DNA from: Parvibaculum sp.
GTDB lineage: Bacteria > Pseudomonadota > Alphaproteobacteria > Parvibaculales > Parvibaculaceae
NCBI GenBank assembly: GCA_019635955.1
Contig: JAHBYL010000007.1
Coordinates: forward strand, 1 to 64,000
Length of the DNA stretch: 64,000 nucleotides
Reading direction: 5' to 3'
Part shown: positions 1-64,000 of the stretch, in pieces
Numbering within the stretch: position 1 is the stretch's first letter
Layout of the letters: the number at the start of each line of letters is the position of its first letter
Program-made: the position numbers and the translations under genes
Notes under the pieces: generated by a model
Told to the model about the DNA's origin: nothing
Database searches by the model: none
What the model saw: the letters and a program-made list of their open reading frames with translations, nothing else

Positions 1-92
1 GCCTGTCCTGCGGATATTCGCCTCCGTCTCGCGGGCATGAACCGGATGGGCGCGCCTTGCCGCTTCATTCGCAACGAGGATCGCCCCTGCAC

Positions 93-611
93 ATGGCGGC
101 ATCGCTCACATTCCTCGGCATCGATCCCGGGCTCACCGCCACGGGCTGGGGCGTCATTGCGGTCGAAGGGTCGCGGCTTGCCCATGTAGCGAACGGCACC
201 ATCGCCTCCAATGCGCGGCTGACGCTTGCCGAGCGGCTGGTCGAGATCGAGGCGGGGCTAGTCCGCGTGGTCGATGAATTTGCACCGCATGCCGCGGCCG
301 TCGAACAGGCTTTCGTTTCGCGCGATGCGTCGGCGGCGCTGAAGCTCGGTCAGGCACGCGCTGTTGCGCTGCTCGTCGCCGCGCGGGCGGGGCTCGCGGT
401 CGCCGAATATGCGCCGAATCATGTGAAAAAATCCGTCGTCGGCGCGGGTCATGCCGACAAGGCTCAGATTCGGCTCATGGTCGAGATGCTGCTGCCGGGT
501 GCCAAGCCCCGGAGCGAACATGCCGCCGATGCGCTGGCCATCGCCATCGCCCATGCCCATTCAGGCGCCGCCAATCAGCGCCTTGCCGCCGCCATCGCGG
601 GGGCAAGATGA
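93..611 (+). CDS. ruvC: Holliday junction resolvase RuvC
   Basis: RuvC is the endonuclease that cuts Holliday junctions symmetrically within the RuvABC complex during recombinational repair. The 172-residue protein has the usual family length. Its four metal-binding acidic/His positions are visible: D11 in LGIDPG, E71 in AVEQAF, and H143/D146 in EHAADALA. I chose the ATG at 93 over an upstream TTG at 57 because it gives the standard N-terminus just before the first catalytic aspartate, with CGAGGA about 12 bases upstream. The stop overlaps the ruvA start as ATGA, so the two genes are translationally coupled. The preceding 92 bases hold no gene I can support. Confidence 0.96.
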
Positions 612-1225
612 TCGGCAAGCTCAGGGGCATCGTGGATTCGGCGGGCGAGGACTGGGTGGTCGTCGATGTCGGCGGTGTCGGCTATCACATCACCTGTTCG
701 CGCCGCACGCTGCAGAACCTCCCCGCCCGTGGCGAACCCGTGACGCTTTCCATCGAAACGAAAGTAAGCGACGAGGCGATCCGTCTGATCGGTTTCGACA
801 GCGACGGCGAACGCGACTGGTTTCGCCTGCTGCTCGGCGTGCAGGGCGTCGGCACGCGGGTCGCACTTGGCGTCCTCGGCACGCTTGCACCCGGCGACCT
901 TGCCCGCGCCATCGCGCTCGACGACAAGAAGGCGGTCTCTGCTGCGCCTGGCGTCGGCCCGAAAGTTGCCGCGCGCATTGTCGCCGAGTTGAAGGACAAG
1001 GCCCCGGAGGGTGCCTCGCTTGCGGCAACGCTTGCAGCGCCGGTGAACGGCGCAGCTGTTTCCGATACTTCCGCGCCGATGCGCGATGCGATTTCGGCGC
1101 TCGTCAATCTCGGCTATCCGCAGGCGCAGGCGGCAGGCGCGATTGCGACGGCGGCGAAGGCGCTTGAGGATGCGGCGACAGCAGAACAGTTGATCCGCCG
1201 CGGGCTGAAGGAGCTCGCGCGATGA
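608..1225 (+). CDS. ruvA: Holliday junction branch migration protein RuvA
   Basis: RuvA is the tetrameric junction-binding subunit that loads the RuvB motor. The 205 residues begin [11 protein letters not shown], typical of the N-terminal OB-fold domain. Helix-hairpin-helix signatures follow around residues 75-130 ([13 protein letters not shown] and [13 protein letters not shown]). The last ~45 residues ([16 protein letters not shown]) form the small C-terminal domain that contacts RuvB. The linker before it is alanine-rich, as in many alphaproteobacteria. Both ends overlap neighbours by four bases (ATGA), which makes ruvC-ruvA-ruvB a tightly coupled operon. Confidence 0.97.
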
Positions 1226-2265
1226 CGGAGCGGCTCATCAACGCGGCGAAACGCGAGGAAGACGAAATCGAGCGGACGCTTCGCCCGCAGTTGCTCGCCG
1301 ATTTCACGGGGCAGGCGCGCGCGCGGGAAAATCTTGCCGTCTTCATAGGGGCAGCGCGTGCGCGGGGCGAGGCGCTCGACCATGTGCTTTTCGCGGGCCC
1401 TCCCGGTCTCGGCAAGACGACGCTTGCGCAGATCGTCGCGCGCGAGCTCGGCGTCAATTTCCGTTCAACATCGGGCCCGGTGATTTCCAAGGCCGGCGAC
1501 CTCGCCGCGCTCCTTACCAATCTTGAGCCGCGCGACGTGCTTTTCATCGACGAGATTCATCGACTCTCGCCCGCCGTCGAGGAAATCCTCTATCCGGCGA
1601 TGGAGGATTTCCAACTCGACCTGATCATCGGCGAGGGGCCTGGCGCGCGCTCCGTCCGGATCGAGCTTGCGCCCTTTACCCTTGTCGGTGCGACCACGCG
1701 TACGGGTCTTCTGACCACGCCGCTGCGCGACCGTTTCGGCATTCCGGTGCGGCTCAATTTTTACGAGATTGCCGAACTTGAAAGCATCGTCCGGCGCGGC
1801 GCCGGGGTGCTTGGCATATCGATGACGGCGGATGGCGCGCGCGAGATCGCGCGGCGGGCGCGGGGCACGCCCCGTGTAGCCGGACGGCTGCTCCGCCGGG
1901 TGCGCGATTTCGCTGCCGTCGAGGGCGTTTCAACCATCGATGCCAAGGCAGCCGATCGCGCGTTGCAGCGGCTCGAAGTGGACGAACTCGGGCTCGATGC
2001 GCTCGACCACCGCTATCTGCGCTGCATCGCGGTCAGTTTTTCGGGCGGACCGGTCGGGGTCGAGACGATTGCCGCGTCGCTGTCCGAGCCGCGCGATGCG
2101 ATCGAGGAGATCATCGAGCCCTATCTCATCCAGCAGGGGCTTGTGAACCGGACCCCCCGCGGGCGGATACTGACCTCGGCCGCTTTCTCGCATATCGGCG
2201 TTCCGATGCCTTCGTCCCTGTCCGCCAACCAGGCCGGGCTGTTCGGCGGGGAGGACGGGAAATGA
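1222..2265 (+). CDS. ruvB: Holliday junction branch migration ATPase RuvB
   Basis: RuvB is the hexameric AAA+ helicase that drives branch migration. The protein has 347 residues. The Walker A motif GPPGLGKT lies at about 59-66 and Walker B VLFIDEIH at about 106-113. Sensor-1 (GATTRTG) and the arginine-finger region (PLRDRFG) follow. The C-terminal winged-helix domain ends with TPRGR. No key residue is missing. The gene overlaps ruvA upstream and ybgC downstream by ATGA junctions, so ybgC is the fourth coupled cistron. Confidence 0.98.
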
Positions 2266-2744
2266 ATCCGGTCTGGCCCGATCTTTCCGGCCGGATCGAG
2301 GGACAGCTCCACAAGCTCCCGATCCGCGTCTATTACGAGGACACGGACTTTTCGGGCATCGTCTATCACGCGAATTACCTGAAATTCGCCGAACGCGGCC
2401 GGTCCGACTTCCTGAGGCTCGCGGGCGTTCACCATACCGATCTCTTCGACGGGGACGATCCGATCGCCTTTGCCATTCACCGGATGGAAATGGATTTCCT
2501 TAAACCTGCACGTATCGACGACCGGCTCGAGGTCCATACACGTTACGTCCGGGCGAGCGGCGCCCGGATCGAGGCCGAGCAGACGATCTGGCGGCTCGAT
2601 GCAGGTGGGAGCCCCGCAGAAGAACTCTGGCGGGCGCAGGTCTTCGCGGCGGTGCTCGACAAGACGGGCAGGCCGCGCCGTTTGCCTGCTCGCGTCCGCG
2701 ATGCGCTGGCGCCGCTGGTCGCGGCCAGAGGCGAGGGAGAGTAA
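2262..2744 (+). CDS. ybgC: Tol-Pal associated acyl-CoA thioesterase YbgC
   Basis: This 160-residue hotdog-fold thioesterase belongs to the family that hydrolyses acyl-CoA esters and is encoded with the Tol-Pal genes. The active-site stretch [17 protein letters not shown] (residues ~24-40) is intact, and D29 matches the catalytic aspartate of the E. coli protein. The start overlaps the ruvB stop, so here it is translated with the ruv genes although it sits directly ahead of tolQ. The 240-base gap to tolQ suggests tolQ has its own promoter. The in vivo substrate is not evident from sequence. Confidence 0.93.
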
Positions 2745-2984
2745 ACGGGCACGAGGGATGCCACATTGTGCCCGGCCGGACACACTAAGCTGCTAACCTC
2801 TTGAGGATACGAACCGAATCCGGGGCCGCGCCACGGTTATGACATAATTGAAAGACTAACTTCGGCCTCAATTTGGGGGCAGACATGAAGCGTGGGGCGC
2901 ATACGGGTGTAACCCGGTTGCGTAAGGCCGCGCCTGTCATGTGCCGCTCCCTGCATTGAGTCCGAGAGCACGGAGAGGCACTGA
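2745..2984. other. ybgC-tolQ intergenic region
   Basis: This gap between ybgC and tolQ contains no convincing gene. A 7-bp stem with a 14-base loop (CGGGCAC at 2746-2752 with GTGCCCG at 2768-2774) sits just after ybgC. It lacks a T-run, so it is at best a weak terminator or attenuator. A perfect 11-base palindrome, TTATGACATAA, lies at 2837-2847 and could be an operator or part of a promoter. I could not assign clear -35/-10 boxes for tolQ. A GGAGAGG Shine-Dalgarno sits about 8 bases before the tolQ ATG. Confidence 0.4.
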
Positions 2985-3710
<726 letters not shown>

Positions 3711-3713
3711 GCC

Positions 3714-4181
3714 ATGGCGATGTCGGTCGGCAAGAAGAGTGGTGGCCGCAGCAAGTTCGGGCGTGCGCCCATGTCCGAAATCAACATCACGCCGGTCGTC
3801 GACGTGATGCTGGTGCTGCTGATCGTGTTCATGGTGGCGGCGCCGATGCTTACGGTCGGCGTGCCGGTCGATCTGCCGAAGTCGCAGGCCGCGCCGATCC
3901 CCGGCGACACGGAGCCTCTCACCATCACGATCAATGGCCAGGGCGAAATCTTCGTCCAGGAAACGCTGACGGAGGCCGACGCGCTCGTGCCGCAGCTCAC
4001 GGCGATTGCCGAGAACGGCTATGAGCAGCGCATCTTCGTCCGGGCCGACCAGGGAATTGCCTATGGACGGGTGATGGACGTGATGGGCCGGTTGAGCGCA
4101 GCCGGCTTCTCGAAAGTCGCCCTTGTAACAGAGACCGACACTTCGCCTCCCGCTCCGGCCGGCGGGCGTCGTGCGAACTAA
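3714..4181 (+). CDS. tolR: Tol-Pal proton-channel subunit TolR
   Basis: TolR is the ExbD-family partner of TolQ. It has 155 residues with a short cytoplasmic N-terminus, one membrane helix at about 28-48 and a periplasmic domain. The proton-relay aspartate D30 is conserved in the motif SEINITPVVDVMLVLL. The periplasmic part (ITINGQGEIFVQ, VFVRADQGIAYGRVMDVMG-like segment) matches the family. Length is normal. The spacing to tolQ (3 bases) and tolA (9 bases) indicates one transcript. Confidence 0.96.
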   Translation: MAMSVGKKSGGRSKFGRAPMSEINITPVVDVMLVLLIVFMVAAPMLTVGVPVDLPKSQAAPIPGDTEPLTITINGQGEIFVQETLTEADALVPQLTAIAENGYEQRIFVRADQGIAYGRVMDVMGRLSAAGFSKVALVTETDTSPPAPAGGRRAN

Positions 4182-4190
4182 GCGGCGGTA

Positions 4191-5006
4191 ATGCGCAAAC
4201 CGTTTCTGATCTCAGTCGCCGCTCACCTGGCGGTCGTGTTGCTTGCCTTCGTGACGTTCCCGGGCCCCCGTGAACTTCCCGAGCCGCCGCTCCGCGTCGT
4301 TCCGATCGAACTTGTCACGATCTCCGACAAGACGAACCTCGTCAGCCAGAAGAAGGTCGAGACGCCGAAGCCTCCGGTCGAAGAGCCGGAGCCGCCGCGC
4401 CCGCAAGTCGCCGAGCGGCCGACGCCCACCCCGCCGGCGCCTGCGCCCGCTCCGCCGCCTCCGCCCCAGGCGAAGCCCGAGCCCTCGCCTGAGAAAGAGG
4501 TGAAGAAGGAGGAGCCGAAGCCCGTCGAGAAGAAGGTCGACAGGCCGACGCCGCCCAAGCCCGAGCCGGAAAAAAAGTTCGATCCGAACCAGATCGCCCA
4601 GCTACTCAACAAGACGCCGGATGCCGCGCCGCGCGCGCAGCCGCGCGAGTCCGCCGATGTGGAGCTCGATCTGCCGCGGTCTGATGATCCGGCGATGGCG
4701 CTTTCGCTGAGCGAGGTCGATGCCGTGCGGCAGCGCGTCCAGGAATGCTGGAACGTGCGCGATTTCGCGGGCAGCGCGGACGCCGACAAGCTGAGGGCAT
4801 CGGTCCGATTCTCGCTCAATCAGGACGGTTCGCTGGCCGGCAATCCGGTCATTTCGAGCTCGAGTGGCGGCGCCCTGTCGCGGCTTTTCGCGGATCGGGC
4901 GGTCCAGGCCGTGCAGAAATGCGCGCCGTACAATTTTTTGCCACGAAACAAGTATACGAACTGGCGAAACATGAACCTCAACTTCGACATGTCCGGAATG
5001 ATGTGA
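4191..5006 (+). CDS. tolA: Tol-Pal envelope-spanning protein TolA
   Basis: TolA bridges the inner-membrane TolQR motor to TolB and Pal. The 271 residues have one N-terminal membrane anchor (about residues 5-23, [15 protein letters not shown]). A long Pro/Lys/Glu-rich spacer follows (about 50-150, many PEP, PKP and EKK repeats). The C-terminal globular domain starts near [15 protein letters not shown] and contains conserved cysteines. The spacer is proline-rich rather than the alanine-rich helix of enterobacteria, as is usual in alphaproteobacteria. The start is the ATG shortly after the tolR stop. Confidence 0.93.
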
Positions 5007-5043
5007 GCGGACGAAGCGGACCCACAGGGCAGGAGAAGCCGAA

Positions 5044-6396
5044 ATGGTTGAATTTCTCAGTGTGACGCGCATTGGCCGCGGGAAGGACCGGCTGGCACTC
5101 GCCGCCATGGTCTTCTTCGGCATCCTGTTTGCCGCCATGCCCCTCCGGGCGGAGGTGCAGATTGACATCAACAGGGGCAATGTCGACCCCCTGCCCATCG
5201 CGATCACGGATTTCGTGGGCGGCGAGGGACGGGAGGCGCAGGTGGGCGCCGAAATTTCCTCCGTCATCAGCAACAATCTCGAGCGGTCGGGTCTCTTCCG
5301 CCCGCTGCCCAAGGCGTCCTTCATCGAAAGGATCTCCGACATCAACGTGCAGCCGCGCTTCGGCGACTGGCGCATCATCAATTCGCAGGCGCTGGTCACC
5401 GGCCAGGCCCGGATGGAAGCGGACGGTCGCCTTCGCGTCGAATTCCGGCTGTGGGATGTGCTCGGGGAGCGGCAGCTCACCGGCCTGCAGTTCTTCACCA
5501 CGCCGGACAACTGGCGCCGGGTCGCGCATCTCGTCTCCGACGCCATCTACAAGCGCCTCACCGGCGAAGACGGATATTTCGACACGCGCATCGTCTATGT
5601 CTCGGAAACGGGTCCGAAGAATGCGCGCGTGAAACGCCTCGCGATCATGGATCAGGACGGACATAACCCACGCATGCTGACCAATGGCGCCGAACTCGTG
5701 CTGACGCCCCGCTTCAGCCCGAACTCGCAGGAAATCACCTATCTCGCCTATCGCAACAATCAGCCGCGCGTCTATGTGCTCGACATCGAGACCGGCCAGC
5801 AGGAAGTGGTCGGCGAGTTTCCGGGCATGACCTTCGCGCCGCGCTTCTCGCCGGACGGCCAGCGCATCATCATGAGCCTGCAGCGGGGCGGCAATTCCGA
5901 CATCTATACGATGGACCTCCGCAGCCGGCAGGTGACGCGCATGACCAACACGGCGGCCATCGACACCGCGCCGAGCTATTCGCCGGACGGGCGCCAGGTG
6001 ACCTTCGAATCCGATCGCGGCGGCTCTCAGCAGATCTATGTGATGAATGCCGACGGCTCGAATCAGCGCCGCGTCAGCTTCGGCCAGGGCAGTTATGCGA
6101 CCCCGGTCTGGTCGCCGCGTGGCGACCTCATCGCCTTCACCAAGATCACGGGCGGACGCTTCGTTATCGGTGTCATGCGGCCCGACGGCACCGGCGAGCG
6201 CATCCTGACTGAGGGCTACCATAATGAGGGCCCGACCTGGGCGCCCAATGGCCGCGTTCTCATGTTCTTTCGCGAAACGCGCGGCGCGCAGGGCGGGCCG
6301 GGCCTCTGGTCGGTCGATGTGACGGGCTATAATGAGCGGCCCGTTCCCGCTGCGACCATGGCCTCCGACCCGGCCTGGTCACCCCGCATCCAGTAA
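5044..6396 (+). CDS. tolB: Periplasmic Tol-Pal protein TolB
   Basis: TolB is the periplasmic beta-propeller protein that cycles between Pal and TolA. The 450-residue protein opens with a charged N-region and a hydrophobic core ([20 protein letters not shown]), consistent with a Sec signal peptide cleaved near residue 36. An N-terminal domain ([19 protein letters not shown]) is followed by six propeller blades with repeated FSPDGQ/YSPDGR/WSPRGD motifs from about residue 200. An AGGAGA Shine-Dalgarno precedes the ATG. It is the last gene before the 351-base gap to pal. Confidence 0.97.
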
Positions 6397-6747
6397 ATCC
6401 GGATTGGACGAGACAGCCGGCCCCGAAATGGGGCTGGCTGACTCTTCATGATGTAAAAATGTCACGCGATCTTGACTGAAAAGACGCATGATATCCGATG
6501 CTGCTTGCCGTAACTCTGGAGCCTAGCTACTATTCTGTTGCGGTACAGCAACCCCAGCGTCGGCCAATTGCGGGCGACGTGTTCCGCTTCGGCCTTGATG
6601 GCTGGACGGGAAGGTTTTCTACACGACTGTCTTCCGGGTGAGAGGGGCTCCCGGCCCGTTTTGCTGCGGGGGATTGTTGTGCAAGAGTGTCAATTCAATT
6701 GAGCGCTGAGGCGCCTTGGCCGCTGAGATCAAAAGGAGATCACCCGA
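6397..6747. other. tolB-pal intergenic region
   Basis: This 351-base stretch contains no supported gene. A 10-bp stem (AGCCGGCCCC at 6415-6424 with GGGGCTGGCT at 6430-6439, one G-T pair) follows tolB without a strong T-run, so it may act as an attenuator. A possible sigma-70 promoter for pal is TTGCCG (6505-6510), 17 bases, TACTAT (6528-6533), matching 4/6 at each box. A perfect 13-base palindrome, TCAATTCAATTGA, lies at 6690-6702, about 45 bases before pal. A strong AAGGAG Shine-Dalgarno precedes the ATG. Confidence 0.4.
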
Positions 6748-7248
6748 ATGAAGTCCCCGAATGCTGGTCTGCGGTTTGCCGCTGTGGCCGCTGCTTTCCT
6801 GATGCTCGCTGCTTGCTCCTCTACCGATGATGGCAGCGGTGCCTCTTCCAATCCGTCGACCGCCGGTCAGATTCAGCCCGGCAGCCCCGAAGACCTCGCC
6901 CAGAACGTCGGCGATCGCGTCTTCTTCGACACCGACAAGTCGTCGCTCAGCGACGAAGCCCGCGCGACGCTGCAGCGTCAGGCGGCCTGGATGGCGCAGT
7001 ACGGCAACCTCACCTTCACGATTGAAGGTCATGCCGACGAACGCGGCACCCGCGAATACAACCTCGCGCTCGGTGGCCGCCGTGCCAACGCCGCGAAGGA
7101 CTATCTGGTGAGCCTCGGCGTTGCCGCCAGCCGCCTCAACACCGTTTCCTACGGCAAGGAACGTCCGGTCTGCCTCGACTCGAGCGAGAGCTGCTGGTCC
7201 CAGAACCGCCGTGCGGTGACGGTCATCGTGTCGGGCGTCGGCAGCTGA
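6748..7248 (+). CDS. pal: Peptidoglycan-associated lipoprotein Pal
   Basis: Pal is an outer-membrane lipoprotein that binds peptidoglycan and TolB. The 166 residues start with a lipoprotein signal ending in the lipobox LMLAAC, which makes C23 the lipidated residue. The mature protein has a Ser/Gly-rich linker and a C-terminal OmpA-like domain (about 55-165). That domain carries the peptidoglycan-binding signature IEGHADERGTREYNLALGGR. The last segment, SQNRRAVTVI, is also typical. An intrinsic terminator follows 40 bases after the stop. Confidence 0.98.
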   Translation: MKSPNAGLRFAAVAAAFLMLAACSSTDDGSGASSNPSTAGQIQPGSPEDLAQNVGDRVFFDTDKSSLSDEARATLQRQAAWMAQYGNLTFTIEGHADERGTREYNLALGGRRANAAKDYLVSLGVAASRLNTVSYGKERPVCLDSSESCWSQNRRAVTVIVSGVGS

Positions 7249-7287
7249 TTTCAGCTCCGCAACGCAGATACGGATGAGATACGGAAG

Positions 7288-7319
7288 CGCCCCTTCGCGA
7301 TGAGCGGAGGGGCGTTTTT
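7288..7319 (+). terminator. Intrinsic terminator of pal
   Basis: An 11-bp stem (CGCCCCTTCGC at 7288-7298 with GCGGAGGGGCG at 7304-7314, one G-T pair) has a 5-base loop and is followed by TTTTT. It lies 40 bases after pal and ends that transcript before cpoB. Confidence 0.88.
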
Positions 7320-7410
7320 CGTCGGCTGCAAGCGGCAGCCATGCGCCGCAATTTGGTCGTACTTGGCTCTAAGATAACGTCTCGATTTGACATCCGAACG
7401 GGAGGTTCGA

Positions 7411-8322
7411 TTGCTTTTCAATCGTTGCCCCAGCAAGCAGCTTCTGGTTGCCGTGCTTCTGGCCGGTTTGCCGCTTGGCGGCGCGGGCATGGCCTTCGCG
7501 CAGTCGGGCACGCCCGATATGCGCTCTCTCAGCAATCGCCTCGATCGTATCGAGAACGAATTGTCCGATCTTCAGCGCCAGACCTATAGCGGTGGCGGTG
7601 CGCCTTCCGGCGCGCCTCGCGCGCTGGACAGTGGCGCGGGGAATGCCGATCTCCAGTCCCGCGTCCTCGAACTCGAGGACCAGGTGCGCAGCCTCAACGG
7701 CCGTCTCGAAGAGGCGAATCATCGCGCCGCTTCGGCGGAACGCCAGCTCGAACTCTTCAAGGCCGATGTGGACCTCCGGTTCCAGGATCTTGCAGGCGGC
7801 GGTTCGGGTGGCGGTTCTGGCGGTGGCATGGGCGCGGTGCGCGAGGATGGCGATGGCGGCGGTGTGCCGGCGGAACTTTCGCCGCCTCCGGCGGACCGTG
7901 AAGCCGCTGCGGGTTCGGCGCCCTCCATCCTTCCGAACGGCACGCCCGAAGCCCAATATGATTTCGCGATCGACCTGATGAAGCGCGGTCAGTTCGACCA
8001 GGCGCGGCAAGCCTTCCAGGAGTTCCTGAGCCTGCATCCCCGCCATAATCTCGCCGGCAATGCGCAATACTGGCTCGGCGAAACCTATTACGCTCAAAAC
8101 GATTTCAAGCGTGCGGGCGATGCCTTCCTGACGGGCTACACGACCTACGCGTCGAGCAACAAGGCGCCGGACAGCCTGCTCAAGCTGGGCATGAGCCTCG
8201 CCGCGCTCGGCAACAAGGATGCGGCCTGCACGGTCTGGGGCGAACTCGGCTCCCGTTTTCCGCAGGCGACGCCCGCCATCGTGGCGCGGGCGCGCTCCGA
8301 ACGGCAGAAGGCGGGTTGCTGA
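7411..8322 (+). CDS. cpoB: Tol-Pal coordinating TPR protein CpoB (YbgF)
   Basis: CpoB is a periplasmic protein that coordinates Tol-Pal function with septal peptidoglycan synthesis. The 303-residue protein starts at a TTG at 7411, chosen because GGGAGG lies 5 bases upstream and a clean signal peptide follows (LLVAVLLAGLPLGGAGMAFA). An upstream TTG at 7387 has no such support. After the signal come a coiled-coil trimerisation region (about 35-115, LSNRLDRIENELSDLQRQ) and a Gly-rich linker. A TPR domain starts near residue 180 (AQYDFAIDLMKRGQFDQARQ). It lies downstream of pal, its usual position. Confidence 0.92.
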   Translation: MLFNRCPSKQLLVAVLLAGLPLGGAGMAFAQSGTPDMRSLSNRLDRIENELSDLQRQTYSGGGAPSGAPRALDSGAGNADLQSRVLELEDQVRSLNGRLEEANHRAASAERQLELFKADVDLRFQDLAGGGSGGGSGGGMGAVREDGDGGGVPAELSPPPADREAAAGSAPSILPNGTPEAQYDFAIDLMKRGQFDQARQAFQEFLSLHPRHNLAGNAQYWLGETYYAQNDFKRAGDAFLTGYTTYASSNKAPDSLLKLGMSLAALGNKDAACTVWGELGSRFPQATPAIVARARSERQKAGC

Positions 8323-8360
8323 TCCCGCCAGCACGCGGCTGAAACGCAAGGGGGAGGGGG

Positions 8361-9707
8361 ATGAGCGCGCAGGACGAGACCGCGCGGCAGGCAGCCTCTC
8401 CCGTCAGCGCCGCGGAATTTGCCGCGCGGCTTGCGGCACTCTCACCATCGAAAGCCATCGCGGTCGCCTTTTCGGGCGGGCCGGATTCGCTTGCGCTGCT
8501 GGTGCTCGCCGCTCGATGGGCGCGGCGACGCAAGGGCGTTTCACTTCACGCCTTCACCGTCGATCACGGATTGCGCGCGGCCTCCGCCGCCGAGGCGAAG
8601 CGGGCGGCGGCGATGGCGAAAGAGCTTGGCGTGCCGCACCGGATTCTCCGCTGGAAGGGCGAGAAGCCCGCAAGCGGCATCCAGGCCGCGGCGCGCGAAG
8701 TGCGGTACCGGTTGCTGCTCGAAGCCTGCCGGGCCGCCGGCGCGAGAGAACTTCTCGCCGCGCACCACCTCGAGGACCAGGCCGAGACTTTTCTTCTCCG
8801 TCTTGCGCGGGGCAGCGGCGTCGACGGGCTGGCGGGCATGGCATCCGTCCGTCCGCTTGCCGAAGACGGCTCCGTGCGGCTGCTCCGCCCCTTGCTCGAT
8901 CTGCCGCGCGAGAGACTACTCGCGACGGTGCGCCGGTCCGGCCTCGCGCCTGTCGAGGATCCGAGCAATGAAAACGAGGCTTTCGACCGGGTGAAGGCGC
9001 GCAAGCTTCTGTCCGCGCTGTCGCCGCTCGGGCTCGATGCCGGCCGGCTCGCGCGCACAGCAGCGCTGATGGCGCAGGCGCGCGAGGCGCTGGAAGCGGA
9101 AACGGCGGCGCTGCTCGCCGCGCATGCACGTCTGTCGCCGCTCGGCTATGTCGAGATGGATGAGCAGGCTCTCCAGGCGGCACCGCGCGACATCGGTCTG
9201 CGGCTTCTCGCGGCTGTGATCCGGACCATTGGCGGGCACGGCTATGCGCCGCGGCTTGAGGCGCTTGAGGGCGTCTATGCCGCACTCAGGGGGGGGACGC
9301 TCGGGCGGGGGCGGACGCTGGCTGGTGTGAAACTCGCCATGACGGGCGGGCAGCTCCTTGCGACGCGGGAGGTGGCCGCGGCGGCGGCCGCGCCGGGGCT
9401 CGTTCTCGGTCCCGGCGGCGAAGGTCTTTGGGACAATCGGTTCCGGATTACCCTCGCCCGGGCGCCGCGCGGGGCGAAGATTGCCATTCAGGCGCTAGGT
9501 CAGGAGGGGGTGAGGCATCTCTCCGCGGGCGGCATTGCGATCCCGGCGGCGCCTCGGACCGCGCTCTTCGCCTTGCCCGGCGCCTGGCAGCTCGGCCGGC
9601 TCGTGGCCGCGCCCCATTTGGGGACGCTCGATCCAAAGATCGAGTTGCGCGCGGCGCTTCGTCCCAGCCGGGGCTTTTCCCTCGAAAAAGCGCCAAAAAA
9701 TGCCTGA
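8361..9707 (+). CDS. tilS: tRNA(Ile)-lysidine synthase TilS
   Basis: TilS modifies the anticodon wobble cytidine of tRNA-Ile(CAU) to lysidine, which changes codon reading from AUG to AUA. The 448-residue protein has the N-type ATP-pyrophosphatase P-loop SGGPDS at about 38-43. The further family motifs VDHGLR and AHHLEDQAET follow at about 70-140. A Gly/Ala-rich C-terminal extension of about 200 residues follows and is more divergent. The ATG has a long purine-rich GGGGGAGGGGG Shine-Dalgarno. The gene lies between cpoB and ftsH, the conserved alphaproteobacterial order. Confidence 0.95.
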   Translation: MSAQDETARQAASPVSAAEFAARLAALSPSKAIAVAFSGGPDSLALLVLAARWARRRKGVSLHAFTVDHGLRAASAAEAKRAAAMAKELGVPHRILRWKGEKPASGIQAAAREVRYRLLLEACRAAGARELLAAHHLEDQAETFLLRLARGSGVDGLAGMASVRPLAEDGSVRLLRPLLDLPRERLLATVRRSGLAPVEDPSNENEAFDRVKARKLLSALSPLGLDAGRLARTAALMAQAREALEAETAALLAAHARLSPLGYVEMDEQALQAAPRDIGLRLLAAVIRTIGGHGYAPRLEALEGVYAALRGGTLGRGRTLAGVKLAMTGGQLLATREVAAAAAAPGLVLGPGGEGLWDNRFRITLARAPRGAKIAIQALGQEGVRHLSAGGIAIPAAPRTALFALPGAWQLGRLVAAPHLGTLDPKIELRAALRPSRGFSLEKAPKNA

Positions 9708-9736
9708 ATGGCCGGGGAAGGGTGTGCCGCTGGCAC

Positions 9737-9765
9737 TTGGTAAACCTTTCTATGGCCACTATGTT
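9737..9765 (+). promoter_or_regulatory. Candidate sigma-70 promoter for ftsH
   Basis: TTGGTA (9737-9742), a 17-base spacer and TATGTT (9760-9765) match the sigma-70 consensus at 4/6 positions in each box. They lie about 110 bases upstream of ftsH. I found no heat-shock (RpoH) promoter here. This is a sequence match only. Confidence 0.35.
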
Positions 9766-9872
9766 CTTCTAGATTAGAAACACTCGAGAAGTCGGAGCCG
9801 TCTGGCACGGCCCCTGCAATGCAACCCTGCCCGGCCGGGGCTTCAGGTCGTCAGGTAAAAAGGTAGAAGGCC

Positions 9873-11801
<1,929 letters not shown>

Positions 11802-11823
11802 AGCTTGGCCAAGACGAGAATGC

Positions 11824-11851
11824 AAAAGGGAGGCTTCGGCCTCCCTTTTTT
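11824..11851 (+). terminator. Intrinsic terminator of ftsH
   Basis: GGGAGGC (11828-11834) pairs with GCCTCCC (11839-11845) around a UUCG tetraloop closed by C-G. The stem can extend with flanking A-T pairs and is followed by TTTTTT. It lies about 25 bases after the ftsH stop. Confidence 0.95.
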
Positions 11852-11923
11852 GTTGTGCTGTCTTGATCCCCGGTCTGCGCTGTCGTGAAATCGCGATCGA
11901 TGCGGACAAGAGGGAGACGATCA

Positions 11924-12313
11924 ATGAAGTTCGGTGCGGTTGCTGCGATTGGCGCGGCATTGGCGCTTGCAGCATGCGGCGAGGAAGCGCCGCAGGAGGC
12001 ACATGGCGAGCCGTCGCGTTACGACGCGCTCAGCATCACCTATGATTGTGAGGGCGACGTCACGGTGCAGGCGATCTATTTCAACTTCGAGGACGGAAAT
12101 GCGCTGGCCGCGCTCGCTTATGACGGGAAGCTGGCGCCCATGCGCATCATGCCGTCCGGCTCCGGCGCAAAATATGCCTCGCTCAACGAAGAGCTTGGCT
12201 GGCGGTGGCACACCAAGGGTAATGAGGCGACGCTGAGCTATATGGCGGCCGACCATACGGCTGAAGAAGAGCCGGTGTTGAGCGAATGCCGGAACGCGCT
12301 TCTTCGCAACTAG
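11924..12313 (+). CDS. MliC-like lysozyme-inhibitor lipoprotein
   Basis: This 129-residue lipoprotein has a signal peptide ending in the lipobox LALAAC (C18). The mature part resembles the C-type lysozyme inhibitor (MliC/PliC) domain: an early YDC motif, a central SGSGAKYAS segment and a C-terminal LGWRWHTKGNEATL, with a second cysteine near the end that could pair with the first. MliC proteins protect the cell wall by blocking the lysozyme active site with the conserved Ser and Lys. The ATG at 11924 is preferred over an upstream in-frame ATG because it has AGAGGGAGA upstream and starts the signal peptide. It stands alone between two terminators. Confidence 0.75.
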   Translation: MKFGAVAAIGAALALAACGEEAPQEAHGEPSRYDALSITYDCEGDVTVQAIYFNFEDGNALAALAYDGKLAPMRIMPSGSGAKYASLNEELGWRWHTKGNEATLSYMAADHTAEEEPVLSECRNALLRN

Positions 12314-12333
12314 AAACAAGGGCCGGTAAAATA

Positions 12334-12361
12334 AAAGGGAGGCTCTCGCGAGCCTCCCTTT
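12334..12361. terminator. Bidirectional intrinsic terminator
   Basis: A perfect 12-bp stem (AAAGGGAGGCTC at 12334-12345 with GAGCCTCCCTTT at 12350-12361) and a 4-base loop lie between the converging MliC-like gene and ferredoxin gene. A/T ends on both sides allow termination in both directions. Confidence 0.88.
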
Positions 12362-12386
12362 CCCTGTCCGGCGTCTCCCGATGCCG

Positions 12387-12710
12387 TCAGTGCTGCTTCT
12401 CCGGCAGCCTTAACACAAGTCCGTCCAGCGAGGCGTCGAGCGTGATCTGACAAGCGAGGCGGCTCGTTTCGCGCACATCTTCCGCGAATTCGAGCATGCT
12501 CTTCTCGAGCCCTTCCTGTGCTGGTCTCGTCTTCGGCAGCCAGGCCTCGTCCACATAGACGTGGCAGGTCGCGCAGGCGGCTGCGCCGCCACAGTCGCCA
12601 TCGATGCCCGGGACGGCGTTCTTAACCGCCGCTTCCATCGCCGAAATTCCGGCTTCGGCGTCCACCGCGTGGATCTTGCCGCTCGCCTCGATGTAGTTGA
12701 CCTTCGTCAC
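12387..12710 (-). CDS. 2Fe-2S ferredoxin, CYP153 electron donor
   Basis: This 107-residue adrenodoxin/putidaredoxin-type ferredoxin carries the cluster-binding motif CGGAAACATC (Cys at about 40, 46 and 49). The fourth Cys is in SRLACQI, about residue 86. Such ferredoxins pass electrons from a ferredoxin reductase to class I bacterial P450s. It begins 13 bases after the CYP153 gene on the same strand, so the two are almost certainly co-transcribed and work as a pair. No ferredoxin reductase gene is in this window and it would have to come from elsewhere. A terminator follows the gene. Confidence 0.93.
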   Translation of the reverse strand: MTKVNYIEASGKIHAVDAEAGISAMEAAVKNAVPGIDGDCGGAAACATCHVYVDEAWLPKTRPAQEGLEKSMLEFAEDVRETSRLACQITLDASLDGLVLRLPEKQH

Positions 12711-12723
12711 TCTCTTTTCCTTC

Positions 12724-13992
12724 TCAATGGGCGTGGAGTTTCACGGGCAGCGAAGCATAGCCGCGCACGAAATTGGAGCGGACCCGCACGGGTTCATCCA
12801 TCACCTCGATGCGGGAGAAACGCTTCAGAACTTCTTCCCAGAGAATCTTCAACTGCATTTCTGCCAGGCGATTGCCGACGCAGCGGTGCACGCCGAAGCC
12901 GAAGGAGAGATGCTGACGCGCGCGCGGGCGGTCGATGATAAAATCATCGGGCCGTTCGATCACTTCATCGTCGCGGTTGCCCGAGATGTACCACATGACC
13001 ACCTTGTCGCCCTTGCGGATCGTCTTGCCGCCCACTTCCGCATCGGCAATTGCCGTGCGGCGCATATGGGCGAGCGGCGTCTGCCAGCGGATGATCTCCG
13101 ACACCATGTTGTCGATGAGTCCCGGGTTGGCGTAGAGCTTTTCACGCTCCTTCGGGTTGCGGTCGAGCGCAAGCACGCCGCCGGTCATCGAATTGCGCGT
13201 CGTGTCGTTGCCGCCGACGATCAGCAGCAGCACATTGCCGAGATAATTCTGCGGGGTCATGTCGCGCGTCGCCGGAGAATGCGCCAGCATGGAAACGAGG
13301 TCCATGCCGGGATTCTTCATGCGCTCGTTCCAGAGGCCCTGGAAGGTCGCGGCGCATTCCATGATCTCGCTGGTGCGCTGCTCCCAGCTGTCGACGATAC
13401 CGCTGCCGGGCTCCGCCGTCGCCACATCCGACCAGCGAGTGAGCTTCGAGCGCTCCTCGAAGGGAAAATCGAACAGTGTCGCGAGCATCTGGGTCGTCAG
13501 TTCGATCGAAACGGCCGGCACCCAGTCGAACTCCTCGCCCACAGGCAGGCCGTCAAGCGTGCGGCAGATGCGTTCGCGGATCGTGCCTTCGAGCTTTGCG
13601 AGGTTTGCCGGTGCAACGATGGGGCTCACGGCCTTGCGCTGCTCATCATGCCGCGGTGGGTCCATGGCGATGAAGTTCGGCAGGTCGATGGCGCCTTCGG
13701 CGCTGCTTTTCTGGATGCCGTCCTCGATGATGATGCCGCCGAGGCCGGCTTCCGAAGAGAACACCTGGTGGTTCGTGTCCACCGCCATGATGTCCTTGTA
13801 TTTGGTGATCGACCAGTACGGTCCATAGGCGCTTTCGGCGCAGTAATGCACCGGGTCTTCACGGCGCAGGCGGCGGAAGTATTCACCTTCGACATTGCGT
13901 TCGAAAAGTTCGGCGCGGCTCACGTCGATCTTGTCGAGCGGCAGGTCCATGGCCTCGGACGTCTGGGTCCGGGCAGTCGCGATTGCGGTCAT
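12724..13992 (-). CDS. CYP153-family cytochrome P450 alkane hydroxylase
   Basis: CYP153 enzymes hydroxylate medium-chain n-alkanes and related substrates at the terminal carbon. The 422 residues show the I-helix oxygen-activation motif GGNDTTRNS, the ExxR-like K-helix ([14 protein letters not shown]) and the heme-binding loop [10 protein letters not shown], with the heme cysteine near residue 371. I chose the ATG at 13992 over another 24 bases upstream because GGGGAGGAGA lies at ideal distance. It is the first gene of a two-gene operon with the ferredoxin and is divergent from a TetR regulator. Family assignment to CYP153 is from the overall sequence pattern ([26 protein letters not shown]). 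Confidence 0.9.
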
Positions 13993-14016
13993 GATGTCTC
14001 CTCCCCTCATGCGCAA

Positions 14017-14036
14017 TATTGAGTATTATATCAATA
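14017..14036. promoter_or_regulatory. Candidate TetR operator over the CYP153 -10 box
   Basis: TATTGA (14017-14022) and TCAATA (14031-14036) form a 20-bp inverted repeat with an 8-base centre. It covers the -10 element of the CYP153 promoter in the gap between CYP153 and the divergent TetR gene. A repressor bound here would block that promoter. The link to this TetR protein is inferred from position and symmetry. Confidence 0.5.
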
Positions 14037-14055
14037 AGAACCGTCCGGGAGTCAA
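14025..14055 (-). promoter_or_regulatory. CYP153 promoter
   Basis: On the minus strand TTGACT (14050-14055), a 19-base spacer and a perfect TATAAT (14025-14030) form a sigma-70 promoter. It reads into the CYP153 start codon at 13992. The -10 box lies inside the inverted repeat at 14017-14036. Confidence 0.65.
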
Positions 14056-14143
14056 CAGGGCGGGCCCGCCCATCCCGCAAATGCGGGCGGAGCCGCTATA
14101 CTCCCCGAAAACCGCCGATTCCCGCTTGAAAGGCCCGATCCGG

Positions 14144-14764
14144 ATGTCTCCCGCTCGCCCCGCCCGAACAAGGCTCAGCCCCGAAATCCGCCGGGCTCAG
14201 CTCCTCGAATGTGCCCTTTCGGCCTTTGCGGATCATGGTGTCGCCCGGGCGACGCACTCCCATGTTGCGGAGCGGGCAGGGGTCTCGATCCCGACGGTCC
14301 ATTCCTATTTCCGCACGCGGGAGGATCTCGTTGCGGCGGTGCTCGGCCAGGTTGAGGTTTTTCTTCTCGATGTCGTTTCGGACTCCCTTGGCGGGAAGGG
14401 CGATGTGCGCGCAGCCTTGACCTCGCTTGCCACGCGCTTTGCCGCCGCCGCCCATGAGAAGCCGGACATGATCAAGGTCTGGCTCGACTGGAGCACAGGC
14501 GTGCGTGCCGATGTCTGGCCACACTACATGGAGGTGCTGGAGCAGCTTCACGACATCGCACAGAAGGTCTTTGCGCGGGGGAAGAGAGAAGGCCGGCTCC
14601 CGCCCGCGCTCAACGCGCGCGCTGCCGCCCGCATCTATCTCGGCGGCGGGCACACTGTGGCGCTGATGCAGTTTGCGGGCACGTCCCGGCGGGAACTCGA
14701 CACGCTGATCGACCAGCTCGTATCGGGCGTCATGTGCATCGGCATGGACAATACGAGCGCCTGA
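14144..14764 (+). CDS. TetR/AcrR-family regulator, likely of CYP153 operon
   Basis: The 206-residue protein has a TetR-type helix-turn-helix at about residues 15-60 (QLLECALSAFADHGVARATHSHVAERAGVS and the recognition helix region PTVHSYFRTREDLV). A divergent ligand-binding helical domain follows. The ATG at 14144 gives the canonical short arm before helix 1. Longer in-frame starts would overlap CYP153. It is transcribed divergently from CYP153-ferredoxin across a 151-base gap containing a palindrome over the CYP153 -10 box. It probably represses the operon until an alkane or fatty-acid-like inducer appears. The ligand is unknown. Confidence 0.85.
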   Translation: MSPARPARTRLSPEIRRAQLLECALSAFADHGVARATHSHVAERAGVSIPTVHSYFRTREDLVAAVLGQVEVFLLDVVSDSLGGKGDVRAALTSLATRFAAAAHEKPDMIKVWLDWSTGVRADVWPHYMEVLEQLHDIAQKVFARGKREGRLPPALNARAAARIYLGGGHTVALMQFAGTSRRELDTLIDQLVSGVMCIGMDNTSA

Positions 14765-14804
14765 ACCGTCGCCCCAAGGCGCTCCGCGTGCTAGAACCTG
14801 CCCC

Positions 14805-15620
14805 ATGTTCCAGCGGCCTCTCATTTTCGGCATCGTCAACATCACGCCGGATTCCTTCTCCGATGGCGGGCGCTATTTTGCCGCCGATGCCGCCATTGCC
14901 CATGCGCGGCGGCTCGTCGAGGAAGGGGCCGATGTGGTGGATCTCGGACCCGCCTCGTCGAACCCGGATGCGGCGCCGGTACCGGCGGAAGAGGAAATCC
15001 GCCGCCTCGCTCCCGTCATGGAGGCGCTCGCGGGCGACGGCATCGAAATTTCGGTCGACAGTTTCCGTCCGGAGACGCAAGCCTTCGCGCTCGCGCATGG
15101 CGCCGGGTGGCTGAACGATATTCGCGGCTTCGCGGAGCCCGCCTTCTATCCCGCGCTTGCGAGGGCGGATGCGAATCTCGTCCTCATGCATTCGATCCAG
15201 GGCGAGGGTAATGCCGACCGGCGGGAGGCGCCGGAGGGAGACATGGTCGAGAGGATATGCGCCTTTTTCGGCGCACGCCTCGCGACGCTGGAAGCGGCCG
15301 GCATCCGGCGGGAGCGAATCGTTCTCGACCCCGGCATGGGGTTTTTCCTCGGCCCCCGGCCTGAGACCTCCTTCGACGTATTGTCGAGGCTCGGCGAGAT
15401 CGAGGCCCGCTTCGGACTCCCGGTCTTCATCTCCGTGTCGCGGAAGTCCTTTCTCAGGGCGGTGACCGGGCGGGCCCCCGGCGAGGCGGGGGCGGCGACG
15501 CTCGCGGCCGAGCTTCTGGCGGCCCTGCGCGGTGCGCGGATCATCCGTACGCATGAGCCCCGGCCGCTTTCGGACGCGCTGGCCGTGGCGGCCGGCTTCG
15601 AGACGCCGTTCCAAGGTTAA
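14805..15620 (+). CDS. folP: Dihydropteroate synthase FolP
   Basis: FolP condenses p-aminobenzoate with dihydropterin pyrophosphate in folate synthesis and is the sulfonamide target. The 271-residue TIM-barrel shows the N-terminal signature GIVNITPDSFSDGG. The pterin-binding segment DLGPASSNPDA, the WLNDIRGF strand and LDPGMGFFLG follow, and SVSRKSF is the catalytic Lys/Arg loop. Length is normal. It lies upstream of glmM, its common alphaproteobacterial neighbour, and 40 bases after the TetR gene with no clear terminator between. Confidence 0.96.
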   Translation: MFQRPLIFGIVNITPDSFSDGGRYFAADAAIAHARRLVEEGADVVDLGPASSNPDAAPVPAEEEIRRLAPVMEALAGDGIEISVDSFRPETQAFALAHGAGWLNDIRGFAEPAFYPALARADANLVLMHSIQGEGNADRREAPEGDMVERICAFFGARLATLEAAGIRRERIVLDPGMGFFLGPRPETSFDVLSRLGEIEARFGLPVFISVSRKSFLRAVTGRAPGEAGAATLAAELLAALRGARIIRTHEPRPLSDALAVAAGFETPFQG

Positions 15621-15792
15621 TGAAAGATTTAGCAAGAAAACTTTAACTGCAAATGGCGCATAGAATCCTATATTCGCCACATATCGTTCGTTAGATGTGT
15701 CGCTTGGGGGGCGTGCCGGGGGCCGTGGGGGCTTTCGATGGCAGGCCAGAATGAGACACAGACCGAGAAAAGGCGCGAGGACCGTTCAATTC

Positions 15793-17139
15793 ATGGCCCG
15801 CAAATATTTCGGTACCGACGGAATCCGTGGGACCGCCAATACTGGACATATGACCGCCGAAACCGCGCTTCGCGTCGGCATGGCGGCAGGCCGCGTCTTC
15901 CGGCGCGGCGAGCATCGTCATCGTGTCGTGATCGGCAAGGACACGCGGCTCTCGGGCTATATGCTGGAGCCTGCGCTCACTGCCGGCTTCACCTCGATGG
16001 GCATGGATGTGTTTCTGTTCGGCCCGCTGCCGACGCCGGCCGTCGCCATGCTCACCCGCTCGCTCCGCGCCGATCTCGGCGTGATGATTTCCGCCTCGCA
16101 TAATTCCTTCGAGGACAACGGCATCAAGCTTTTCGGCCCGGACGGCTTCAAGTTGTCGGATGAAGTGGAGCTCGCGATCGAGCATCACATGGATAACGGG
16201 CTCGCCGACAATCTGGCCGGCTCGCGCGCGCTCGGCCGCGCAAAGCGCATCGAGGATGCGCAGGCGCGCTATATCGAGCATGTGAAGCATTCCTTTCCCA
16301 AGCAGCAGACGCTCGAGGGGCTGCGCATCGTTGTCGATTGCGCGAATGGCGCTGCCTACAAGGTAGCGCCCGCCGTGCTCTGGGAGCTGGGTGCAGAAGT
16401 AGTGACGGTCGGTACGGACCCCAACGGCTTCAACATCAACGAGGAATGCGGTTCGACCTCGCCCGAGCGCATGTGCGCCACGGTGCGCGAGCGCCGCGCG
16501 GATATCGGCATTGCTCTCGATGGCGATGCGGACCGTGTCATCATCGCGGATGAGCGCGGCAAGATCGTCGATGGCGACCAGATCATGGGTCTCATCGCGC
16601 GCCACTGGAAGGAAATGGACAAGCTTTCGGCGCCCGGTGTCGTCGCAACCGTCATGTCCAATCTGGGGCTTGAGCGTTACCTGAAGACGCTCGATCTCGA
16701 CCTCATTCGCACGCAGGTCGGCGATCGCTATGTCGTCGAGCATATGCGCCAGCACGGCTACAATGTGGGCGGCGAGCAGTCCGGCCATATCGTGCTGAAG
16801 GATTTCTCGACCACCGGCGACGGGCTCATCGCCGCGCTGCAGGTGCTTGCGGTGCTGAAGGCTGAAGACCGGCCGGTGAGCGAACTCACCCATGTCTTCG
16901 ACCCTCTGCCGCAGCTTCTCAAGAATGTTCGCTTCAAGCGGGGCGAACCCTTGAAGGACAAGGATGTGCAGGACGCTATCCGCGAGGGCGAAAGCCGCCT
17001 CGGCGCGGGCGGCCGTCTCGTCATCCGCAAGTCCGGCACGGAACCGCTCATTCGCGTGATGGCGGAGGGCGACGACGAGAAGCTCGTTACCTCGGTGGTC
17101 AACGACATTGCCGCCGTGATCGAGCATAATGCGGCCTGA
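15793..17139 (+). CDS. glmM: Phosphoglucosamine mutase GlmM
   Basis: GlmM converts glucosamine-6-phosphate to glucosamine-1-phosphate for peptidoglycan and LPS precursors. The 448 residues start [13 protein letters not shown], the universal N-terminus, so the ATG at 15793 is chosen over upstream alternatives. GAGGA lies upstream. The phosphoserine is S102 in the motif SASHN. The metal-binding loop DGDADR and the C-terminal phosphate-binding [12 protein letters not shown] are present. The roughly 170-base gap after folP contains AT-rich sequence but no promoter I can name confidently. Confidence 0.97.
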
Positions 17140-17170
17140 TCTCAGGCTGCATTAGCGTCAGGCACATTCA

Positions 17171-17980
17171 ATGACTTCTCCCATGCAAGGCCGCGTTCTC
17201 ATCGTGGCGGGCTCGGATTCGGGCGGCGGCGCCGGCATCCAGGCCGACATCAAGGCGGTCACCGCCATGGGCGGCTTTGCCATGACGGCGGTCACCGCAA
17301 TCACGGTTCAGAACACGCTGGGCGTCAGCGCCATTCACGAAGTCCCTCTCGACATCGTGGTCGGGCAGATGCGCGCCGTGCTGGAAGATATCGGCGCCGA
17401 CACGATCAAGACGGGCATGCTGCACAATGCCGACATCGTAGAAGCGGTTGCCGAGGAGTTGTCGCGCGGTGAGATGGCACCTGCGCTCGTCGTCGATCCA
17501 GTGATGATCGCAAAAGGCGGCGCCTCGCTCCTCGAAGACAGCGCCGTATCGGCGATCCGTGAAGTGCTGATCCCGCTTGCGGCGCTCGTCACGCCGAATG
17601 TGCCGGAGGCGGAGGCGCTGACCGGCCGAAAGATCGAGGATGTGGACGGCCAGAAGGCGGCGGCCGATGCGCTGCTCGGCCTCGGTGCGGAAGCGGTGCT
17701 GCTCAAGGGCGGGCATCTGCCGGGCGACATCATCTTCGATGTGCTGGCAACGCAGGAAACGCTGCAGGTCTTTTCTTCGCCGCGTATCGATACGCGCCAT
17801 ACGCATGGCACGGGCTGCACGCTTGCTTCGGCCATCGCCGCGCTCATTGCCCAGGGTGTGGATCTCACAGCTGCGGTCGCCACGGCGCGCGACTATGTGC
17901 ATGAAGCGATCCGCACCGCGCCGGGCTTCGGCAAAGGTCACGGGCCGCTCAATTTTCTCGCTGCCTTCGACGAGGAATAG
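17171..17980 (+). CDS. thiD: Hydroxymethylpyrimidine/phosphomethylpyrimidine kinase ThiD
   Basis: ThiD phosphorylates HMP and HMP-P to HMP-PP for thiamine synthesis. The 269-residue ribokinase-fold protein begins with VLIVAGSDSGGGAGIQADIK, the substrate-binding N-terminus. It ends with the anion-hole loop THGTGCTLASA. It follows glmM by 31 bases and probably shares its transcript. No TPP riboswitch lies in front of it, in contrast to thiC at 33.5 kb, so the two steps of HMP metabolism appear to be regulated separately. Confidence 0.95.
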   Translation: MTSPMQGRVLIVAGSDSGGGAGIQADIKAVTAMGGFAMTAVTAITVQNTLGVSAIHEVPLDIVVGQMRAVLEDIGADTIKTGMLHNADIVEAVAEELSRGEMAPALVVDPVMIAKGGASLLEDSAVSAIREVLIPLAALVTPNVPEAEALTGRKIEDVDGQKAAADALLGLGAEAVLLKGGHLPGDIIFDVLATQETLQVFSSPRIDTRHTHGTGCTLASAIAALIAQGVDLTAAVATARDYVHEAIRTAPGFGKGHGPLNFLAAFDEE

Positions 17981-17983
17981 GGC

Positions 17984-19411
17984 TCACGCAGGCACGGCGA
18001 TGCCGACAGGCGTTTCCGCCAACAGCGCGGCGATGGTTTGGAGGCCCTGCTTCAATTCCTCTCGCGTCTGCGGCTGACCGATCGCGAGACGCACATGGCG
18101 CGAGGTTCGGTCCATGCGTCCGACCATGAAATCCTCCCCTGCGGCAATTGCCGTGCCGCGTAGCCGCGCCGCCTCGACCAGCGCGTGAGCGCGCCAGGCT
18201 TCCGGCGGTTCGAGCCATACATAAAGCGAGTTCGCATGCGTCGTGAGCCGCAGGCCGGGCAACATCGCCCGCGTGATCGCGTGCCTCTCCGCCATCTCCG
18301 TCACGATGCGTTCGCGGATTCTGTTCGCGCCGCCGCTTTCCATGAGCTGCGTGGCGAGCGCAGCCATGAGTGGCGGGACGGTCTGTCCCTGGCCGTGAAG
18401 GATGGCGCGGGCGCGCTCGAACAAGGCGGCGGGCGGGATCAGGAAGCCGATGCGCAATCCGCAGCCGACGGTTTTTGCAAGGCTCGTCGCGAGCCAGGTG
18501 CGTTCCGGCGCATGATGCGCGACGGGCAGGGGTCTCTCCGCGACGAGCTTGCCGTAGATATCGTCCTCGATGATGGCGAAGTCGTGCTTTTTCGCGATGG
18601 CCGCGATTTCACGCCGGCGCTCCTCGCTCATGATGGCGCTGGTCGGGTTCTGCAGCGTCGGCACCACGAAGAGGGCGGCGGGCTTCAGTTCCCGCGCCGC
18701 GCGGTCGAGCGCTTCGGGGATCAGCCCTTCCTCGTCTATGTCGACAGGCGAGACGCGGCGCCCCATCAACCCTGCCTGGTTCACCATGGCGTGATAGGTC
18801 AAAGCTTCGGTGAGGATGATGTCGCCGGGCTCTGTGGTAGCGAGGATCGCGACAAGGATTGCCTGTTGCGTGCCCGAGCAAACGAGAATGTCATCCGCAC
18901 CAGGCGTAAAATCTCCATGGGCGAGCCAGGAGGCAGCGGCCTCCCTTTCGCGCGGTGCGCCGCCCGGCGCGAGATAGGCGTTGTAGAATGACGGCGTCTG
19001 CTTGTCCGCTTCATCGAGAACGGCGTTCATCGCCGCCCCGGCGATCTCGTTCTGTCCGGCGGGCGGGGCGAGCGCCGCCTTCATCGCGGCCATGGTCGCG
19101 TCGGGCAGGGTGAGGAAGGCGGCGGAGCCGACACCGGTATTTCCACGCACATGTCCGCCATGGCCGAGCACATAGGTGCCGCGGCCGACTTCGCCCGCCA
19201 CCTCGCCGCGCGAAGCTGCCAAGGCATAGGCGCGCGAGACGGTGCCGACCGTGACGCCGAGCGCATAGGCGAGGTCGCGCAGGGGCGGGAGCCTCATGCC
19301 GGCGGATGCGCGGCCCGACTGGACCGCATCGCGCAGCGCGTCGGCAATGGCGCGATAGCGAGGGCCCGCACGGGCGGCGATATCGTCGGGGTCAAAAAGT
19401 GAAATTGTCAT
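17984..19411 (-). CDS. MocR-type GntR regulator with aminotransferase domain
   Basis: MocR/PdxR proteins fuse a GntR winged helix to a fold-type I PLP aminotransferase domain that usually senses ligands rather than catalysing. In this 475-residue protein the HTH is at about 10-80 (SAGMRLPPLRDLAYALGVT). The PLP domain carries the Schiff-base lysine region TSLAKTVGCGLRIGF. I chose the start at 19411; an alternative 42 bases upstream would add 14 unlikely residues. The start codon sits inside an ATTGT-N7-ACAAT inverted repeat, suggesting autoregulation. It is divergent from phzF-lysE, its probable targets. Its 3' end lies 3 bases from the thiD stop. Confidence 0.9.
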   Translation of the reverse strand: MTISLFDPDDIAARAGPRYRAIADALRDAVQSGRASAGMRLPPLRDLAYALGVTVGTVSRAYALAASRGEVAGEVGRGTYVLGHGGHVRGNTGVGSAAFLTLPDATMAAMKAALAPPAGQNEIAGAAMNAVLDEADKQTPSFYNAYLAPGGAPREREAAASWLAHGDFTPGADDILVCSGTQQAILVAILATTEPGDIILTEALTYHAMVNQAGLMGRRVSPVDIDEEGLIPEALDRAARELKPAALFVVPTLQNPTSAIMSEERRREIAAIAKKHDFAIIEDDIYGKLVAERPLPVAHHAPERTWLATSLAKTVGCGLRIGFLIPPAALFERARAILHGQGQTVPPLMAALATQLMESGGANRIRERIVTEMAERHAITRAMLPGLRLTTHANSLYVWLEPPEAWRAHALVEAARLRGTAIAAGEDFMVGRMDRTSRHVRLAIGQPQTREELKQGLQTIAALLAETPVGIAVPA

Positions 19412-19420
19412 GGGTACAAT
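19404..19420. promoter_or_regulatory. Candidate MocR operator O1
   Basis: ATTGT (19404-19408) and ACAAT (19416-19420) form an inverted repeat over the start codon of the MocR-type gene. The half-sites match those of the palindrome at 19511-19528 across the same divergent gap, so both are probably bound by the same regulator. Confidence 0.55.
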
Positions 19421-19510
19421 AAACTCATTGAATCCATTTTCGGAGTCAATCATGTTTCTTGCGCGGTGACAATTATCGAAATTCAGCCGAAATTGGCTTC
19501 TGTTCACCGA

Positions 19511-19528
19511 AATTGTACCGATACAATT
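19511..19528. promoter_or_regulatory. Candidate MocR operator O2 upstream of phzF
   Basis: A perfect 7-bp inverted repeat, AATTGTA (19511-19517) and TACAATT (19522-19528), has a 4-base centre 15 bases before the phzF start. TACAAT within it could be a -10 box. It shares half-sites with 19404-19420. The link to the divergent MocR protein is inferred. Confidence 0.6.
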
Positions 19529-19543
19529 CCACTGGAGGCGGCA

Positions 19544-20335
19544 ATGAAGGCGCAGCTCTATCAGGTCGATGCGTTCGCGGATCGTGTGTTCGAGGGCAAT
19601 CCGGCGGCCGTGGTGCCTCTTGCTGCCTGGCCTGATGATGCGGTCATGCAGGCCATTGCCGCCGAGAACAATCTCGCCGAAACGGCTTTCTTCGCGCCGG
19701 AGGGGGAGGGCTACCGACTTCGCTGGTTCACGCCGACCGTGGAGGTCGATCTCTGCGGCCACGCAACGCTTGCATCCGCGCATGTGCTTTTCGCGCATCT
19801 CGGTCATGCAAAGCCCGACATCCGGTTCGAGACACGCAGCGGCACGCTCGTCGTGAAGCGTGAGGGCGATCTGCTGGCTATGGATTTTCCGGCGGCGGCA
19901 CCGAAGCCCTATCCCGCGCCCGACGCCATCGCCGACGCGCTGGGGGCGAAGCCGCTTGTCTGGTTGAAAACATCGAACCTCATGGCGGTGTTCGGTGCGG
20001 AGGCAGAGATTACGGCGCTCGCGCCGGATTTTCCGACGCTTGGACGTCTCCTCGCGCCGCTGAATGCGGGGCTGATCGTCACGGCTCCCGGCAGCGGCGG
20101 TGTCGATTTCGTCTCGCGCTTCTTTGCGCCGGTGCATGGCATCGACGAAGACCCGGTCACGGGTTCAGCCCATTGCACGTCCGTTCCCTATTGGGCGAAG
20201 AAGCTCGGCAAGAACGAACTCGTCGCGCGGCAGATTTCGAAACGCGGCGGCACGCTCTGGTGCAGCAATGCGGGCGAACGCGTCGTCCTGCGCGGTCGCT
20301 GCGCCGACTACATGAAAGCCGAAATCTCCTTCTGA
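19544..20335 (+). CDS. PhzF-family isomerase/epimerase-like protein
   Basis: PhzF-fold proteins share the diaminopimelate-epimerase two-domain fold. The named member isomerises a phenazine precursor, but most homologues have unknown substrates. The 263-residue protein starts MKAQLYQVDAFADRVFEGNPAAV, with the active-site glutamate region NNLAETAFF near residue 45 and GHATLASAH. It ends with the conserved DPVTGSAHC. GGAGG precedes the ATG at 19544, and longer in-frame starts lack one. It forms an operon with a LysE-type exporter 29 bases downstream and is divergent from a MocR-type regulator, suggesting handling and export of an amino-acid-like compound. Confidence 0.88.
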   Translation: MKAQLYQVDAFADRVFEGNPAAVVPLAAWPDDAVMQAIAAENNLAETAFFAPEGEGYRLRWFTPTVEVDLCGHATLASAHVLFAHLGHAKPDIRFETRSGTLVVKREGDLLAMDFPAAAPKPYPAPDAIADALGAKPLVWLKTSNLMAVFGAEAEITALAPDFPTLGRLLAPLNAGLIVTAPGSGGVDFVSRFFAPVHGIDEDPVTGSAHCTSVPYWAKKLGKNELVARQISKRGGTLWCSNAGERVVLRGRCADYMKAEISF

Positions 20336-20364
20336 TCCTCCATCTCTCTCATGGCGGTGCCGTC

Positions 20365-20958
20365 ATGTTCACCGAGGCTCTTTTGCTCGGCGCGCTGTTC
20401 ATCGCGACGATGAGTTTCACGCCGGGGCCTGCCAATCTCAGCCTTCTCTCCGTCGGCGCGTCGGTCGGGCTCGCCCGCGCGCTGCCTTATCTCTTCGGGA
20501 TATGGGCAGGCGGCTTTTTCGTGATCGCAGCGGGTGCGCTCGGCCTCGGCGCCTTGTTCGTCGCATGGCCGGAGGCTTATCTCGCGCTCAAGTTTTTCGG
20601 CTTCGCCTATATCTGCTGGCTCGGCTGGAGGCTTGCGAGGGCGGGTTTCGGCGGAGCGGCATTCGAGGCAGCGCCATCGTTCTGGGCAGGACTTCTGCTT
20701 CATCCCGTCAATCCGAAAGCCTATGTACAGAACGTGATGGTATTCACCGCCTTTGTCGCACCGGCTGCGCCCTACGGGCCGCAAGCGGCGGCACTTGTCT
20801 GCATTTCCATGGGCGCAATGATGATGGCGACCTCGCTATGGGGCATTGGCGGCGATGCGATCCGCCGCTTCGTGCGTGAGCCGCGCATCATGCGTGCGAT
20901 TGCCGTCGCTGCCTCGGCGCTGATGGTCGCGAGCGTCGGCGCTGCGCTTGTTCTCTAG
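20365..20958 (+). CDS. LysE/RhtB-family amino acid exporter
   Basis: This 197-residue inner-membrane protein has the LysE/RhtB signature near its N-terminus (ATMSFTPGPANLSLLSVGASVG) and about six membrane helices. NPKAYVQNVMVF is typical of the family's central loop. Such proteins export amino acids or their derivatives. The ATG at 20365 is chosen because it begins the first helix. It lies 29 bases after phzF in the same putative MocR-controlled operon. Its TAG stop overlaps the stop of the convergent EamA gene within a shared CTAG. The substrate is unknown. Confidence 0.88.
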   Translation: MFTEALLLGALFIATMSFTPGPANLSLLSVGASVGLARALPYLFGIWAGGFFVIAAGALGLGALFVAWPEAYLALKFFGFAYICWLGWRLARAGFGGAAFEAAPSFWAGLLLHPVNPKAYVQNVMVFTAFVAPAAPYGPQAAALVCISMGAMMMATSLWGIGGDAIRRFVREPRIMRAIAVAASALMVASVGAALVL

Positions 20959-21839
20959 CCGCGCCGCCACTCGCTCACGGCGATGCCCGCAAGGATGAGG
21001 CCGAGGCCAACCAGCACACGATCCTGCAGCGCTTCGCCGAAAATCAGGTAGCCCGCAATCGCGGCGAAGACGGGGACGAGATAATTGGTGAGCGAAACGA
21101 AGGTTGCGCCGGTCTTGTCCACGAGGCGGAAGAAGACGACCGCCGCAAGCCCCGTCGAGAATATGCCGAGCCCGGCAATGCCGAGAAGCGACGCGGGGCT
21201 TGCCCCGGCAAGGTCCACGGGCGGCGACATGGCGGCGGCAAGCAGGGTTCCGATCAATGCGCCGGAGAGCATCACGCCGGAAGATTTTGCGAGAACCGGC
21301 ATGTCAGGCATGCGCCGCGCCAGCACGTTGTTGCAGGCGAAGCAGAACGCCCCTGCCAGAACGGCAAGCTGGCCCATGACCCTGTCGCTGCCAGATGCGA
21401 TGCCGCCAAGGGCTGCGGGGCCGAGCACGACCACGAGACCGGCAAAGCCGATGAGAAAGCCCGCAGCACGCCGGGGCGTTATGCGCTCATCCTTCAGGGC
21501 CAGATGGGCGATCAGCAGCGTGGCGAGCGGTGTGAAGCCGATCAGGATGCCCGCAAGCGCAGAGGAAATATGCTGTTGGCCCCAGCTGATCGCGAGGAAG
21601 GGCAGGATGTTGCCGACCAGCGCCAGCGCGGCGAACCAGCCCCAGGCCCCCGGGCGAAGCGGCAGGCGGCGCGCGACAAGCGCCAGCGGCAAAAGCAGCA
21701 GCGCCGCCGCAGCGAGCCGCCCGGCCATGGTCCATTCGGGAGCCACGGTTTCGACCGAGATCTTGGCAAAGGCGAATGCCGACCCCCAGAGGGCGACAAG
21801 TAGGCCCAGCATGAGCCAGCGTGCGGAGGCGTGCGGCAA
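20955..21839 (-). CDS. EamA-family (DMT) transporter
   Basis: The 294-residue protein has about ten membrane helices arranged as two EamA repeats. The first starts at LMLGLLVALWGSAFAFAKIS and the second near QLAVLAGAFCFACNNVLARR. Motifs such as ISWGQQHISSALAGILIGFTPL and TNYLVPVFAAIAGYLIFGE are typical of drug/metabolite exporters. The start is uncertain: TTG at 21839 gives a short leader, while ATG at 21812 starts at the first helix. Neither has a strong Shine-Dalgarno. It converges on lysE with overlapping stops. The substrate cannot be told from sequence. Confidence 0.88.
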   Translation of the reverse strand: MPHASARWLMLGLLVALWGSAFAFAKISVETVAPEWTMAGRLAAAALLLLPLALVARRLPLRPGAWGWFAALALVGNILPFLAISWGQQHISSALAGILIGFTPLATLLIAHLALKDERITPRRAAGFLIGFAGLVVVLGPAALGGIASGSDRVMGQLAVLAGAFCFACNNVLARRMPDMPVLAKSSGVMLSGALIGTLLAAAMSPPVDLAGASPASLLGIAGLGIFSTGLAAVVFFRLVDKTGATFVSLTNYLVPVFAAIAGYLIFGEALQDRVLVGLGLILAGIAVSEWRRG

Positions 21840-21955
21840 GGGTGATTCCCGGTTGAGGTGCCGTTCGGAGGGGCCCCGCGGCAGGTGTCATGAAGATAAT
21901 TCCCCGGCTTCCTGCGGGTTCCGCAGGCCGTGAATTTCCGTCGCGGGGGCGTCAT

Positions 21956-21984
21956 TTGACTTGGGATGGGGAGAGGCATATACG
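21956..21984 (+). promoter_or_regulatory. serC promoter
   Basis: TTGACT (21956-21961), a 17-base spacer and TATACG (21979-21984) form a good sigma-70 promoter. The predicted start site near 21991 falls exactly at the 5' edge of the serC leader RNA structure, which supports both assignments. An upstream hairpin (CCTGCGG 21911-21917, CCGCAGG 21921-21927) has no assigned role. Confidence 0.6.
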
Positions 21985-21990
21985 CAGCGG

Positions 21991-22041
21991 CGGGACACCC
22001 CTCCCCACCGAGGGGCAGCTATCTGAAAGGGTAGGTTGCAA
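21991..22041 (+). ncRNA. serC-type leader RNA
   Basis: Two adjacent hairpins immediately precede the serC start. CCCCTC (21998-22003) pairs with GAGGGG (22010-22015). CTATC (22019-22023) pairs with GGTAG (22030-22034), with one G-T pair and a TGAAAG loop. The second stem contains the Shine-Dalgarno region GGGTAGG, so folding would hide the ribosome site. A conserved serC RNA motif at this position in alphaproteobacteria is established (described in the study that found the SAM-II riboswitch). Assignment of this sequence to it rests on position and architecture recalled, not on a covariance search. Its ligand, if any, is unknown. Confidence 0.7.
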
Positions 22042-23214
22042 ATGACCGCCACTGAGCGTCCGGCTGTGCGTCCGGCCAATCCGCACTTCTCCTCCGGCCC
22101 TTGCGCCAAGCGCCCCGGCTGGTCCGTCAAAAATCTCGAACATGCCCTCGTTGGCCGCAGCCACCGGTCGAAGCCCGGCAAGGCGCGCATCGTCGAGACG
22201 ATCGACAAGACCCGCGCCATTCTCGGTGTACCCGCGGATTACCGCATCGGCATCGTGCCCGCTTCCGATACCGGCGCCGTCGAAATGGCGCTCTGGTCGC
22301 TGCTCGGTGCGCGCGGCGTCGACATGCTTGCCTGGGAGAGCTTCGGCGAAGGCTGGGTCACGGATGTCGTGAAACAGCTCAAGCTCAAGGACACCCGCGT
22401 TCTCAAGGCGCCTTACGGCCAGCTCCCGAATCTCGCGGAAGTCAATTTCGACAATGACGTCGTCTTTACCTGGAACGGCACCACCTCCGGTGTGCGCGTA
22501 CCGAATGGCGACTGGATCGCGGCGGACCGCAAGGGCCTCACGATCTGCGACGCGACGTCCGCCGCCTTCGCGCAGGATCTTCCCTGGCCGAAGCTCGATG
22601 TCGTCACCTATTCCTGGCAGAAGGTGCTGGGCGGCGAGGCCGCGCATGGCATCCTGATCCTCAGCCCCCGCGCGGTCGAACGGCTCGAGAGCTACACGCC
22701 CGCCTGGCCCATGCCGAAGATTTTCCGCATGACCAAGGGCGGAAAGCTCATCGAAGGCATCTTCAAGGGCGAGACGATCAATACCCCGTCCATGATCTGC
22801 GTCGAGGATTATCTCGATGCGCTGAACTGGGCCGACTCGATCGGCGGCCTCAAGTCGCTCATCGCGCGCGCGGATGCGAATGCCGCCGTGATCGCCGAAT
22901 GGGCGGGCCGGACCCCCTGGGCCGAATTCCTCGCCGAAAAGGTCGAGACACGCTCGAATACCTCCGTCTGCCTCAAGATCGTCGATCCCCGCGTCACCGC
23001 GCTCGACGAGGAAGCGCAGGTGGCCTTTGCCAAGAAGATCGCCGATCTTCTCGACAAGGAAGGCGTCGCCAACGACATCGCAGGTTACCGGGATGCGCCG
23101 GCGGGTCTGCGTATCTGGGCGGGTGCCACGGTCGAGACCGCCGACATGCGCGCGCTGATGCCCTGGCTCGACTGGGCCTTTGCGCAAGCCATCGCCTCGC
23201 TCGAAACGGCGTGA
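22042..23214 (+). CDS. serC: Phosphoserine aminotransferase SerC
   Basis: SerC converts 3-phosphohydroxypyruvate and glutamate to phosphoserine and 2-oxoglutarate, the second step of serine synthesis. The 390-residue PLP enzyme belongs to the alphaproteobacterial SerC subgroup, starting near [16 protein letters not shown]. The Schiff-base lysine is K194 in [14 protein letters not shown]. The ATG at 22042 lies six bases downstream of an in-frame TTG and is better spaced from GGGTAGG. It is preceded by a leader RNA and followed by serA, which encodes the preceding step, so the pair likely forms one serine-synthesis transcript. Confidence 0.96.
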
Positions 23215-23243
23215 ACTGAACTCACTACGATTGAACCCTTTTG

Positions 23244-23358
23244 TCGTCATTGCCGCGCCGGACCGCAGGTCCGTGACCCGGCAATCCAGAGCGCCGATCC
23301 CGGAGAGTGCGGTTCTGGATGCCCGGCCCCTTCAAATGCAGGCGGCGGGCATGACGAG
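23244..23358. repeat. Cruciform-type intergenic palindromic repeat (copy 1)
   Basis: This 115-base element fills the serC-serA gap. Its ends TCGTCATTGCCGC (23244-23256) and GCGGGCATGACGA (23346-23358) are inverted repeats. Nested pairs include GGACC/GGTCC, a CCGGCAATCCAGA arm near 23278-23290 and a TCTGGATGCCCGG arm near 23314-23326. It can fold as a multi-arm structure. The layout (hairpin, ATCCA, spacer, TGGAT, hairpin) recurs at 42198-42282. Such elements are common between genes of alphaproteobacteria and may stabilise or attenuate polycistronic mRNA. Confidence 0.75.
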
Positions 23359-23378
23359 TAGATTAGATGGAGGCTCGA

Positions 23379-24956
23379 ATGCCCAAGGTTCTGATTTCCG
23401 ACAGCCTGTCCCCCGCCGCCGTGCAGATATTCAAGGATCGCGGCATCGAGGTGGATGTGAAGACCGGTCTCGACCGCGATCAGCTCATCGAGATCATCGG
23501 TGAGTATGATGGTCTCGCCATCCGCTCTGCCACCAAGGTCACGCCGCCCGTTCTCGCTGCGGCTAAGAAGCTGAAAGTCGTCGGCCGCGCCGGCATCGGC
23601 GTCGACAATGTCGATCTTCCGGCGGCAACGGCGGCTGGCGTCATTGTGATGAACACGCCGTTCGGCAACTCGATCACCACTGCCGAACATGCGATCTCCC
23701 TGATGCTCTCGCTCGCCCGCGATATTCCGCAGGCCAATGCTTCCACGCATGCGGGCAAGTGGGAGAAGTCGAAATTCATGGGCGTCGAAGTCACGGCCAA
23801 GACGCTCGGTGTCATCGGCTGCGGCAATATCGGCTCCATCGTGGCCGATCGCGGCCTCGGCCTTCGCATGAAGGTCATCGCCTTCGATCCGTTCCTCACG
23901 CCCGAGCGCGCGCAGGATCTCGGCGTGGAGAAGGTCGACCTCGACGAGCTTCTGAAGCGCGCCGACTTCATCACGCTGCACACGCCGCTCACGGACAAGA
24001 CTCGTAACATCCTGAACGCCGAGAATCTCGCGAAGTGCAAGAAGGGCGTGCGGATCGTCAATTGCGCGCGTGGCGGGCTCATCGTCGAGGCGGATCTCAA
24101 GGCCGCTATCGAGAGCGGCCATGTCGCGGGCGCGGCGCTCGACGTTTTCGAGGAAGAGCCGGCGAAGTCGAACCCGCTTTTCGGCATGGAGCAGGTAATC
24201 TGCACGCCGCATCTCGGCGCTTCCACCAATGAAGCGCAGGAGAACGTCGCGCTTCAGGTTGCCGAACAGATGTCGGACTACCTCCTCTCGGGCGCGATCA
24301 CGAATTCGGTCAACGTGCCGTCGGTTTCTGCCGAAGAAGCGCCGAAGCTCACGCCGTTCCTCACGCTCGCGCAGCAGCTCGGCTCCTTCGCCGGGCAGCT
24401 CACAGAGACGGGTATCTCCGCCGTTACCATCGAATATTCCGGCGATGTCGCGGATATGAATACGCGCGTTCTCACCAATGCTGCGCTCACGGGTCTTCTC
24501 AAGCCGCAGCTCGAAGACGTGAACATGGTCTCCGCCCCGGTCATTGCCAAGGACCGCGACATCAAGGTTGCCGAAGTGAAGCTCGAGCAGCAGGGCGCCT
24601 ATGAAACCTATATCCGCCTCATCGTGAAGACGGAGCGGCAGGAGCGCGCCGTCGCCGGCACCGTCTTCTCGGGCGGTCTGCCTCGCATCATCCAGGTTAA
24701 GGGCGTCAACATGGAAGCCACGCTTGGCCGTCACATGCTCTATGTGACGAATATCGACAAGCCGGGCTTCATCGGCGCGCTCGGTTCGCTGCTCGGCAAG
24801 GCGGGCATCAACATTGCGAATTTCAATCTGGGCCGCGAAAAGGCGGGCGGCGATGCCATCTGTCTCATCGAGGTGGATGCGGAGGTCCCGGCCGAAATCC
24901 TCGCGGAAATCCAGGCCTTGCCGCATGTGGTGCAGGTAAAGGCGCTGAGTTTCTGA
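23379..24956 (+). CDS. serA: D-3-phosphoglycerate dehydrogenase SerA
   Basis: SerA oxidises 3-phosphoglycerate to 3-phosphohydroxypyruvate, the committed step of serine synthesis. The 525-residue protein is of the long type. It has a split substrate domain, a Rossmann domain with GVIGCGNIGSIVADRGLG near 145-165 and the catalytic His in CTPHLGASTNEAQ. An intervening domain follows. The C-terminal ACT domain (DKPGFIGALGSLLGKAGINI) could bind serine for feedback control. The ATG at 23379 has GGAGG 6 bases upstream, so it is preferred to the ATG at 23367. A strong terminator follows. Confidence 0.97.
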   Translation: MPKVLISDSLSPAAVQIFKDRGIEVDVKTGLDRDQLIEIIGEYDGLAIRSATKVTPPVLAAAKKLKVVGRAGIGVDNVDLPAATAAGVIVMNTPFGNSITTAEHAISLMLSLARDIPQANASTHAGKWEKSKFMGVEVTAKTLGVIGCGNIGSIVADRGLGLRMKVIAFDPFLTPERAQDLGVEKVDLDELLKRADFITLHTPLTDKTRNILNAENLAKCKKGVRIVNCARGGLIVEADLKAAIESGHVAGAALDVFEEEPAKSNPLFGMEQVICTPHLGASTNEAQENVALQVAEQMSDYLLSGAITNSVNVPSVSAEEAPKLTPFLTLAQQLGSFAGQLTETGISAVTIEYSGDVADMNTRVLTNAALTGLLKPQLEDVNMVSAPVIAKDRDIKVAEVKLEQQGAYETYIRLIVKTERQERAVAGTVFSGGLPRIIQVKGVNMEATLGRHMLYVTNIDKPGFIGALGSLLGKAGINIANFNLGREKAGGDAICLIEVDAEVPAEILAEIQALPHVVQVKALSF

Positions 24957-24982
24957 CACTCAGATGTCATATAGAATCGAAA

Positions 24983-25010
24983 GGCGGGCCCCTGCGGGCC
25001 CGCCATTTTT
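24983..25010 (+). terminator. Intrinsic terminator of serA
   Basis: A perfect 9-bp stem, GGCGGGCCC (24983-24991) with GGGCCCGCC (24996-25004), has a CTGC loop and is followed by ATTTTTC. It ends the serC-serA transcript. Confidence 0.93.
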
Positions 25011-25084
25011 CTTTCCGGTAATACTCTCTTAACCAAGTGAAGCCGAGACTATCCCCTAGTGTTGCGTATTGCCGGGGGGCATAA

Positions 25085-25579
25085 ATGTCTAATCGGTTGA
25101 ACGGGTTCCGTGACCCGAGGTTGGCCTTTCTCTTCGATTACTGGTGCAGGAAGAGGGGCGAGCGCGTTGCAGCGTCGCGTATGGATCTGCTGCCATCCGA
25201 GATCAAATCCTTTTTGCCGATCATGAATCTGATCGATGTGAATCGCGATCCTTTGCAGTTCCGGCACCGGCTGGTCGGCACCGAGATCGTGGATCAACTT
25301 GGCCGGGATGTGACGGGCGCCTTTGTGTCGCCGGAGCTTTACGGAAATGCATTCCCGCAGATATTCGATGCGCTCCGCGCCGTTGTAGAAGAAGTACAGC
25401 CTTATGCGCGGCGGACACGGCTTTCATGGCACGACCGGAACTGGCTGTGCGCGGAGTCGATCGTGCTTCCGCTCATCGACAGCACCGGCGAAGTCAACAT
25501 GGTGCTGCGCGCGGCGAGCTACTTCACAGATACGCGAGCGGTGGATGGCGACGGCGAGGTCTGGCCGCTCGCGGCATGA
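25085..25579 (+). CDS. PAS-domain protein (PAS_5 type)
   Basis: This 164-residue single-domain protein matches the small PAS_5-type sensors abundant in alphaproteobacteria. The N-terminal segment FLFDYWCRKRGERVAASRMDL has the usual YW-x3-RG pattern. SFLPIMNLIDVNRDPLQFRHRLVGTEIVDQLGRDVTG follows with the family's FRHRLVGT core. There is no output domain, membrane segment or signal peptide, so it probably acts in the cytoplasm through protein contacts. Ligand and partners are unknown. Its stop lies two bases from the stop of the converging pentapeptide-repeat gene. Confidence 0.8.
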   Translation: MSNRLNGFRDPRLAFLFDYWCRKRGERVAASRMDLLPSEIKSFLPIMNLIDVNRDPLQFRHRLVGTEIVDQLGRDVTGAFVSPELYGNAFPQIFDALRAVVEEVQPYARRTRLSWHDRNWLCAESIVLPLIDSTGEVNMVLRAASYFTDTRAVDGDGEVWPLAA

Positions 25580-25581
25580 TG

Positions 25582-26247
25582 TCAGTCCGTGGCGGGCGCG
25601 CAGCGCGGTATGCTCAATCCCGGCGGCAGGATCGTCTTTTCATCGCCGCAGGCCTTGGCGAGCTGTGCGTTCGACAAGCCGGTCGCACGGGTAAAATCCG
25701 CACCGCTCAGATTGGCGCCTGTGAGGTCCACGCTGCCTAGATGCGCGTGATGAAAAATGGCGTTCCGCGCATCGACATCGCGGAACGAGAGCCGGTTCAC
25801 GAATTCGATGATGCGCAGATTGGCGCCGCGGAGGTCTGCACCGGTGAAATCCGCGTAGTGCATGCGCGCCGCGTCGAGCCGCGCGTTCTGCAGCTTGGCA
25901 TTGCGGAAGCTCGTCCGGGTCAGATCCGAGCCCGAAAGATTGGCGCCTGAAAGATTGGCGCCGTCGAGCTTAGACCGGGTGAGATGAATGCCCGTCATTT
26001 CCGCGCCTCGGAGCATCGCACCTGTCAGGTCGGTGCGTTGAAAGGCGGCGAGGCGCAGAAAATGTCCGTCGAAATTGGCCCCGCTCAAATCGCATTTCTC
26101 GCAGTTGACGATCGTCTTGAACTGCTTTGCCGAAATCTCGGCGACACGCGCTGCAACATCGGGCGTCATCTCGGCTGAAGCCTCGGCGGAGAGAGGCGCT
26201 GTCGCGAGAAGCGGGAGGACGAGTAGGGCCTTCTTCAGTTGTCTCAT
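25582..26247 (-). CDS. Secreted pentapeptide-repeat protein
   Basis: The 221-residue protein has a signal peptide (LKKALLVLPLLATAPLSAEA). From about residue 60 it has some 20 tandem pentapeptides of the A(D/N)LxX type, for example ANLSG, SDLTR, ADLRG and VDLTG. These fold as a right-handed quadrilateral beta-helix. A CEKCDLSGANF segment precedes the repeats. Secreted members are usually of unknown function. The gyrase-protecting members are cytoplasmic, so that role is unlikely here. Three downstream cysteines occur near the C-terminus. It lies upstream-adjacent to the osmC gene on the same strand only 7 bases away, so it may be co-transcribed with pirin-osmC. Confidence 0.82.
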   Translation of the reverse strand: MRQLKKALLVLPLLATAPLSAEASAEMTPDVAARVAEISAKQFKTIVNCEKCDLSGANFDGHFLRLAAFQRTDLTGAMLRGAEMTGIHLTRSKLDGANLSGANLSGSDLTRTSFRNAKLQNARLDAARMHYADFTGADLRGANLRIIEFVNRLSFRDVDARNAIFHHAHLGSVDLTGANLSGADFTRATGLSNAQLAKACGDEKTILPPGLSIPRCAPATD

Positions 26248-26254
26248 TTCCGCG

Positions 26255-26644
26255 TCACTTGAACATCGTTGAAATTGTCAGGCTGCGCTTCAGCGTTTTC
26301 GTCACCGGCGTCTTCTCGATGATGTCGCGAATGCGCTCCATCTGCTCGTTGGCTAATCTTTCGCTAAAACCTATCACACGCTCGATGCTCTCGTTTCCCT
26401 CCTTGTCGCGTTTGAAGGAAAGGTCCGCCGTGATCGTGCCGAGCGACCAGCCCTTGCGATCCGCATAGAGGCGCAGTGTGGCCGAAGTGCAGGCAGCGAG
26501 CGAGGCGACCAGCAATTCGTACGGCGCCGGTCCCTTGTCCGTGCCGTGATTGCTTTCCGGTTCGTCTGCGGTCATGCGGTGCTGGCGGGCTTCCATTTCC
26601 TGAAAGACGCTTTCCTTGCTCACGAGATGCACGTGTGTCGCCAT
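26255..26644 (-). CDS. OsmC/Ohr-family peroxiredoxin-like protein
   Basis: OsmC/Ohr proteins are dimeric thiol peroxidases acting on organic hydroperoxides. This 129-residue member has the segment GPAPYELLVASLAACTSATLR around 40-60, where the C-terminal-helix cysteine of the family sits (ACTS). The first catalytic cysteine position is less clear. It may therefore belong to the YhfA-like branch with altered activity. The ATG at 26644 lies two bases after the pirin stop, so the two genes are coupled. Longer in-frame starts overlap pirin and lack family similarity. Confidence 0.83.
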   Translation of the reverse strand: MATHVHLVSKESVFQEMEARQHRMTADEPESNHGTDKGPAPYELLVASLAACTSATLRLYADRKGWSLGTITADLSFKRDKEGNESIERVIGFSERLANEQMERIRDIIEKTPVTKTLKRSLTISTMFK

Positions 26645-26646
26645 GT

Positions 26647-27564
26647 TCAACGCTCCGGTAAGGGGATGAATTCGGTTTCGCCCGGCACCGGCTTGAAGCG
26701 GCCTTCCGCCCAGTCTTCTTTCGCCTGTTCGATCCGCTCGCGGCTCGAGGAAACGAAGTTCCACCAGATATGGCGCGGGCCTTCCAGCGCGGCGCCGCCA
26801 AGCAGCATCATGCGTGCCTTCGTTGCGGCCTTGATTGTGATGCGGTCGCCAGGCCGGAAGATCAGAAGTTGAGGTCCTTCGAAGGTTTCGCCTGCAATCT
26901 CCACCGCGCCATCGGCCACATAGATTGCGCGCTCTTCGTAGTCGGGATCGAGAGGCGCGATGCTGCCTGCTTCCAGTGCGAGATCGGCATAGAACCAGTC
27001 GGAGAGCGTCTTCACGGGCGAGCGTTTGCCGAAGACGTCGCCTGCGATAATGCGCGCGGTCACGCCGCCATCCGTGACCACCGGCAGATCCGTTTCCGGA
27101 TAGTGCTGGAAGCCGGGATCGGTTTCCTCAAGCGCCTTCGGCAGGGCGATCCAGCTCTGCATGCCGAAAACGCGCTGACCTTTCTTGCGCTGCGCATCCG
27201 GCGAGCGTTCCGAATGAGCGATTCCGCGTCCCGCCGTCATCAGGTTCATTGCGCCCGGCAATATTTCGAGCGCATTGCCCTCGCTGTCGCGATGCATGAT
27301 GGCGCCATCGAAAAGATAGGTGACGGTTGCAAGGCCGATATGGGGATGCGGCCGTACATCCATACCGATGCCGGGCTGCATGGAGGCCGGGCCCATCTGG
27401 TCGAGAAAGATGAACGGGCCGACCATCTGCCGCCTTGCCTGCGGCAGCGCACGGCGTACCTCGAAATTGCCGATATCGCGAGCGCGCGGCACGATAGCGA
27501 AATCGAGCGCATCGCAGGACTTCCTGTCGCCCGGTTCGGGGTCCTTGTCGGGTAGCCAGCTCAT
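26647..27564 (-). CDS. Pirin-family protein
   Basis: Pirins are bicupin iron proteins. Some act as quercetinases and others as transcription cofactors. The 305-residue protein shows the N-terminal cupin metal motif VRPHPHIGLATVTYLFDG and the downstream Glu region (NLMTAGRGIAHSERSP). The second cupin ends with LLIFRPGDRI. I chose the ATG at 27564 because AAGGAG lies 8 bases upstream. An ATG 36 bases further upstream adds residues outside the family pattern. It forms an operon with osmC, fitting a role in redox or electrophile stress, but no substrate can be assigned. Confidence 0.9.
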   Translation of the reverse strand: MSWLPDKDPEPGDRKSCDALDFAIVPRARDIGNFEVRRALPQARRQMVGPFIFLDQMGPASMQPGIGMDVRPHPHIGLATVTYLFDGAIMHRDSEGNALEILPGAMNLMTAGRGIAHSERSPDAQRKKGQRVFGMQSWIALPKALEETDPGFQHYPETDLPVVTDGGVTARIIAGDVFGKRSPVKTLSDWFYADLALEAGSIAPLDPDYEERAIYVADGAVEIAGETFEGPQLLIFRPGDRITIKAATKARMMLLGGAALEGPRHIWWNFVSSSRERIEQAKEDWAEGRFKPVPGETEFIPLPER

Positions 27565-27698
27565 GCCATGCACTCCTTGGGCCGGTGACTTTCGCAGCAT
27601 GAAGTATAGATGAGATCACGCCGTCTTCAGGCAAGAAATCGTGGACGCGGCGACATCTTGCTTTAATCTTGCGGGGCTGACGTGAGGGGTTGGGGCAT

Positions 27699-28811
27699 AT
27701 GAAACACGGACTGCTTCTCAGCATATTCGCGCTTGTTCTGCTGTCATGTGCGGAGCCGGGCCAGCCGCGCCGCGCCTTTGTGGCCCCGTCGCAATCCGAC
27801 AATCTCGCAGCGGTCATTGCGGATATTCAGACGGCGGATGCGCGGGCACGCGACGGCGACGTGACCGGTATCATGGCGCTCCCCCATAATGTTGACGTTC
27901 TCACGCGCGCGATCGATAGCGGAGGGGTGCAGGGCGATGCGATGGCCACGCTCCGTTATTATCGCGGGCTCGGGCGGCAGTTGCTCGTTCGCCTGAACGA
28001 GAGCCTGAAACTCCCCTTCGACAGGGAGATGGCCGAAGGCGCGCTGGCGGATTTTCTCGCCGTGGCGGATGCGGCCGGCGATGATCCGTCGCGCGTGCCG
28101 ATGAAAGCGAATGCAATTTTCAGCGCGGCGCAAGTAACCGCCGGGGTGCTCGGCGACAGGCCGAAAGGTTATGAATATTTCCGCCAATGCGCGGCTATGA
28201 AGCAGGCGGGGTGTCAGAACGTCATGGCGGTCGCCATGCTGACCGGGACCGAGGGGATTCCTCGCGACATCAACGGTGCACTTGCCATGCACAAGGAAGT
28301 CTATGACACCGGAATCGGGTACACGTGCGCGGGCAGCTACTCGGCCCGGTCCATCGCATTCATCGTGCATTTCACGGACGCTTCACTCGATGACCGGTCC
28401 GGACTGGATTGGCTGCGCCGTGCCAGCGGGCTGGCGGATCAGGTCAAGGCGCGCGCGGGGGGATTGGATGTCTGCAACACCCTGTCATACAGGATCGACG
28501 AGTATCTCATGCGGCTCGAAGCCGAGCAAAGAGAAGACGAGCTGCTGAGTCCTCTCCAAGGCAGCGACAGTCCGCTGAGACCCGTCGTTCTGGACTATCT
28601 GCTCGGCAAGGCGAGCGATACCGCCTATACGGCCGAACTGGGCAAGATGGACGCGCCCTCCCGCTGCGGCTATGCCTTCCTCGGCCTCTGGAAATCGTCG
28701 ATCGATGGAAACGCGGGTGCCGCCCGGAGCTATCGTTCCATCCTGGCCGAGAAGCCGGACGAACTCGCCTGCGCATCCAATCTCGTCTATGCCGAGCGGC
28801 TGATGCGGTAG
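27699..28811 (+). CDS. Putative lipoprotein of unknown function, paralogue A
   Basis: I do not recognise a named family for this 370-residue protein. It has a lipoprotein signal with lipobox LLSC (cysteine near residue 17). A helix-rich body follows with paired helical motifs (LRYYRGLGRQLL, YEYFRQCAAMKQAGCQN, LDWLRRASGLADQVKARA) that resemble TPR/Sel1-like solenoids. Several cysteines are conserved with the downstream paralogue B (for example KQAGCQ/KHAGCQ and DVCN/DHCA), suggesting periplasmic disulfides. A GAGGGG Shine-Dalgarno precedes the ATG. It is divergent from pirin and lies 15 bases ahead of its paralogue, so the pair is one operon. It is probably envelope-anchored. Confidence 0.75.
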   Translation: MKHGLLLSIFALVLLSCAEPGQPRRAFVAPSQSDNLAAVIADIQTADARARDGDVTGIMALPHNVDVLTRAIDSGGVQGDAMATLRYYRGLGRQLLVRLNESLKLPFDREMAEGALADFLAVADAAGDDPSRVPMKANAIFSAAQVTAGVLGDRPKGYEYFRQCAAMKQAGCQNVMAVAMLTGTEGIPRDINGALAMHKEVYDTGIGYTCAGSYSARSIAFIVHFTDASLDDRSGLDWLRRASGLADQVKARAGGLDVCNTLSYRIDEYLMRLEAEQREDELLSPLQGSDSPLRPVVLDYLLGKASDTAYTAELGKMDAPSRCGYAFLGLWKSSIDGNAGAARSYRSILAEKPDELACASNLVYAERLMR

Positions 28812-28826
28812 CTGCCTGGAGACATC

Positions 28827-29966
28827 ATGAAGAATATCGCCGTTCCCCTTGTCGCCGCCCTTCTGCTCGTCCTGCAGGCGTGCGAACCGGCGCCGCCGCG
28901 GACCTCGCCGCCGCCCTCCTCGTCGTCCCCAATGCAGTCCGAGAATATCGCCGCCGTGATCGCGGATATCGAAAGCATGGGAAACCGGCTGAGTTCCGGC
29001 GAGATCGCTGCGGCGCGAACCTTGCCGCACAATATCAATGTGCTGACGCGCGCGATCAATAGCGGCTCATCCGATACGCAGGGGATGGTCATGCTTCGAT
29101 ATTATCGCGGCGTGGCGCGGCAAATGCTTAGCGGGCTCAACCGTGCGCTGGGTCTGCCTGCGGACAGGCAGATGGCAGAAGCGGCGCTGACCGATTTCGA
29201 ATTCGTTGCCAATGCGAAGGATCCGGAGTCGGCGGAGCTGGCAAAGAATGCGCTCTATCTGGCCGGTCAGGGCGCCGCGGGAGAACTTGGCGACCATGCG
29301 CGCTCAATGCGCTATTTCCAGCGCTGCTCCGACATGAAGCATGCAGGATGCCAAGGCGTGATCGCCGGTGCGAAGATCACCGGGACGGCCGGTTTAGCCA
29401 GGGATATTCCGGGCGCGGTGAGACTGCATCAGGAAGCGTTCGCGACGGGGCTGGACTATGGCTGTTCGGGCAGTTTTGCGGCTTATTCGCTTGCCCGGCT
29501 GACGCAGTTCGCAGGCGTCAAGGCGGAGGACAGGTCGTCGCTTGAATGGATGAGGCGGGCGGTCCGACTTGCCGACCAGATGAAAGTGCGCGCCTCCGGT
29601 ATTGACCATTGCGCTGGTAACTTCATGACCGTCTATGAGTATCTGATCCGGCTTGAGGCCGGCGAGCGCGATAATGCGTTGCTGGAGCCGCTCGACAGTC
29701 AAGAAACTCAGGGCGGCTATGCCGCCGTAGTCGTCGACATGCTCGGCTACATCCGGAATGGAACGGGTGAAAGCGCCTATCGGAAAAGCGTAGCAGATTT
29801 ACGTGATGCCGATGCGCGCTGCCAGTTTGCCTTTATCGGCCTTTGGAAGGCTGCAATCTCGAAGCAGACGGCTACCGCGCGTGCCTATCGCGACATGCTC
29901 CAGCAGAATAGCGACGAGCCCTCATGCGGGGAGAATCTGGTTTTCGCCGGCAAATATCTCCGCTGA
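28827..29966 (+). CDS. Putative lipoprotein of unknown function, paralogue B
   Basis: This 379-residue protein is a tandem paralogue of the preceding gene. Shared segments include (D/E)NLAAVIADI / ENIAAVIADI, LPHN(V/I)(D/N)VLTRAI, LRYYRG(L/V)(G/A)RQ(L/M)L, and a cysteine-bearing DMKHAGCQ. The signal ends in the lipobox VLQAC (C18), followed by a Pro/Ser-rich linker. The predicted fold is all-helical and Sel1/TPR-like. No catalytic motif is visible. Conservation of cysteines with paralogue A supports disulfide-stabilised periplasmic domains. Duplication is clear, but divergence is substantial, so it is not recent. Function unknown. Confidence 0.75.
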   Translation: MKNIAVPLVAALLLVLQACEPAPPRTSPPPSSSSPMQSENIAAVIADIESMGNRLSSGEIAAARTLPHNINVLTRAINSGSSDTQGMVMLRYYRGVARQMLSGLNRALGLPADRQMAEAALTDFEFVANAKDPESAELAKNALYLAGQGAAGELGDHARSMRYFQRCSDMKHAGCQGVIAGAKITGTAGLARDIPGAVRLHQEAFATGLDYGCSGSFAAYSLARLTQFAGVKAEDRSSLEWMRRAVRLADQMKVRASGIDHCAGNFMTVYEYLIRLEAGERDNALLEPLDSQETQGGYAAVVVDMLGYIRNGTGESAYRKSVADLRDADARCQFAFIGLWKAAISKQTATARAYRDMLQQNSDEPSCGENLVFAGKYLR

Positions 29967-30008
29967 TCTGGGCCCCAAAGTCCCTTCCCTTCGGCCCCAT
30001 GATCGGAT

Positions 30009-30060
30009 AGACAATGCCAAAGCCCCCGGCCGAAAGGCCAAGGGGGCTTTCGGCTTGTCT
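30009..30060. other. Long GAAA-loop hairpin upstream of purA
   Basis: About 22 base pairs form with two single-base bulges and two unpaired A. AGACAA (30009-30014) pairs with TTGTCT (30055-30060), GCC with GGC, AAAGCCCCC (30019-30027) with GGGGGCTTT (30042-30050), and GGCC with GGCC around a GAAA loop. No T-run follows on either strand, so it is not a textbook terminator. It may end the lipoprotein transcript factor-dependently, or lie in the purA leader. Confidence 0.6.
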
Positions 30061-30118
30061 GGGGTCCGTTTATGGACCGGCCTCCGGCGGGCGCTCATTT
30101 CCTAAGGCATTGAATAAT

Positions 30119-31411
30119 ATGGCAAATGTGGCAGTAGTCGGCTCCCAGTGGGGAGACGAGGGCAAGGGCAAGATCGTGGATTGGCTCAGCGAGCGCGCCG
30201 ATGTCGTGGTGCGTTTCCAGGGCGGGCACAATGCGGGCCATACGCTGGTGATCGATGGGATTACCTACAAGCTCTCGCTGCTGCCGTCGGGCATCGTGCG
30301 GCCGGGCAAGCTCTCCATTCTCGGCAATGGCGTGGTGCTGGACCCCTGGGCCTTTGCGAAGGAAGTGGACGAGATCGCCTCCAAGGGCGTGAAGGTGACG
30401 CCGGAGAACCTGAAGATTGCCGAAAACGCGACGTTGATCCTTCCCGTGCACCGCGAGCTCGACGAGATGCGCGAAAGCGCCAATTCCGGCGTCAAGATCG
30501 GCACGACAAAGCGCGGCATTGGCCCGGCCTATGAGGACAAGGCAGGCCGCCGCGCCATTCGCGTGATCGACCTTGCCGATCCGGCCTCGCTCGCCGTGAA
30601 GGTGGAAGGGCTCCTCGCGCATCACAATGCGCTGCGCCGCGGCAACCGGCTCGAGGAATTCGACGCGGCGCCCATCGTTCAGGCCCTTCTCGAGATTGCG
30701 CCGCGAATCCTGCCTTTCGCGGCGCCCGTCTGGCGCGTGCTCGACGAGGCGAAACGCGAGGGCCAGCGCATCCTCTTCGAAGGCGCGCAGGGGACCATGC
30801 TCGATGTCGATCACGGCACCTATCCCTTCGTCACCTCGTCCAACACAGTCGCGGGGCAGGCGGCGGGGGGCTCGGGCGTCGGCCCCGGCGCCATCGGCTA
30901 TGTGCTCGGCATCACCAAGGCCTATACGACGCGCGTCGGCGAGGGCCCGTTCCCGACCGAGCTGACGGATGAGGTGGGTCAGCGGCTCGGCGAGCGCGGC
31001 CATGAATTCGGCACCGTCACGGGCCGCAAGCGGCGCTGCGGATGGTTCGATGCCGTGATGGTGCGGCAGGCGATCCGCACCGGCGGCATCACCGGCATCG
31101 CGCTGACGAAGCTCGATGTGCTCGACGGTTTCGACGAGATCAAGGTCTGCGTCGCCTATGAGATGGACGGGAAGCGGCTCGACTATTTCCCCGCCGGCAA
31201 GGAAGCGCAGGCCAAGGTCACGCCCGTCTACGAAACGCTCGAAGGCTGGCAGGGCAGCACGCAGGGCGCGCGCTCCTGGGCGCAGCTTCCGGCGGCGGCC
31301 GTCAAATATGTGCGTTATGTGGAAGAGCTGATCGAGGCGCCGGTGGCGCTTCTCTCCACCTCGCCCGACCGCGAAGATACGATCCTGATGACGGACCCGT
31401 TCGCGGATTGA
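30119..31411 (+). CDS. purA: Adenylosuccinate synthetase PurA
   Basis: PurA joins IMP and aspartate using GTP to make adenylosuccinate in AMP synthesis. The 430-residue protein starts [21 protein letters not shown] with the P-loop-like GDEGKGK. The active-site segment [10 protein letters not shown], the motif [14 protein letters not shown] and the GTP-binding TKLDVLDGF region follow. The ATG at 30119 is set by family alignment. An in-frame start 105 bases upstream encodes unrelated residues within the hairpin region. A strong bidirectional terminator follows. Confidence 0.98.
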
Positions 31412-31435
31412 TCGTCGGGCGGCGGTAAAAGCAAA

Positions 31436-31462
31436 AAGGCGCCGGAAATTCCGGCGCCTTTC
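31436..31462. terminator. Bidirectional terminator between purA and MAPEG gene
   Basis: An 11-bp perfect stem, AAAGGCGCCGG (31436-31446) with CCGGCGCCTTT (31452-31462), has T-rich sequence (CTTTC) after it on the plus strand. On the minus strand it is followed by TTTTGC. It separates the convergent purA and MAPEG genes. Confidence 0.9.
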
Positions 31463-31482
31463 TTTCTTGCGTGAGGCGAAAC

Positions 31483-31887
31483 TTACATGGCCGCTTGCAG
31501 CAGCGCGACGAAGACCATGCCATAGCCGATCACGCCGCCGAGCCATGCAATGGTGCGGATGCCGCCTGCCGTCAGGCCCGCCACATAGATGATCGCATAG
31601 AGCACGCGGGCGATGATGAAAATCTGCGCGCCGAGCACACTGAGCGACGAGCTGCCGCCGATCATGACGAGCGGGATCGCGAAGCAGGCATAGATCAGCA
31701 GGTTTTCGAGATGGTTGAGATAGGCGCGCCGCGCGCGTCCGCCCCAGCCGGTCGTAGTTGCGGGCTGATCGCGATTGCCGATGCCCCAGGGCATGCCCAT
31801 GGCCTTCACGTTGGCATTGGCCGACATCACGATCAGAATGAATAGAAGCAGGCCGCCCCAGACGAGCGACCAAAGTTCCACCGACAT
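31483..31887 (-). CDS. MAPEG-family membrane protein (copy 1)
   Basis: MAPEG proteins are small four-helix membrane proteins that include microsomal glutathione transferases. Bacterial copies are mostly uncharacterised. This 134-residue protein has four predicted helices, beginning SLVWGGLLLFILIVMSANAN and ending GVIGYGMVFVALLQAA. The helix-2 signature RRAYLNHLENLLIYACFAI (R-x2-N-x2-E-N) is the family fingerprint for the glutathione-contacting region. Two other MAPEG genes occur in this window (32010-32426 and 44498-44908). It converges with purA across a terminator. Confidence 0.87.
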   Translation of the reverse strand: MSVELWSLVWGGLLLFILIVMSANANVKAMGMPWGIGNRDQPATTTGWGGRARRAYLNHLENLLIYACFAIPLVMIGGSSSLSVLGAQIFIIARVLYAIIYVAGLTAGGIRTIAWLGGVIGYGMVFVALLQAAM

Positions 31888-32009
31888 GGGTTTCCTCCCC
31901 GGTTGGTTGCCACCGGAGAAAGCCTACGCCCGATTCGGGCATCCCGCATCCGGAACTTCATCCGTAGACTGATTCGTTTCAAGCTGACGCAAGCGCGAAT
32001 CGTTTCATT

Positions 32010-32426
32010 TCATTCCATCAGCACGGTGAGAAGCGCCCTGTCGAAGAGCGGCACCATGCAGAGCACGATGCCAATGGTTGCAACCTGCCAGATGAAGGTG
32101 CGTATCCAGGGAAGGCCCGCGGCATAGGCGGGGAGATAGCCGAGGCGGGCCCAGAAATAGACCTGGGCGCCGATCTCGCTCCACTGGTTCGATCGTTCCG
32201 TGGCATAAACCGCCAATACAACGGCGGCGAAGATCGGGAATGTTTCGAGGAAGTTCCGGAGCGCGCGCTCCATGCGGCCTGCAAGGCCGGTGGCCGGCCG
32301 GTGCTCGTCCCGCGCGCCCACCGTGTAGGCGTTCCCCACCTGCGCCTTGAAGGCAAAACTCTGTGCGCCGACTTGCACAAGGCCGAGCACAGCGGCCCAG
32401 AACAGCATGGCGATTTCGACGGTCAT
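32010..32426 (-). CDS. MAPEG-family membrane protein (copy 2)
   Basis: This 138-residue four-helix protein matches the MAPEG family. Its N-terminal helix is IAMLFWAAVLGLVQVGAQSF. The signature GRMERALRNFLETFPIFAAVVL carries N/E/F at the positions of the family motif. A third helix contains YFWARLGYLPAYAAGLP. The sequence ERSNQWSEIGAQVYFWAR is typical of bacterial eicosanoid/glutathione-metabolism MAPEG members. It lies 122 bases upstream of the first copy on the same strand, and the two are diverged, so the duplication is old or they have separate origins. Function is unknown. Confidence 0.87.
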   Translation of the reverse strand: MTVEIAMLFWAAVLGLVQVGAQSFAFKAQVGNAYTVGARDEHRPATGLAGRMERALRNFLETFPIFAAVVLAVYATERSNQWSEIGAQVYFWARLGYLPAYAAGLPWIRTFIWQVATIGIVLCMVPLFDRALLTVLME

Positions 32427-32505
32427 GGGCTCCCCCTTCGCTGTTTCGCTAAAGTCTAGCCGATCTTTCCTTTACCTGCGCAGCTGCCGGAGTCACACTC
32501 CCGGT

Positions 32506-32604
32506 AACCGAGGGGGGCCGACGGCAGTCGGCTGAGATGAGCCTGATACCGGCTCACCACCCTTAGAACCTGATCCGGGTCATGCCGGCGAAGGGACGGG
32601 TTGT
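32506..32604 (+). promoter_or_regulatory. TPP riboswitch (THI element)
   Basis: The conserved aptamer cores are unmistakable. GGCTGAGATGAG at about 32530 is followed by ACCCTTAGAACCTGATCCGG and then CATGCCGGCGAAGGGA at 32581-32596. Flanking AACC and GGTT sequences form the P1 stem. TPP binding to this class usually switches off thiamine-synthesis genes. Here it precedes two small membrane-protein genes and thiC on the same strand. Boundaries are approximate. Confidence 0.97.
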
Positions 32605-32658
32605 TCGTTGCCGTTTGCGCCCGTCCTCTGCCGTCCATGCCCCGCCATTGCGGGAGGG
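32594..32658 (+). promoter_or_regulatory. Expression platform of the TPP riboswitch
   Basis: GGACGGG (32594-32600), which overlaps the aptamer's 3' P1 strand, can pair with CCCGTCC (32620-32626), giving an alternative to the closed aptamer. A second hairpin, CCCGC (32641-32645) with GCGGG (32650-32654), abuts and partly covers the GGGAGGG Shine-Dalgarno of the first gene. With no T-run present, control is probably at translation initiation. The pairing scheme is my reading, untested. Confidence 0.5.
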
Positions 32659-32662
32659 ATGG

Positions 32663-33040
32663 ATGATTTTCTGGCGATATCTTGCCGTTTTCCTCGGCTT
32701 GCTGCTGATGGGCGGTGAGCTTTACCGCAGTTGGGGTATGGGCCGGCCGCTCGTTTTCGTGCTCGACGATTTCTGCATCGGCATACCCCTCGTCGTTACT
32801 GGCTTGCTGATGGCGAAGGACACGTTTGCGCGCCGCGCCGCCTTTGCGGGCGCCTGGGGCGCGACGGCCGGCATGCTTTATCCGAGCTTTTTCGGCAAGC
32901 TGATCGAGCCGACACCGGAGGGTGTCGCCACGACCAACATCCCCTTCGATCTGTTGACCGCGATCATCGGCATCATCTTTGCGCTGTCGCTTGCCGGTCT
33001 CATCGCCAGCGTGGCGCTGAAGCAGCGCCCCGCTTCCTGA
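32663..33040 (+). CDS. Unknown four-helix membrane protein, TPP-riboswitch gene 1
   Basis: I recognise no family for this 125-residue protein. It has four predicted membrane helices: RYLAVFLGLLLMGGELY, FVLDDFCIGIPLVVTGLLM, AFAGAWGATAGMLYPSFFG, and LLTAIIGIIFALSLAGLIASVA. The acidic pair DD in helix 2 is unusual for a membrane segment and may bind a ligand or proton. It starts 58 bases after the TPP riboswitch with GGGAGGG 4 bases before the ATG. It is followed by another small membrane protein and thiC, so thiamine status should control it. Transport of thiamine or a precursor is an inference from context only. Confidence 0.8.
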   Translation: MIFWRYLAVFLGLLLMGGELYRSWGMGRPLVFVLDDFCIGIPLVVTGLLMAKDTFARRAAFAGAWGATAGMLYPSFFGKLIEPTPEGVATTNIPFDLLTAIIGIIFALSLAGLIASVALKQRPAS

Positions 33041-33069
33041 AGCACAAGCCCAGGCAAAGGAGCGACGCC

Positions 33070-35339
<2,270 letters not shown>

Positions 35340-35346
35340 ATTCCGC

Positions 35347-35877
35347 ATGGCTTTCCGGCGAAACACGCGCGGCGAGAAGCTGCCGGATGTTCTCGTGCCC
35401 GGCCTCGATGTCGTGTTCACGGGCACGGCGCCGTCGCGGCGCTCCGCCGCGCTCGGCGCCTATTATGCGCATCCGGGCAACCGCTTCTGGCCGGCGCTGC
35501 ATGAAGCGGGTTTCACGCCGCGCCTCTATGAGCCGCATGAATATGCGGGGCTCCTTCATCTCGGCATCGGCTTTACCGATCTCGCCAAGCGCGCGTCCGG
35601 CATGGATCACGAAATCGACCCTGAGCTTTATGAGGTTGAGCGGTTCGAGGCCGAGATGCGCCGCTGCCGCCCGCGCGCGGTCGCCTTCACGTCGAAGAAG
35701 GCGGCAAGCGTCTGGATGGGCGTGCCGACCACGCGCATCCAGTATGGCCATCAGCGGCGTGTACCGGATTTCCCGGAAGTCTTCGTGCTTTCCTCGCCCT
35801 CCGGCGCCGCGCGCGGCAGCTGGACCATCGAGCCCTGGGCGGCGCTGGCACGGTTCCTTGGGCGGGGGAAGGTTTAG
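35347..35877 (+). CDS. Mug/TDG-like uracil-DNA glycosylase superfamily protein
   Basis: This 176-residue protein aligns with mismatch-specific DNA glycosylase Mug along its length. DVVFTGTAPSRRSA matches Mug motif 1, AHPGNRFWPALHEAGFTPR matches the AHPANRFW region, and VLSSPSGAARG matches motif 2. The usual catalytic Asn in GINPG is replaced by Ala (GTAPS). The motif-2 NPSG is SPSG. Ala at that position occurs in family-5 UDGs, so activity may be retained with a different mechanism or altered specificity. The gene starts 8 bases after thiC, so it may be transcribed from the riboswitch operon without any functional link. Confidence 0.82.
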   Translation: MAFRRNTRGEKLPDVLVPGLDVVFTGTAPSRRSAALGAYYAHPGNRFWPALHEAGFTPRLYEPHEYAGLLHLGIGFTDLAKRASGMDHEIDPELYEVERFEAEMRRCRPRAVAFTSKKAASVWMGVPTTRIQYGHQRRVPDFPEVFVLSSPSGAARGSWTIEPWAALARFLGRGKV

Positions 35878-35972
35878 GAGTGCGTCAACGCAGGCCCGTC
35901 ACTGAGGGGAACGCCACAGGCGCGACAAAGCAATCCCAGGGGCGGCAGGCTCGTGTAGCTGTCGCGGTGTGC

Positions 35973-36629
35973 TCAAGTCGAGCGCGATCGGGATTTCGCG
36001 ACGGGCTGCGAGGCGGGTTCTTTCCAGCGATTGCGGCTTCGCTTGTAGCGTTCCTGATACGCACGCCGCTGCTTTGCGATTTCGTACAGGACAATACCGG
36101 TGGTCGTGCCGAGATTGAGGCTTTCGATGATGCCGTACATTGGAATGTTGACGCAGAACTCGGCCTCCGACACGGCCAGATCGCTGATCCCGCTACTCTC
36201 GCTGCCGAACCAGACGGCTAGGCGTGTCGGTACTGTGTAATTGGCCTCGTGCAGGACGACGTTGGTCTTTCCCTTCATGTGCGGTGATGTGACGATTGAG
36301 ACATATCGATTTCGCCGCAGATGTGCCAGGCAGGCTTCGGTGCTGTCGAACCGCTTGACGAAACTCCATTGCACTGCCGAGGCTGACGTCTTTGTGAGCG
36401 ACTTTCTATCGCGCATGTCCTGCCATTCGTCCGGCAGCCTGCCATGTGGATCGACGACATAGGCCTTCTCCACGCCGAGAGCGTTGACGTTGCGGATCAC
36501 TGTTCCGATGTTCCTGATGTCGCTGGGATTTTCCAGGACTGCAATCAAGTTCTTGCAGCGATGCAACTTGATCTGGTCGGCGCGGCGGCGAAGCGGCGTT
36601 TTGCTTTTTGGTGTTTCGTCTGCTTCCAT
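35973..36629 (-). CDS. SpoU/TrmH-family RNA 2'-O-methyltransferase
   Basis: The 218-residue protein shows the three SPOUT motifs. These are ENPSDIRNIGTVIRNVNALGV near residue 33, WFGSESSGISDLAVSEAEF near 140, and VNIPMYGIIESLNLGTTTGIVLYE near 160, which forms the trefoil knot that binds SAM. It resembles TrmH, which methylates G18 of tRNA, more than rRNA-specific RlmB because no extra N-terminal domain is present. The Arg/Lys-rich C-terminal tail could contact RNA. Codon use looks somewhat less GC-biased than its neighbours. It is immediately downstream (6 bases) of the amidohydrolase gene on the same strand. Confidence 0.88.
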   Translation of the reverse strand: MEADETPKSKTPLRRRADQIKLHRCKNLIAVLENPSDIRNIGTVIRNVNALGVEKAYVVDPHGRLPDEWQDMRDRKSLTKTSASAVQWSFVKRFDSTEACLAHLRRNRYVSIVTSPHMKGKTNVVLHEANYTVPTRLAVWFGSESSGISDLAVSEAEFCVNIPMYGIIESLNLGTTTGIVLYEIAKQRRAYQERYKRSRNRWKEPASQPVAKSRSRST

Positions 36630-36635
36630 CTCCGA

Positions 36636-38381
36636 TCAAGCCGCCGTACTTTCTGCCTTTGCCTTCCCCTGCACCCCGCGGATGAGACGGCCCGGCAGTT
36701 CGCCGGTCGGCTCGTCGTTCTCTGCCACCACGACGCCTGAAAGCACGGTCGCGCGATAGCCTTTCGCGCCCTGCCAGAGGCGGCGGCCGCCGGCCGGCAG
36801 GTCGAAGCGCATTTCTGGATGGGTGAAGGAAAGGTTCTCGAAGTCGATCACGTTCAGATCGGCCTTCATGCCGGGCTTCAGCACGCCCCGGTCGTAAAGC
36901 CCGTATTGCTCCGCCGTGTCCTTCGTCTGGATGCGGATGATCTCCTCGATCGGGAGCTTCGGGCCCCGCGTGCGGTCGCGCGCCCAGTGCGTCAACATGA
37001 AGGTCGGCGTACCGCCATCGCAGATCGCGCCGACATGCGCGCCGCCATCGGCGAGGCTGATGCCGGTCTGCGGGTGGCGCAGCGTCTCCTCGATCGCGGT
37101 GTAGTCATTGGTCGAATAGCCGAAGAGCGGGAAATAAATCAGCGCCTGCCCGTTGTTCAGCATCATCGCGTCATAGGCGACTTCCGTGGGGCTTTTGCCC
37201 AGCCGCTTCGCAAGGGCGGCGACGCTGTCATCCGGCGAGGGCTCGTAATTCTCCCGCTCGCCCATCGGATACATCTTGTGGAAGGAGGTTGTGATGAACT
37301 GGCCGAAGGCGCCGAGCTTGTCGATGTTCTTTCCGCCGGTGATTTCCGCGCGCACGGCAGGGTCCTTCAGCCTTTCCAGCCGCTCCGCGAAAGGCATCTG
37401 CGCATAGGGGCGGTATTCCGGGAAGCCCATGAAGGGATGCACGGAAGTCTGCCAGCCCATGAGCAGGCCCACAGGCCGCCCCGAATGCTGGCCGCGAATA
37501 TTGGTCACGCCGTCGGCACGGGCGCGGTCGAGATGGGCGAGCATCTTTTTATAAAGGTCCGGCGCCTCGTCGATCTGCTGCACCTGGAAGGTGACCATGC
37601 GGCCGGTCTCCTTCGCCATTTTCAGCATCCAGTCGAATTCTTTTTCCATCTCGCGGTGCGTCGCTGCGATCTGGAAGACGCCGCTCCCATGCGCCTTCAG
37701 CGCATCCGCGATGCCGAAGAGTTCGTCATTGGCGGCGAGCGTGCCGGGCACCGGGTCGCCTTTCAGCGTGTTGTGGAGATCGGTTCGCGAGGTCGAGAAG
37801 CCGAGCGCGCCTGCCTGCATCGCCTCGTAGGTGAGGTCGCGCATCCTGGCGATGTCGTCCGGCGTCGCGGGCTCATTGTCGATGCCGCGACTTCCCATGA
37901 CATAGACGCGGAGCGCGCAATGCGGCATATGCGTGCCGATATCGGCGGCGAAGCGGCGCTTGTCCAGCGCGTCGAGGAATTCGGGGAAGCTCTCCCATTC
38001 CCATTTGATGCCTTCATGCATCGCCGCGCCCGGAATGTCTTCCACCGCTTCCATGAGGTCGATGAGTTCGCCCCGCGCTTCGGGCTTCACCGGTGCGAAG
38101 CCGACGCCGCAATTGCCCATCACCACCGTCGTCACGCCATGCTGCGAGGAGGGGGTGAGCCAGGGGTCCCAGGTCGCCTGCGCATCGTAATGGGTGTGAA
38201 TGTCGACAAAGCCCGGCGTGACGAGGAGGCCCTTCGCGTCGATCTCGCGCCGGCCCTTGCCCTCCACGCGGCCAACGGCGCTGATGGTGCCGCCATCGAT
38301 CGCCACATCGCCGGTGAAGGGCTTGCCACCCGTTCCATCCACGATGGTGCCGGCGCGGATCACGAGGTCATGCTCAGCCAT
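36636..38381 (-). CDS. D-aminoacylase-like amidohydrolase
   Basis: This 581-residue metal-dependent hydrolase of the amidohydrolase-3 group resembles N-acyl-D-amino-acid deacylases. The N-terminal small beta domain (LVIRAGTIVDGTGGKPFTGDVAIDGGTI) leads to the metal motif GFVDIHTHYDAQATWDP. Further motifs are VVMGNCGVGFAPVKP (a Cys used by D-aminoacylase for zinc), RGQHSGRPVG and LADGGAHVG. It has no signal peptide. The substrate may be an N-acyl-D-amino acid or a related cyclic amide. The length exceeds classic D-aminoacylase by about 100 residues, which is common in the uncharacterised subgroup. Confidence 0.87.
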   Translation of the reverse strand: MAEHDLVIRAGTIVDGTGGKPFTGDVAIDGGTISAVGRVEGKGRREIDAKGLLVTPGFVDIHTHYDAQATWDPWLTPSSQHGVTTVVMGNCGVGFAPVKPEARGELIDLMEAVEDIPGAAMHEGIKWEWESFPEFLDALDKRRFAADIGTHMPHCALRVYVMGSRGIDNEPATPDDIARMRDLTYEAMQAGALGFSTSRTDLHNTLKGDPVPGTLAANDELFGIADALKAHGSGVFQIAATHREMEKEFDWMLKMAKETGRMVTFQVQQIDEAPDLYKKMLAHLDRARADGVTNIRGQHSGRPVGLLMGWQTSVHPFMGFPEYRPYAQMPFAERLERLKDPAVRAEITGGKNIDKLGAFGQFITTSFHKMYPMGERENYEPSPDDSVAALAKRLGKSPTEVAYDAMMLNNGQALIYFPLFGYSTNDYTAIEETLRHPQTGISLADGGAHVGAICDGGTPTFMLTHWARDRTRGPKLPIEEIIRIQTKDTAEQYGLYDRGVLKPGMKADLNVIDFENLSFTHPEMRFDLPAGGRRLWQGAKGYRATVLSGVVVAENDEPTGELPGRLIRGVQGKAKAESTAA

Positions 38382-38538
38382 GGCGCCAATTCTCCCTGAA
38401 TTTCCTGTTCTTTCGTCACAGTTTGCCCGGCGGGGGCGGCGAGGGCAAGGTAGCCGCGGCCCGTGCCTCTGGCGATATTGGTTCTTGGCGCGCAGGCGCT
38501 GCCCGCTTCAAATACGGCTTTCTAAAACGAGGTCCGAA

Positions 38539-38952
38539 ATGTCCAGCGACGATGCAGTGCGCGCTGCTGCCAATCTTGCCGTTGTACGGCGTTATGTCGA
38601 GGCGTGGAAAAGTGGCGATCTCGCCGCCATCTTCGAGTGCTACCACTCCGATTTTACGCTCCATTATGGCGGCAATCACTCGCTCGCCGGCACGCATACG
38701 GGTAAACCGGCGGCGCTCGCGGCGCTTGCCGAATTCAGCAAGCGCACCGGACGGAAGCTGTTGTCGATCGTCGACGTCATGGCAGGGCCGGAGCGCGCCG
38801 CCGTGATCGCGCGTGAGCATTTCGATAACGGAACACTGACAGCCGATGTCGAGCGCGTGCTGGTCTACCGGATTGCGGACGGATTTTTCCGAGAATGTTG
38901 GCTTTACGACGCCGACCAGCCGCTGATCGACCGGTTTCTTGCGGTTTCGTGA
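38539..38952 (+). CDS. SnoaL-like / NTF2-fold protein
   Basis: This 137-residue protein fits the NTF2-like SnoaL/ketosteroid-isomerase superfamily. An N-terminal helix pair ([33 protein letters not shown]) leads into a curved sheet ([32 protein letters not shown]). The superfamily is functionally diverse and no catalytic pair can be assigned confidently. The ATG at 38539 has ACGAGG just upstream, and longer in-frame starts lack one. It stands alone, divergent from the D-aminoacylase-like gene and 77 bases ahead of msrA. Confidence 0.8.
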
Positions 38953-39029
38953 TCCTCAGGCCGGGCGGCCTTTTGCGGGGGGCGCGGAAACCCCATATAC
39001 TTGGCCAAACCCCAACAATGGGAGGCCCC

Positions 39030-39686
39030 ATGTTCAACCTCCGCAAGAAGACCGAAATGCCGGCGCCGCATGAGGCGCTGCCGGGCCGCGACTTCGCCAT
39101 CCCGACGGCCAGTCGCCACTTCGTGAACGGAGCCGCGCTCAAGGGCCCTTATCCCGAAGGCATGGAAACCGCCATGTTCGGGCTCGGCTGCTTCTGGGGC
39201 GCCGAGCGCAAGTTCTGGCAGGTGCCGGGTGTGCACGTTACGGCGGTGGGCTATGCGGCGGGCCTCACGCCGAACCCCACCTATGAGGAAGTCTGTTCGG
39301 GCCGCACGGGACATAATGAAGTCGTGCTCGTCGTCTACGATCCGGCGAAGGTTTCTTATGAGACGCTGCTCAAGACCTTCTGGGAAAGTCACGATCCGAC
39401 ACAGGGCATGCGCCAGGGCAACGATATCGGCACGCAGTACCGCTCCGGCATCTATGTGACGAGCGACAGCCAGCGCAAGGCGGCGGAGGCTTCCAGGGCC
39501 GCGTATGAGGCCGCGCTCGCGAAGCAGGGCTATGGCGCCATCACGACCGAAATTCTCGACGCGCCGGACTTTTACTTCGCCGAGGATTATCATCAGCAAT
39601 ATCTCGCGAAGAATCCGAACGGCTATTGCGGGCTCGGCGGCACGGGCATCGCCTGTCTCATCGGCACAGGGGTGAGCGCGGCCTAG
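39030..39686 (+). CDS. msrA: Peptide methionine-S-sulfoxide reductase MsrA
   Basis: MsrA reduces methionine-S-sulfoxide in proteins with thioredoxin as electron donor. The 218-residue protein carries the catalytic motif GCFWGAE (Cys near residue 52) and the family segments [45 protein letters not shown] and [18 protein letters not shown]. The last contains the resolving cysteine. About 45 extra N-terminal residues match a common bacterial subgroup. GGGAGG lies 4 bases before the ATG. Its TAG stop overlaps the convergent permease stop inside a CTAG. Confidence 0.96.
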
Positions 39687-40810
39687 TCCGGCAGCGGGCT
39701 GCCATTCGCGTTCTGGCCGGGCAGCGGGCTCCCGTCGATGAAGATCGAGAATTTGCGCAAGGGCTCGATCTGCGCAAAGCAGGTATTCAGCATCACGAGG
39801 ATCGGCACGGCGAGTACCGCGCCGATCACGCCCCACATCCATCCCCAGAAGACGATGGAGAGGAAGACGACTGCCGCGTTCAGCGTGTGGCGGCGGCCGA
39901 GGATCGAGGGCGTGACGAATTGCGACTCGATCAGATTCCAGAAGAGATAGAGCGCCGGCGCCAGAAGCGCGCGGCCCGGATCGTCAAATGTGATGAAGCC
40001 GACGAACCCCGTCAGCGCCATGCCGGCGGCGAGCCCTGCATAGGGCACGAAGTTCAGCAGCGCCGCCGCCGCCCCCCAGAGCGCCGCATTGGGCAGGCCG
40101 ATCGCCCAGAGCGACAGGCCGATGGCGATGCCGAGCCCTGCATTGATGAGCGAGATCGAGAGAAGATAGGTCGATATTTCACGCTCGATGCTGCGCAGGA
40201 TGCGCCGCGCCTTTTCCTTGTCGGTGAGGCGATGTGCCGAGCGGATCACGCGGGCACGGAGGAGCTCGCCGGTCGCCAGCAGAAAATAAAGCAGCACAAT
40301 GAATATGAGGAAGGAGGCGCCCTTCTGGCCTGCCGCCTCCAGAGCTTGGGAGAGCAGGCTCGTTTCGCGCACAACGACTTCGCGCTCCGGCCGGTCGCCG
40401 CGCGTCAGTTCCTGCATCTGTTCGCTGGCGCGGCGCATCGCTTCCACCGGCTCGGCGATCTCGCCGGACTTCTGCCGCAACTCCTCGACGGCGGCGGGGA
40501 TGCGGCCGGCCCATTCCGCTGCCGGTTCGGCCAGTGTCCAGGCCGCGGCAGCAAGCGCGCCGACGATCGCCGTCACCATGATGGCGGCGGAAAGCGCATC
40601 GGGCAGGAAGCGGAAGGGCGCCGCCCGCATCAGCGGCATCAGGATGAAGCTTGCGACAACCGCCGCCGTCACCGGCGCGACGAGGTTCTGCGCGAGATAG
40701 GCCGTATAGAGAATGGCGAGGACCGCGAGAATCCCGAGCGAGGTTTCCGCGCGCATCGCACGGGCGCGCGCTCCTTCCCCCGCTCGTTCCGCCTTCGGAT
40801 TGTTCGACAA
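39683..40810 (-). CDS. AI-2E family transporter (PerM-like permease)
   Basis: The 375-residue membrane protein has the AI-2E/PerM topology: two to three N-terminal helices ([33 protein letters not shown]), a long amphipathic periplasmic region (about 80-175) and five C-terminal helices. The C-terminal [33 protein letters not shown] is highly characteristic. Members transport diverse or unknown solutes and only a few handle autoinducer-2, so substrate is unassigned. It converges with msrA with a 4-base overlap. Confidence 0.9.
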
Positions 40811-40900
40811 GGCGCAGGCCTCCCGCCGGGATCAGCAGCCGCGATCCGGCCGCCCTCCCACAACGGTTGACTCACGCAAGGGTTCCCGTCTGGACGGCGC

Positions 40901-41857
40901 TCAGAAATCCGCCAGCGCGTCGCGCCGGGCATCCGCCTGGTCGCGCATGGCGGCTTTCATCGCCTTTTGCAGCTTTTCGAAAGCGCGCACTTCGATCTGG
41001 CGCACACGTTCGCGGCTGATGCCGTAATGCTGGGAGAGGTCCTCCAGCGTCGCCGGCTCGTCCTTCAGCCGCCGCTCGGTGAGGATATGCATCTCGCGCT
41101 CGTTCAGCGTTTCCATGGCGCGGGCCAGCATGTCGCGGCGGAGGTCCATCTCTTCCGCCTCGCCCAGCGTCGCTTCCTGATCGGCCGTGTCGTCCACCAG
41201 CCAGTCCTGCCACTCGCCGCTTTCGCTGTCCTGACGGAGCGGCGCATTCAGCGAATTATCGGGCCCCGCCATGCGGCGGTTCATGGAGACGACTTCGTCC
41301 TCCGTCACGCCGAGGCGTTCGGAAATCTCCTTCACCTGTTCGGGGTGGAGGTCGCCATCCTCGATCGCCTGGATCTGGCCCTTCACCTTGCGCAGGTTGA
41401 AGAAGAGCTTCTTCTGCGCCGCGGTCGTGCCCATCTTCACGAGCGACCAGCTGCGCAGGATATATTCCTGGATCGAGGCGCGGATCCACCACATGGCGTA
41501 AGTCGCCAGCCGGAAGCCCTTTTCCGGCTCGAAGCGCTTCACCGCCTGCATCAGGCCCACATTGCCTTCCGAGATCACCTCGCCGATCGGCAGGCCATAG
41601 CCGCGATAGCCCATTGCGATCTTCGCCACGAGGCGCAAATGGCTCGTCACCAGCTTGTGCGCGGCCTCGGTGTCCTCATGCTCCTTCCAGCGCTTGGCGA
41701 GCATGTATTCTTCCTGCGGCTCCAGCATGGGGAACTTGCGGATTTCCTGCAGGTAGCGCGACAGCGACCCTTCCGGGTTCGGCGCGGGCGCAAGCCTGGT
41801 GCCGGCGGTCTTTGCCACGGCCTTGCTGGCGGGCTTTTTCGCGTCGTCTTCGGCCAT
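40901..41857 (-). CDS. rpoH: RNA polymerase heat-shock sigma factor RpoH
   Basis: RpoH (sigma-32) directs transcription of heat-shock genes. The 318 residues contain region 2 (GNVGLMQAVKRFEPEKGFRLATYAMWWIRASIQEYILRSW). The diagnostic RpoH box region AAQKKLFFNLRK follows, and region 4 has the helix-turn-helix LEDLSQHYGISRERVRQIEVRAFEKL. The ATG at 41857 fits the family N-terminus. An in-frame ATG 69 bases upstream encodes unrelated residues. Alphaproteobacteria often have two RpoH copies, and only one is here. The ftsH gene at 9.9 kb encodes the protease expected to degrade it. Confidence 0.96.
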   Translation of the reverse strand: MAEDDAKKPASKAVAKTAGTRLAPAPNPEGSLSRYLQEIRKFPMLEPQEEYMLAKRWKEHEDTEAAHKLVTSHLRLVAKIAMGYRGYGLPIGEVISEGNVGLMQAVKRFEPEKGFRLATYAMWWIRASIQEYILRSWSLVKMGTTAAQKKLFFNLRKVKGQIQAIEDGDLHPEQVKEISERLGVTEDEVVSMNRRMAGPDNSLNAPLRQDSESGEWQDWLVDDTADQEATLGEAEEMDLRRDMLARAMETLNEREMHILTERRLKDEPATLEDLSQHYGISRERVRQIEVRAFEKLQKAMKAAMRDQADARRDALADF

Positions 41858-42367
41858 TGGGCCCCCAATCCGGCTCGCGGGGCTCCCCTCGGGATTTCGG
41901 GGGTAGGGAGGCGCGAGCCCTGTCATTCGTCATTTGCGAGCCTTTCCCAAGGCTCTCTACCGGATAATACCCGAGGATTGCACTCGGACTATATGACACC
42001 GGAACGCTGGCGGAAACATGACGTTCCGCCCGCCTCGAAGGCATCTTGTCGCGGAAGCAGGGCCCTGAGACCCCCCGGCCGGCAGAGGGCTTATATGGGG
42101 TGGGTGAGGGAGAGTTAAAGGGGGATTTCAGGCGGTTTTGCGCGGTGCTTGGCTTCGACATTCACGTGCGGGAACAAGGCCACCCAACCAAAAGCTCATG
42201 ACCCGCTTTATGCGGGTCATCCACGTCTTACTTCCACGGTTTCTGCTTTCAAGGCGTGGATGGCCCGGACAAGCCGGGCCATGACGGATCGGGGAGGGAG
42301 CCCTGTGCTCTCCGGAGTTTTGCATGCATAGCCAGCGTACCAGCATCCGCACCCAGCGAGGATGGGG
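41858..42367. other. rpoH-rluD intergenic region
   Basis: The 510 bases between the rluD stop and the rpoH start hold no supported gene; open frames here are short and lack family features. The region must contain the rpoH promoter on the minus strand, but I could not identify it confidently. It includes the cruciform repeat at 42198-42282. The rest is GC-rich sequence without strong hairpins followed by T-runs. Confidence 0.4.
42198..42282. repeat. Cruciform-type intergenic palindromic repeat (copy 2)
   Basis: Two perfect hairpins, ATGACCCGC/GCGGGTCAT (42198-42220) and ATGGCCCGG/CCGGGCCAT (42260-42282), flank a pair of arms, CCACGTCTT (42221-42229) and AAGGCGTGG (42251-42259). Together they can form a three-armed structure. 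The organisation, with ATCCA and TGGAT at the inner junctions, matches copy 1 at 23244-23358, although the sequence differs. Confidence 0.78.
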
Positions 42368-43456
42368 TCATTCTCTCTCCAACTCCCTCACCAACTCCGC
42401 CATATCCTCCGGCAACGGAGCGTCGAAGCTTAGATGCTCGCCCGTCACCGGGTGTTCAAACCCCAGGTGCCAGGCGTGGAGTGCCTGGCGGCCTAGGCGG
42501 GCGAGGGCGGCGCGGGCGCCGTCCGATAATTTCGTCGCGCGGGTTTTCATGCCGGTGCCGTAGGTCGGGTCGCCCAGCACCGGGTGGCCGATATGCGTCA
42601 TGTGCACGCGGATCTGGTGGGTGCGGCCGGTTTCGAGGCGGCATTCGACGAGCGAGACGAGACCGTCCACGAATTCCTGCTCCACCTCGTAATGCGTGAT
42701 GGCGCGGCGGCCGGCGGTGTTCTCGTCCTCATCATCGTCGCCCCGCCGCGCGCGCGGCTTCAGCGCCGCCATCTTCATGCGGTTGTGGCTCGAGCGCGCG
42801 ATATTCGCGTCCACCGTGCCGCGCTTCGGCGAAGGCACGCCCCAGACCAGCGCCTTGTAGGCGCGGGTGAGTTTCCCGTCGCGGCCATGCGCGGCGAATT
42901 GCTCCGCGAGGCCCTTATGCGCGCGGTCCGTTTTCGCGACGACCATGAGGCCGGACGTTTCCTTGTCGAGCCGGTGGACGATGCCGGGCCTGCGCTCGCC
43001 GCCGATGCCGGACAGCGTCTCGCCGCAATGGGCGATCAGCGCGTTCACCAGCGTCATGTCGGGATTGCCGGGGGCGGGATGCACGACGAGCCCCGCAGGC
43101 TTCATCACCACGATGAGATCGGCGTCCTCATAGACCACGTCGAGCGGGATTTCCTGTCCCGCCGGCTTCGCGGGCGCGGGCGCCGGCAGCGTCACGGTGA
43201 GCCGCTCGCCTGCCTTCACGCGGGCGGAGGCATCGGTCAGGGGGCGCGGCGGGCTCGCCTCCAGCGCGACATGGCCCTCCTCGATCAGCTGTTTCAGCCG
43301 CGCGCGCGAGGGCGCGGCGGCGGTGCTTTCCTCCGCCGCGAACTTGCGGGCAAGGGCCTCCGTGAGATACTTGTCGAGGCGCATGCCGCTTTCATCGCTG
43401 GCGATGGTGAGCGTGTGGCGCGTTTCTTCGGTCGGGGACAGGACGGCGGACATCAT
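42368..43456 (-). CDS. rluD: 23S rRNA pseudouridine synthase RluD-like
   Basis: RluD makes pseudouridines 1911, 1915 and 1917 in helix 69 of 23S rRNA. The 362-residue protein has an N-terminal S4 RNA-binding domain (MRLDKYLTEALARKF ... LIEEGHVALEA). The catalytic motif GIVHRLDKETSGLMVVAKT carries the nucleophilic Asp. The C-terminal core is RLETGRTHQIRVHMTHIGHPVLGDPTYG. An acidic insertion (RRGDDDEDEN) near residue 240 is unusual. The RluA/RluC/RluD branches are hard to separate by eye, so the symbol is likely rather than certain. Two possible ATGs (43456, 43453) overlap the divergent gene's start. Confidence 0.9.
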   Translation of the reverse strand: MMSAVLSPTEETRHTLTIASDESGMRLDKYLTEALARKFAAEESTAAAPSRARLKQLIEEGHVALEASPPRPLTDASARVKAGERLTVTLPAPAPAKPAGQEIPLDVVYEDADLIVVMKPAGLVVHPAPGNPDMTLVNALIAHCGETLSGIGGERRPGIVHRLDKETSGLMVVAKTDRAHKGLAEQFAAHGRDGKLTRAYKALVWGVPSPKRGTVDANIARSSHNRMKMAALKPRARRGDDDEDENTAGRRAITHYEVEQEFVDGLVSLVECRLETGRTHQIRVHMTHIGHPVLGDPTYGTGMKTRATKLSDGARAALARLGRQALHAWHLGFEHPVTGEHLSFDAPLPEDMAELVRELERE

Positions 43457-43862
43457 GAGCGGGACTATACCACCGGCAAGCGGCGCGTCGCGCGATCAGG
43501 TCGAGCCCGGCCAGCCAATCGACGAGGAGAAGCTCAGGCGCCTCAAACTGATGATGGGCGTGATGTCGGGCTTTCTCGTCCTCACCTTCATGGTGGTGGT
43601 GGCCGCTTTCGTCTGGCGGCTCACGGGGGGCGCGCCGGCGGGCGAGGCCCCGCGCGCCGCGCATCCCGCCGGTTATTTCGGTGTGTCGCGCGTCGCGATT
43701 GCGCCGGGCGAGGCCGTGCGCTCCGTCACGCTGGGCGAGGGGCGGCTTGCGATCCATGTCGCGGGCGATAATGGCGAGGCCGTGATCCTGGTGGACCCGA
43801 AGAGCGGCGCCGAGCTTGGCCGCATCCTGCTCTCGCCGCTCTCGGATTTCGCGGCGCGATAG
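43455..43862 (+). CDS. Small single-pass membrane protein (DUF6476-like)
   Basis: This 135-residue protein has a charged N-terminus (PGQPIDEEKLRRLKLMMGVM), one membrane helix at about 34-55 and a periplasmic beta-rich domain (VSRVAIAPGEAVRSVTLGEGRLAIHVAGDNGEAVILVD). This fits the small DUF6476-type family seen beside RluD-like genes in alphaproteobacteria. That family name is from memory and moderately sure. Its ATG at 43455 overlaps the divergent rluD start codon inside one CATG, so the two genes share no untranslated spacer. Function unknown. Confidence 0.78.
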   Translation: MSGTIPPASGASRDQVEPGQPIDEEKLRRLKLMMGVMSGFLVLTFMVVVAAFVWRLTGGAPAGEAPRAAHPAGYFGVSRVAIAPGEAVRSVTLGEGRLAIHVAGDNGEAVILVDPKSGAELGRILLSPLSDFAAR

Positions 43863-43973
43863 ATCGCGCCCCGGGGCCGAGGGCTCGTAACCGTTCCAGG
43901 CAGTTCAAACAGGATTTGCCGCGCCGATGCTTCGGGGCGGTTTTCCGTGCTGCCGATTTTGGGGGACGGAGGG

Positions 43974-44060
43974 TGCCGCCGGTGCCGGGGGAGGAGGGAG
44001 GATGGCACCGGCGGCATTCTGAAGACGCCCAGTCGGGGAGGAGGTCGACCGGCGTTTCGT
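43974..44060 (-). ncRNA. Candidate sRNA with two anti-Shine-Dalgarno loops
   Basis: Read on the minus strand, two hairpins follow a promoter at 44067-44095. The first has ACGCC/GGCGT and GTC/GAC pairs (44025-44055) with the loop GACCTCCTCCCC. The second has a perfect 13-bp stem (TGCCGCCGGTGCC at 43974-43986 with GGCACCGGCGGCA at 44004-44016) and a 17-base loop containing CCTCCCTCCTCCCCC. Loops with CCUCC repeats mark several alphaproteobacterial sRNA families (suhB/alpha-r14 and the CcsR or cuckoo RNAs), which pair with Shine-Dalgarno sites. No clear T-rich terminator follows, so the 3' end is unknown. Expression is untested. Confidence 0.5.
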
Positions 44061-44066
44061 GAAATG

Positions 44067-44095
44067 AATATCGCCCGTGAATGACATATTGTCAA
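44067..44095 (-). promoter_or_regulatory. Promoter for the candidate sRNA
   Basis: On the minus strand a perfect TTGACA (44090-44095), a 17-base spacer and GATATT (44067-44072, 4/6 match) place a start site near 44060. That is a few bases before the first CCTCC-loop hairpin. No protein gene lies downstream on this strand until rluD, more than 600 bases away. Confidence 0.5.
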
Positions 44096-44380
44096 TCGCC
44101 GTATTTGTGCGTTGCAAAAATTTAACACAGTCTGGCTTGATACCGGAAAGCGCTATAAGTCATTGAATACGCTTGTGTTATTTAGTGAAATGCGGAGTTC
44201 TAGGCCGTAAAAATCGCCCGGGTGCGGTCGAATGACGCAGTGCGGCGGGGCGTGTTTAGGGGCTGACCCCTAGAATTTGGGAGGCCATTCTGCGGGTTCG
44301 GGGGCGGGATGCCGCCGACATGTATGAAGGGGCTTGCGCGCTCCGCCGCGCCGTCCTAGAAGGAGCGCCCGAACTGGTCC

Positions 44381-44456
44381 GTCCCCTTCGTCTAGCGGTC
44401 CAGGACGTCGCCCTCTCACGGCGAAAACAGGGGTTCGAGTCCCCTAGGGGACGCCA
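44381..44456 (+). tRNA. tRNA-Glu (anticodon CTC)
   Basis: The 76-base gene has a full cloverleaf: acceptor GTCCCCT/AGGGGAC, D-arm TCTAGCGGTCCAGGA and anticodon stem TCGCC/GGCGA. The loop is CTCTCAC, so the anticodon CTC at 44415-44417 reads GAG. The T-arm is AGGGGTTCGAGTCCCCT. CCA is encoded. It is a single gene, not part of an array, and the sequence closely follows bacterial tRNA-Glu. Confidence 0.97.
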
Positions 44457-44497
44457 ATTCTTCCAGAAAAATCAGTGCCTTGCCGTCTGGCCGCCGG

Positions 44498-44908
44498 TCA
44501 GATCCAGATCGCGGCCGCCTGCATGGCGAGCGCGATCAGCGCGCCGATGAGCAGGATCATCGAGGAGGCGAGGCCGACCGTGAAGCCGGTCGAGCGCTTC
44601 AGCGCCGCCGCGTAGTAGCCCCTGGCATAGAGCACCCGGCCGATCGGATAGAAGATGCCGATGGCCGCCGCCCAGAGATCGCCGATCGTCAGCGCGAAGA
44701 GCCAGAGCGCCGGCAGGAAAAGCAGCAGGTTCTCGGCCGTGTTGCCCTGTACCCGGAGAACGCGGAGGAAATCGTCAGGCCCGTCCATGCGCGGCGCGGG
44801 AATATTGAAGGCGCCCCGTGCCTTGCCGACCTTGTAGGCCATCCAGAAATAGACGATGAGCGTTATGATCGTGACCAGGCCGGTCAACGGATAGGCGAAC
44901 GGCGTCAT
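44498..44908 (-). CDS. MAPEG-family membrane protein (copy 3)
   Basis: This 136-residue four-helix protein has the MAPEG pattern. The first helix is LTGLVTIITLIVYFWMAYKVGKAR. The signature is LRVLRVQGNTAENLLLFLPALWLFAL (R-x2-N-x2-E-N), followed by IGIFYPIGRVLYARGYY with the conserved Arg/Tyr. It ends with a hydrophobic helix, SMILLIGALIALAMQAAAIW. Among the three copies here it shows the clearest GSH-transferase-like signature. It is encoded just after tRNA-Glu on the opposite strand, with no operon partner. Function is unknown. Confidence 0.88.
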   Translation of the reverse strand: MTPFAYPLTGLVTIITLIVYFWMAYKVGKARGAFNIPAPRMDGPDDFLRVLRVQGNTAENLLLFLPALWLFALTIGDLWAAAIGIFYPIGRVLYARGYYAAALKRSTGFTVGLASSMILLIGALIALAMQAAAIWI

Positions 44909-44998
44909 GACAGTCTCCCCGGTGCGGTGCCCGTACCAAGGAAATCAGCTTGCGGTGATTCCGGCAATCAAAAGAGCAGCGGCCGGGGAACCGCCGGA

Positions 44999-45742
44999 TC
45001 AGTTGGCGACGCCGGCCTCGAGCGCCCGAATCCGCGCCAGAAGCGCCTTGTCGCCCACGTGAATTTCGGCCGGGTCGGCCTGCTCCTCGGCGGGGTAGCT
45101 CGCATGGGCCTCGCTCCCCATGGCGTCGAGCCGCTCGAGCGTCGCCTTCACCTCGGCAAGCGTGCGGGCGGCTTCCTCGTCGTCGAAGGCAAGGGGGGCG
45201 GCAGGTGCGCCGGCCGCGTCCACCACTATCGGCACCGCGGCCACTGCCGTCTGGCTCACGGGGGCCGCTTCGTCCATCACGGCTTCTAGGGCCGCGAGCT
45301 CCCGTTTCAGCGCGGCGAAGCGTTCGGCCCGCTCGGCTGCAAGCTCCGCATTGCTCCGGAGCGAGGCTCTCAGGCTCTCCGCCTCGGAGGACAGGGCCGC
45401 AAGTTCGCCTGCAAGGCGGTCCGCCTCAGCACGCAAGCTGTTGTTTTCGTTGGAGATCGCTTGCCAGTCGCGCAGGGCGGCATCGCGCTCGGCGGCAAGC
45501 GCATCGGTGTCCCGCCGCAATTGTCCGATCTCGGCTTGGAGGGGGGCAATTTCGGCCTGCTGGCGCTGGATGAGGAGGTCGAGTTCCCGAGCCCGTTCGC
45601 TTTCCGCGGCTTCATCCGTCGCGCCGGAAAGGGCCCGGGTGGTCACGGTGACGGCCCGGCGCCAGACGAACTGGGCCGCGATCGCCGCGAACAGGGTCGC
45701 GACGAAGAAGCCGAGCGCAATCAGCATCAAATTCTCGATCAT
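44999..45742 (-). CDS. Membrane-anchored coiled-coil protein
   Basis: I recognise no family. The 247 residues begin with one membrane helix (about 5-26, LMLIALGFFVATLFAAIAAQFVW). A long coiled coil follows (about 50-160), rich in Glu, Ala, Arg and Leu with heptad spacing (LQAEIGQLRRDTDALAAERDAAL). A low-complexity Ala/Pro linker (about 165-190) comes next, then a short helix pair ending KALLARIRALEAG. The topology suggests a single-pass protein with a cytoplasmic rod, as in some division or scaffold proteins, but no partner is implied by neighbours. Confidence 0.75.
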   Translation of the reverse strand: MIENLMLIALGFFVATLFAAIAAQFVWRRAVTVTTRALSGATDEAAESERARELDLLIQRQQAEIAPLQAEIGQLRRDTDALAAERDAALRDWQAISNENNSLRAEADRLAGELAALSSEAESLRASLRSNAELAAERAERFAALKRELAALEAVMDEAAPVSQTAVAAVPIVVDAAGAPAAPLAFDDEEAARTLAEVKATLERLDAMGSEAHASYPAEEQADPAEIHVGDKALLARIRALEAGVAN

Positions 45743-45864
45743 GGCCTGCCCGCCGGGGTTGCGCCGTGGAAATAGGGTCGTGCGCGATGCGGGGCGCAGC
45801 CTGCCAGAAATCCAGCCCGGCTGCTACCTCACAGCTCTTGTCCGCTCGTCGCCCGAGGCCCGCG

Positions 45865-46476
45865 TCAGAAGGGCAGCCACTCGCGCGATTTCGTGTACTT
45901 CAGGTAGCCGACCGAGGCGCCGAGCCTCACGCCAACGCCGGCGCGCATCGGCGCCAGAATGATATTGTCGCGCTGCTGATAATTGACGCCGATACCGCCG
46001 ATCAGATAGGCGCTGCCTTCCACGCCCGGGAAGCGCTGATAGATGGCGTCGCCATTCGGCAGTTCATAGACCAGCGTGAAGACCTTCACCGCATTGCCGC
46101 CGAAGTCCCAGCCTGCGCTCGGCCCTTGCCAATAGACGGACTGCCTCGTGCCGTTCTTCATCACGAGTTCGCCCTGACCATAACGGAGGCCGACGACGAA
46201 GGCGCCGCTCGCCTCCTCGCCTTTGATATAGGCATTGGGTTCGCCGTAACGCTGGAAGACGCTATGCACGGCATCGGCGAGGCCCTGAGAGACATCCCCG
46301 AAGAAATTGCCCGCTTCCCTGACGATCTCATCTTCCTTGTAGGTGTCCTGGCGGTCGCCCGACTGCGCCGCGGCGGGAAGCGCGGCAGCGGCCAGAAATG
46401 CCATCGCCACAAGAATGCCCGCCATGCGCTGTGCGGCCTGCGAGGCGCCTTTTGCCTCCAGGTTGAAGATCGTCAT
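45865..46476 (-). CDS. eipA: Envelope integrity protein EipA (DUF1134)
   Basis: The 203-residue secreted protein has a signal peptide (MAGILVAMAFLAAAALPAAAQS). Its body is typical of DUF1134: GNFFGDVSQGLADAVHSVFQRYGEPNAYIKGEEASGAF, YGQGELVMKNG, VYWQGPSAGWDFGGNAVKVF and LIGGIGVNYQQRDNIILAPMRAGVGVRLGASVGYLKYT. The Brucella member EipA is a periplasmic protein needed for envelope stress resistance. I chose the ATG at 46476, which has AAGGGAGAG 5 bases upstream, over one 54 bases further out. Divergent from ydbH, another envelope gene. Confidence 0.92.
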   Translation of the reverse strand: MTIFNLEAKGASQAAQRMAGILVAMAFLAAAALPAAAQSGDRQDTYKEDEIVREAGNFFGDVSQGLADAVHSVFQRYGEPNAYIKGEEASGAFVVGLRYGQGELVMKNGTRQSVYWQGPSAGWDFGGNAVKVFTLVYELPNGDAIYQRFPGVEGSAYLIGGIGVNYQQRDNIILAPMRAGVGVRLGASVGYLKYTKSREWLPF

Positions 46477-46666
46477 GCTGCTCTCCCTTTCCCGTCCCGG
46501 CTTTCCGGAGCGGCGCCATTCATTCGCCATCGAATCGCCGTCAATCGCTGCAAAAGTCTATAATAGAATCGAGTGGATCGAGGCTCGCGATATTGGCGGC
46601 ACAGCATGGCGAAACAGTGACCGTAAGAGAAAGAAGGTCTGAAATCCGCCTGCGGGGCAGGGCCTC

Positions 46667-48736
46667 ATGCTGAAGACGCGCGGACGCCTGGTTGCAGTTG
46701 TCGCGGCCGTTCTTCTGCTTGTCATGGCGATCGCCGTCGTCTGGGCATGGCAGCAGCGGCGCGGCTTTGCCGAGCAGATGATCGGCCAGGCGCTGGCGGA
46801 ACGGGACATTTCGCCCGTTTCCTTTTCGGTCTCATTCATCGGGCTGCGGAGCATCACGCTTGCCGATGTGGTGGTGGGCGACCCCGCTTCGCCCGATGCG
46901 AGCATTCGCAGCGTCACGGTCTTCTATTCGCTTGGCGAGCTCATATCGGGCCGCGTTCGCTCCATCGAGATCGAGGAGGCAACCGGCAAGATCACTCTTT
47001 CGGACGAAGGATTGTCGCTTGGCGCCCTCGACCCGCTGCTGCAGGGCGGCGGCGGGTCCGGCGCTCTCCATGTGCCCCCCGTGGAGGTCGACAGCGCCCG
47101 GCTTGCCGTTGGAACCCCGAGAGGAACATTCTCGATCAGCGGTCCTTTGTCCATCCGGCCCGAAGGCGACAGCTTCGTGGTCTCGACGGGCGGCGTGCTG
47201 ATCCGGGAGGAGACGGAGTCGCCCCGGGTCGCGCCGCTGCATGCGGCGGGCGAAGCCCAGATCGCGGCAAGCGGTATTTCGGTTGAAGGATTGCTTTCCA
47301 CTGCCGCCGGAAACGAAAGCGACGTCGCGCTCATCCAGTTCGAGGGCAGATACGACACAGTGGCAAAGAGTGGCGTGCTGCATGGCGAAGGCGCGCTTTC
47401 CTTCGAGAGAGACGGCATGACCGTGGCGCGTCTCGCGCCCGCATTGGCGCCTTACTATATCGATCTGACCGGCGGCGTCGCCTATCGCGCCGAAGCCAGA
47501 TATGACGGCGAAACGCTCGCGGTGGATGGCGAAGCCGACCTGCAGGACGTCGCCTTGCGGCAGACGGCGGCAGGCGACGGGCGCGCTTCGGGCCGCGTTT
47601 CCTTTTCCGCAGCATTCGGCGATGGCTCCACGCCGTACCGAATGGAACTCGCCGGTCTTCGTGTCGAAGATCTGGCGCAGCCGGTGCGATTTGCGCCCGT
47701 GCTCATCGACGGGCCGGTGACGCTGGACGGCAGCCGCGCCGAAGGCAAGTTCGTGCTGCGGAGCGCCGTGCCCGCCATTCGCGGGGCAAGGCTCGCGAAC
47801 ATCGATGCGCATTTCGATCTGTCGAAAGGCGAGGGACGCATCCGCGCCAACGGCGACCTGTCTTTTGCGCCGGGCCGTCTGGAACCGCATCTCATTCTGC
47901 CCGTGCTCGGCACCACCGTGATGCAGGTGAGCGGGGGCCTCTCCTACAATGCGGATGCCACGCTTTCCCGGACGGCACTTTCGACATCCGGCAATGCCAC
48001 GCTCCGCGATGTCGGCCTGGTCACATCGGCGGCGACCCTGCGCGGGATCGATGGAGAACTTGCGTTCTCGCGCCTTGTGCCCCCGCGCACGAAAGGTGTG
48101 CAGACAATCACCGTGCGTTCGATCGAAGCCGGGGTGCCGCTCGAGAGCGGTACGATCGCGTTCGAAGCCGACCGCGACGGCATAAGACTTGTCGATGCCC
48201 GTTGGCCCTTTGCCGATGGCAGGCTCACCCTCACATCGTCAGGCGCTTCGGTGCTTGCCGACAATACGGTCTTCCTGCTCACGGTCGAGAATGTAGATCT
48301 CGGAAAACTGCTTGCGATTGCGGAAGTGCCGGGCCTGCGGGCGACGGGGCATATCGGCGGACGCATTCCCGTGATGATCCGCGACGGCGATCCCATTCTC
48401 GTCGACGGTTCGCTGGCGGCTCTCGAGAAGGGCGTCATCGTCTATCGGAGCGAGGCGACCGATGCAGCGCAAACCGAGCAGACCAAGCTGCTGACCGACG
48501 CGCTCAGGAATTTTCACTACACGGAATTGAGTGGCGGCCTTTCCGGCAATGCGAACGGCGCGGTGGTGCTGCGTCTTTCGCTGCGCGGGTCCAACCCCGA
48601 TCTCTATGAAGGCTATCCTTTTGCCATCAATGTGAATGTCGAAGGATCGCTTGCGGACCTCTTCCGCCATGGTACGGTTGGACTCCGGCCGCTCGAACTG
48701 ATCCGGCAGCATCCAGATGCGGCGACGAAACCGTGA
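46667..48736 (+). CDS. ydbH: YdbH-family intermembrane phospholipid transport protein
   Basis: YdbH is an AsmA-like protein that spans the periplasm and helps move phospholipids to the outer membrane, redundantly with TamB and YhdP in E. coli. The 689 residues have one N-terminal membrane helix (LVAVVAAVLLLVMAIAVVWAW) and a long beta-rich body. The C-terminal domain (HIGGRIPVMIRDGDPILVDGSLAALEKGVIVYR) is characteristic. It is shorter than the E. coli protein (about 880). The genes ynbE and ydbL follow directly, which secures the assignment. Its stop overlaps a possible GTG of ynbE. Confidence 0.88.
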   Translation: MLKTRGRLVAVVAAVLLLVMAIAVVWAWQQRRGFAEQMIGQALAERDISPVSFSVSFIGLRSITLADVVVGDPASPDASIRSVTVFYSLGELISGRVRSIEIEEATGKITLSDEGLSLGALDPLLQGGGGSGALHVPPVEVDSARLAVGTPRGTFSISGPLSIRPEGDSFVVSTGGVLIREETESPRVAPLHAAGEAQIAASGISVEGLLSTAAGNESDVALIQFEGRYDTVAKSGVLHGEGALSFERDGMTVARLAPALAPYYIDLTGGVAYRAEARYDGETLAVDGEADLQDVALRQTAAGDGRASGRVSFSAAFGDGSTPYRMELAGLRVEDLAQPVRFAPVLIDGPVTLDGSRAEGKFVLRSAVPAIRGARLANIDAHFDLSKGEGRIRANGDLSFAPGRLEPHLILPVLGTTVMQVSGGLSYNADATLSRTALSTSGNATLRDVGLVTSAATLRGIDGELAFSRLVPPRTKGVQTITVRSIEAGVPLESGTIAFEADRDGIRLVDARWPFADGRLTLTSSGASVLADNTVFLLTVENVDLGKLLAIAEVPGLRATGHIGGRIPVMIRDGDPILVDGSLAALEKGVIVYRSEATDAAQTEQTKLLTDALRNFHYTELSGGLSGNANGAVVLRLSLRGSNPDLYEGYPFAINVNVEGSLADLFRHGTVGLRPLELIRQHPDAATKP

Positions 48737-48771
48737 AGGGCCTTCGAGCACCGAGCATCCGAGAGAAGCAT

Positions 48772-49005
48772 ATGCAGAGATATCGAGAATACGATCGACG
48801 GTTTTCGAGCGGGCGGCGCCTCGTGCTGCCGGTTGCGATGGGCGGTCTGACGCTGCTGATCGCGGGATGCAATCCGACGGTGAAGATCGAAGCGCCGGAC
48901 AAGCCCATCGAGATCAATCTCAACGTGAAGATCGAGCAGGAGGTGCGCGTCAGGGTCGACCGCGATCTCGACGATCTTCTCGCCAAAAATCCCGACCTGT
49001 TCTGA
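48772..49005 (+). CDS. ynbE: YnbE-family lipoprotein
   Basis: This 77-residue lipoprotein has the lipobox LLIAGC (cysteine near residue 34). The short mature segment NPTVKIEAPDKPIEINLNVKIEQEVRVRVDRDLDDLL is the family signature. YnbE is thought to complete the YdbH bridge at the outer membrane by strand addition. The ATG at 48772 is chosen over a GTG at 48733 that overlaps the ydbH stop, because a GAGAGAAG Shine-Dalgarno sits just upstream. The long N-terminal stretch before the hydrophobic core is unusual, so the true start could be later. Confidence 0.85.
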   Translation: MQRYREYDRRFSSGRRLVLPVAMGGLTLLIAGCNPTVKIEAPDKPIEINLNVKIEQEVRVRVDRDLDDLLAKNPDLF

Positions 49006-49019
49006 GGGAGACAAGGATC

Positions 49020-49370
49020 ATGTACGCCTTCGCACGACGCCATCTCCCGCTCGCCTTGTTCATGTTCGCCTTTCTCGCCGCCGCGCCGGCCTGGTCGATG
49101 GATCTCGACTCCGCCAAGGCACAGGGCATAGTCGGCGAAAGACTGAACGGGTATGTCGGGATTGTATCCGCCAAGCCGGCGCCGGAAGTGACCCAGATGG
49201 TCGATGAGATCAATCGCCGGCGCCGCGGTTCCTACCAGGAAATCGCCAACCGGACGCCCGGTGCAACGCTTGCCTCTGTGGAACTCCTTGCCGGCGAGAA
49301 GCTCATCCAGCGGACAGCCTCGGGCCAGTATGTGGAATCGGCGCCAGGCCGCTGGGTGAAGAAGCCCTGA
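49020..49370 (+). CDS. ydbL: YdbL-family periplasmic protein (DUF1318)
   Basis: This 116-residue secreted protein has a signal peptide (LPLALFMFAFLAAAPAWS). The YdbL/DUF1318 core follows: DLDSAKAQGIVGERLNGYVGIV, EVTQMVDEINRRRRGSYQEIANR and VELLAGEKLIQRTASGQYV. In E. coli YdbL controls YdbH-YnbE bridge assembly. It begins 14 bases after ynbE, completing the ydbH-ynbE-ydbL operon in the standard order. Confidence 0.93.
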   Translation: MYAFARRHLPLALFMFAFLAAAPAWSMDLDSAKAQGIVGERLNGYVGIVSAKPAPEVTQMVDEINRRRRGSYQEIANRTPGATLASVELLAGEKLIQRTASGQYVESAPGRWVKKP

Positions 49371-49620
49371 GCTGATCCGTTTTGGCACGCGGGTGGCCGT
49401 TTTGGGGCGGGAGGCCTTCCGGTGTTGATGCCAAAGGCCCGGTCTGGCCCATTCCGGGCCCCGCAGGCGCGGCACACACTTTGCTATTTCTCTCGCAGCA
49501 AGCTCTTCCGCCCGCCTTTCATCCGCGTGGCGGACGCCGGTGCGGACTTCCGACGGTCGGGGGGCCAGTTCGCAGTTCGCACCGGCCTGTTTGCATATCC
49601 GACGGCCTCGACAGCACCGC

Positions 49621-49650
49621 GCCCGGATCCGCCTTGAAGCGGATCCGGGC
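49621..49650. repeat. Perfect 12-bp hairpin downstream of cysQ and ydbL
   Basis: GCCCGGATCCGC (49621-49632) and GCGGATCCGGGC (49639-49650) form a perfect stem with loop CTTGAA, 17 bases past the cysQ stop. It lacks a T-run on either strand. The convergent ydbL-cysQ gap (297 bases) otherwise holds GC-rich sequence with short inverted repeats and no gene. It may act as a factor-dependent terminator or an mRNA 3'-end protector. Confidence 0.65.
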
Positions 49651-49667
49651 AGGGTGCTCTCGCGTTC

Positions 49668-50519
49668 TCAGCCCGTGATGCCGCGGGCGACGAAGAAGGG
49701 ATTATCGAGCCCGCGTTCGGTCTTGCCGTAGATGAGCGGCGTGCCGTCGAGCTGGGTTACGCTGCCGCCCGCGGCGGCGAGAACGGCATGGCCTGCCGCG
49801 GTGTCCCACTCCATGGTGCGGCCGTGGCGGGGATAGAGATCGGCTTCTCCCGCGGCGATGACGCAGAATTTGAGCGAGGAGCCTGCGGCGAGAAACTCCT
49901 TCACCTTGTAGAGATTCAGGTACTCATCTGTCTTCGTGTCGCGATGGGTGCGGCTCGCGATGACGACGAGGCCGTCATCGGCGGGGCGGCGCGCTGCGAT
50001 GGCGCGCGTCGCACCTTCGGCCTGGCCCTTGTGACAGGCGGAAACCGTTTCCTCGAAGGCATGGCCCTGGCCATGTCCGAAGAACATGCGCTCCTTTGCC
50101 GGCGCATAGACGACGCCGGCGACGGGACGGCGGTCCTCGATCAGCGCGATGTTGACCGTGAATTCGCCGTTCTTGTTGATGAATTCCTTGGTGCCATCCA
50201 ACGGATCGACCAGGAAGAAGGCATGGCCGACATCGGGAATATGCCCGGCGGCGGCCGCTTCTTCGGAGACGACCGGAATGTCGTGTGCCACTTGCCGAAG
50301 GGCGGCGAGGATGATCGCCTCGGCGTCATTGTCGGCAGCCGTGACCGGACTGTTGTCGTCCTTGCGGATGACTTCGAATTCGGTCTGGTAATGATCCATG
50401 ATGGCGGCGCCGGCCTGAAGGGCGATGCGGCGCAATTCGCGGGTGAGGCCCGCCTTGTCTGAAATCGTCAAAACTCTGGTCCCTGGGCCTGTGCCGGACC
50501 CCGCTGGATTGCCTCTCAT
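49668..50519 (-). CDS. cysQ: 3'(2'),5'-bisphosphate nucleotidase CysQ
   Basis: CysQ removes the 3'-phosphate from PAP formed during sulfate assimilation. The 283-residue Li-sensitive phosphatase-fold protein has the metal motifs VVSEEAAAAG, DPLDGTKEFINKNGEFTVNIALI and MEWDTAAGHAVLAAAGG. The start is uncertain. ATG at 50519 gives a ~16-residue leader with weak Shine-Dalgarno, while TTG at 50471 would start just before SDKAGL. A longer reading would run into the divergent chpT gene and is rejected. No other sulfur genes are nearby. Confidence 0.9.
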   Translation of the reverse strand: MRGNPAGSGTGPGTRVLTISDKAGLTRELRRIALQAGAAIMDHYQTEFEVIRKDDNSPVTAADNDAEAIILAALRQVAHDIPVVSEEAAAAGHIPDVGHAFFLVDPLDGTKEFINKNGEFTVNIALIEDRRPVAGVVYAPAKERMFFGHGQGHAFEETVSACHKGQAEGATRAIAARRPADDGLVVIASRTHRDTKTDEYLNLYKVKEFLAAGSSLKFCVIAAGEADLYPRHGRTMEWDTAAGHAVLAAAGGSVTQLDGTPLIYGKTERGLDNPFFVARGITG

Positions 50520-50598
50520 GTCCCGGCGGGGCTGGCATTGACGGCGGTGCAATGCTATCAGGCTTTCTAGACTTTCAGGGGTGCCGGGGCAATTCGAT

Positions 50599-51261
50599 AT
50601 GAACGACACGACCGAAGTTTCCGCGCTGGAGCTTGCTGCCTTGATGTGCAGCCGGGTCTGCCATGACGTCATCAGCCCTGTCGGGGCGATCACCAACGGC
50701 CTTGAAGTGCTGGCGGATGACGACGATCCGGAGATGAAGGCCCATGCGATGGAGCTCATCACGAAGAGCGCCGCACAGGCTTCCGCAAAGCTCCAGTTCG
50801 CGCGGCTCTGTTTCGGCGCCGCAGGCTCGGCGGGCGCCGAACTCGACCTTCAGGACGCGAAGGCGGTGGCCGAAGGCCTGATGATGGGCGAGAAGGCCTC
50901 GCTCGCCTGGGACGCGCCGGTCGCGACCATCGGCAAGGACTATGTGAAGCTCCTGCTCAACATGGTTCTGATCGGCATGGCGGCCATTCCCCGCGGCGGC
51001 GAGGTGGCGGTGAAGGTCGAAGGCGAACTTGCCAAGCCCGTGCTTCGCGTCCGCTCGACGGGCCAGGCGGCCCGCGTGCCCGAGGAGACGGACAAGTTTC
51101 TCGGCGGCCGCGCGGCGGACCGCTTTCTCGATGCGCGGGCGGCGCAGCCCTATTTCACCGGGCTTGTCGCGCGTTCGCTCGGTCTTGCGATCGATGCGCG
51201 GATGGATGGCGATGCCTTCGTGATCGAGGCGTCGTTCACCGATGCCGGGGCGGGGGTCTGA
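50599..51261 (+). CDS. chpT: Histidine phosphotransferase ChpT
   Basis: ChpT relays phosphate from the hybrid kinase CckA to CtrA and CpdR, setting cell-cycle and motility programmes. The 220 residues start with the dimerisation/phosphotransfer helices. The phosphoaccepting His is H22 in SRVCHDVISPVGAITNG. A degenerate histidine-kinase-like ATP-binding domain follows (KLLLNMVLIGMAAIPRGGEV). The ATG at 50599 is used rather than a GTG 18 bases upstream. The next gene, convergent across a terminator, is its substrate CtrA. Confidence 0.93.
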   Translation: MNDTTEVSALELAALMCSRVCHDVISPVGAITNGLEVLADDDDPEMKAHAMELITKSAAQASAKLQFARLCFGAAGSAGAELDLQDAKAVAEGLMMGEKASLAWDAPVATIGKDYVKLLLNMVLIGMAAIPRGGEVAVKVEGELAKPVLRVRSTGQAARVPEETDKFLGGRAADRFLDARAAQPYFTGLVARSLGLAIDARMDGDAFVIEASFTDAGAGV

Positions 51262-51285
51262 ACGCGCTACCGTTTGCGGAAACAA

Positions 51286-51313
51286 AAAAGGGCGCCCCGA
51301 GAGGCGCCCTTTT
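51286..51313. terminator. Bidirectional terminator between chpT and ctrA
   Basis: An 11-bp perfect stem, AAAAGGGCGCC (51286-51296) with GGCGCCCTTTT (51303-51313), has A- and T-runs on its flanks. It serves both convergent genes. Confidence 0.93.
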
Positions 51314-51335
51314 GCATTCCGGTTTCCGCGTCGTA

Positions 51336-52043
51336 TCAGGCAGAAGCCTTTGCGGGCATCGCGCCTTCCGACGGATCGCGCAGCACATAGCCGCGGCCCC
51401 ACACCGTTTCGATGTAGTGATCGCCACCGGTCGCGACGGCGAGCTTCTTGCGCAGCTTGCAGATGAAGACGTCGATGATCTTGAGTTCCGGCTCGTCCAT
51501 GCCGCCATAGAGATGATTGAGGAACATCTCCTTGGTGAGGGTCGTGCCCTTGCGGAGCGAGAGAAGCTCCAGCATCTGATATTCCTTGCCGGTCAGATGG
51601 ACGCGGTTGCCTTCGACCTCGACCGTCTTGGTGTCGAGGTTGACGGTGAGCTTGCCCGTATTAATGACCGACTGGGAATGGCCCTTGGAGCGGCGCACCA
51701 CGGCGTGGATGCGGGCGACCAGCTCGTCCTTGTGGAAGGGTTTGGTCATGTAGTCGTCGGCGCCGAAGCCGAGACCGCGGACCTTGTTCTCGATGCCGGC
51801 GAGGCCGGAGAGAATGAGGATCGGGGTGGTGATCTTGCCCACGCGCAGCGACTTCAGAACGTCGTAGCCGCTCATGTCCGGCAGGTTCAGATCGAGAAGG
51901 ATGATGTCGTAATCGTAGAGCTTGCCGAGATCGACCCCTTCTTCGCCGAGGTCGGTCGTGTACACGTTGAACCCGTCCGACTTGAGCATCAGCTCGATGC
52001 TCTGTGCCGTCGCGCTGTCGTCTTCGATGAGCAGAACTCGCAT
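51336..52043 (-). CDS. ctrA: Cell-cycle response regulator CtrA
   Basis: CtrA is the master OmpR-type regulator of the alphaproteobacterial cell cycle, flagellar genes and, in some species, replication. The 235 residues show the receiver domain with phosphoacceptor D51 ([17 protein letters not shown]) and the signature [33 protein letters not shown]. The winged helix (about 130-225) carries [49 protein letters not shown], nearly invariant in the family. It ends AKASA, a small-residue tail like those used for ClpXP recognition. Upstream TTAA pairs suggest autoregulation. Confidence 0.98.
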
Positions 52044-52110
52044 TGGTCCCCCTCCGGCGATCCCGATGTGCCTCGATCGCGGTGGCTTGGTTAATCCGTA
52101 TTCGGGGACA

Positions 52111-52138
52111 TTAATTCGAATTGGTTAACAAAGGTTAA
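52111..52138. promoter_or_regulatory. CtrA-type binding sites upstream of ctrA
   Basis: TTAA at 52125-52128 and 52135-52138 are spaced by 6 bases; read on the minus strand they form the direct repeat TTAACC-TTTG-TTAACC. A third TTAA is at 52111-52114. The published CtrA consensus is TTAA-N7-TTAA, so the spacing is one base short. They lie about 70-95 bases upstream of the ctrA start, a position suitable for autoregulation. Confidence 0.55.
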
Positions 52139-52203
52139 TCAGAACGAAAAAAATTCAGAAAAATTTATCGGTCGGTCTGCAAACCCTTGGAATTGGACGA
52201 TTT

Positions 52204-52219
52204 TGGCGGAAATCCGCCA
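52204..52219. promoter_or_regulatory. Palindrome in the ctrA-fliI region
   Basis: TGGCGGA (52204-52210), AA, TCCGCCA (52213-52219) is a perfect 16-base palindrome in an otherwise AT-rich regulatory region. It is probably a protein-binding site; the binder is not known. Confidence 0.4.
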
Positions 52220-52385
52220 TTTGTAACAAGTACCATAATGGAGCCGACTGGCTTCTCCGGTTAAGACTTGCGGCCAAAAAGGGGAGCTGGCCCGCGGGTT
52301 TCAGGGTTTACGCCGTCTTAAAGTCTTCGCGGCATGATCCTCGGACGGCGGGGTCCTGCGGCCTCGCTCATTGGTTTCTGGCGGC

Positions 52386-53753
52386 ATGGCCGCCACGCGA
52401 GGGAGCCCGGGGCCCGTGAAGGCATTGTTGGCGGAAATCAGCGCGCTTGGCGACGTGAGGCATTACGGGCGCGTCGTCAGCATTCAGGGCCTCACGATTG
52501 AAGTGGCCGGGCCGCTGCATGCCATGGGCATCGGCAGCCGCCTTTCCGTTTCCAATCGCGCGGGCGAGCAGGTCGTCTGCGAAGTGGTCGGCTTCCGCGA
52601 CAACCGCGCCTTGTGCCTTCCCTTCGGGCCGCTTTCCGGCATCGGCGTCGGCTGCAAGGCCGAGATGTCTTCCGATGAGCCGCATGTCTATCCCTCATCC
52701 GCCTGGCTCGGCCGCGTGGTCAATGCCTTCGGCGAGCCGATCGACGGCAAGGGCCCGATCGCCCAGGGCGCCATGCCCTATCCGCTCCGCAACACGCCGC
52801 CTCCCGCTCATATGCGTCAGCGCGTGAAGGGCAAGGTCGATCTCGGCGTCCGCGCGCTCAATACATTCACCACCGTCTGCCGCGGTCAGCGCATGGGCAT
52901 CTTTGCCGGCTCCGGTGTCGGCAAGTCGGTCCTTCTGTCGATGCTCGCGCGGAATACCGCCTGCGACGTCTCGGTGATCGGTCTGATCGGCGAGCGTGGC
53001 CGCGAGGTACAGGAATTCATAGAGGACGATCTCGGACCTGAGGGGCTTGCGCGTTCCGTGGTCGTCGTCGCGACTTCGGACGAGCCGGCGCTGATGCGCC
53101 GCCAGGCGGCCTATCTCACCCTCTCGCTTGCCGAATATTTCCGCGACAGGGATGAAGACGTGCTCTGCATGATGGACAGCGTGACCCGCTTTGCCATTGC
53201 GCAACGCGAAATCGGCCTCTCGACCGGCGAACCGCCGACGAGCAAGGGCTATACGCCGACCGTCTTTGCCGAGCTGCCGAAACTTCTGGAGCGTGCCGGA
53301 CCCGGAACGGGCAAGGGTAGCATTACAGGGCTTTTCACCGTTCTCGTCGATGGCGACGATCACAACGAGCCTGTTGCCGATGCCGTCCGTTCGATTCTCG
53401 ACGGGCATATCGTCATGGAGCGCGCCATCGCAGAGCGCGGGCGTTATCCGGCGATCAATATTCTGAAGTCCGTGTCGCGCACCATGCCGGACTGCAATGA
53501 GCCGGAAGAGAATGCGCTCATCAGGCGCGCGCGCGGCCTTCTTGCGACCTATGACGACATGGAAGAGCTGATCCGCCTGGGCGCCTACCGTCCGGGATCG
53601 GACCGGCAGGTAGATGAGGCGATCCATTATCAGCCGTGGCTCGACGCATTTCTCGGGCAGGGCAAACACGAGGCGACGAGCCTTGCGGATGGCTATGCCG
53701 CGCTGGCGGCGCTTCTCGACAAGCAGCCGGCGGCAGAGGAGGAGGCTGAGTGA
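52386..53753 (+). CDS. fliI: Flagellar export ATPase FliI
   Basis: FliI is the F1-beta-like ATPase that powers unfolding and delivery of flagellar export substrates. The 455 residues have the Walker A motif GSGVGKS (in [18 protein letters not shown], near residue 170) and [13 protein letters not shown]. The Walker B strand is [13 protein letters not shown], and the C-terminal region is [16 protein letters not shown]. The ATG at 52386 is preferred over a TTG 15 bases upstream. FliJ follows with an overlap of one base. The pair is separate from the fliF operon on the other strand but shares control near ctrA. Confidence 0.96.
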
Positions 53754-54163
53754 TGCGCAACCGCGACTCCCTGATCCGGCTTCACAAGTTCCAGGTCGAC
53801 GAAAAGCGCCGCAAGGTGGCGGAACTCGAACTCATGCTGGCCGAATTCCGGCAGCGCGAGCGGGATCTCGAGGCACAGGTCGAGGCCGAGCAGCGCAAGG
53901 CCGGTATTTCCGATGTGGCCCATTTCGCCTATCCGATGTTCGCGAAATCAGTGATCCGCCGCCGCGAGAATATTCTCGAATCGATCGAAGGCCTCGAAGT
54001 ACAGCTCGAAGTGGCGAAGGAAGAGCTTTCCGCCGCCTTCCGCGAGCTCAAGAAATACGAGCTTCTCGAAGACAGCCGCAAGCGCAAGGTCCGCAAGGCG
54101 GCGCTGCGCGTGGAACAGGCTGAGCTCGACGAGATCGCGCTCACGATCCATCGCGGGCATTGA
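53753..54163 (+). CDS. fliJ: Flagellar export chaperone FliJ
   Basis: This 136-residue, almost entirely helical protein has long heptad-patterned helices (VDEKRRKVAELELMLAEFRQRERDLEAQVEAEQ and ESIEGLEVQLEVAKEELSAAFRELKKYE). FliJ is a coiled-coil protein that inserts into the FliI hexamer like the gamma subunit of F1. Sequence conservation is weak in this family, so the call relies on the coiled-coil layout and the TGATG overlap with fliI. Confidence 0.85.
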   Translation: MRNRDSLIRLHKFQVDEKRRKVAELELMLAEFRQRERDLEAQVEAEQRKAGISDVAHFAYPMFAKSVIRRRENILESIEGLEVQLEVAKEELSAAFRELKKYELLEDSRKRKVRKAALRVEQAELDEIALTIHRGH

Positions 54164-54236
54164 GTTAAATCGTACTTTCCCGGACGTCCCTCTGGGTTAG
54201 AATGACCGCAGCCACAATAAGCAGCGGTCAACGCCC

Positions 54237-54722
54237 ATGCCCTCCTTCGACATCGTTTCCAAGACCGATCTTGCCGAGATCGACAACGCGCTCCAGAACG
54301 TGACGCGCGAAATTTCCCAACGCTATGATTTCAAGGGGTCGAACTGCAGCGTCGAGCGGAGCGAGCAGGAACTCACCATCAAGGCCGATGACGAGCTGAA
54401 GCTGAAGCAGATGCATGAGCTGCTGCAGGGGCATCTCGCCCGGCGGCAGGTGGAAGCCGGTGTGCTCGACTACAAGGAACCTGAGAAAGCGGCGGGGCAG
54501 AGCGTCCGCCAGAAGGTTGCGATCCGCGAGGGCATAGACAAGGAACTCGCGAAGCGCATCGTGAAGGACATCAAGGGATCTGGCATCAAGGTGCAGGTCG
54601 CTATTCAGGGCGACGAGCTACGCGTCTCCGGCAAGAAGCGCGACGACCTTCAGGAAACCATCCAGTTCGTGAAGGGGCTCAAGATCGAGCAGCCGCTTCA
54701 ATATGTGAATTTCCGCGACTGA
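54237..54722 (+). CDS. yajQ: YajQ-family nucleotide-binding protein
   Basis: This 161-residue protein is a clear YajQ member: MPSFDIVSKTDLAEIDNAL, ISQRYDFKGSNCSVE, GIDKELAKRIVKDIKGSGIKVQVAIQGDELRVSGKKRDDLQETI. It has two RNA-recognition-like domains. A Xanthomonas homologue binds cyclic di-GMP and acts as a transcriptional co-regulator, and other members bind nucleotides or RNA. Whether this one senses c-di-GMP is unknown, though its position between flagellar genes makes that plausible. Confidence 0.96.
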   Translation: MPSFDIVSKTDLAEIDNALQNVTREISQRYDFKGSNCSVERSEQELTIKADDELKLKQMHELLQGHLARRQVEAGVLDYKEPEKAAGQSVRQKVAIREGIDKELAKRIVKDIKGSGIKVQVAIQGDELRVSGKKRDDLQETIQFVKGLKIEQPLQYVNFRD

Positions 54723-54754
54723 AAAGAAAAACCGCCCCGGCAAGGCCGGGGCGG
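54722..54754 (-). terminator. Intrinsic terminator of the small membrane-protein gene
   Basis: A perfect 10-bp stem (CCGCCCCGGC 54732-54741, GCCGGGGCGG 54745-54754) is followed on the minus strand by TTTTTCTTTT. It lies just after the minus-strand gene ending at 54776. It could also fold in yajQ mRNA, but no T-run follows on the plus strand. Confidence 0.9.
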
Positions 54755-54775
54755 CTCGGAAGATTCAGGCCTGCT

Positions 54776-55099
54776 TCAGCCGCGGAGAAAAAGCCGCCGC
54801 ACGAGATAGATCAGGCTGATGGCGATCAGATATCCGACGAAGCGGATGCCGACGAGCTGCAGCACGTCCATGTTGAGGTAGTCCGGCAGCGGGTTCGCCG
54901 CGCCCGCATAGAAGTTGCGGCCGATATTGACGAGTTCGTGAACCACGGTGGCGCCGACAGCATAGACCAGGATGCGGCCGTAACGGTTCATCAGGATCGC
55001 GGCGATGAGTGCGATCACCAGGCCCTGAATCGAATTGACGGTGTCGAAGCCCATGCGCGCCCATGTGAGCGCCTGGTTCAGATATTCGTTGAGTTCCAT
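54776..55099 (-). CDS. Small membrane protein of unknown function
   Basis: I do not recognise this 107-residue protein. It has an amphipathic N-terminus (MELNEYLNQALTWARMGFDTV) and about three membrane helices: GLVIALIAAILMNRYG, ILVYAVGATVVHELVNIG and LVGIRFVGYLIAISLIYLVRR. The His-Glu pair (HEL) inside helix 2 is notable. The ATG at 55099 has GAGGGGG upstream and is preferred over an in-frame start 24 bases earlier. Its leader contains a perfect 8-bp hairpin, and a strong terminator follows, so it is a single-gene unit between yajQ and flhA. Confidence 0.75.
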   Translation of the reverse strand: MELNEYLNQALTWARMGFDTVNSIQGLVIALIAAILMNRYGRILVYAVGATVVHELVNIGRNFYAGAANPLPDYLNMDVLQLVGIRFVGYLIAISLIYLVRRLFLRG

Positions 55100-55412
55100 C
55101 TTGTCCCCCTCAAGCGTTACCAATGGAAGAGCCCCCTCTTCCAGGCAGACAGTGCGGGCCGGCCACCACGCCGGCGCAGCATGTCGTTGCGTGGCGTGAG
55201 GTTAGCCCAAATTGGGACAAGGTCTAGTTATTTGCAGCGCAAAAAAGTCAGCATGCGTTGCAAAGCCGTCATGAAAGCGTCGGGTATGGCGGCTTTCCTC
55301 GCTTTTTGAGGTTTACGTCCGGGGCGGACGCCGCTGCCGACTTGCGCCTGCGGGCCGAAAGCCGGCGTCGCGCCCGGTCCTCTCGGGCTTCGGGCGGCGA
55401 ACCGGCCGCGGA
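55100..55412. other. Intergenic region downstream of flhA
   Basis: The 313 bases between flhA (stop at 55413) and the small membrane-protein gene hold no supported gene. A perfect hairpin, TGGAAGAG (55124-55131) with CTCTTCCA (55136-55143), sits 25 bases upstream of that gene's start, in its leader. Further GC-rich inverted repeats (for example GTCCG/CGGAC near 55318) follow. I see no intrinsic terminator for flhA on the minus strand. Confidence 0.45.
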
Positions 55413-57542
55413 TCAGATGCTCCCCACGGTGCGCAGCTTGATGCGCGGATGGATTTCGTTCTGCGACATGACGAATGTCTGCGGGCGGAAGCGCTCCACG
55501 ATCGAGCGGACATAAGGCCGGACGCCGGGGCTCGTCAGCAGCACCGGCACATCGCCCGCCTGTGCCGCTTCCTCGAAGCGGTCGCGCATCGAGGAAATGA
55601 ACTCTTGCAGCATGGAGGGCTGCATGGCGAGCTGCTTTTCTTCGCCCTGGCCGATCAAGGATTCGGCAAAGGCCTGCTCCCAGCGTGGCGACATGGTGAC
55701 GAGCGGCAGCGCGTTGTTCGCATCCGAATGGGCGGCGCAGATCTGGCGGGCGAGGCGCGCGCGAACATGCTCCGTGATGAGGGTAAGGCTCTGCGTATGG
55801 CCCACGGCCTCGGCGATGCCTTCCATGATGGCGGCAAGGTCGCGGATGGAGATGCGCTCGGTGAGCAGCGTCTGCAGCACGCGCTGGATTCCGGTGACCG
55901 TGATCTGCGACGGCACGAGATCCTCGACGAGCTTCTTGTGTTCCTTGCCGAGTTCGTCGAGGAGCTTCTGCACTTCCGCGTAGGAAAGCAGGTCGGCCAT
56001 ATTGTCCTTGATGATTTCGGTCAGATGCGTGGTCAGCACCGTCGGCGGATCGACGACCGTGTAGCCGCGGAAGGAGGCTTCCTCACGCAGGCCTTCGTCG
56101 ATCCAGGTGGCCGGCAGACCGAAGGCGGGCTCCGTCGTGTGCAGGCCCGGCAGCTGGATCTGGTTGCCGTGCGGATCCATGACGAGAAGCTGGCCGACAT
56201 AGACTTCGCCGCGGCCGGCCTCCACTTCCTTTACGCGGAAGACATAGGAGTTCGAGTCGATCTGGACATTGTCGAGAATGCGGACCGACGGCATGACGAA
56301 GCCCATGTCGCTCGCGATCTGGCGGCGCAGCGCCTTGATCTGGTCGGTGAGCTTCTTGTGGTCCTTGCCGTTGATGAGGGGCAGCAGCGCATAGCCGATC
56401 TCGAGGCGGAGTTCGTCCATCTTGAGCGCAGTGCTGATCGGCTCGTCTACGGGAGGCGCCGCTTCGGCCGCCGTCTCGCGCTCGGTTTCAGCGTCCAGCG
56501 CCCGCTGTTTACGGGTCTTGGTCAGATAGTAAGCGAGGCCGCCCGCGCCGCCAGCAAGGGCGAGGAAGGGAATGGCCGGAAGACCGGGCAGGAAGGCCAT
56601 TGTGCCCATGACGAAGGACGACATGCCGAGCGCCTGAGGATAGCCCGAGAGCTGATCGAACAGCGCCTGATCTGCGGCGCCTTCGACACCGGCCTTCGAA
56701 ACGAGGAGGCCTGCGGCGGTAGAAACGATCAGCGCCGGAATCTGGCTCACCAGGCCGTCGCCGATGGTCAGCAGCGTATAGGTATGCGCGGCTTCGCCGA
56801 AGCCCAGATTGTTCTGGGCGACGCCGACGATGATGCCGCCGACAATGTTGATGAAGGTGATGAGCAGGCCGGCGATCGCGTCGCCGCGCACGAACTTCGA
56901 GGCGCCGTCCATGGCACCGAAAAAGGAGCTTTCCTTTTCGAGGTTCGAACGGCGCTCGCGCGCTTCCTTCTCGTCGATAAGACCGGCTGAAAGGTCGGCG
57001 TCGATGGCCATCTGCTTGCCGGGCATGGCATCCAGGGTAAAGCGCGCCGCGACTTCGGCGATGCGGCCCGAACCCTTGGTGATGACGACGAAGTTCACGA
57101 TGACGAGGATCGCGAAGACGATCACGCCGATCACGAAATTGCCCTGCATCACGAAGTTGCCGAAGGCCTCGATGACCTTGCCGGCGCTGTCCGTACCCTC
57201 ATGGCCATTGCCGAGAATGAGGCGTGTGGAGGCAAGGTTCAGCGCAAGGCGCAGCATGGTCGCGATGAGAAGCACGGTCGGGAAGGCGCTGAATTCGAGC
57301 GGCTTCTGGATGAAGAGCGCCGTCATCAGCACGAGCACCGAAAAGGTGATCGAGATCGCAAGCGAGAAGTCGAGCATGAAGGCCGGCATCGGCAGGATCA
57401 GCACGACGATGATCGCCATGACGCCGAGAGCGAGCGCGAGGTCGCCACGCTTCAGAACGCTCGACAGGACGCTGCCCGGCGTCACGCCGGACAATCCGTC
57501 GAACATTCCCTTTTTTCCGGCCGAGCCGCTCACGTCAGTCAT
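55413..57542 (-). CDS. flhA: Flagellar export gate protein FlhA
   Basis: FlhA is the inner-membrane component of the flagellar type III export gate. The 709 residues include about eight membrane helices in the first half (ALGVMAIIVVLILPMPAFMLDFSLAIS onward). The FHIPEP signature region is EFSAFPTVLLIATMLRLALNLASTRLIL. A linker follows with TKTRKQRALDAETERE, then a cytoplasmic C-terminal domain from about 370 that docks chaperones. Length is normal. It follows flbD by 37 bases as the last gene of the fliF operon. Confidence 0.97.
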   Translation of the reverse strand: MTDVSGSAGKKGMFDGLSGVTPGSVLSSVLKRGDLALALGVMAIIVVLILPMPAFMLDFSLAISITFSVLVLMTALFIQKPLEFSAFPTVLLIATMLRLALNLASTRLILGNGHEGTDSAGKVIEAFGNFVMQGNFVIGVIVFAILVIVNFVVITKGSGRIAEVAARFTLDAMPGKQMAIDADLSAGLIDEKEARERRSNLEKESSFFGAMDGASKFVRGDAIAGLLITFINIVGGIIVGVAQNNLGFGEAAHTYTLLTIGDGLVSQIPALIVSTAAGLLVSKAGVEGAADQALFDQLSGYPQALGMSSFVMGTMAFLPGLPAIPFLALAGGAGGLAYYLTKTRKQRALDAETERETAAEAAPPVDEPISTALKMDELRLEIGYALLPLINGKDHKKLTDQIKALRRQIASDMGFVMPSVRILDNVQIDSNSYVFRVKEVEAGRGEVYVGQLLVMDPHGNQIQLPGLHTTEPAFGLPATWIDEGLREEASFRGYTVVDPPTVLTTHLTEIIKDNMADLLSYAEVQKLLDELGKEHKKLVEDLVPSQITVTGIQRVLQTLLTERISIRDLAAIMEGIAEAVGHTQSLTLITEHVRARLARQICAAHSDANNALPLVTMSPRWEQAFAESLIGQGEEKQLAMQPSMLQEFISSMRDRFEEAAQAGDVPVLLTSPGVRPYVRSIVERFRPQTFVMSQNEIHPRIKLRTVGSI

Positions 57543-57579
57543 TTAATCGTTCCCACCAACTCTGAACTTCCGTCAGGTC

Positions 57580-58947
57580 TCAGCCGAATTGCGGCCGCGC
57601 TTCGCCCGGCGTCGGAATGGAAACGCCCTGCTCGCCATATTCCTTGAGCTTGTTGCGCAAGGTGCGGATGGAAATGCCGAGAATGTTCGCGGCGTGCGTG
57701 CGATTGCCGAAGCAATGATCGAGCGTTTGCAGGATGAGGTCCTGTTCGACCTCGGCGACCGTCTTGCCGACAAAGGCGCGGGAGGCTGCATCGGCGGCGG
57801 CTGCCGCCTTCTGTGCGACGCCGCCAAGCGGCGCGTCGTCGAGGCGTGTGCCGTCAGGCAGGCGGATGGCGCTCACGTCGATTTCGTCGGCGGTCGAGAG
57901 AAGGACGGCGCGGTGCATCGTGTTTTCGAGCTCCCGCACATTGCCTGCCCAGCGGTGCCGGGTCAGGAAGTCGCGTGCTTCCGCGGCAAGGGCCTTGGGC
58001 GCGAGACCGTTCGCCTTCGCATAGCGGGCAGAGAAGTGATCGGCCAGCGCCAGGATATCGGCCGGGCGCTCGCGCAGGGCCGGAAGCTGAAGGTTCACCA
58101 CATTCAGACGATAGAAGAGGTCTTCGCGGAAGCGGCCGGCGCGAGCTTCGGACTGCAGGTCCCGGTTCGATGTCGCGATGATGCGGATATTAACCTTAAC
58201 CGGAGTCTTCCCGCCGACGCGATCGATCTCGCGCTCCTGAATGGCGCGGAGGAGCTTCGCCTGGAGACGGATGTCCATTTCGCTGATTTCGTCGAGCAGC
58301 AGCGTGCCGCCATCGGCTTCCTCGAACTTGCCGATACGGCGGGCCACTGCGCCGGTGAAGGCGCCCTTCTCATGGCCGAAGAGTTCCGACTCGAGCAGGT
58401 TTTCGGGGATCGCGGCGCAGTTCACGGAGATGAAGGGCTTGTCGCGGCGGAGCGAGCGGTCATGGACATAGCGCGCCATGACTTCCTTGCCGGTGCCGGA
58501 TTCGCCGGTGATGAGGATCGAGGCGTCGGACGGCGCGACCTGATCGGCGAGCTTCACGACGCCAGCCATGCGCGCATCGCGGAAGACGAGTGCATGATTG
58601 TCCTCGGCGACGGCCGCGAGCACGGCCGCGATGAGTTCGGCGTCCGGGGGCAGGGGGATATATTCCTTGGCGCCTGCACGGATGGCATTCACGGCGGCGC
58701 GCGCATCGGTTTCGACGCCGCAAGCCACCACGGGAATGCAGATATGTTCGGCCTGGAGCCGCGGGATGAGGCTCGAAATATCCGCGGCGACGTCGACCAT
58801 CATCAGATCAGCGCCGCGGCCGGCGCGCAGGGTTTCGATCGCCTGGTCTACCGTTTCGGTATGCGTCACCTTGGCGCCCTTCGACATCGCCATCTTGGTG
58901 GCGGTGGAGAGCTGTCCGTTCAGGGTTCCGACGATCAGAAGGCGCAT
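57580..58947 (-). CDS. flbD: Sigma-54 activator FlbD
   Basis: FlbD is the flagellar sigma-54-dependent activator of alphaproteobacteria. The 455 residues have an N-terminal receiver-like domain and a AAA+ domain with Walker A GESGTGKE (148-155) and the sigma-54 contact motif GAFTGA (195-200). A Fis-type HTH lies at the C-terminus (NRTHAANILGISIRTLRNKLKEYG). The receiver lacks the paired acidic residues after strand 1 (LLIVGTLNG), though an Asp is kept near residue 52. It may thus be controlled by protein partners rather than phosphate. The fliF-fliG-fliH-fliN-flbD order matches the Caulobacter operon. Confidence 0.94.
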   Translation of the reverse strand: MRLLIVGTLNGQLSTATKMAMSKGAKVTHTETVDQAIETLRAGRGADLMMVDVAADISSLIPRLQAEHICIPVVACGVETDARAAVNAIRAGAKEYIPLPPDAELIAAVLAAVAEDNHALVFRDARMAGVVKLADQVAPSDASILITGESGTGKEVMARYVHDRSLRRDKPFISVNCAAIPENLLESELFGHEKGAFTGAVARRIGKFEEADGGTLLLDEISEMDIRLQAKLLRAIQEREIDRVGGKTPVKVNIRIIATSNRDLQSEARAGRFREDLFYRLNVVNLQLPALRERPADILALADHFSARYAKANGLAPKALAAEARDFLTRHRWAGNVRELENTMHRAVLLSTADEIDVSAIRLPDGTRLDDAPLGGVAQKAAAAADAASRAFVGKTVAEVEQDLILQTLDHCFGNRTHAANILGISIRTLRNKLKEYGEQGVSIPTPGEARPQFG

Positions 58948-59006
58948 CTGCGGCTCCTCTACTTTCTATGCTGCTACGAGTAAGTCCGGTTCAAGAGGAG
59001 AAGGGG

Positions 59007-59360
59007 TTAGCCGATCCCGCCCTTGACGATTTCGGTCATGGTCACGCCGAGGCGGTCATCCACCACGACGACTTCGCCACGGGCAACGAGGCGATCGTTC
59101 ACATAGATGTCGATGGCCTCGCCGACCTTGCGGTCGAGTTCCACGATCGCGCCGCGGCCGAGCTTCAGCAGGTTCGACACTTCCATATGTGTCTTGCCAA
59201 GCACGGCAGAAACATTCACCGGCACGTCGAAAACGGCTTCGAGGTCCTGCCCGGTGCGAACCTGTTCCTCGTCCTCCGCCGTCATCGCGGGCACGTCCGC
59301 AGGCAGCGGCGCGGCGTCGGTGAGATCGGGCAGGGAGACTTCTTCGTCATGCTCGGCCAT
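59007..59360 (-). CDS. fliN: Flagellar motor switch protein FliN
   Basis: FliN forms the lower C-ring with FliM and responds to CheY. The 117-residue protein has a low-complexity acidic N-terminus (about 1-30, MAEHDEEVSLPDLTDA). The SpoA domain follows: VFDVPVNVSAVLGKTHMEVSNLLKLGRGAIVELDRKVGEAIDIYVNDRLVARGEVVVVDDRLGVTMTEIV. It lies between fliH and flbD in the fliF operon, with 21- and 59-base gaps. Confidence 0.96.
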   Translation of the reverse strand: MAEHDEEVSLPDLTDAAPLPADVPAMTAEDEEQVRTGQDLEAVFDVPVNVSAVLGKTHMEVSNLLKLGRGAIVELDRKVGEAIDIYVNDRLVARGEVVVVDDRLGVTMTEIVKGGIG

Positions 59361-59381
59361 GGGTTTGCTCCTTCAGATTTC

Positions 59382-60122
59382 TCAGGACTGCGCCTGTGCC
59401 GGGCGCGAGGGCTCCGGCATGGCAAGCGCGTCGGCGTCGCCATGCGCAGGCGACAGCGTTTCGATGTAGCGGGCAACGATGCCCGTAATTTCTTCGGCGA
59501 TTTCCTCGCGGTTGCGGACAACGCCGCCATCCGCCCATTCGACGACGCAATCGCCTTCCTGCAGCGCGGGTTCGCCGAGCAGGATGATGCGGCCGGCAAG
59601 CCCGCGTTCCATCGCCATGCGGTCGACGGTTTCCTTCAGGCCTTCGACGAGCGAGACGGAAACGCGGAGCAGGATGTGCGGTTCGCGGTTCAGATGCGAA
59701 AGACATTCGCGAAGGACGGCCTCAATCTCGGCTTCCGGCCGGGTCGCGATCAAGGCGGGCGCAAGCTTGCGCGCCGCCTCGAGTGCGACGGACACGGATT
59801 CCTTGCGCGAAATTGCGATCTGGCTGTCGAGCGCGGCCAGAAGCGCGGCAGAGCTCTCGGCCAGCTGGCGTATCGAGTTGGCGAGGCTTTCGTCGGCACG
59901 CGCGACGGCTTCCCGCTCGCCGGCCGAGAAGCCCTCAGCATAACCGATCTTGCGGGCGTTCTCGACATCGGCTTCGGTCACCCGCATCTCGACGTCGGGC
60001 GCGCGATGAGCCTGCTTCGGCCCGTCGCCGAAATACGTGTCGAAGGTGAACTTCACGGCCTGCTTCATGGTGTGCGCCTGGGTGCCCATCTCGTTTCGAT
60101 GCCGATCAATAAATGAGTTCAT
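59382..60122 (-). CDS. fliH: Flagellar assembly protein FliH (FlbE)
   Basis: FliH is the export-apparatus stator that binds FliI. In Caulobacter the same operon position is held by FlbE. The 246-residue protein has a helical segment ([30 protein letters not shown]) and a C-terminal VWA/ATP-synthase-delta-like part ([48 protein letters not shown]). Start choice: the ATG at 60122 overlaps the fliG end by 17 bases but has GAAGG 9 bases upstream. ATGs at 60089 and 60068 are alternatives without a clear Shine-Dalgarno. Confidence 0.87.
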
Positions 60123-61131
60123 TGTCGGCGCCTTCGGACGCGAGCATGATCTCGCCCTTGTTCGCCAGGTCCTTGGCCACGTTGACCATCGTCATCTGGG
60201 CTTCATCCACATCCTTCAGGCGGACGGGGCCCATCATTTCCATGTCTTCGCGCAGGATCTTCGCCGCACGTTCGGACATGTTGGCGAAGAAGAGATCGCG
60301 CAGCGTGTCCGAAGCGCCCTTGAGGGCGATGCCGAGCTTGTTCTTGTCCACCGAGCGGAGCAGCGTCTGGACGCCGCCGGGGTCGAGCCTGCCAAGGTCC
60401 TCGAAAGTGAACATGAGCGCCTTGATGCGGTCGGCGCTTTCGCGGGCACGCTCTTCAAGCGCAGCGAGGAAGCGGCCTTCCGTCTGGCGGTCGAAATTGT
60501 TGAAGATTTCCGCCATGAGTTCATGGCTGTCGCGGCGATTGGTGCGCGACAGGTTCGACATGAATTCCGAGCGGAGCGTCTGCTCGACCTTGTCGAGAAT
60601 TTCCTTCTGCACCGATTCCATGCGGAGCATGCGCGTCACAACCTCGAGCGCGAAGTCCTCCGGCAGATGCGTGAGGACGCGCGCAGCGTGTTCCGAGCGG
60701 ATCTTCGTCAGCACGACGGCCACGGTCTGCGGGTATTCGTTCTTGAGGTAGCTTGCGAGCACGGCCTCATTCACATTGCCGAGCTTTTCCCACATGGTGC
60801 GGCCGGCGGGGCCGCGAATTTCGTCCATGACCGAATTGACGCGGTCTTCCGGAAGGAAGCGCATCAGGAGCCGTTCGGTCGATTCATAGGAGCCGACGAG
60901 CGCGCCGGTGCCCGACACTTTCGATGCGAACTCGACAAGAAGCTTCTCGACCGTGCCGGCCTGAATGGTGCCGAGCGACGACATGATCTGCGACATTTCG
61001 CGGATCTCGTCCTCGTCGAACATTTCCCAGAGCGGCGCGGCATCGTCCGCGCCGAGCGCGAGCATGAAGATCGCAGCCTTCTGGGGACCGGTCAGGGTCT
61101 TGTCGTCCTTGATCTTGGGTGCGGTTGCCAC
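60106..61131 (-). CDS. fliG: Flagellar motor switch protein FliG
   Basis: FliG couples the C-ring to the stator and sets torque direction. The 341 residues have N-terminal ([37 protein letters not shown]), middle ([26 protein letters not shown]) and C-terminal ([48 protein letters not shown]) ARM domains. The last contains the charged torque residues. It is 11 bases downstream of fliF in the same operon and overlaps fliH. Confidence 0.97.
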
Positions 61132-61142
61132 GGTTCAGTTCC

Positions 61143-62807
61143 TCACGCGGTCTCATGCAGCCAGCTGCGGAGAATGGAGATCGATTCGTCGGGATGGTTG
61201 TTGACGAGTTCGCCGATCTTGCGGACAGAAGACTGCTTCACCTTGCCTGCAACCTGGGCGATGTCGATGAGCATGTCCTCGCTGAGCTGGTCGGGCGAGG
61301 GCAGGGCGCCCGCTATGCCGTCGTCACTGCCGTCCGCGAGGGCGAGGCTTCCGGGTGCGCCGGCAAGCGCCGGCTGGCCGCCAGCCGAAGCGGCACCGGC
61401 GATCCCGGGCGCGATGCGCGCGATCAGCGGACGCAACACAAAGAACATGGCGATCAGCGCGAGAACACCGATCACGGCGAGTTCGGCGAGGCGCATGATG
61501 TCGGCGCGGCCGAAATCGAAGAGGCCAGGTTCGGTCGCATCGTCAGCGCCGATCTCCATGCGAGGCGTCTCCGCGAACTGGAGGTTCACGACTTCCACCT
61601 GGTCGCCGCGCGCCTCGTCGAAGCCGATCGCCGATTTCACGAGGGCGGCGATCTTCGACAGTTCTTCCTCCGAGCGCGGCGTATAGACCATGTTGCCTTC
61701 GGAGTCGGGCGCATAGGCGCCGTCCACAAGCACCGCAACGGAGAGGCGCTTCACGCGGCCGGGCTCCATGATCTCGGTCTTGGTGGTGCGGGAGATTTCG
61801 TAGTTGACGGTTTCTTCCGTGCGGTTCGCGGCCTGACGGGAGCCGCTTTCGCCTTCGCCGCCCGCGAGATTGGCGTTCGGCAGATTGTTGCCGACCGTGA
61901 CGCCGTCATTGCGCACGCCGTCGGAGCTGGTGGAGGAATCTTCCACCGTCTGCGTCGAGCGGACGACCTGGCTTGCCGGGTCGAAGGTGTCCGAGGTCTG
62001 CGTGATACGGTTGTAGTCCATCTGCGCGGCGACTTCGACGCGGGCCTTTTCCGCGCCGACGACGCGCTGAAGAATGTTCTCGAGATGCGTGCGCAGCCGT
62101 GTCTCGTAATTTGTGCGGCGCTCGTCGACCGAGCTTGCGAGCATGGCTTGCGCATCGTCGCCGGTGCCGCTGGCGAGGAGGGTGCCGCGCTCGTCCACGA
62201 TCGAAACGCGCCCGGGCACGAGCCCGTCCACGGCGGAAGAGACGAGATACTGGATCGCCTTCACCTGCTGGGTGCTGAGCGAGTTACGGGACACCTTGAG
62301 GACGATCGAGGCCGTGGGCTCGCGGCGGTCGCGCGAAAAGAGTTCCCGTTCCGGAAGGACGAGGTGGACGCGAGCGGCCTGAATGCCTTCGATCGCGCGG
62401 ATGGTGCGCGCCAGCTCGCCTTCGAGCGCGCGCAGATGATTGATGTTCTGGACGAAGCTCGTCGTGCCGAGCGAGTCGGCATTGTCGAAAATCTCGTAGC
62501 CCACGGTGCCGCCCGCGGGCAGGCCCTTGCCGGCCAGCATCATGCGCAGGCGGGGGACTTCGGACTGCGGCACATAGATCATGCTGCCATTGCCGCGAAT
62601 TTCGTAGGGTACCTTGGCGGTGTCGAGTTCGGCAGTCATTTTCGCGGCGTCTTCGATGCCGATATCGGAGAAGAGCAGCGCCTTGGGCTCGCCGCCCATG
62701 CGCATCGCGATAAAGCCGAAGAAACCAAGAAGGGTCACGGCGACAAGTGCCAGCGCTGCAAGCCGGACTGTGCCCAGTGACCTGAGAAATGCCGAAAAAT
62801 CGCTCAC
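61143..62807 (-). CDS. fliF: Flagellar MS-ring protein FliF
   Basis: FliF forms the MS ring, the base of the flagellum. The 554 residues have two membrane helices (about 14-35, LAALALVAVTLLGFFGFIAMR; about 435-455, LAVIGVLALIAMFFVLRPL). Between them lies the YscJ/FliF periplasmic domain (AGKGLPAGGTVGYEIFDNADSLGTTSFVQNINHLRALEGEL, ARVHLVLPERELF). A cytoplasmic C-terminal tail binds FliG. The start is a GTG at 62807 with GAGGT 7 bases upstream. It is first of the fliF-fliG-fliH-fliN-flbD-flhA operon. Confidence 0.97.
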   Translation of the reverse strand: MSDFSAFLRSLGTVRLAALALVAVTLLGFFGFIAMRMGGEPKALLFSDIGIEDAAKMTAELDTAKVPYEIRGNGSMIYVPQSEVPRLRMMLAGKGLPAGGTVGYEIFDNADSLGTTSFVQNINHLRALEGELARTIRAIEGIQAARVHLVLPERELFSRDRREPTASIVLKVSRNSLSTQQVKAIQYLVSSAVDGLVPGRVSIVDERGTLLASGTGDDAQAMLASSVDERRTNYETRLRTHLENILQRVVGAEKARVEVAAQMDYNRITQTSDTFDPASQVVRSTQTVEDSSTSSDGVRNDGVTVGNNLPNANLAGGEGESGSRQAANRTEETVNYEISRTTKTEIMEPGRVKRLSVAVLVDGAYAPDSEGNMVYTPRSEEELSKIAALVKSAIGFDEARGDQVEVVNLQFAETPRMEIGADDATEPGLFDFGRADIMRLAELAVIGVLALIAMFFVLRPLIARIAPGIAGAASAGGQPALAGAPGSLALADGSDDGIAGALPSPDQLSEDMLIDIAQVAGKVKQSSVRKIGELVNNHPDESISILRSWLHETA

Positions 62808-62969
62808 GTACCCACCTCTTCTTGTCAGTGCGCAAGCCGTGAGCCCGTTTCTGGACCTGTGCCCGTGCCCGACAGGAGGTGTGGTGCAATTCCTTTGCCC
62901 CGGATGCCCGATCCATCTTGCCCGATCGGGGGTCCCCTTGCCGCTAGGCAGAAATTACCGCCTGCAGCC

Positions 62970-62984
62970 TAAACAGATGTTTAA
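62970..62984 (-). promoter_or_regulatory. Near-consensus CtrA box upstream of fliF
   Basis: On the minus strand TTAA-N7-TTTA (62984 down to 62970) matches 7 of 8 positions of the TTAA-N7-TTAA CtrA consensus. It lies 163-177 bases upstream of the fliF start and inside the sciP-fliF gap. In Caulobacter the fliF operon is a CtrA-dependent class II operon, so the site is plausible, though distant. Confidence 0.5.
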
Positions 62985-63029
62985 CGGGCCCGGCAATTTT
63001 TGCCGGGTAGCCCGGGAAGGGGGCAAATA

Positions 63030-63067
63030 AAATGAAAAGCGCCGGCGGAGGGAGGTTCCGCCGGCGC
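63030..63067 (-). terminator. Intrinsic terminator of sciP
   Basis: An 11-bp perfect stem (GCGCCGGCGGA 63039-63049, TCCGCCGGCGC 63057-63067) is followed on the minus strand by TTTTCATTTT. It lies 36 bases after sciP and separates it from fliF. Confidence 0.88.
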
Positions 63068-63103
63068 CCGAGAGGACAGCAAGTACGCAGATACTCTTCT
63101 ATC

Positions 63104-63379
63104 TCACTGCCTGTACTGCTGAACGCGGGTCGCGCGCAGACCCGCAAGCCCATGGCGTTCGATGGACCGCTGCCAGCTCAGGAATTCTTCCACCGTCAGC
63201 GTGTAGCGGCGGCAAGCGTCGTCCAGGCTGAGCAGGCCACCGCGAACGGCGGCGACGACTTCGGCCTTGCGACGGATCACCCAGCGCTTCGTGTCCGGCG
63301 GCGGCAGGTCAGCGATCGTGAGCGGGCTCCCGTCGGGGCCGATCACGTAGTTGACCTTCACGGTCTGGTGTTCACTCAT
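63104..63379 (-). CDS. sciP: CtrA inhibitory protein SciP (DUF1153)
   Basis: SciP is a small helix-turn-helix protein that binds CtrA at promoters and blocks RNA polymerase recruitment. The 91 residues carry the nearly invariant core YVIGPDGSPLTIADLPPPDT, RWVIRRKAEVVAAVRGGLLSLDDACRRYTLTVEEFLSWQ and RHGLAGLRATRVQQYRQ. Its full family length and conservation leave little doubt. It is encoded between flgD and fliF, in the same regulon it is expected to control, and its upstream region has a CtrA-like site. A terminator follows. Confidence 0.96.
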   Translation of the reverse strand: MSEHQTVKVNYVIGPDGSPLTIADLPPPDTKRWVIRRKAEVVAAVRGGLLSLDDACRRYTLTVEEFLSWQRSIERHGLAGLRATRVQQYRQ

Positions 63380-63431
63380 CGAACTTTATTCTCCGTACTC
63401 ATCGCATGCTGGGAGCATAGGCCGGGGGCTT

Positions 63432-63446
63432 TTAAAAAACGGCTAA
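63432..63446 (-). promoter_or_regulatory. Near-consensus CtrA box upstream of sciP
   Basis: On the minus strand TTAG-N7-TTAA (63446 down to 63432) matches 7 of 8 positions of the CtrA consensus. It lies 53-67 bases upstream of the sciP start, where a CtrA-activated promoter would place it. SciP is CtrA-activated in Caulobacter. Confidence 0.55.
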
Positions 63447-63513
63447 GTGCCTTGGTAAAATTTCTCCAAAATCAAAGACTTAGGCGTTTCATTGCGGGAC
63501 GAAACCCGCTCTC

Positions 63514-64000
63514 TCAGGTCGAACCCGGCTGCTTTACCGCGGTGATCTGGGAATAACGGATTTGCGCTCCGTTAATGGTCAGAAGCGGATCGGTCGAACT
63601 CATGTCGATGGCGGTAACGATGCCGGTCGTGCGCGTGTCCACAGCGACGGGGGCGCCGGTGGCGGAATTGGCAGTGACTTTCAAAAAATAGGTGCCATCG
63701 GGCAGGGTGCTGCCATTGGCGTCCTTACCGTCCCAGGTGAACTGGTGGCTGCCCTTGTCGGCGCTCATCCGCTCGGTATAGACGGTGGCGCCATCGCTGT
63801 TGATGACCTGGAGAATGGTATCGGGCGCGTCGGCGGCGGTGGCGAAGCTCCAGCGGGCCTCTCCACTTTCGAGCAGGGCGCCGGTGCCCGACCCCGTCAC
63901 TTCCTTGCCAAGCAACGACACGGCCAGATTGGCGTTCTGGACCGAGTTGGCGATCAGCAGCAGCTCAAGGTTTCGGTTGGTCTGGATCGACTGTTCCACG
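63514..64000 (-). CDS. flgD: Flagellar hook assembly protein FlgD (partial)
   Basis: FlgD caps the growing hook. The visible part (about 162 residues) starts within the conserved N-terminal capping sequence (EQSIQTNRNLELLL) and runs through the FlgD Ig-like/tudor region (WDGKDANGSTLPDGTYFLKVTANSATG). It ends with the C-terminal strand (TDPLLTINGAQIRYSQITAVKQ). The N-terminal ~60 residues, including the usual FMKLLVTQL segment, lie beyond the window edge. The in-frame GTG at 63999 is an internal valine, not the start. Confidence 0.9.
   Translation of the reverse strand, partial: VEQSIQTNRNLELLLIANSVQNANLAVSLLGKEVTGSGTGALLESGEARWSFATAADAPDTILQVINSDGATVYTERMSADKGSHQFTWDGKDANGSTLPDGTYFLKVTANSATGAPVAVDTRTTGIVTAIDMSSTDPLLTINGAQIRYSQITAVKQPGST

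Follow-up and report, generated by a model that had tools for sequence, protein, structure and literature searches.

A small RNA encoded on the minus strand of a Parvibaculum contig is best explained as a TetR-repressed riboregulator in a small catabolic regulon of lipid or hydrocarbon type, a reading to which we assign a probability of roughly 0.65. The new part of the finding is the promoter, which carries a palindrome shared with a TetR-family gene. A more comprehensive statement, in which a TetR-type sensor of lipid or hydrocarbon catabolism would control an anti-Shine-Dalgarno sRNA through a common operator, in a family-wide circuit, and in which the sRNA family would be separate from CcsR and alpha-r14, stands at about even odds.

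Structure and conservation of the RNA

The RNA and its surroundings are listed in Table 1, where "window" denotes the whole stretch of 64,000 nucleotides that was analysed. The sequence-only reading of this region had proposed two minus-strand hairpins with CCTCC-rich loops, the second on a perfect 13-bp stem, behind a TTGACA-N17-GATATT promoter and with transcription starting near 44060. Both hairpins are borne out by reading of the sequence and by folding, the fold includes the perfect stem, and the predicted 5' end agrees with the proposed start. The promoter (44095 to 44067, minus strand) is also present, and is the sole promoter-like site in 43800-44400, where shuffles expect 0.3. The sRNA strand has a minimum free energy of -51.8 kcal/mol (z = -5.25), and an equally good fold was found in none of 200 shuffles. 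Minus-strand ORFs listed across the sRNA are not preserved among orthologs, because these carry insertions or deletions of one or two nucleotides inside the RNA.

Table 1. Coordinates of the sRNA, its promoter elements and other features of the window
Feature	Position	Strand	Basis or remark
Small RNA, match to covariance model R1	43967..44061	-	99.4 bits; predicted 5' end ~44060
Hairpin 1, anti-Shine-Dalgarno loop ACCUCCUCCC at 44036-44045	44021..44058	-	fold; covariation in helices 1 and 2
Hairpin 2, 13-bp stem, loop AUCCUCCCUCCUCCCCC at 43987-44003	43974..44016	-	fold; 9/13 pairs with compensatory change family-wide
C-rich, G-poor 3' tail CCCTCCGTCCCCC, instead of a U-tract	43961..43973	-	alignment of relatives
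-10 box GATATT	44067..44072	-	GATA-like box at same place in 36/36 orthologs
-35 box TTGACA	44090..44095	-	invariant in 36/36 orthologs
Palindrome TTGACA-N3-TGTCA overlapping -35 box	44082..44095	-	conserved in orthologs; same site upstream of tetR
Conserved element TTGCAACGCA (YGC-N3-GCA), about -57 to -48	44108..44117	-	part of 21-match promoter pattern
rpoH, downstream of sRNA	40901-41926	-
RluD-type pseudouridine synthase, downstream neighbour	42368..43456	-	Pfam PF00849
DUF6476-type small membrane protein gene, downstream	43455-43862	+	weak match
tRNA-Glu, upstream side of sRNA	44381..44453	+	Rfam RF00005
serC leader	21988-22039	+	above Rfam cut-off
TPP riboswitch	32501-32613	+	above Rfam cut-off

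Among genomes of the order with a completeness of 90% or more, model R1 found the sRNA in 27 of 27, representing five genera; a true copy is missing from four genomes, whose completeness is 68-83%. Weak extra R1 matches in G000, G005, G002 and G027 were read by eye and have neither the promoter nor the double loop, and G002 was left out of the sRNA carriers, its match not being a true copy. With BLAST, the region matched 25 of 27 Parvibaculum genomes and one further genus, the weakest match (G010, 27 bp) being due to chance. RluD and/or RpoH motifs occur downstream of the sRNA in loci from genera g1-g5, and tRNA-Glu (CTC) is likewise present in all three loci scanned from g1 and g2. A MAPEG gene is a further neighbour.

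The sequence-only reading had let its proposal stand or fall with conservation of the stems in relatives. Compensatory-change analysis found the stems to be conserved. A genus-level alignment of 23 sequences (22 from Parvibaculum and one from the nearest sister genus) has 97.8% of cells paired and compensatory changes at 9 of 22 pairs. Its 38 double-change cells were reached by none of 500 shuffles, and its covariation score of 0.260 compares with 0.127 in shuffles (0/500) and 0.02-0.08 when slid. A family-wide alignment, itself fitted to the structure, comprises 22 sequences from five genera; compensatory changes occur at 17 of its 22 stem pairs, with 83 double-change cells versus 23.5 in shuffles, none of 500 reaching 83. 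Slid controls are near zero for covariation, and each family sequence, folded alone, gives the same two hairpins. The loops are invariant while the stems vary: loop 1 contains CTCCTCCC in 36 of 36 orthologs, and hairpin 2 has a CTCC loop in 35 of them. Fixed loops on covarying stems are what a functional RNA that works via its loops should show, and on these sequence comparisons the sRNA is almost certainly a real RNA gene.

Two loci depart from the common arrangement. G036 has two identical copies of the sRNA locus, on contigs C5 and C9 (L090, L091), reflecting either duplication or assembly redundancy. In G008 (L057:6444-6640; also L011), loop 2 is exactly inverted, with GGGGGAGGAGGGAGGATGG for CCATCCTCCCTCCTCCCCC and both stem arms intact, which reflects either an inversion of the hairpin loop or an artefact of MAG assembly at an inverted repeat.

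Relationship to known anti-Shine-Dalgarno sRNAs

The layout of the RNA had been likened to suhB, alpha-r14 and CcsR sRNAs. No suhB relationship emerged, as an Rfam search of the region had no match to RF00519 even at E <= 5. The resemblance to alpha-r14 and CcsR holds for the layout, with an own promoter and two anti-Shine-Dalgarno loops, but does not extend to membership, both scores being far below Rfam cut-offs. The alignment with CcsR1 (RF02791) covers the whole model and scores 24.5 bits against a gathering cut-off of 65.3, and ar14 (RF02344) scores 23.6 bits against 58.8. No genome of the family reaches the CcsR1 cut-off, and no ar14 match above cut-off was found among 40 genomes. The CcsR1 cut-off is strict, since a four-copy CcsR-type array in another order, which served as a control, scores 44-52 bits and also falls short of 65.3. 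A DUF1127-like ORF was seen by eye beside this control array in G057.

CcsR1-4 of Rhodobacter sphaeroides, like the sRNA described here, consist of two consecutive hairpins, each with a CCUCCUCCC loop, and are of similar length. CcsR RNAs occur as tandem copies that are cut by RNase E from the ccaF1 (DUF1127) transcript, which has an RpoHI/RpoHII promoter (PMC10253847), whereas the sRNA here is a single locus in an rluD-rpoH context, with its own promoter and a TetR-type operator. Shared with alpha-r14 are an own sigma-70 promoter with a conserved upstream element, identical anti-Shine-Dalgarno motifs and variable stems. However, alpha-r14 RNAs have three stem-loops, each with an anti-Shine-Dalgarno motif (PMC10746234), while two were obtained in all orthologs folded here, whose palindrome is shared with tetR. 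NfeR1, the alpha-r14 RNA of Sinorhizobium meliloti, is activated by LsrB and repressed by NtrC, and a transcription factor that binds immediately ahead of its core promoter has been shown to control it (PMC10746234). The NfeR1 loops have been shown experimentally to pair with the ntrB translation start and to silence it (PMC10746234).

Its scores, copy number, hairpin count, promoter and context lead us to file the sRNA as a separate variant, although a distant common origin with CcsR-type arrays is possible. The "Cuckoo" RNA family of Reinkensmeier and Giegerich (2015) is described in papers citing it as an umbrella for alphaproteobacterial sRNAs with CCUCCUCCC loops; the CIN1 locus with DUF1127 is absent here. 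No earlier record of the sRNA was found in Rfam or in the open-access papers searched, and an earlier computational mention of a Parvibaculum copy is possible.

The strongest competing explanation is that the RNA is a diverged, unrecognised CcsR/alpha-r14 ("cuckoo") sRNA under ordinary stress control, whose palindrome merely forms part of a strong sigma-70 promoter. We consider this unlikely. All 36 orthologs retain TGTCA, with no more than one C/T change, in a spacer where sigma-70 needs no sequence, and the full palindrome is found again at tetR, in 38 of 38 cases. In favour of such a descent, the RNA's two CCUCCUCCC hairpins are as in CcsR1 and ar14, the sub-threshold scores to both models rise to 33.5 bits (the best CcsR1 score, in a sister genus), and the family-wide model R2 picks up a tandem CcsR-type array in another order at 46 bits. 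Outside the family, that array and one weak match are all that R2 detects among the 385 class genomes searched. Also against this descent, the sRNA is single-copy with other neighbours, and no DUF1127 gene was found in the window's genome (assembly 87% complete).

Several other Rfam matches were set aside. Those to mir-9223 and STnc450 are at chance level, and an ar14 match at 63034-63151 of the window (26.6 bits) is missing the CCUCC loop pair. The other ar14-like matches in the family are different from the sRNA, most being hairpins with C-rich loops in 3' UTRs or terminators. Among such 3' UTR stretches (L106 = G000:C141:16980-17083, L109, L111, L113, L115 and L118), we observe two to three hairpins, CTCCCC-rich loops, a terminator and weak ar14 scores; C-rich terminator loops seem to be common in the family. 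A sister genus has a three-hairpin ar14-like RNA (L110, G062:C1:11392-11520) that scores 54.4 bits, just under cut-off, and is possibly a true alpha-r14 member.

The palindromic promoter element and a TetR-family regulator

The palindrome is exact in 34 of 36 sRNA promoters, and the other two have one C/T change. Its TGTCA half lies within the sigma-70 spacer and is conserved nevertheless, which points to a DNA-binding protein. The upstream element YGC-N3-GCA occurs in 35 of 36 orthologs, the remaining one being truncated by a contig end, and this conservation suggests a further regulator of the sRNA promoter. By analogy with NfeR1, whose promoter has the element TGCA-N6-GCAT (PMC10746234), LsrB/VtlR was considered as a candidate to bind YGC-N3-GCA. 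A pattern built from the promoter alone (TTGCNNNGCA-N10-13-TTGACANNNTGTCA-N9-GATA) gave 21 matches in 84,980 species genomes. All belong to Parvibaculum or to records named Rhodobiaceae or Alphaproteobacteria, and the two-hairpin RNA follows in every case.

The core TTGACANNNTGTCA is rare, with two to three sites per genome in seven genomes checked, and its reversed control has no matches in six of these (G030 is the exception). A TetR-family gene (PF00440) lies downstream of one site in each of the seven. This regulator gene is single-copy in 39 of 40 genomes, and the exact palindrome is found upstream of all 38 tetR orthologs examined, one ortholog per genome. The tetR start codon (ATG) is 35-36 nucleotides past TTGACA in most orthologs, and the predicted sRNA start is likewise 35 nucleotides from TTGACA. 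At its spacing from the start codon, the TTGACA preceding tetR may be the -35 box of a leaderless mRNA. The window's genome has three copies of the core TGACANNNTGTCA, at the sRNA, at tetR and upstream of a small conserved ORF, and zero sites for the reversed control.

The third site recurs in G021, G013, G019 and G025. At this Parvibaculum site (L191, L190, L188; G000:C148:9584 and orthologs), the palindrome has TGC-N3-GCA-like flanks. The small ORF is conserved mainly at its two ends and adjoins MarR- and MBL-like genes.

One palindrome is thus present both at the regulator's own promoter and at the sRNA promoter, as would be expected of a TetR regulon. TetR repressors usually autoregulate through a palindrome overlapping their own promoter. 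The candidate operator common to the sRNA and tetR, which the sequence-only reading missed, is the most informative feature of the locus, and the TetR protein is likely to be what binds it. Sharing of an operator is no proof of TetR binding, in that TTGACA doubles as a -35 box and both sites might be bound by some other protein. Such a protein might control the sRNA, tetR and the catabolic genes described below, TetR being merely one of its targets. This arrangement, which we regard as distinctly improbable, would fit with tetR being one of several operator-bearing genes, with the second element YGC-N3-GCA in the sRNA promoter and with the flanks of the third Parvibaculum site, but across the 38 genomes examined no regulator other than this TetR was found to bear the operator in every one, its gene is nearly always single-copy, and self-regulation is usual for its class. 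Repression of the sRNA by this TetR is the probable arrangement. A GGAGGA sequence at codons 4-6 of many Parvibaculum tetR genes was considered as a site for pairing with the sRNA in a feedback loop; we make no such claim, because the stretch spans just 6 bp inside the reading frame and the sister genera lack it.

The sister genera have the core in front of further genes, namely acyl-CoA dehydrogenase genes (three genera) and flavin monooxygenase (FMO)-like, SDR and P450-like genes, the P450-like gene being named from its sequence and not by profile search. Some of the catabolic genes have the operator in just one of the genomes checked. In three genomes that were read, tetR is followed by a gene for a ~350-amino-acid protein without Pfam match and then by an SDR gene. 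The ~350-amino-acid protein (L202:3431-4465) is conserved in these three genomes. The TetR protein has no curated equivalog match; the nearest are ScbR, Bacillus FadR and FasR, all below cut-off. A ligand that is a lipid, an acyl-CoA or derived from hydrocarbons is therefore plausible. Parvibaculum is a surfactant- and hydrocarbon-degrading genus. Whether or not a catabolic signal controls the sRNA, we judge the chances to be equal.

Transcript end and proposed mechanism

Copies from sister genera carry a U-run after hairpin 2, on that same strand; this makes a normal intrinsic terminator and fixes the coding strand. The window copy of the sRNA has no U-tract or terminator-like site, and in Parvibaculum hairpin 2 is followed by CACCCTCCC and more C-rich sequence. 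This C-rich, G-poor tail could fit with Rho or processing as the way in which the Parvibaculum RNA ends. It is very improbable that the hairpins act in cis, as a terminator or processed 3' UTR, instead of forming a trans-acting RNA: many C-loop hairpins of the family sit in 3' UTRs with weak ar14 matches, and the window copy is without a U-tract, but all 36 orthologs conserve a promoter belonging to the sRNA itself, there is no close upstream minus-strand gene (the tRNA-Glu being on the plus strand), and the downstream DUF6476-type gene is oppositely oriented.

If the RNA is a TetR-repressed riboregulator, a single-copy sRNA of ~90-100 nucleotides would be transcribed on the minus strand from near 44060. 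The CCUCCUCCC loops resemble the 16S anti-Shine-Dalgarno sequence, and those of both stem-loops would mimic it. The 16S 3' end was not found in the window's genome, probably because the assembly is incomplete and without an rRNA operon. By pairing with the Shine-Dalgarno or translation-start region of target mRNAs, the loops would lower translation, as with NfeR1 in Sinorhizobium, and on this analogy an anti-Shine-Dalgarno mode of action is likely. Control would be exerted at TTGACA-N3-TGTCA over the -35 box, by the family-wide TetR-type regulator, whose own gene carries this operator at the corresponding promoter position. In the presence of the TetR ligand, the sRNA would be made together with the catabolic genes bearing this operator.

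Anti-Shine-Dalgarno sRNAs are widespread in alphaproteobacteria, and the controlling signal is known for few, namely RpoH for CcsR and LsrB/NtrC for NfeR1. For the sRNA described here, the DNA itself suggests which regulator and which class of signal may be involved, and the analysis supplies a covariance model, together with the operator consensus and the gene of the regulator, with which the circuit can be tested. If the proposal is true, one ligand would turn on degradation genes while lowering the translation of other mRNAs.
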